Shown: piece by piece, positions 1-21,491 of the stretch
Position numbering within the stretch: position 1 is the stretch's first letter
How the letters are laid out: every line of letters begins with the position of its first letter
Virus record (IMG/VR): IMGVR_UViG_3300031707_000214
Coordinates: 1-21,491 of that record
Length of the DNA: 21,491 nt
DNA from: a virus
Strand: one strand, 5' to 3'
Notes under the pieces: model-generated
Database searches by the model: none
What the model was told of the DNA's origin: nothing
The model's input: the letters and a program-made list of their open reading frames with translations, nothing else
Program-made: the position numbers and the translations under genes

Positions 1-465
1 TTTTAATGAAACCGCTTCAATATCCACAGTTTCTTTCCAAGCTTTAGATACCTTTAAGCGAGATTCTGTTGTTTGTGCTACATTGTCTACACCATAACGC
101 TCTTTAGTAGTTTTCAAAGTGCGTTCTCTCTTCTCCAGCTTTTGCTGCTTCACATCCTTAAGGCTCAAGGATAGTCGCTTGAAAGTACGCAGTATAGAAC
201 TGCGATCAATACTAACTAAAGCAGCCACTTCATCTATAGACTGACCACCCAAATATAAGGAGTGAATCTCTTTAGCCTTCTCCTCGGAGAGTTTTAGCTT
301 CAAATCTCCATGTGGGTGGAGCGGTAAATTCAAAGAGGTAAAGTCTCGTCTTAAAATATCTTTATCAACTTTTTCTTTTTTGGCAAAATCTTGGAAAGAT
401 TGTTTGATATCTACATACCCTTGATAGAGATTTCTTATATCTTCTTCCGTGCGACGTTTACCCAT
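1..465 (-). CDS. Partial homing endonuclease-like protein (N-terminal 155 residues)
   Basis: The frame is open from an ATG at 465 to the left window edge, so only the N-terminus is visible. Residues about 5-50 and 55-100 look like two helix-turn-helix units; the second contains 'LSEEKAKEIHSLYLGGQSID'. A segment 'ERYGVDNVAQT' follows near residues 121-131. The order HTH then ERYGV(D/E)NV is the same as in the plus-strand endonuclease at 4970-6493, which has the ERYG motif three times, so this is probably the start of a related phage homing endonuclease. The catalytic part lies outside the window. The ATG overlaps the stop of the upstream gene by 8 bases (ATGGGTAA), suggesting coupled translation. 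Whether the gene is intact is unknown. Confidence 0.6.
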   Translation of the reverse strand, partial: MGKRRTEEDIRNLYQGYVDIKQSFQDFAKKEKVDKDILRRDFTSLNLPLHPHGDLKLKLSEEKAKEIHSLYLGGQSIDEVAALVSIDRSSILRTFKRLSLSLKDVKQQKLEKRERTLKTTKERYGVDNVAQTTESRLKVSKAWKETVDIEAVSLK

Positions 466-805
466 TTTGTTCATCCCGCTCGTGATCACTTAGCCACAAA
501 AGGTACTCTTGCAGTGCCCTGCATATTGCTAGATCTCTAGCCGTACCATTCGGAAGAACTCTTGTATCCCAACATTCCATACATATCTCTACATAAGGAG
601 AGGCTTCTTTTAACCAATCAAGAAAATCATCAAAATGATCCTCGTCAATTCCTGGTAAGTAGTAGGATGCAGGGATCTCCGGTCCATCTAAAACAGAGTG
701 CCGTTCTTCCCCGATCTGTTTCAAACAAATATCACATTGAATTGATTTTGCCTCTATGTCCCGCATTGCTAACAATGATTTGGCTAATCTCCTACCCATT
801 GGCAT
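458..805 (-). CDS. Small hypothetical protein with two Cys pairs
   Basis: I do not recognise the family. The 115-residue reading contains C-D-I-C at residues 24-27 and C-M-E-C at 75-78, which could bind one zinc ion. The C-terminus is acidic. It lies between two homing endonuclease genes on the same strand and overlaps the end of the upstream GIY-YIG gene by 14 bases and the start of the downstream one by 8 bases. The start is uncertain: an AGGAG sequence lies inside the reading frame after the ATG at 805, so a start at a later codon (for example the ATG of residue 14) is possible. It may be a passenger gene of the homing cluster or a phage gene into which the neighbours inserted. Confidence 0.55.
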   Translation of the reverse strand: MPMGRRLAKSLLAMRDIEAKSIQCDICLKQIGEERHSVLDGPEIPASYYLPGIDEDHFDDFLDWLKEASPYVEICMECWDTRVLPNGTARDLAICRALQEYLLWLSDHERDEQNG

Positions 806-2402
806 ATTCTATTACATATTTACCTAGTAACTTTAGTCTATCTGTTTTCTTAGTCAAGACTCTACTAACAGTGTTACAAGTAACATTAAAATACGCAGCT
901 ACGGCTTTAACACTTTCAAATTCTCTGCCGTCCACTAGCACTTTTTTGCTTTGGCACGCTCTCTCCTCTGGCTTCCTTACTTCACCATCTAAATAACAAA
1001 ACAGCACACCTTTTACTGGTTTATTGATTCTTATCCCTTTGCATATAGCTGAATCTGATATTTTAAGAAATTCGGCGGCTTCTTTTATAGATGCGAATTC
1101 CTTACCTTCGGCTGTGATTAGCTTTCTACTTATTTTTTTTATAGCCGCTTTTATTGTGTTTTCTCTTCCAAAGGAAAAACCACTCCCACCCTCTTTTTTC
1201 CATTTTTCTAAAAGTTTAGGGCGGTATAACCCAGTAAAAACGCAATTCAGCCATTGAGTATTTAAATTGAATTTTTTTGCAATTTCATCTACTCCCATTT
1301 GGGTCGCTCTTAACTTGAAACATTCTAAAAGATTTTCATCGGTTATTTTTATTCTTATATCTGGACGAATATCTCCATGAACTTTTTCCCAAGATTCTTT
1401 TAGTTCTGGCTTTCGTATTCCTTTAATGGATTCATGTATAAGCGTTTTGCTGATACCTAACTTCTCAGTTATCTCAATATAGGATATTCCTCTAGAAACA
1501 AGTTCAAATATCTGGTATATGACATCATCAGGAATAGTCCATCCTTCATATTCTTCTACCCGTAAATTGTACCCCCTAGGAACATAGCAATCATATTTTT
1601 GTGTTAGCGTGCTTTCTAGGTTATTAAGTTCTAAACGGCTGTAAGCGGTACCCACAATCTCTAAAGAGAAATTTTTAGGTTCATACTTACGGATGGCTGC
1701 ATGGAATGGTAATGCGCTTCCGCGACGGGAATCACTTAAATGTTGGGCATATCTATAGGATACTTTGCGTATGGTTTGCCCTACATATGCTTTATTAGTA
1801 ATTTTGTTAGTAACTTTATACACCCAACCAAATATGGGAAAAGTTGTTTCGTCTTTTATTTTAAATCTAAATTTAAGTTTAGGTTTCTCTTCTATACGCT
1901 TCAAATTCAAAAACTGAGCATATTCCTTTATAGGAATCCGAGCTTTTTTTGCCTTTTGCCAAATACTCTTTTTATGGAAGCGGTGACCTTCCGTGTCTAG
2001 ATAATGAAATGAAGGTTCCGTCATACCGATTAAAGTAAAATTTGAGGCTTTGTAAATTGTGCCTCTATGACCCTCGGTGGGATCTGCGTAAGTGATTACA
2101 CCAGTGACTTTATCCTCAATTTTTTTTATCTGCCGCAAGCAAGAAGCCAGAAAAAAACTTTCGGTATTAGGTACTGTACCATCTTCCACATAGAAACGTA
2201 AAAGCTCTAGATCATTAGGATGAAGCTTTTGGGACTGAATTCTTGTTGGAAACCCAAATATTGCCACACCTAAGCGGCAATCCCCATCTAAGAGGTGAAA
2301 GCAATACTCAGCTAAAAGCGGTGCTGATTGCGTATAATGATGCTCTGCAATGTACTTGCGCACTTCTGTCGTATATTCATTCATTTTTATTGTGTAATGC
2401 AT
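792..2402 (-). CDS. GIY-YIG homing endonuclease fused to a GNAT/Mom-like N-terminal domain
   Basis: The 536-residue protein begins at the ATG at 2402, chosen because AAGGAGG lies 4 bases upstream; a longer reading from a TTG lies across that site. Residues about 35-145 resemble the GNAT-like Mom DNA-modification fold, with 'YADPTEGHRGTIYKASNF' near 105-122. Residues about 190-290 form a GIY-YIG nuclease domain: W-V-Y at 193-195, Y-V-G-Q-T at 206-210, conserved R and H around 215-221, the metal-binding Glu near 262 and G-Y-N-L near 277-280. Residues 290-400 hold helix-turn-helix units. Two NUMOD1-like DNA-binding segments follow ('GKEFASIKEAAEFL' near 433 and 'GREFESVKAVAAYF' near 492). It probably cuts DNA at a specific phage site to promote its own spread. 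It lies just downstream of the split capsid gene. The N-terminal fusion is the unusual part. Confidence 0.85.
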   Translation of the reverse strand: MHYTIKMNEYTTEVRKYIAEHHYTQSAPLLAEYCFHLLDGDCRLGVAIFGFPTRIQSQKLHPNDLELLRFYVEDGTVPNTESFFLASCLRQIKKIEDKVTGVITYADPTEGHRGTIYKASNFTLIGMTEPSFHYLDTEGHRFHKKSIWQKAKKARIPIKEYAQFLNLKRIEEKPKLKFRFKIKDETTFPIFGWVYKVTNKITNKAYVGQTIRKVSYRYAQHLSDSRRGSALPFHAAIRKYEPKNFSLEIVGTAYSRLELNNLESTLTQKYDCYVPRGYNLRVEEYEGWTIPDDVIYQIFELVSRGISYIEITEKLGISKTLIHESIKGIRKPELKESWEKVHGDIRPDIRIKITDENLLECFKLRATQMGVDEIAKKFNLNTQWLNCVFTGLYRPKLLEKWKKEGGSGFSFGRENTIKAAIKKISRKLITAEGKEFASIKEAAEFLKISDSAICKGIRINKPVKGVLFCYLDGEVRKPEERACQSKKVLVDGREFESVKAVAAYFNVTCNTVSRVLTKKTDRLKLLGKYVIEYANG

Positions 2403-2419
2403 GAATCCTCCTTCACCAC

Positions 2420-2448
2420 ACAATAGATCGTCGCCGCGAAAATGTAAA
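2420..2448 (-). promoter_or_regulatory. Candidate sigma70-type promoter for the GIY-YIG gene
   Basis: On the minus strand TTTACA (2448-2443) and TATTGT (2425-2420) are separated by 17 bases, matching 5/6 and 4/6 of the sigma70 consensus. Initiation about 6-7 bases downstream would give a very short leader beginning at the SD of the GIY-YIG gene. It lies downstream of the capsid terminator, so it would give the endonuclease its own transcript. It is a consensus match only. Confidence 0.35.
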
Positions 2449-2505
2449 GAAATATTAATGATTGCAGTTGGTTGGTTCGCAGTTGGTTTGGTACAGCAAT
2501 AGCGA

Positions 2506-2535
2506 AAGAGCCGGTCTCTTGGAGATCCGGCTCTT
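2506..2535 (-). terminator. Hairpin terminator after the capsid gene
   Basis: AAGAGCCGG (2506-2514) pairs with CCGGCTCTT (2527-2535), and TCTC/GAGA extends the stem past one bulged T to a three-base loop. It sits 20 bases after the capsid stop codon. Read on the minus strand it is followed by CTTTCGC, which is only weakly T-rich, so termination may be incomplete or the hairpin may protect the 3' end. Confidence 0.6.
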
Positions 2536-2554
2536 CTTAAATCACAGAAATTAA

Positions 2555-2942
2555 TTAACTAATACGCTGACCTCTAACTACACTGCGCGCGTTGACCACG
2601 GCGTGGCTAACAATTGCGGTACCGAACCATCCCCTGACAGGGCGACCAACAACTGCTTGGTTTACACTGTCAACAGTCAACGGTTTACGCTCCATCAGTA
2701 CGCCCAAAGCCTTCGGCGTGCCAAGGAAGTAAACTTCGCCTGGATTTAGAACTTGCAAGTTCTCTTCGCGGAAACCGTCAGTGAGCAACTGGACACCGAA
2801 GAAAGAACCGAGGTTACCTTCCATGATGACTTGATGCTTAGAAACTGGATCATAATAACTCGAAAATTCAGTATCGGTAAGAATATCGTTCCACAGGTCC
2901 ACGGCAATAAGAGCATGTGCAACTGGAATTGTCCAACGAGCA
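2555..2942 (-). CDS. Major capsid protein, exon 2 (C-terminal part)
   Basis: This exon encodes the C-terminal 128 residues of the probable capsid protein. Features resembling the C-terminal half of HK97-fold capsid proteins are 'IPVAHALIAVDLWNDI', a 'LNPGEVYFLGTPKALG' strand-turn region, 'RGWFGTAIVSHAVVNAR' and a final basic strand. An internal GTG at 2902 would give a free-standing 115-residue reading, but the coding frame continues upstream to the intron boundary without a stop and without an SD, so this is an exon. The predicted start at 2942 joins GT from exon 1 to T, making Val243, followed by Ala-Arg-Trp-Thr-Ile-Pro-Val. The spliced protein would have 371 residues. The capsid name is family recognition by eye; the split is seen directly. 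Confidence 0.72.
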
Positions 2943-4014
2943 CGTTGGATCGTTAGTTTCCTAACGGACGGACTATATCTTCAACCTCTTTAGGGGAGGT
3001 TGCTTCGCACTCAGGAGAGAATTCCCCTGTAAGGCTTGTCCATAGCGTATTTGCTTTAGGACTTGCCAGAATGACACTCAAAGCTTCGGATAATCTGTCT
3101 TTACTGTAGTCATCTTCCCAAAGAATTATTACATTATGCTCTTTGAGAAACTTCTGTTGATTTGCATGATCAAACATCCAAATATCAGAAGCTGATTTAT
3201 TACGTAGAGGGTGTGTATCTGTAGCTTTCCAAAGTCTAGGATCACAATGCCAAAAGGTTCCGTAAGTTTCAATTACTGTGTTGATTTCTTTAACGAAGAA
3301 GTCAACGCTGCGACCTGCAATAACCACTTGCTTTTCAAAACTTAAAGATAAGTCTTTAGCACAAGCTTTTTCTATCCAGGTGTCTCTTTTACCAAATGTC
3401 TTACGGATATTAGTTTTATAGATGTCTAGAAGTTTTAGTTTCTGTTCTTCTGGACGATCTTGCCACTTTCTTTTGAATTCCTCGCACCTTCTTAGATACT
3501 CGGATTCCGGCATGTCTTTCCACCACTTTGCTCGACGACTGCACTCTATAGAATACTCTTCTTCAGAAAGATTGCTCCACCACGCTTTAACTTTTTCACC
3601 GTGGGCAGACCAGTCACTACCTTGTGTGGCTCTTGCTTTTTTGGCGTGCGTAATTCTTTCTTCTTTAGACGTTTTCTCTAGATAGCCTTTGCGGATCGCT
3701 GCGTTCCTTTCTTTACGCTGCTCTACCGTCATGGACGACCAAAAGGCTTTAACCTTAAGGCTTCTTGCCTTATTGATTTCTTCTTTTGTTTTCGTCTCAG
3801 TCATCGTTCATTCCTTGTCTAGTCTCTGAACCTTCTGCGGCGTTTCCACCGGAGCTTGGCTGCTGATTACCCAATTCTTGGCTTTTTTATAACTTTCAAG
3901 TCTATCCTCTCGGATTGCTTTGTAGTAGTCAAGACTCTAAGGGCTTCCAGCAATTCACGAAGTTGTTATCATCAATATTACTATTGAAGGCAGACTGCTC
4001 AAGCGGCTTTTGCC
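2943..4014 (-). ncRNA. Group I intron in the capsid gene
   Basis: The minus strand between the two capsid exons shows a group I catalytic core. TTGGGTAATCAGCAGCCAAGC lies at 3874-3854 (P/Q region, P4-P5), a GAAA-capped P6-type hairpin at 3851-3838, GGTTCAGAGACTA at 3832-3820 (R, 5' strand of P7) and AGATATAGTCC at 2980-2970 (S, 3' strand of P7). A perfect P9-like hairpin CGTTAG-GAAA-CTAACG lies at 2966-2951. P1 can form at 4018-4001: AAGTGGC pairs with GCCGCTT around an AAAA loop, putting a U-G wobble at the exon end (4015). A possible P10 pairs GGCA (4014-4011) with TGCT at the start of exon 2 (2942-2939). The predicted intron ends in G at 2943. Splicing restores the capsid frame. Exact ends are inferred. 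Confidence 0.85.
2953..3804 (-). CDS. Intron-encoded Vsr-like (EDxHD) homing endonuclease
   Basis: This 283-residue protein is encoded inside the intron, in the P8 region between the two P7 strands. Residues about 10-125 carry repeated, basic, Trp-rich NUMOD3-like DNA-binding segments (for example F-W-S-S-M-T near 21-26 and W-W-S-N-L-S near 75-80). Residues about 155-235 resemble very-short-patch-repair nucleases of the EDxHD homing family: V-D-F-F at 167-170, I-E-T-Y-G at 178-182, F-W-H-C-D-P at 184-189, a W-M-F-D segment at 209-212 and W-E-D near 229-231. It probably cuts intron-less capsid genes and so drives intron homing. AAGGA lies 8 bases upstream of the ATG. Its last codons encode the 3' strand of P7 and its TAA (2955-2953) falls in the P9 stem, so coding and ribozyme sequences overlap. 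Confidence 0.82.
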   Translation of the reverse strand: MTETKTKEEINKARSLKVKAFWSSMTVEQRKERNAAIRKGYLEKTSKEERITHAKKARATQGSDWSAHGEKVKAWWSNLSEEEYSIECSRRAKWWKDMPESEYLRRCEEFKRKWQDRPEEQKLKLLDIYKTNIRKTFGKRDTWIEKACAKDLSLSFEKQVVIAGRSVDFFVKEINTVIETYGTFWHCDPRLWKATDTHPLRNKSASDIWMFDHANQQKFLKEHNVIILWEDDYSKDRLSEALSVILASPKANTLWTSLTGEFSPECEATSPKEVEDIVRPLGN

Positions 4015-4742
4015 ACTTCGTTAATCTGCGTTCTCATCGCTTGGAACACGCTAGGCGTGAAAGCGTTGAAGAACACCAGTTCGTTGTACGTAGGTGCCGA
4101 AGCATCAAGGAGAGCCTTGGTGCGTAGATCTTCTTCACGAAGGATCTGCTCAAGACCATCATTGTATTTGTGCTCAAGCAAGTCCGTATCAGCCAATTCC
4201 AGTTCTAAGTCATCGATTTCAATGCGGAAAGTCAAATACGCATCTGGTGGATGCACGTAGCTTTGACGAACAACCGAAGCAACAACAGTAGGACTGGTGG
4301 TTGCAATGTAATAGCCGATAACATCTTTACGCCGAATTGCGATACGTGCAACGTCGCCTCTTTTGATTGGTTTGAAACCAAGAATTTTCCGGGTAAAACC
4401 TTCACGACCGAGTGCTTCGTAGATTTCTTCGGTAACGGTTTCACCGAGGGCTTGCCACTTAACGCCGGTCTTATCATTCAGTGCGTCCGAGAGAGCGGCA
4501 GCGCGGGCTTCCACCACATCGCGACGAGCTTCCGTAGACATCATGTCGTCATCATTACGAGCAATGACGCCATTTTTGACACCTTCATACAAAGAGCCAA
4601 TCTTACGGATAAGGTCTTGCTTATCGTAAGCATCAATTTCTGCACCGTTGGCAAGGCGTTGATTACTGCCTTTAGGACGGAATTCCGTCACTGGAATTTT
4701 AGGTTGGTAACTAGCACCAACCCTTCCTCTAGAAAGTTTCAT
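4015..4742 (-). CDS. Major capsid protein, exon 1 (N-terminal part)
   Basis: This exon encodes 242 residues plus two bases of codon 243. AGGAG lies 8 bases before the ATG at 4742. The protein has a basic, flexible N-terminus (first 30 residues), an acidic helical segment near 30-95, and a beta-rich core with 'RGDVARIAIRRKDVIGYYIA' near 128-147. This order is compatible with an HK97-fold capsid subunit. The uninterrupted frame runs past the splice point and stops at a TGA at 4001-3999, which would give a useless 247-residue product. Removal of the intron joins it to the exon at 2942-2555. No separate scaffold or protease gene is visible in the window. The assignment rests mainly on the exon 2 motifs and on this gene being the target of an intron. 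Confidence 0.7.
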
Positions 4743-4794
4743 GTGTTATACTCCTACATTTGTTATCAAAAAAAATATGAACGCAAAGGTCTGT

Positions 4795-4814
4795 GAATTT
4801 TTTTTTAAAAATTC
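4795..4814. repeat. AT-only inverted repeat upstream of the capsid gene
   Basis: GAATTTTT (4795-4802) and AAAAATTC (4807-4814) are perfect inverted copies around four T. The repeat lies about 50 bases upstream of the capsid start in the 227-base gap before the plus-strand endonuclease. The rest of the gap is AT-rich without a clear sigma70 pair. It could be an easily melted promoter element or a weak terminator; neither is shown. Confidence 0.4.
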
Positions 4815-4969
4815 AAAAACGTCAGAGCTTTCCCGGTGACGATTACTCGTCTAATTAGTTCTTTTGTGATAACTTCCCGTAGGGAGCGGTATCGATATTA
4901 ATTAATAGAGGTTTGGGATACGCCGCGACTCTCAAGCACTTAATTACGTACTATTTAACCTATGTAGTG

Positions 4970-6493
4970 ATGTTGGTATTAATTTTGACTAAAGAAGAAA
5001 TTTTAAAACTCCATGCTGAGTATCTTTCCGGCATGAGTATTCCTGAACTTGGTATTAAATATAATTTAGTAACTACTTCTATACAGAGGTGGTTTAAAAA
5101 GAATAATTTACCTTTAAAGTCTAAAGAGCAGAAGAATCTTGAAAAGAGTATTAAGACTAAGAAGACGGTATTAGAGCGTTATGGTGTAGAAAATGTGGGG
5201 AATGCTTTTAGGGATAAGATGCGGTCCACTATGCTTGAGCGTTATGGCGCGGCGCATCCTGCCCATGTCCAAGAGATCTGGGATAGAAAACAAAAGACGG
5301 TATTAGAGCGTTACGGTTCGGAGTATTTGTTTCAAACGGAAAAGTTTAAAGCGGATGTGAAAAGATATAACCTAGATGTGTATGGTGTGGAGTTCAATTC
5401 TCAGGTTCCACATTTTAAGTTTAAGTCTGCCCAAGGTAAGATTTCTGCGCGTAAGAATAGGTTAGCGACTTACCTACGGGATAATGGCTATGATCTGCTG
5501 GAAGCATACGAAGGCAATCGTATGTCTGATGCTGAGGGTAAACATATAGCTTGGCGCACTTATAATATTAGGCATAAATGTGGCAATGTATTTGTGGATG
5601 ATGTTTTTATGACGCCGAGGTGTCCTAAATGTTACCCACTTAATAAGTCGGTTCAGGAAATAGCTTATGCTGATTATATTAGATCGTTAGGCTTTGAGGT
5701 ATTGTCTGGTGACAGGAATGTTATAAAACCGTTCGAGTTAGATATGTATCTTCCTAAGGAAAAAATAGCGTTTGAATACAATGGTGTATTTTACCATCGC
5801 CTTAAAAAGGATTGCGTTAAAAAAACCGATTTAGCTCAAGAGGCGGGGGTAAAAGTATATCACATATGGGAATTTCAAAATGTTGAAATAGTTAAGAGTC
5901 GTATATGTAGTGTGCTAGGAATTTACCAGGAGCGGATAGATGCAAGAAAAACTAAATTTGAAGTGATTTCTTCTGCTGAAGGCAGAGCATTCTGTTTGGC
6001 GAACCATCTCCAAGGTGAAGCTAAAAGCTTCCTATATTGTGGCTTAAAGCGCAATAACGAGTTACTAGCTGTTGTATGCTTTAGGACCTTAAGAGGGTTG
6101 ATAGATATAGCCAGATTCTGCGTGAAGAAGCATACGCTTATACGTGGCGGGTTTTCTAAACTATTAAAGAACAGTCTTCCTTTATTGCCCCCAGGTGATA
6201 TCCAAACCTATGCTGATAGGGATTGGACTCCTGCTTGGGAGGATAGTGTATACGTTAAAGCTGGCTTTTCTTTTGAGCATGATGCAGGACCCATGTTATC
6301 TTTTTATGCTAAAAAGGAACGCAGGTGGTATCCACGTCAAAATTATCAGCTTCACAAAATAAAAGATCTAGTAGCTAAGCATCGTGGGCAGGGGTTAAGT
6401 GCTGAGAAGATGCTGGAGAAAGCGGATATTATGGCTATTTGGAATAGTGGGAATTTTAGGTTTAAATTGACGCGGGGATCTTCTAATGACTAA
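4970..6493 (+). CDS. Free-standing homing endonuclease (HTH, ERYG repeats, Vsr-like nuclease, GNAT-like C-terminus)
   Basis: The protein has 507 residues from the ATG at 4970; an in-frame TTG at 4913 would add 19. Neither has a well-placed SD, so the start is uncertain. In order it shows an HTH (about 6-50), three ERYG segments (about 69-72, 90-93, 113-116), possible zinc ligands H-K-C near 202-204 and C-P-K-C near 218-221, and a Vsr/PD-(D/E)XK-like nuclease with E-L-D-M-Y-L at 256-261, F-E-Y-N-G-V-F-Y-H at 268-276 and a W-E pair at 300-301. The C-terminal region (about 330-465) has the 'Y-A-D-R-D-W' and 'GF...P..SFYAKK' pattern of GNAT-like domains at the end of phage homing endonucleases. 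It probably makes site-specific breaks in related phages. It runs divergently from the capsid gene. Its stop overlaps the next gene by 8 bases. Confidence 0.8.
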   Translation: MLVLILTKEEILKLHAEYLSGMSIPELGIKYNLVTTSIQRWFKKNNLPLKSKEQKNLEKSIKTKKTVLERYGVENVGNAFRDKMRSTMLERYGAAHPAHVQEIWDRKQKTVLERYGSEYLFQTEKFKADVKRYNLDVYGVEFNSQVPHFKFKSAQGKISARKNRLATYLRDNGYDLLEAYEGNRMSDAEGKHIAWRTYNIRHKCGNVFVDDVFMTPRCPKCYPLNKSVQEIAYADYIRSLGFEVLSGDRNVIKPFELDMYLPKEKIAFEYNGVFYHRLKKDCVKKTDLAQEAGVKVYHIWEFQNVEIVKSRICSVLGIYQERIDARKTKFEVISSAEGRAFCLANHLQGEAKSFLYCGLKRNNELLAVVCFRTLRGLIDIARFCVKKHTLIRGGFSKLLKNSLPLLPPGDIQTYADRDWTPAWEDSVYVKAGFSFEHDAGPMLSFYAKKERRWYPRQNYQLHKIKDLVAKHRGQGLSAEKMLEKADIMAIWNSGNFRFKLTRGSSND

Positions 6494-6665
6494 CAACGCA
6501 CAAATCATCGACCGCCTAAAAAAGTTAAAGTTAACGGGTCCGGGGATCTGGATCGCTTATAAGGACGGCTGCAAGCAAGATCTCGGCGTTTTTGCTTCCA
6601 AAGTCCTTGATGATTCGGCTGCAACGGCTATTATGACTTTGCCCTGTAACTCCTTGAAGGAATAG
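6486..6665 (+). CDS. Small hypothetical protein, 59 residues
   Basis: The ATG at 6486 overlaps the end of the endonuclease gene (ATGACTAA) and the frame runs 59 codons to TAG at 6663. The protein is soluble in appearance, with a basic helix at residues 9-16 and 'GPGIWIAYKDGCKQDLGVF' in the middle. I do not recognise it. Support comes from the start/stop overlap, the absence of any other gene in the interval, and the next gene's SD (AAGGA) lying in its last codons. Confidence 0.55.
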   Translation: MTNNAQIIDRLKKLKLTGPGIWIAYKDGCKQDLGVFASKVLDDSAATAIMTLPCNSLKE

Positions 6666-6668
6666 CTA

Positions 6669-7265
6669 ATGATTAAAGTTGACTGTCTGCTTGAGGTTAC
6701 GGCGCGGTTTTTCCAGGCTGGAGATAAGACTACCCTTGCTGAGCTAGAGGATTTCCATGCTTGGAGTAACGGTGAGGAAAGCGCGTGTGATAACGAGGAG
6801 ATTGTAGAGCAGATACCTGTAGAGAAGCGTCCCTTCCCTAATGATGGTTTACTTCACGAGATTGATCTAGACGCTGAGTGTGAGGCTAAGTTCTTACAAG
6901 ACATCATTGGTTTCCGGGTGTCTTATGTCACTGAGGGCAGATGCGACCGTGGCGTGGTGTGGGGTTACGGTTGCGGTGTGGGTTTTGAGTGCGACGAGAA
7001 TGGTATGGCTTGGGTGAATCAGCATACTGAAGATTTCACCAAGGATGCTTTGGCTGTCAGAGATGAACTGATGGCTAAGAAAAAATACAGCGTGCCCCAA
7101 AGGCTACCTATCCGCAGTGTCCAGTGGTTGGTGCTGTTTGGGTACGATACAAGTTACGACGGAGATTCTTGGACCGAGTATTTAGGTCGCATCTCTTTGC
7201 AGGAGATGTTTGATGTGATAAGGAATGCTAGAGGATCTCTTGACACTGAAAGCCTAAGTACTTAA
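6669..7265 (+). CDS. Hypothetical acidic protein, 198 residues
   Basis: AAGGA lies 7 bases upstream of the ATG and the previous stop is only 3 bases away, so this is the third gene of a compact plus-strand series. The N-terminal third is strongly acidic (residues 24-70). The middle is rich in Gly and Cys (C92, C102 and C108). The C-terminal part has 'SVQWLVLFGYDTSYDGDSW' near residues 145-163. No signal peptide or membrane segment is visible and I do not recognise the family. Its 3' end overlaps the convergent frameshifted gene by about 38 bases. Confidence 0.65.
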   Translation: MIKVDCLLEVTARFFQAGDKTTLAELEDFHAWSNGEESACDNEEIVEQIPVEKRPFPNDGLLHEIDLDAECEAKFLQDIIGFRVSYVTEGRCDRGVVWGYGCGVGFECDENGMAWVNQHTEDFTKDALAVRDELMAKKKYSVPQRLPIRSVQWLVLFGYDTSYDGDSWTEYLGRISLQEMFDVIRNARGSLDTESLST

Positions 7266-7736
7266 ATCCTATTTCCTCCGGGGGTGCGATATCGCCGCTT
7301 CCCCGCCCGTATTTGTGGATAGCTTTAGACACACCCTCACAGTAGCGCCTGCAACAATACTCAAAAGCTTGTTCTTTGTTCATGTAAGTAACTTCAGGAC
7401 CTTCATAGGGGGACGTAAGACCATAGGTTCCATCATCCCCGCAGTCCCAGGAGTTTTCCCCTTTTCCAGCACGCATAGGCGGCTTAACCAATACATCTGT
7501 TTCCTCCAGAAAAAGTTCGCTTGCCTCTATCCCATCAGTGTGGAAAACCAGAGACCATTTTTCTCCTTAAACGCAACCACGGCAGTAGACCAACGGCTTT
7601 CGACCTCTCTCTTGATCCCATCTTCAGTGTCGTGAAAGCTTGGGATCTGCATGATCCTCCTCCCCCCATTAGTTCCCTCGAAATCATCTTCGACCATCAG
7701 CGTCCACATCCAGCATACGGGGTCTTCAGAACTCAT
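7228..7736 (-). pseudogene. Frameshifted hypothetical gene
   Basis: Two minus-strand frames read as one protein. The first starts at the ATG at 7736 (GGAG 6 bases upstream) and runs to a TAG at 7527. The second frame is open upstream of its nominal TTG start (7491), through 'FLEETDVLVKPPMRAGKGEN', back to an A5 run (plus-strand T5, 7558-7562), and ends at 7228. Joining them at the run gives '...VAFKEK' followed by 'KWSLVFHTDGIEASELF', with the second part rich in Cys and acidic residues. One missing base in the run, a sequencing error, or a -1 ribosomal slip on GAGAAAAAT would all explain this. No canonical slippery heptamer with a downstream stem was found, so decay or error is more likely. 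The family is not recognised. Confidence 0.55.
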
Positions 7737-7818
7737 GGCTTTCTCCATTGCGATCACGACATTGTTTTTCGACTTCTTGGAAGCACACCTTAAAACGGGT
7801 ATCCCACTCGCCGCCCAT
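7726..7818 (-). CDS. Possible 30-residue protein
   Basis: A short frame from the ATG at 7818 to TGA at 7726 encodes a charged peptide containing 'EWDTRFKVCFQEVEKQCRDR'. It overlaps the stop region of the 155-residue gene and the start of the frameshifted gene (its TGA lies 8 bases after that ATG), as in coupled phage genes. A purine-rich CAGGG lies too close to the ATG to be a good SD. It may instead be a remnant of a longer gene. Confidence 0.35.
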   Translation of the reverse strand: MGGEWDTRFKVCFQEVEKQCRDRNGESHEF

Positions 7819-8257
7819 TCCCTGCGGTGCTTACTTCGGTGCGATCAAACTCTCGCGCCTGTTCAACTGCTCTGTCTGCCTCCCAGACGGCAATCCAGGA
7901 GAAGAGATCTTGAAGCAAAGTACCAATCGCCGTACGAATACGGGAACCATGAGCATTCCAATTAGCCCATAGAAAATACTCTTTGTTCAGCGTGCAGAAG
8001 TGACGCCGAATGCGGCGGTGGTGGACCACCCTCGCAGTACCGCAAATAGCAACCAATCCGCCGATATCACGGATGAAGTTTTTGCAGCAATTGCAATCAT
8101 GCTCAGTTCTAGCTTTGTAAAAAGGATTAACACCCTCGGGGAACGATGCTAAATAAAGATCCCATAGCTCGTCTTTAGGTAGTGCTACCTCGAACCAGGG
8201 ATCGTCTTTCATCGCATCAATTTGCTTAGCCACCGCCTCGGAGAGATCTTTAAACAT
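7790..8257 (-). CDS. Short form of a conserved phage protein with a D-C-x-C-C motif
   Basis: The ATG at 8257 follows CAGGAG by 7 bases. Residues 1-75 contain 'LYLASFPEGVNPFYKARTEH' and D-C-N-C-C-K-N-F-I-R, which I recall as the N-terminus of much longer phage proteins of unknown function whose Cys residues probably bind metal. After 'GGLVAI' (about residue 71) the sequence becomes His/Arg-rich and then helical, and stops at 155 residues, much shorter than that family as I remember it. The C-terminus may be a replaced or frameshifted tail, and the downstream genes are also irregular. The recall of the family is from memory and the function is unknown. Confidence 0.55.
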   Translation of the reverse strand: MFKDLSEAVAKQIDAMKDDPWFEVALPKDELWDLYLASFPEGVNPFYKARTEHDCNCCKNFIRDIGGLVAICGTARVVHHRRIRRHFCTLNKEYFLWANWNAHGSRIRTAIGTLLQDLFSWIAVWEADRAVEQAREFDRTEVSTAGNGRRVGYPF

Positions 8258-8260
8258 GCT

Positions 8261-8301
8261 AAAACTCCTGTAAGTAGGGGGAGCCTAGCTTACGGAGTTT
8301 T
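8261..8301 (-). promoter_or_regulatory. Stem-loop containing the SD of the 155-residue gene
   Basis: AAAACTCC-T-GTAAG (8261-8274) pairs with CTTAC-GGAGTTTT (8289-8301), giving 13 base pairs with one bulged base and a 14-base loop. In the minus-strand RNA the 3' arm contains the AGGAG of the gene starting at 8257, so the stem would hide its ribosome site. The 3' arm ends in TTTT, so it could also be a weak terminator for the gene at 8600-8316. Confidence 0.5.
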
Positions 8302-8315
8302 AAATAGCAAGCGAT

Positions 8316-8600
8316 CTAAGAATTTGCAAACTTTTCTATCACTGCCTTAGCTTCGACGCTCCCGTTGACGTATACCACATTACTGCCGATGCAATGTTCT
8401 CCGAGGTAAGCAGACCAAAGCTTATATTCCGGATCAATGAACTGCGATAAAAAAATCATAGGTAGCTGCCAGAACATACCATGATAGTGACCCTTGAATT
8501 CGCCGCATGTTTGCTTACGAAAGCGAATCTCTGTCACCATATGCCCGTCTATGTTAACGTGATCCACGTCCCAAATAATATCACCGTCTTGATGTCGCAT
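8316..8600 (-). CDS. Hypothetical protein, 94 residues
   Basis: A strong SD (AGGAGG, 7 bases before the ATG) supports this start. The protein is soluble, with several His residues (H3, H14, H20, H38, H40) and aromatic residues, and 'GHYHGMFWQLPMIFLSQFID' in the middle. I do not recognise it. It is followed on the same strand by the stem-loop at 8301-8261 and the 155-residue gene. Upstream lies a 100-base divergent gap shared with the 2H phosphoesterase-like gene, in which I see no clear promoter. Confidence 0.65.
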   Translation of the reverse strand: MRHQDGDIIWDVDHVNIDGHMVTEIRFRKQTCGEFKGHYHGMFWQLPMIFLSQFIDPEYKLWSAYLGEHCIGSNVVYVNGSVEAKAVIEKFANS

Positions 8601-8700
8601 TTTACGTTCCTCCTAAAAACTTATCGGCATATACGCGAAAAGCTTTAGTTGCACAGATTTAACATATCGGATTGATTAGATTTTGGACTAAAGGACTAAT

Positions 8701-9354
8701 ATGACAGGGAACTTTTACAGCAAAATAACCTCACAATATCAATTGGTTACTAGCAAAACCTTCACGGGTGTATTGCTTGCTTGGGAGTTTGATCCAGACC
8801 TCTTTAAGTTGATTTTAAGCCGTGCTAGGGAGATTTTAAATGCATCTGGCGTGAAGTATGACTTACTCCAGGCTCGCGCACCGGACAGTCCTGAAAAGAT
8901 GTTAGACCAGGGGTTTAACCTCAGCCCTAAGAGTGCTGGCAATGATTGGAGCCACCTGTCGATTGGTTTTTTCAATAAACTTGAAAGTGAAGAATTTCCT
9001 TCTATTTTGAATATGGCGAAGGGGTTAATTCCTACTTATAAGATGTTACGAATTTCAACGCTACCGGCACCAGCTTCAGGTCTTGATTATCTTGTCATTG
9101 ATTTGGATGCGCCGACAAGAGAAGTGCAATTGAAAAAAGCTCTTCATTCGCGTTATGAGGATTTCTTCACGTCTGAGGATAAAGGTTTTTCACTAAGACC
9201 ACATGTTTCTATTTTGGGATTCAAAAAAGAGGATATGACTAAAGTCAAACTAATTATTCCCGAACTTAACAAGTTAATTCAGGGTAAAACCTTTAAGCCA
9301 AAAGCACTACAACTGTGGGAGAAATTACATGTTGTAAAGCATATTGCTATTTAA
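8701..9354 (+). CDS. 2H phosphoesterase-like protein (candidate cyclic-nucleotide or RNA phosphodiesterase)
   Basis: The 217-residue protein starts at an ATG with AAGGA 5 bases upstream. It has two H-x-S-I motifs, H85-L-S-I and H168-V-S-I, 83 residues apart. This is the catalytic pattern of the 2H phosphoesterase superfamily (LigT, CPDase, AKAP7-like and the phage anti-CBASS protein Acb1). A beta strand 'YLVIDLD' near 130-136 fits the duplicated fold. The family hydrolyses 2',3'-cyclic phosphates, 2'-5' linkages or cyclic oligonucleotides; the substrate here cannot be read from sequence. It is longer than T4 Acb1 as I recall it (about 150 residues). It stands alone on the plus strand among minus-strand accessory genes. 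The His motifs are seen; the family call is moderately sure; the anti-defence role is inference. Confidence 0.65.
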   Translation: MTGNFYSKITSQYQLVTSKTFTGVLLAWEFDPDLFKLILSRAREILNASGVKYDLLQARAPDSPEKMLDQGFNLSPKSAGNDWSHLSIGFFNKLESEEFPSILNMAKGLIPTYKMLRISTLPAPASGLDYLVIDLDAPTREVQLKKALHSRYEDFFTSEDKGFSLRPHVSILGFKKEDMTKVKLIIPELNKLIQGKTFKPKALQLWEKLHVVKHIAI

Positions 9355-9875
9355 CTCGGAAGATAAGACAATATTTCCGCCTCTCCTCTTTTTTTAGCTA
9401 TACCAACTCGGTGATAACCATCTACGATTCTATATCTACCCTTATAAATTTCGGAAGGTATAATTATAATGGGTGGAGCTTCCGTTTTTAAATCATTATA
9501 CTTTTTAAGTATGGCTTTAGAATCAGGGGAAGAAACATTACTTAAATCAAAATAAAGTTTGTTTATGGGTATTTTTTTTAATTCCCATTTACCATATGTT
9601 TCAATATCTAATATTTGATTATCCAATTCTCTTTCAGGTGACGTGTCTTCTAAGTGTTGGATTACATCTTCGCTTGTGTAGAACTTAGACGCCAATACTT
9701 TTTGGATGAATAACATTTTAAAGAATCTAGGATCAAAGATGAGCGAAAACATCGTTTTGGGTCTTGCAATCCCACAACAAGACAAGTCGGATGACGCTGG
9801 AGATAAAATTCCCAGACCTCCGTCACCTCGGAGACCGCGCAGACTAAACACAAAACAATCACAGCTCTGCCTCAC
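9351..9875 (-). CDS. ParB-like domain protein
   Basis: The C-terminal part resembles a ParB/sulfiredoxin-type domain: 'KIPINKLYFD' near 101-110, 'PPIIIIPSEIYKGRYRIVDG' near 134-153 and the typical D-G-Y-H-R at 152-156 followed by 'GIAKKRGEAEI'. Such small phage ParB-like proteins are often annotated as nucleases or DNA-binding proteins; no activity is shown here. The longest reading uses a GTG at 9875 that overlaps the upstream stop as GTGA, the same 4-base overlap seen elsewhere in this series. The first 50 residues are low-quality in appearance (Gly/Cys-rich), so an internal ATG (residue 42 or 54) is a real alternative. The stop codon shares the palindrome TTAA with the convergent 2H gene's stop. 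Confidence 0.6.
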   Translation of the reverse strand: MRQSCDCFVFSLRGLRGDGGLGILSPASSDLSCCGIARPKTMFSLIFDPRFFKMLFIQKVLASKFYTSEDVIQHLEDTSPERELDNQILDIETYGKWELKKIPINKLYFDLSNVSSPDSKAILKKYNDLKTEAPPIIIIPSEIYKGRYRIVDGYHRVGIAKKRGEAEILSYLPS

Positions 9876-10135
9876 ATTGAATTCTTCTTGTAAAGCTCCT
9901 GGAGCTTGACCTCTAGCAGAGCATCAAGATCAACCAGCTCCTTAGCATCGAAGTACACATCCATCAGGTACATCAGGCTCTCTCCGTTGTCCCCGTCCCC
10001 GCCTGACTTGAAGCAGAACGAGTCCCCATGGAGCAGGAAGTCGATTTTACTGATAGCCTTGAAAATATCTTCCGACTGCGGATGATGATCCACCCCAGTC
10101 TCCCAACGCTTATTGATATCCGTTTCGGTTTTCAT
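9872..10135 (-). CDS. Duplicated small phage protein, copy 1
   Basis: This 87-residue protein is a close paralogue of the one at 20033-19803. Both share 'RWETGVDHHPQS', 'KSGGDGDNGESLMYLMDVYF' and 'DAK'. After that the C-termini differ: this copy ends in a Leu-rich acidic helix and a basic tail. H-H-P and the D/G-rich loop are the conserved features; I recall similar proteins in other large phages but no function. The ATG overlaps the upstream stop as ATGA (10132-10135), so it is translationally coupled to the membrane/collagen-like protein. Confidence 0.75.
   Translation of the reverse strand: MKTETDINKRWETGVDHHPQSEDIFKAISKIDFLLHGDSFCFKSGGDGDNGESLMYLMDVYFDAKELVDLDALLEVKLQELYKKNSM
9940..10135 (-). 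repeat. Copy 1 of a 196-base dispersed duplication
   Basis: This stretch aligns without gaps to 19838-20033 in the same orientation. It includes an exact shared run of more than 40 bases near its left end (from 9940). It covers most of the small paralogous gene. Confidence 0.75.
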
Positions 10136-10578
10136 GTGCGCGGCCCCGTAGATCCAGTCACGCCAGTTTCGCCAGCAGCGCCTGTAGAACCAGTCACGCC
10201 AGTTTCGCCAGGTGGTGGCTTATCTTCTGGTTCAGGATCCGGCAAATAAACAATGCCTCGGTTCCAATCCTTCAGAGCGCTCTTGTCCCCAGAATTTCCG
10301 GGGTATTCGTAGGTAAAACACCTACACCCCCGGCACTCGACGTAAAACGCCAACGCATCGGAATCTTGTTTAAACACCCCGAAGTCTTCGCATAGCGGGC
10401 AGGTTTCCAGAACCGGGGGCTTAGCCTTCCTAGACCTCCGCTCTAGCTGATGTGACATCTGAGCGATCTCATGCCGCTTCTCCGCTAGCTTTTCGACGGT
10501 GTCTCTGATGCCATCAATAGCCTTAAGGATTGCATAGGCAATTATGACGGTGATAATGATATACGCTACAAAGTTCAT
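10132..10578 (-). CDS. Membrane-anchored protein with Lar-like zinc ribbon and collagen-like tail
   Basis: The 148-residue protein has a strong SD (AAGGAGG, 7 bases before the ATG). Residues 4-20 are a membrane helix ('VAYIIITVIIAYAIL'), residues 21-52 a charged helix likely to form a coiled coil, and residues 60-107 a zinc-ribbon-like unit: C-P-L-C, then C-R-G-C about 20 residues later, ending in 'ALKDWNR', as in Lar-type restriction-alleviation proteins. Residues about 124-145 are Gly-X-Y repeats ('GETGVTGSTGAAGETGVTG'). Lar modulates type I restriction in E. coli; whether that applies here is unknown, because the resemblance is only to the zinc ribbon and the final W-N-R. The collagen-like tail may trimerise the protein. 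Its stop overlaps the next start as ATGA. Confidence 0.65.
   Translation of the reverse strand: MNFVAYIIITVIIAYAILKAIDGIRDTVEKLAEKRHEIAQMSHQLERRSRKAKPPVLETCPLCEDFGVFKQDSDALAFYVECRGCRCFTYEYPGNSGDKSALKDWNRGIVYLPDPEPEDKPPPGETGVTGSTGAAGETGVTGSTGPRT
10148..10211 (-). repeat. Direct repeat encoding the collagen-like tail
   Basis: Two 28-base copies (10148-10175 and 10184-10211), differing at one base, repeat with a 36-base period. They encode two G-E-T-G-V-T-G-S-T-G units. Near-identity at the DNA level suggests recent expansion. Confidence 0.8.
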
Positions 10579-10630
10579 GTGGGTTCCTCCTTATTCAAGG
10601 CTAGATATCTTTTTTATATCTGTCCACATT

Positions 10631-12082
10631 TTAAACCCCCTGCATTAAGTGGTTAGCCAAGGTACGAATCTCCTGGAAGGTATACTCTTTGGTCAACCTG
10701 CCATCACGGAAAACTTCCTGTAACAAATCGCTGTTAAGTGGCTTAAGCTCCATCAGTACGCCCATAGCTTCCAGTCGTTCTGCTTCACAGTAAGGAACTG
10801 TCTTGATGATTCCGCCTTCGTTGACTACCGCAAAACGTCCCTTCTTAGAAGTCTTACCTGGATCGGTAACTGGATCTTTAAATACATCCCGCCACTCTCC
10901 GTCCACACATACCGCCGAGCATTTATAGGCAAATTTATGCGTGTCCCTATTCACCTTCTGAAGTAAAGCTCCACCCATACCGAACACAATATTGTCCGCC
11001 GCCCATCTGTGATCTTTCATCGTTTTCAAAATCGTTTGGATCATCTCATAATCAACGCCGTCACCTTGCAACACTCTTATTTTGGGGTGAAGCGTATTGT
11101 ACCCATGGGCATTGGTAGTGTACCCAAAAATACCACCTAAAATGGTTACAGCAATACTTACCATCTCAGGCGGGTATCCGCTATCCAACCGAAAAACAAA
11201 TACGCCGTCCCTTGCTAATATCTTCTCTTTAAGATTTTTACCTAGTAAATTTTTTAAAGCATTAAAGACATCATAAGAATCCACGACAACAGATAAGATT
11301 CCTGTAGGAAATTTATCAATCATCTTTTCATAAAAATCCTGCTCGTGATCTTTACCGTGTGCAGTGGTCGGACTATGCTCCGTGGCTACCACGGAAAAGC
11401 CTAGCATCTCATCCGTATTATACACCTCTTGTGTGAAGGGGATGGCTATCGTTGTGTCTGTCCCTTTAGAGAACAGTAAGGCAGCGCTCCCGCCTATCCC
11501 TGCCGTCTCTGCCGAAGACACACCTCTGTAGGCGAAATTATGGAGCTGAAACTCACTACCCTCAGTACCTACACCAGTGGCTTCTCTAAAAGAGAGGATA
11601 AGCTTATGGATATTGTAAGCCAGCGTGGCAATGGTAATAGGGTACCAAATCTGCGATAAGAAGGTCTCAACATACCCAGGAAGCCAAAAGCAGTCGGGGT
11701 CGGTATTCTCCACCGTAAAAAGGACGCGGTGCTTAGGTACTAACATCCCCTCGGGCAGCGCCTTAATCGATAGAGGCAGACGACCTTTGTGCTTGGTTAA
11801 AATATGCTCCCAACCTGCTTTGTTGAAAACATCCTGACCAAAATGCTGAGACGAAAATTTCTCTAAGTATGCAATCTTTTCTTTAGTAACTATCTCGCCA
11901 GCCAAGACTTTAGCGAAATACTGCAACCCGAAAAATAGCGTCTCGTCAAATTGATGACCGCCGCGAGATTCCTCGTAGTAGTACGTATGACTAGTTCCTT
12001 CGGGGAACATCTTATGGTGTGTCATCTTATATGAATCGGCAAGTAAGGTTTGACGGAAAAAATTGGTATTAATAAAATTCAT
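10631..12082 (-). CDS. nadV: Nicotinamide phosphoribosyltransferase
   Basis: The enzyme joins nicotinamide to phosphoribosyl pyrophosphate to make nicotinamide mononucleotide (NMN). The 483-residue length matches the family (human NAMPT has 491). Residues aligned with the human active site are present: Y18, F183 and R186 in 'HNFAYRGVSSAETAGIG', D209 in K-G-T-D-T, H236 in 'VVATEHSPTTAHGKDHE', D268 in V-D-S-Y-D, and R298/D300 in F-R-L-D-S-G. 'LQGDGVD' and the final 'FKDPVTDPGKTSKKGR' region are also typical. No truncation is seen. The ATG overlaps the stop of the NMN adenylyltransferase gene as ATGA, so the two consecutive pathway enzymes are coupled. In phages this pair rebuilds NAD+ and has been shown to counter NAD+-depleting defences. 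Confidence 0.95.
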   Translation of the reverse strand: MNFINTNFFRQTLLADSYKMTHHKMFPEGTSHTYYYEESRGGHQFDETLFFGLQYFAKVLAGEIVTKEKIAYLEKFSSQHFGQDVFNKAGWEHILTKHKGRLPLSIKALPEGMLVPKHRVLFTVENTDPDCFWLPGYVETFLSQIWYPITIATLAYNIHKLILSFREATGVGTEGSEFQLHNFAYRGVSSAETAGIGGSAALLFSKGTDTTIAIPFTQEVYNTDEMLGFSVVATEHSPTTAHGKDHEQDFYEKMIDKFPTGILSVVVDSYDVFNALKNLLGKNLKEKILARDGVFVFRLDSGYPPEMVSIAVTILGGIFGYTTNAHGYNTLHPKIRVLQGDGVDYEMIQTILKTMKDHRWAADNIVFGMGGALLQKVNRDTHKFAYKCSAVCVDGEWRDVFKDPVTDPGKTSKKGRFAVVNEGGIIKTVPYCEAERLEAMGVLMELKPLNSDLLQEVFRDGRLTKEYTFQEIRTLANHLMQGV

Positions 12083-13251
12083 TTTTTGCTCCCCATAGTA
12101 AAGTATTGAATGATAGAAAAATGATCTTCAAACATCCGTTCTTGCATTCTAAATATATCCGCTATGGAAAACCATTTAGCCTCAGTAGCATCGTCCGCCC
12201 CCCTTATATAAGGGAAGTCACCTTCTACCGGCAATTGAAAATGAAAAGCGGTTGTTATAACCCTACCCCTAGTGGACCTTAGAGGATGACCAAAAGTATG
12301 TTCGCCAGCAAAACACTTAATCAACTCTTTGCGTGTCTCTTCGTATTGATCGTATATGTTTAAATTAGCTTTGCGGAACAAGTTAAGTTTAGTCTCCTCA
12401 TTGAGTTCTCTTAACGCCGCATCAAACTGCTCTTCAAATTCATTTAAGTGACCTCCAGGTAATGCCCATTGCCCAATACCAGGATTAACACCGCGCTTTA
12501 TAAGTAAGATATGAGCACTCTTCATTACTACACTGTCTACCGTGTTTTCAATGATAGGATAACAGTAAGCCTCCTTATCCGCTTTCTTTTTTAAATTAGA
12601 CAAATGCTCCGACACTAAGCTAGCACACCTAGCCGTCTCGTCTTCTTTAAACCGCTCAAGAAACGCCACAACAGGTGGGGGAAGGTGTTCCCGCCAACTG
12701 TAACTAGACGCCCTTTCACGAGCCTCATTGAAGGTTTTAGATGCTAGGTATTTCTCCTTCACCGCAGAGAAATCCAGCATTTCTACAAAGTAGGAGTTGC
12801 GAATGTCCGTGGCAGAAATTCCTTTAGAAAAACTTGCCGTATCAATAAACTCCCACTGCGGAAACCAATTCAAATATGCGGAAGTTCCGTCTTTTTTATA
12901 CCCTATAATACCGATCTTTAAGTCTTCATAATTGTCATACTCTTGCTCTAAGATATCCCTTACCTTAGTGTGTACCTCAGCTAACCAAGCCTCATCTTGG
13001 TAAGGATGATCACTCACGGCGGTAAAACGCATCCTAGCTAAATCCTCTTCGTCAAAACAGGATTTAACCATCTCTTTGCGCTCAGAAGACTTCCATGGAT
13101 TATAAGTATTGACCGCTTGTAGATCTGACCCAAAGACAGGGATCACGAGATTACCTAAAGCTAACGCTCGGTCATAAATTTTCTTGTGGGCTTTGTGGAA
13201 TGGCTGGGACCTATGGAGAAAAACAATAGCATCAAACGCATATTCACGCAT
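12079..13251 (-). CDS. nadM: Bifunctional NMN adenylyltransferase / Nudix hydrolase
   Basis: The N-terminal domain makes NAD+ from NMN and ATP; the C-terminal Nudix domain of this family usually hydrolyses ADP-ribose. The ATG at 13251 is chosen because AGAGGG lies 7 bases upstream; an ATG at 13320 would add 23 residues without an SD. From that start (390 residues), the nucleotidyltransferase signature 'SQPFHKAH' is at 15-22 and I-S-A-T-D-I-R at 145-151. The Nudix box is at 267-289: G-x5-E273-x7-R281-E-L-x-E285-E286-T-K-L. The usual Gly near the end is Lys, and a non-Gly residue there is, as I recall, normal in NadM-type fusions. The KVP40 homologue is called NatV. The gene overlaps nadV by 4 bases. 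Together they make NAD+ from nicotinamide. Confidence 0.92.
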   Translation of the reverse strand: MREYAFDAIVFLHRSQPFHKAHKKIYDRALALGNLVIPVFGSDLQAVNTYNPWKSSERKEMVKSCFDEEDLARMRFTAVSDHPYQDEAWLAEVHTKVRDILEQEYDNYEDLKIGIIGYKKDGTSAYLNWFPQWEFIDTASFSKGISATDIRNSYFVEMLDFSAVKEKYLASKTFNEARERASSYSWREHLPPPVVAFLERFKEDETARCASLVSEHLSNLKKKADKEAYCYPIIENTVDSVVMKSAHILLIKRGVNPGIGQWALPGGHLNEFEEQFDAALRELNEETKLNLFRKANLNIYDQYEETRKELIKCFAGEHTFGHPLRSTRGRVITTAFHFQLPVEGDFPYIRGADDATEAKWFSIADIFRMQERMFEDHFSIIQYFTMGSKK

Positions 13252-13329
13252 CTTATTACCCTCTCTGGGTTTCTTGATCTCGGCGTTTGTCCCTCTCTGG
13301 AACAATTTTCTCGCCTGCATCGTTATTAG

Positions 13330-13605
13330 CTAATCTTGCACACCACTTTGCCTACCTGTCAATAAATTTCCAGCCGTTAGCTGTTTTTTAAAAAAAAGAT
13401 AGGCACTCGTAAAACTCTGCGAAGTTAGATGAAAAGATGGGCACTGTGGACATTTGTACGCTCTGTAAGGTCTATCTGGGAAAACACGGATAAGCACATC
13501 GGCTTTAAGCTGGGCTTTATCGAGTGACTGAAAGCAGAGTTTACCTGTGCATGGGAGTCCTGATTTTGTTTGGCGTCTTTTAAGTTTAGTTCGTTTTAAT
13601 TCCAT
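13330..13605 (-). CDS. Small zinc-ribbon-like protein
   Basis: From the ATG at 13605 the protein has 91 residues; an in-frame GTG at 13617 would add four, and neither start has a strong SD. It has a very basic N-terminus ('KRTKLKRRQTK'), then C-T-G-K-L-C near residues 19-24 and C-P-Q-C with 'FHLTSQ' near 52-62. The C-x4-C/C-x2-C arrangement with H-L-T-S resembles a small phage zinc-ribbon family of unknown function. Nucleic-acid binding is likely from charge and motif but is not shown. It lies just upstream of the NAD+ genes and just downstream of a perfect inverted repeat. Confidence 0.65.
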   Translation of the reverse strand: MELKRTKLKRRQTKSGLPCTGKLCFQSLDKAQLKADVLIRVFPDRPYRAYKCPQCPSFHLTSQSFTSAYLFFKKQLTAGNLLTGRQSGVQD

Positions 13606-13620
13606 CGGATCCAACACTCT

Positions 13621-13650
13621 GGAAATTCACTCAACCTTGAGTGAATTTCC
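13621..13650 (-). repeat. Perfect inverted repeat between genes
   Basis: GGAAATTCACTCAA and TTGAGTGAATTTCC are exact inverted copies separated by two bases. On the minus strand the hairpin lies after the 224-residue gene and directly before the zinc-ribbon-like gene. There is no T-run on either side, so it is not a canonical intrinsic terminator. It may be an RNA-processing or partial-termination signal, or a protein-binding palindrome. Confidence 0.65.
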
Positions 13651-13668
13651 CAAGCCTGCGGCTAGTGG

Positions 13669-14343
13669 TTAATACTTCATCGCTTTGACGTATTGAGCCG
13701 TGAACCTAGGTCCCATGTTCAACACTTCTGGAGGAATGAAAATCTTGGGATTCACCCTAGGCTGCTTCGCCGGTTTAGGTTCAGCAAATACGGGTGTCTG
13801 CTTCGCCTTGGGTTCTGCTGGTGTTTTAGGTATGTAAGAAAAAAGATCTCTGGCTGGTGCTGCGGGGAAAGTTTTCCTAACCTGCTTTAAAGCTTCACGC
13901 TCAGCATCTGTTGTTACCTTGATGTCAGCTAGAAGATTCAAATGCTTTTCAAAATAAACCCGAGATACTTTTAAGTATTCTGAGTAAGGAAACTTTTTAA
14001 GGACTCCATTCATTAAGGCTTCATTACATACAACAGAACAACCAATTTTGCGTAGTGCCGTAAGTGTGATGACATGTGCTGCCCACTCGGGAGTATGCTT
14101 AAATTTTTCGACTTCAAATTTGTGCTTAGTGCCTAAAGCACGGTTTTCCTCTGTTGCGTAACGACCTGGGACAAAAACTAGGGGTGAAATTCGCTGCTTA
14201 TTGATGAAAAAGTCAAAAGTAGCACCCACTTGCATACCTAACAACTCACCCTGCTCTTGCAGATACTGCAAATACTCCATAAAAACAGGAGATTCGCCCC
14301 ACTTGTGAGCACTGTCCAGTAACTTCTTATAAGAGAATACCAT
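13669..14343 (-). CDS. Hypothetical protein, 224 residues
   Basis: AGGTGG lies 6 bases before the ATG. The first about 150 residues look globular and helical, with 'GMQVGATFDFFINKQRISPL' near 36-55. Residues about 155-200 form a Pro/Ala/Lys-rich linker ('PAEPKAKQTPVFAEPKPAKQ'), followed by a short C-terminal segment 'NMGPRFTAQYVKAMKY'. The linker suggests a tethered C-terminal binding peptide. I do not recognise the family. It follows the 305-residue gene by 46 bases on the same strand. Confidence 0.7.
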   Translation of the reverse strand: MVFSYKKLLDSAHKWGESPVFMEYLQYLQEQGELLGMQVGATFDFFINKQRISPLVFVPGRYATEENRALGTKHKFEVEKFKHTPEWAAHVITLTALRKIGCSVVCNEALMNGVLKKFPYSEYLKVSRVYFEKHLNLLADIKVTTDAEREALKQVRKTFPAAPARDLFSYIPKTPAEPKAKQTPVFAEPKPAKQPRVNPKIFIPPEVLNMGPRFTAQYVKAMKY

Positions 14344-14389
14344 AGAAAACCACCTAGATTAGAGATTGAGGCGGAACCCTAACCTGTTT

Positions 14390-15307
14390 TTAATAGGCGG
14401 TCAAGTCTGAATCCTTGGACGAAAACGTTAATGTTTCGTAGTCTAGGGATAGGAGCTTCCCAGCGAGTGGGAGGCGGGTTTTTTCATCTAGCGTAATTTG
14501 GTAATTACCGGAAAGCTCCCGATTTATACAATGAAATGATTCATACTCGTGCTGGAGAACGAATGCATTATGTTTTGTATATAAGTATACTTGTGTTGGA
14601 ATCGGCGAGTTGTCGTCTAGAGTACAAAATGTATGAGCCATTAAGCCTTGATCGTGGCGTTGACCTGAGCTACCGGATCCTCCCCTGGTGTAGTAGGTGA
14701 CGCTTGGATCAATTTTTGGGGTAACGAAAAAATATTGTTGCCATACATTTCTGCCGTCCCAGTGACTGTAGGGTGGGGGCATTTGGTCGTAGCGTCGTTC
14801 CCAGGTGTTAGCAGTTCGCGGTGCTAGAAGGCGCTTTAATTCTAGCGGCCAAGTCTCTTGGAATTCCTGTTCTGACTTGGGTGTTTCTTCATCGGTATCT
14901 TCGTTATAAGTGACTTTAAACCATTCTTTATACTTAGCTATTACCTCAGGATAAAGAGCGCTCACCTCCATTTCAAAAAATTTATCTACTAGCAAAAACT
15001 TATGTTTATGATCTTCTTCTTTTGTAGAGGCATTACCTTTAGAAAAATCCACACCCCAAGTTTTTAATAAAGCAACGGCTTCACTCTCGTCGGAGTAACG
15101 ATCTCCCATCATCTTTCGAGCATCTTCTTCAACGATAGAAACTATAATATGCGTATCGACCGTAGCGTAATCAGGTAAATGAATAAGATTGCTAGCTAAG
15201 TGTTCACGCACCACAAGAGTAGATTTCAGATCGTAACCACTCTTTAGAGCGGCGGACAATTTGTAATGATCGGTGTTGGTTTCTAAATGTTTAAATGTAG
15301 TTTTCAT
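14390..15307 (-). CDS. Hypothetical protein, 305 residues
   Basis: AAGGGGAG lies 4 bases before the ATG. It is the first gene of the minus-strand series that includes the NAD+ genes. The N-terminal half is acidic and helical. The C-terminal half is beta-rich and aromatic ('NVWQQYFFVTPKIDPSVTYY' near 187-206), with a Gly/Ser loop 'GGSGSSGQ' near 209-216. There is no signal peptide or membrane helix. I do not recognise it. Confidence 0.7.
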   Translation of the reverse strand: MKTTFKHLETNTDHYKLSAALKSGYDLKSTLVVREHLASNLIHLPDYATVDTHIIVSIVEEDARKMMGDRYSDESEAVALLKTWGVDFSKGNASTKEEDHKHKFLLVDKFFEMEVSALYPEVIAKYKEWFKVTYNEDTDEETPKSEQEFQETWPLELKRLLAPRTANTWERRYDQMPPPYSHWDGRNVWQQYFFVTPKIDPSVTYYTRGGSGSSGQRHDQGLMAHTFCTLDDNSPIPTQVYLYTKHNAFVLQHEYESFHCINRELSGNYQITLDEKTRLPLAGKLLSLDYETLTFSSKDSDLTAY

Positions 15308-15358
15308 ATGGCTCCCCTTAAAGGTTTTTCGACGAATGCCAGTATAGGCTCTTTAGCC

Positions 15359-15437
15359 GTGGAAACCAACACTCATCGTTCTGAAACTAGTGACTAATGA
15401 TAACAGTAGGTTATGCCTTTGAGACTAAAGTTTCCAC
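15359..15437. repeat. Separated inverted repeat in the divergent gap
   Basis: GTGGAAAC (15359-15366) and GTTTCCAC (15430-15437) are exact inverted copies 63 bases apart in the gap between divergent genes. They could be paired operators. No clear -35/-10 pair was found in the gap. Confidence 0.35.
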
Positions 15438-15491
15438 TGGAAATGCCGATTAATGGCGTGTATAAGGGATATTTTGTGTAAGGGAAATACG

Positions 15492-15878
15492 ATGCGATTC
15501 TTGAATCAGGTTTTAAGTTTTGTTTCTCGCTTGCGCCAAACTAGCGAAAGCGAAGTTTTTGCGATGGCGAATCTTAAGCCTAAGAAAACTGGTATTGAGG
15601 GGGTTATCATTTACACCTCCACCTATTTCGGCAGTAACGGCAAGCGTATCCCACATGGTCCTAGGATAAAAGTCTATCTAGGTACTAGTCCAGGTGCGGG
15701 CAAAGAGGTCACTGTTACAATCTCCAAAAAACCGAAAATACTTAATGGCAAGCTACCTGCTAACATAAAGAAAGATGTTTTTAAATTTATAGATATAAAC
15801 TTCGACGTTCTAATGAAATACTGGGAAGATCAGATTGACCTTGACGATTTTCTTGCGCAGATAGAGAGGATACAATGA
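15492..15878 (+). CDS. DUF4160-like small protein
   Basis: The start at 15492 has AGGG 7 bases upstream; an ATG at 15453 lacks an SD and would add 13 residues. The product has 128 residues. A basic N-terminal helix is followed by a beta-rich part, 'TGIEGVIIYTSTYFGSNGKR', P-H-G-P-R-I-K-V-Y-L-G, and a C-terminal helix ending with 'YWEDQIDLDDFLAQIERIQ'. The G-I-x-I-x-x-Y then P-H-x-P-R-x-x-V pattern and the terminal W-helix recall DUF4160 proteins, some of which lie in toxin-antitoxin-like pairs. That resemblance is from memory and moderate. The gene overlaps the following 29-codon frame as ATGA. Confidence 0.6.
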   Translation: MRFLNQVLSFVSRLRQTSESEVFAMANLKPKKTGIEGVIIYTSTYFGSNGKRIPHGPRIKVYLGTSPGAGKEVTVTISKKPKILNGKLPANIKKDVFKFIDINFDVLMKYWEDQIDLDDFLAQIERIQ

Positions 15879-15964
15879 GTGCCCTGTTACAGCGTCACTA
15901 TATGAAGTTTATCGAAGGCAAAAAGGCTATGTCGGCTGTGGTGCCTACCTTATCTTTCATCTGA
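15875..15964 (+). CDS. Possible 29-residue protein or gene remnant
   Basis: The ATG overlaps the stop of the DUF4160-like gene as ATGA, and 29 codons follow to TGA at 15964. The peptide contains 'LLQRHYMKFIEGKKAMSAVV'. It is antisense to the end of the minus-strand 61-codon gene for 67 bases, so at least one of the two frames may not be real. The ATGA overlap is the main support. It could be the surviving start of a partner gene cut short. Confidence 0.35.
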   Translation: MSALLQRHYMKFIEGKKAMSAVVPTLSFI

Positions 15965-16083
15965 TCGTCTAACCCTGACAAAAATTCTTTACGTTCATCT
16001 ACGAGAACACTAAGATAAAATTGTGCAGTGGTAATCAATTTCTGTTTAGTTACCCCTAAGGCTTTTACGGCAGCAGCAGCCAT
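15898..16083 (-). CDS. Small hypothetical protein, possibly frameshifted
   Basis: The 61-residue reading from the ATG at 16083 has no SD. Another frame, ATG 16138 to TAA 16046, overlaps the upstream stop and reads 'MFSKLKNLLILEDAPVVDG' before becoming 'CCCRKSLRGN'. Switching frames at the GCTGCTGCTGCC run would give 'VVDG-AAAAVKALGVTKQKL', which looks like one continuous protein of about 80 residues. So either the gene starts internally or a base has been lost or gained in the triplet run. No family is recognised. It ends the minus-strand series that starts at 21142 and is convergent with the DUF4160-like pair. Confidence 0.45.
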   Translation of the reverse strand: MAAAAVKALGVTKQKLITTAQFYLSVLVDERKEFLSGLDDQMKDKVGTTADIAFLPSINFI

Positions 16084-16127
16084 CTACAACTGGAGCATCT
16101 TCAAGGATCAAGAGATTTTTCAATTTG

Positions 16128-16361
16128 CTAAACATCATCATCCAGTCTAGACTGTTCCCAGTCTTCACGCATCTTATCTAATTCTTCTTGAGAGATTTCG
16201 ACCCACTCAGGCTCAGGTCCAAACTCAAGATCCAACAGATACTCCTCGTCAGAGGTCTCTCGCTCTTCGATAGCCGCCCAGAGAATTTCATCCTCAAGGG
16301 GCATCAATTTAAGTTGAATGCTTGCTAAAAGAGCACGCTCTCTAACCGTCCTCGGTTTCAT
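16128..16361 (-). CDS. Small acidic protein, 77 residues
   Basis: The ATG at 16361 overlaps the upstream stop as ATGA. The first 20 residues are basic and helical ('KPRTVRERALLASIQLKLMP'); the rest is strongly acidic ('EERETSDEEYLLDLEFGPEP') and ends D-D-D-V. The length, charge and helical content suggest an adaptor or inhibitor peptide, but I recognise no family. Confidence 0.6.
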   Translation of the reverse strand: MKPRTVRERALLASIQLKLMPLEDEILWAAIEERETSDEEYLLDLEFGPEPEWVEISQEELDKMREDWEQSRLDDDV

Positions 16362-16627
16362 GGCGATACAACGTATATGAATTTTTCTAACACTTTGGAA
16401 ACTTTTTCAAAATTCTCTTGTGTCTTAAGTAACCCTAAGGACTCAACTACAAAGTCAGTTCCCTTAGTAGTTTCCTGCCAGCTAACAATATTTTCTAAAT
16501 AAAATTTTATTTTCTTGTTGTGCAAATCCTGCACACATAAAAAAACCGCAGAATCCCCCACATCATCCTCGTCGCCGCCACCAGTCTTCGGTGTTTTCTC
16601 TAACAATATTAAGTTATTATTGACCAT
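16358..16627 (-). CDS. Hypothetical protein, 89 residues
   Basis: The start at 16627 is chosen because TAGGAGG lies 6 bases upstream; a longer reading to 16675 would place that site inside the gene. The protein begins 'MVNNNLILLEKTPKTGGGDE', then has a beta-rich centre with 'VFLCVQDLHNKKIKFYLENI', and a C-terminal helix. No family is recognised. It lies 79 bases downstream of the large fibre-like gene and overlaps the next gene by 4 bases. Confidence 0.65.
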   Translation of the reverse strand: MVNNNLILLEKTPKTGGGDEDDVGDSAVFLCVQDLHNKKIKFYLENIVSWQETTKGTDFVVESLGLLKTQENFEKVSKVLEKFIYVVSP

Positions 16628-16706
16628 GACCAGCCTCCTAAAATCTTGTTCTGGTAAAAACCTACCTTGCGGCACGGTTCAACGTCAAGGCTTAAACGAT
16701 TTGGAA

Positions 16707-18800
16707 TCAAGCGGGTCTAGTCACCGTCATCCACCACTCGCCGTAAGCCCCTGCGTAAGCATCTCCGCTATCTAGTAAGACGGAAAAACTAAGACCGGGT
16801 GAACCATCTAAGCCTGGAATAGTAATTCCTTGGTTTCTAGTCAGTGTCTGTTGTTCTATATCGCTAGCGTCAACTAGAGATGAATGCATTACAACTGAAC
16901 CCTGCATAGGTCTTATAAACCCCTCGCTAAATTCCACGAATACATCAAAGATGTAAGAGGCAGTGAGACCTGCTGTGATTACTAAAGGTGTGGTGTAGGC
17001 TACAAAAAATGTATTACTTAAAGCGTCTTTAATTTGTAATTTAAGTATGACTGGATCCAGAGTGTTGGGTGTAATCTTATATACAGCCAATCTAAGATTG
17101 ATAATATCTCCGGTTACAAGTGTTTGAAGCACTGATAATCCAGGATCGTCAAATATTACGATGAGGTTAGTAAGAAACTTAATTGTTGTACCTGTACCTG
17201 CACCAGGCGAATCCCAAGAAAGAGTATTAAGACCGTCCGTAACTAGGGTTTGACCAGTTAACCCTCCTGTTAGCGGGAAGGTATAACTTACGCCGTTTAT
17301 CACCACCGGATTATTTAAACCACCGCCGCCACCACCACCGCTTGTCCAGGATAGGATTCCAGCACCGTCTGTAGTCAAGAATTGACCTGAAGTTCCTACG
17401 TTGTCTGGTAATGTGAGATCAACCATGGACGTTAGTGTGTCTGGCGCTCTAAGCGTAACTGCTTTTGATTGATTTTGTATGTTAGTCGTGTGCAACCAAA
17501 GCTTATTCGTATAGCCAGGAGTAAATTGGGGGATTTGGTCTACGGCTCTACCTATATGCACATCAGAAGTATCACCGGCAATTCTAAAATGGTTATGTCT
17601 GCCGTATTCAACTCCTTCAGTTTCTATGGGGAGGTCGTAGACACTAAAATTACCAATCGCTAAATCATTCTCCTGGAGATCCTGCGCTCCTGCTCCCATA
17701 ACGACAGAATAGTTATAGTATGTTTCATTAAAATAGCCACCTAGAATGGTAGAGAATTGACCTCCCCATACGGCATGAAATTGACCTCCAATAATGAGAC
17801 TTGCATAACTAGCCGGTAGGATATCACTGTGATAGCCGCCTAAGATGGCAGAATGAGATGAGTATGTATGGTTTTGATCACCCCCGCCTATAAAGGAATT
17901 AGATGCATCATGCGTATAAGATCCTTGAGTGAAACCCAAACTTATAAGATTTAAAAAAAGACCTGATAAAGTTTTTTCAGGAAGTCTAGCAAATCCGGGA
18001 TTGATGTTAACTACATTAGCACTAGCAGGTCCGGTGTTAGTTGATGTAAACACACCTGTAGCATTAACAACCGCTCTGAACTTATTACGTATTTGCTGAT
18101 TAGTATCCGTAGTTAAAATATCTACTTGATGACCAATTACATTCCTAGGACCGCCACCCGTAGGAGAAAAACGAAAAGGCTTACTTTCAGGTGAAGGTAA
18201 AACGAATACCTGAGGATTCGGATAGCTGTAATCTGTTACATTAAACCAAAAGTAATGATGTGTACCTGAGTTGACACTATACGGACCAAAAGTTGGAACA
18301 TCGGGTTCAAATATTGATACATAAACGTAGGCATTAGGGTTTAAAATACTAGGAGTAATACCTATATAATTAGAACTCGGTACAGCAGTTGCCAGACCAT
18401 CGTTAAATGATACAGTTACCCTACTCCCCTTTATAAGGGAAGAACCTATAGTATTAAAACTGCCACCAACTATTCCATCGCCCTGACCGTTGAATATTTT
18501 ATTACCTCTGCCGCCAGTTATGGAAGCATATAAAGAAGCATCCTCTATTGAATTAGCATCACCACCTAACTTAATTGATTGGGTACTCTCATTCCAAAAG
18601 AGCCTGTCATTATCCTCTGTGAGTGTTCCACCTAAGCCTACGTAGGGGATAGATCCGGGAGTACCTGTAAAACCACCACCACCGCCTGGATCGGACCAAT
18701 ATAAACTCTCCACCCCGTCCGTGGTGAGTACTTGTCCTGAAGTTCCTACGGAAGTTAAATTTAACGACAGTATTAGGTTGTAGTTTTTATCTATAGTCAA
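16707..18800 (-). CDS. Large fibre-like virion protein with adhesin-head repeats
   Basis: The 697-residue protein uses a TTG start at 18800, with GGTGA 7 bases upstream, 8 bases after the preceding gene. Residues 18-29 and 468-479 carry V-G-T-S-G-Q-x-L-T-T-D-G repeats, with a third variant at 514-523; each is followed by L-x-W and Gly-rich linkers. 'GSIPYVGLGGTLTEDNDRLF' (49-68) also occurs in modified form in the neighbouring fibre protein. Residues about 91-120 and 301-385 have S-x-x-x-G-G repeats ('SHSAILGGYHSDI', 'GQFSTILGGYFNE') like the beta-roll heads of YadA-type trimeric adhesins. About 180 residues (121-300) are inserted between the two repeat blocks. The C-terminal domain (about 540-697) is beta-rich, ending 'YGEWWMTVTRPA'. 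It is probably a trimeric tail fibre or capsid fibre that binds the host surface. Confidence 0.75.
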   Translation of the reverse strand: MTIDKNYNLILSLNLTSVGTSGQVLTTDGVESLYWSDPGGGGGFTGTPGSIPYVGLGGTLTEDNDRLFWNESTQSIKLGGDANSIEDASLYASITGGRGNKIFNGQGDGIVGGSFNTIGSSLIKGSRVTVSFNDGLATAVPSSNYIGITPSILNPNAYVYVSIFEPDVPTFGPYSVNSGTHHYFWFNVTDYSYPNPQVFVLPSPESKPFRFSPTGGGPRNVIGHQVDILTTDTNQQIRNKFRAVVNATGVFTSTNTGPASANVVNINPGFARLPEKTLSGLFLNLISLGFTQGSYTHDASNSFIGGGDQNHTYSSHSAILGGYHSDILPASYASLIIGGQFHAVWGGQFSTILGGYFNETYYNYSVVMGAGAQDLQENDLAIGNFSVYDLPIETEGVEYGRHNHFRIAGDTSDVHIGRAVDQIPQFTPGYTNKLWLHTTNIQNQSKAVTLRAPDTLTSMVDLTLPDNVGTSGQFLTTDGAGILSWTSGGGGGGGLNNPVVINGVSYTFPLTGGLTGQTLVTDGLNTLSWDSPGAGTGTTIKFLTNLIVIFDDPGLSVLQTLVTGDIINLRLAVYKITPNTLDPVILKLQIKDALSNTFFVAYTTPLVITAGLTASYIFDVFVEFSEGFIRPMQGSVVMHSSLVDASDIEQQTLTRNQGITIPGLDGSPGLSFSVLLDSGDAYAGAYGEWWMTVTRPA

Positions 18801-18807
18801 TTAATTG

Positions 18808-19662
18808 TCACCAGTAAGGTACGTTAAACGTCAGTGTTCTCCACCCTTGAGTGATATCCACATATAGCATCTTAACCCAAGTAGCACTTACATTGAGCGT
18901 ATAATCGGCAGGTGAACCGTTTATGTTAGCACCATTACCTTTAACCGTTATATTACTTGTTTCCCAGGTAGTGGAATAATCTATCAACGTTACATTATAC
19001 CCAGAGACGGGAGTTAGAGGTAAGGTGATATCAAACGGACCACCAACTGAATTGGCGAATATTTGATCGTTATTTGCTGCCGTCGCAGCCGCCGTTAAGA
19101 TGTACGTGTTTAAAGGAAAAGCCGCCGTTGTCTGCGTTGTATTGTCTGGGAATTTAAAACCGCCAGTTGTAGACCTAATAATGCCCGCAACCGTTACAGG
19201 ATCGGTAGGACCTGTAGTGTTTACACCTAAACGGTTATTACTATCGTCCCAAAAAAGATTAGCATTATCCTGCTCTAAATTACCCAAAGAACCAACAAAT
19301 AGTACAGATCCCGGTATTCCTCCAGGAATAATACTACCGAAACCTATAGGACTAAAGAATAGTACCCAAGTACCGTTAGAGGTCGAATTATCGAAAAGCC
19401 TTATCTCAATATCCGAACCAGACGCTAGAGTAGTTAATATCGCAGTGTCGTTATATCTTATCGTAGCCGTGGCAGTACTCTTATTGCCAATAACGAATCT
19501 CTGCCCATTAAAACAAGAAGTGCCTATAGGCAACACTATACTTTGAGCAATTGTTCCAGTAAGCCTTACGATGGTCTTATCAGATAAGACAACAGTACTG
19601 GCACTCGTTACTACAGTATTGACTGATTCAGCTAAGACACCCGTATTTAAAAAATCCGCCAT
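18808..19662 (-). CDS. Fibre-like virion protein, 284 residues
   Basis: AAGGA lies 7 bases before the ATG. Residues 28-103 have a beta-strand pattern common in phage fibres ('TGTIAQSIVLP', 'NGQRFVIGNKSTATATIRYN', 'NGTWVLFF'). Residues 118-147 ('GSVLFVGSLGNLEQDNANLF' and 'NNRLGV') match a segment in the next fibre gene, and 168-181 is a G-F-K-F-P-D-x-T-T-Q-T-T-A-A motif typical of tail-fibre proteins. The C-terminal 100 residues form another beta-rich domain. It contains two Cys and no signal peptide. It is separated by 7 bases from the larger fibre gene, so the two are probably made together as parts of one fibre or appendage. Confidence 0.72.
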   Translation of the reverse strand: MADFLNTGVLAESVNTVVTSASTVVLSDKTIVRLTGTIAQSIVLPIGTSCFNGQRFVIGNKSTATATIRYNDTAILTTLASGSDIEIRLFDNSTSNGTWVLFFSPIGFGSIIPGGIPGSVLFVGSLGNLEQDNANLFWDDSNNRLGVNTTGPTDPVTVAGIIRSTTGGFKFPDNTTQTTAAFPLNTYILTAAATAANNDQIFANSVGGPFDITLPLTPVSGYNVTLIDYSTTWETSNITVKGNGANINGSPADYTLNVSATWVKMLYVDITQGWRTLTFNVPYW

Positions 19663-19728
19663 CTATTCATCCTTAAAATATTCCTTATCTAATCTCAGGA
19701 TGAATACATTTCCAGCCGTCCATCTCGC

Positions 19729-19806
19729 TCACTCCCGAAACATTTCCCATATATCAACGATGATGAGCACAACAAGCCATACCGGCATTTCGATTAGGAA
19801 CTTCAT
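19729..19806 (-). CDS. Tiny membrane peptide, 25 residues
   Basis: The ATG overlaps the stop of the duplicated small gene as ATGA. The peptide is almost entirely one membrane helix, 'MPVWLVVLIIVDIW', with charged ends. It lies just before the fibre genes. Small hydrophobic phage peptides of this kind can act in lysis or membrane association, but nothing here shows which. Another 12-codon frame follows at its end and is too short to call. Confidence 0.45.
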   Translation of the reverse strand: MKFLIEMPVWLVVLIIVDIWEMFRE

Positions 19807-20033
19807 TTTGGTAGAAGGTCCTCCAATTCCCCGTTATCCTTAGCATCGAAGTACACATCCATCAGGTACATCAGGCTCTCGCCGTTGTCTCCGTCCCCAC
19901 CCGACTTGAAATAAAACGAGTCTCCATTAAGCCTGAAGTCGATTTCTGCGATAGCCTTGAAAATCTCTTGTGACTGAGGATGGTGATCCACCCCAGTCTC
20001 CCAACGCTCATTGATATCTGTTTTGGTCTTCAT
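19803..20033 (-). CDS. Duplicated small phage protein, copy 2
   Basis: The 76-residue protein is the paralogue of the gene at 10135-9872. The ATG at 20033 is chosen because it aligns with the start of copy 1; a TTG at 20045 overlaps the upstream stop as TTGA and would add four residues. It shares 'RWETGVDHHPQS' and the 'SGGDGDNGESLMYLMDVYF' core with copy 1, then ends with a short acidic tail. Most differences from copy 1 look like single substitutions with no indel over 196 bases, suggesting a fairly recent duplication. Function unknown. Confidence 0.75.
   Translation of the reverse strand: MKTKTDINERWETGVDHHPQSQEIFKAIAEIDFRLNGDSFYFKSGGDGDNGESLMYLMDVYFDAKDNGELEDLLPK
19838..20033 (-). repeat. 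Copy 2 of a 196-base dispersed duplication
   Basis: This is the gap-free counterpart of 9940-10135, in the same orientation about 9.9 kb away. The long exact stretches could support recombination that deletes or duplicates the intervening NAD+ and other genes. Confidence 0.75.
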
Positions 20034-20041
20034 AAAAACTT

Positions 20042-21142
20042 TCAAAAAGTAACTTTAGGTGGATTCTTCTCAGCCAGATCTGGAATTCTCCCGAGCAGTC
20101 TAGAAGAATATTTCTCCAATTTGCTTCGTTTATCGTAGAGTAGATCTGGTGCATGCGTGGTCTCAGACACAAGCTTAAGATAAACGTCTAATAGGTTTAA
20201 ATTAGATGCTGCCCCCATCATCCATCGTTTAGATGGTTTAGGTTCTAAGGTTTTAATCTCGTATTTATCTACTAGCTTTTTCCAGCCGAAGAATTCCTCA
20301 AAGCGTTTCTCCGTTTCCCTATCCTCTTTATCTACCTTCAGTGTTTTAACAAGTCTTTGCTTGGTTTCTTTTACTTCTCTTAAAGAAGCATTTATACCTT
20401 TAAGTTTCTGCAAATAACCGTCAAGTTCAAGCCAACCCGCCGAATCAAAATTCTCGATGATAGAAACCAAATCTCCGGCGAACGTAGACGACGATGTAGA
20501 ATAATGTTCCGGTTTGAAAGGCAGCAAGATAACCGCCATATCATCACAACGCACGGCTACCTGATAGGTATGTGGTTGTTCATAACCGTATAGGGAGTAA
20601 GCGAAGACATGACCAAAGTCATATTCTGAATTGTCCGCAGCTAGTTTCCCGCGCTTAGTGATAAATCCATAACGTAAATAAGCATCGTCCTCAGACCTGG
20701 CAGTCAAGGTAGCCTTAGACGTTTCACTAATCTTTAAGATATCCTTATCCATTTCGCAAACCGCATGAATACTCTCTAAGAGATAGTCTTTAGTCGTAAT
20801 AGAAAGTACAGTATTCTCTCTAGTATCACAAACCACCACCGCTGGTTCATGCACGTAAGAAATACTCATCTGCTTTTGCAGATATGTTAAAACCTCATAA
20901 TTATGATCGTCTTTAAGACGCTTAGCAAAAGACAAAGGCACCTGGATAACCCGACACAGCGATGCAAAACCCTTATCCGTTAAAGGACGTTTTTCACCAC
21001 TAGGAAAAATAAGCACTAGCTCGTCCTCCCCCTCTTGCCCAGATTGGAAATCTAAAGAAAGAGTGGTGAGATCAAATTCTTGCTGCGAAATATAACTATA
21101 TTGCCCATAGGATAATGGTAAAACTGTGTCCGCAAGTGACAT
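20042..21142 (-). CDS. Hypothetical protein, 366 residues (possibly DUF932-like)
   Basis: GGGGG lies about 5 bases before the ATG. Residues about 40-80 ('FPSGEKRPLTDKGFASLCRV' then 'IQVPLSFAKRL') and the following 'VLSITTKDYLLESIHAVCEM' recall the layout of DUF932 phage/plasmid proteins: a 'dropped into a shallow cysteine-helix, then VP' segment, then a beta segment with S-x-x-Y. This is a weak, remembered resemblance. The C-terminal third is helical and highly charged (about 245-310), probably coiled coil. There is no membrane segment. It is the first gene of the second minus-strand series and overlaps the TTG of the next by 4 bases. Confidence 0.6.
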   Translation of the reverse strand: MSLADTVLPLSYGQYSYISQQEFDLTTLSLDFQSGQEGEDELVLIFPSGEKRPLTDKGFASLCRVIQVPLSFAKRLKDDHNYEVLTYLQKQMSISYVHEPAVVVCDTRENTVLSITTKDYLLESIHAVCEMDKDILKISETSKATLTARSEDDAYLRYGFITKRGKLAADNSEYDFGHVFAYSLYGYEQPHTYQVAVRCDDMAVILLPFKPEHYSTSSSTFAGDLVSIIENFDSAGWLELDGYLQKLKGINASLREVKETKQRLVKTLKVDKEDRETEKRFEEFFGWKKLVDKYEIKTLEPKPSKRWMMGAASNLNLLDVYLKLVSETTHAPDLLYDKRSKLEKYSSRLLGRIPDLAEKNPPKVTF

Positions 21143-21185
21143 TAGCGCCCCCGAAAAAATTGAAATTTCTAGTGTGTACCCCCTG

Positions 21186-21213
21186 AGAATAAGAGGAAGC
21201 CAGAAAAAATCAA
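21186..21213 (-). promoter_or_regulatory. Weak sigma70-like promoter candidate
   Basis: On the minus strand TTGATT (21213-21208) and TATTCT (21191-21186) are 16 bases apart, 4/6 matches each. It lies between the terminator at 21262-21232 and the gene starting at 21142, where a new transcript would be expected. Consensus match only. Confidence 0.3.
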
Positions 21214-21231
21214 GAGTTTTTTAGTGTCCGC

Positions 21232-21262
21232 AAAAAAACCTGAATAAGAAAATTTATTCAGG
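21232..21262 (-). terminator. Intrinsic terminator of the leucine-rich-repeat gene
   Basis: CCTGAATAA (21239-21247) pairs perfectly with TTATTCAGG (21254-21262) around a six-base loop. On the minus strand the stem is followed at once by seven T (21238-21232). It lies 43 bases after the stop of the right-edge gene, a textbook position. Confidence 0.88.
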
Positions 21263-21305
21263 CTTGAGCCATTCCTCAGATTAAGATAATCTTGCAACCG
21301 TAAAC

Positions 21306-21491
21306 CTAGAAGGGCATCAATTCTTTAATTTGTGTGCCATAAAGATCGAGACTTCCACCTACCGTTAGACCTTGCGGCAATTCTTTAATTTGTGTGTCTC
21401 CAAGATCGAGACCTCCACCTACCTTTAGACCTTGCGGCAATTCTTTAATTTGTGTGCCATAAAGATAGAGACCTCCACCTACCGTTAGACC
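21306..21491 (-). CDS. Leucine-rich-repeat protein (C-terminal end, runs off the window)
   Basis: The frame enters from the right edge and stops with TAG at 21306. The 61 visible residues are three tandem 20-residue repeats of the form G-L-x-V-G-G-x-L-x-L-x-x-T-Q-I-K-E-L-P-Q, ending in M-P-F. This matches a bacterial/viral leucine-rich-repeat type with L-P-x-G-L-x-V-G-G spacing, which forms a curved beta solenoid used for protein binding. Role and full length cannot be judged from this end. Confidence 0.75.
   Translation of the reverse strand, partial: GLTVGGGLYLYGTQIKELPQGLKVGGGLDLGDTQIKELPQGLTVGGSLDLYGTQIKELMPF
21318..21491 (-). repeat. 60-base tandem repeats
   Basis: Copies begin at 21318, 21378 and 21438 with an exact 60-base period and only a few substitutions. 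They are the coding repeats of the leucine-rich-repeat protein. The near-identity points to recent expansion or ongoing homogenisation. Confidence 0.9.

Follow-up and report, generated by a model that had tools for sequence, protein, structure and literature searches.

A group I intron with an EDxHD-type endonuclease, proposed to be mobile, in the major capsid gene of a tailed phage

The 21,491-nucleotide viral DNA analysed here (the window) comes from a tailed phage whose major capsid gene very probably carries a mobile group I intron with an EDxHD-type endonuclease; we put the probability of this reading at about 0.9. The host is probably a jumbo phage, and the intron is known from one metagenomic contig. 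Ordinary annotation would yield two broken capsid genes and a hypothetical protein. The original prediction placed the gene correctly at 2555-4742, within which the intron proper occupies 4023-2943:

4024..4742 (-): major capsid gene exon 1, by match to phrog_2522 and homologues L001, L002, L003 and L006
2943..4023 (-): group I intron of 1081 nt, with UAACG at its start and a terminal G, by partial RF00028 matches and the junction taken from intron-less homologues
2555..2942 (-): major capsid gene exon 2, starting UGCUCGUUGG, by match to phrog_2522 and L005

Capsid exons and the splice junction

As listed, the minus-strand capsid frames run from 4742 to 3999 (247 aa) and from 2902 to 2555 (115 aa). 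Both match the major head protein family phrog_2522, in adjacent stretches of its 318 positions (12-203 and 217-317; E-values of 4e-24 and 2.5e-18), and the joined protein gives a single match over positions 12-317 (E = 1.1e-52), which bears out the proposal that the two in-line frames are one capsid gene. The capsid assignment came from PHROGs; a Pfam search returned no capsid family. Exon 1 begins with the ATG at 4742, and the exon 2 product is 81% identical to L005 over 115 aa. The suggested comparison with HK97-type capsids was also borne out, in that a profile of five capsids matches a solved major capsid chain (6wkk) over residues 79-362, across the junction, with an E-value of 4.5e-8. 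Judged by these alignments, the spliced product is an HK97-type major capsid protein.

Intron-less capsid relatives, with frames unbroken at the insertion site, are present in the viral contigs L001, L002, L003, L006 and L095. The first four align with the joined protein over its full length, at 74%, 70%, 68% and 43% identity, respectively, and L095 covers residues 87-368. The insertion point reads TQIARWTIP in L001, L002 and L003 and TQIQQWGNP in L006, and at the DNA level L001 (CAGATCGCTCGTTGG) is almost identical to the spliced window (CAGATTGCTCGTTGG). Agreement with the homologous proteins, together with a final U in the 5' exon and a final G in the intron, gives the register 4742-4024 / 4023-2943 / 2942-2555, in which the final base of exon 1 is the U of a U.G pair in P1. 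In the predicted spliced DNA, the exon 1 end ...ACGCAGAT is joined to the exon 2 start TGCTCGTTGG. By comparison with the homologues, the product is 368 aa long with the junction ...TQI-ARWTIP....

The ribozyme core and the position of the ORF

A group I core had been predicted on the minus strand, and the proposed Rfam check located it as two partial matches to RF00028 (Intron_gpI): one of 44 bits (E = 1.3e-9) at 4024-3796, the other of 23.8 bits (E = 0.0015) at 2983-2952. Neither reaches the gathering cut-off of 50 bits alone, and an Rfam scan of the window at the standard cut-off reported no intron, presumably owing to the ORF, some 0.8 kb of which splits the core into two halves. The helices are as follows:

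4024..4029 (-): P1 exon strand GCAGAU, 6/6 pairs with GUCUGC, the splice-site pair being U.G
4001..4018 (-): P1-loop hairpin AAGUGGC-AAAA-GCCGCUU, by sequence pairing
3996..4000 (-): P10 strand GAGCA, immediately 5' of the P1 guide, 5/5 pairs with exon-2 UGCUC (2942-2938)
3990..3995 (-): P1 internal guide strand GUCUGC, by pairing with GCAGAU
3956..3962 (-): P3 5' strand CUUCGUG, by covariation with P3' in seven phage introns
3861..3952 (-): P4-P5 domain (P4 UGCUG / CAGCA), by Rfam alignment and pairing
3820..3824 (-): P7 5' strand GACUA, pairing with UAGUC at 2975-2971
3003..3009 (-): P3 3' strand UGCGAAG, within the ORF, by covariation
2982..3002 (-): P8 hairpin CAACCUC-CCCUAAA-GAGGUUG, within the ORF, 7/7 Watson-Crick pairs
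2971..2975 (-): P7 3' strand UAGUC, within the ORF, from the second Rfam match
2951..2966 (-): P9 hairpin CGUUAG-GAAA-CUAACG, from the second Rfam match, with the ORF stop codon in its 3' strand

With a core of P3, P4, P7, P8 and P9, the U.G pair, P10 and the terminal G, the element is by sequence a group I intron. P9 is capped by GAAA, as had been claimed. Splicing in the cell would be expected to proceed as self-splicing with external guanosine. The 3' splice site also lies inside a perfect 7-bp hairpin, UCCAACG-UGCU-CGUUGGA (window 2949-2932, minus strand), of a kind found in 52 of 20,000 shuffles; its loop belongs to the P10 strand, with which the hairpin might compete.

The 3' layout was read from the closest phage introns placed side by side, in which the P3' strand is followed by the P8 hairpin, AAGAUAUAGUC (P7') and P9. 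Across seven phage introns, the P3 strands, which were picked by hand, pair with their own partners at 46 of 49 positions, a further intron (DW2) having no clean P3 in the same register. When 5' and 3' strands were re-paired, only one of the 5040 combinations reached 46/49, namely the true pairing. A P3' beside the ORF start (CAAGGAAU, from the Rfam alignment) was dropped, since it is mismatched and 3009-3003 pairs 7/7 and covaries. The 836-nt interval holds one other 7/7 site for P3', with fewer Watson-Crick pairs than 3009-3003.

On this alignment, the ORF sits between the P7 5' strand and P3', outside P8. It had been placed in P8, which is instead an intact 7-bp hairpin inside the 3' end of the ORF, preceded by P3'; a P8-like hairpin arises in 10 of 20,000 shuffles. 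The ORF wholly contains P3', P8 and P7' and includes most of P9. It occupies the interval where the nearest introns carry P7.1/P7.2-type sequence, an IA2 feature. Intron ORFs overlapping the core form a known class, and their expression is under tight control (PMC3984707).

The intron-encoded endonuclease

The reading frame and its putative translation signal are these:

3812..3816 (-): Shine-Dalgarno-like AAGGA, by sequence, 7 nt ahead of the ORF start codon
2953..3804 (-): intron-encoded endonuclease, intact 283-aa ORF, by ORF list, profile, fold and motif evidence

The protein comprises an N-terminal helical region (residues ~1-125) and a Vsr/EDxHD-like nuclease (~126-246). Single-sequence searches gave a weak Vsr signal. 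The whole endonuclease found no relative when searched directly against viral contigs, nor did the nuclease domain in bacterial genomes. A four-sequence alignment with relatives from Lak phages and a Salicola phage matched Vsr 1cw0 (E = 2.5e-4); with a broader profile the Vsr match was weaker (E = 0.06). The four-sequence nuclease alignment retrieved 75 phage-contig relatives with the shared motif, DUF723-type proteins among them. The motif residues are E145, D168, H186 and D188, whose active-site roles we take to be those of EDxHD/Vsr enzymes; the first three align with the E, D and H of Vsr. In a 43-sequence alignment, D168, G182, H186, W229 and E230 are invariant (window numbering), and D188, present here, is N in many relatives.

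With an alignment of these 43 diverged sequences as its basis, AlphaFold modelled the nuclease domain at a pLDDT of 82.8; a single-sequence model of the full-length protein (pLDDT 45) was discarded. The top four rows of a Foldseek search with the nuclease model are Vsr and I-Bth0305I 3r3p (1vsr, E = 8e-4; 3r3p, E = 5e-3; prob 1.00), and a VIA comparison gave Z of 9.9 for Vsr and 9.4 for 3r3p. By this model the nuclease domain belongs to the Vsr/EDxHD group, with fold and key residues intact, and the Vsr-like, EDxHD-type assignment made in the original prediction therefore stands. Since the score against Pfam PF03852 (Vsr mismatch endonuclease) is 15.2 bits, below the curated cut-off of 27, the endonuclease is a relative of Vsr by fold, separate from the Vsr repair enzymes. 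The N-terminal 125 residues gave no family match; we assume by analogy that this helical region binds DNA. In Lak phage A1, a related Vsr-like endonuclease (L016, 1775-2893) is followed by a frame (3224-4198) whose start resembles an intein C-terminus (THTFFANDILAHNS), a sequence arrangement which suggests that this nuclease group may also ride on inteins.

Mobility, precedents and neighbouring genes

The endonuclease was looked for in the records of capsid relatives and not found in three, including two of more than 220 kb (236 and 223 kb). Rfam detected no group I intron in five capsid-relative records, a test that would miss an intron split like that of the window, so the intact capsid frames of the relatives are the stronger evidence for absence. 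Neither Rfam at the gathering cut-off in 40 contigs with related endonucleases nor a pattern scan of endonuclease-relative loci found a group I intron, and split introns could escape both. The patchy presence, as read from these sequences, fits a mobile element.

In the mechanism we propose, P1 and P10 would align the exons on the ribozyme in the transcript, and splicing would join ...CAGAU to UGCUC..., restoring the 368-residue capsid. The endonuclease would be translated from its own ribosome-binding site and most likely cuts, at the insertion site or close to it, the capsid genes of co-infecting relatives that lack the intron, after which repair would copy the intron into the intron-less allele. 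Translation to the end of the ORF should hinder splicing of the same molecule, because approximately the last 19 codons (from 3009) double as P3', P8, P7' and the larger part of P9. If the enzyme cuts capsid genes in mixed infections, it could in addition serve as interference, by analogy with jumbo phage PhiPA3, whose intron endonuclease is reported to interfere with a co-infecting phage (PMC11620839). The PhiPA3 system has a different nuclease and target gene; interference of this sort would be the likely ecological effect of the window enzyme.

Three other readings bear on this proposal. It is unlikely that the intron splices while its endonuclease is inactive or never homing, whether passively inherited or serving as a maturase alone. 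In its favour, the N-terminal region does not resemble that of relatives, which is of the zinc-module or DUF7487 type; however, the full-length ORF, the Shine-Dalgarno-like site and the retained family-invariant D, G, H, W and E speak against inactivity, and the patchy occurrence in relatives points to movement. A capsid gene merely broken by an insert, in a defective phage or through an assembly artefact, is extremely improbable: the single contig has no second sighting, but an exact in-frame join with intact P1, P10, P3, P7, P8 and P9 and an intact ORF is unexpected from decay or misassembly.

The remaining alternative keeps the intron and moves its 5' splice site, probably to just after AAGU in the P1-loop hairpin (~4015), with AAGU/GCUU as P1. 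This would join ...AACGAAGT to TGCTCG and give the 371 residues originally predicted, with an extra N-E-V. The hairpin AAGUGGC-AAAA-GCCGCUU does exist, is probably the helix that had been taken for P1, and offers a U.G pair too. We nevertheless consider this site very unlikely. The bases 5' of its guide do not pair with the start of exon 2, whereas GAGCA beside GUCUGC pairs 5/5 with UGCUC. N-E-V is missing from all four aligned intron-less homologues, which are continuous at the site, as anticipated, in a register other than that of the 371-residue form. They read TQI-ARW or TQI-QQW and leave no room for the extra residues, so the junction lies at TQI-ARW, three codons from the predicted one, and the product has 368 residues. 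We thus retain the mobile intron spliced at 4024/4023.

The intron type, the endonuclease type and this sort of target gene were each known before, and the window holds a well-resolved new example rather than a new kind of system. Mycobacteriophage LittleE has a probable group I intron in its major capsid gene with an endonuclease gene inside, and RT-PCR showed splicing; its authors also cite the capsid intron of lactococcal phage Tuc2009 (PMC3706429). LittleE shares with the window a capsid-gene intron with an endonuclease, U as the last base of exon 1 and G as that of the intron, but its endonuclease is of the HNH type and on the opposite strand, and its capsid is of another lineage. The major capsid (MCP) genes of some crAss-like phages typically carry group I introns (PMC7886860). 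The intron of crAss-like cr118_1 (L008), one of the nearest matches at the DNA level, shares the P3'-P8-P7' layout of the window; unlike the window intron, it lacks an ORF, and its host phage is unrelated. In the Manatee Spring phage MW202615 (L007), the MCP gene likewise has group I introns and an endonuclease ORF extending into P7', but there are two introns and the HNH-like ORF is located in P8, between CAAUAAG and CUUAUUG. The MW202615 capsid gene appears split by these two introns at L007 1469-3711, the annotated capsid being the last exon alone.

Among the endonucleases of phage introns, the EDxHD enzymes form an established family (PMC3943268). The window enzyme shares its catalytic-domain fold with I-Bth0305I, a phage group I intron endonuclease and the EDxHD type structure (PMC3943268; PDB 3r3p), and differs from it in sequence (~15% identity), host gene and N-terminal region. 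Recent work has also found EDxHD/Vsr-like endonucleases in group II introns of phages, where a C-terminal Vsr-like nuclease likewise follows a modular N-terminus (PMC12350094); those modules are CapR/DUF723-like, whereas the window enzyme has a helical N-terminus and resides in a group I intron. A literature search of partial coverage turned up no report that pairs a capsid-gene intron with an EDxHD enzyme. Capsid introns with endonucleases are already published, which narrows the claim that the pairing deserves description. With its junction corrected, its ORF placed by covariation and its nuclease assigned as Vsr-like, the element offers a clean test case for phage intron finding, and also for competition of co-infecting phages over a virion gene.

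Two free-standing genes flank the capsid gene:

792..2423 (-): homing endonuclease-like gene with a Mom-like domain, GIY-YIG and NUMOD/HTH repeats, by Pfam and PHROGs
4913..6493 (+): second homing endonuclease-like gene (phrog_3339, E = 2.1e-77)

Within 6.5 kb of the capsid gene, the window thus has four homing-endonuclease-like genes, at 1-489, 792-2423, 2953-3804 and 4913-6493. In three phages, the gene immediately downstream of the capsid gene encodes the Mom-like/GIY-YIG/HTH-NUMOD fusion (window 792-2423, minus strand; L002 7274-9271; L006 6440-8197); the three proteins are 29-35% identical, and Pfam Mom is significant in those of the window and L006. A HEARO RNA (RF02033, 127.7 bits) is found near this gene at L002 9527-9742, and the L003 capsid gene is also adjoined by a phrog_3339-type gene, 38% identical to 4913-6493. 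It is possible, if doubtful, that the capsid gene, an essential virion gene, is in this phage group a battleground on which several unrelated homing endonucleases converge (the intronic Vsr/EDxHD enzyme, the downstream Mom-like and GIY-YIG fusion and the upstream phrog_3339 type), with the intronic enzyme so integrated into its ribozyme that its synthesis and that of the capsid are mutually exclusive on each transcript.

Elsewhere in the window, adjacent nicotinamide phosphoribosyltransferase and cytidyltransferase/Nudix genes (10631-12082 and 12079-13320, minus strand) are probably an NAD salvage pair. Two similar small proteins (ETGVDHHPQS...FKSGGDGDNGESLMYLMDVYFDAK) are encoded about 10 kb apart, at 9872-10135 and 19803-20045 (minus strand).
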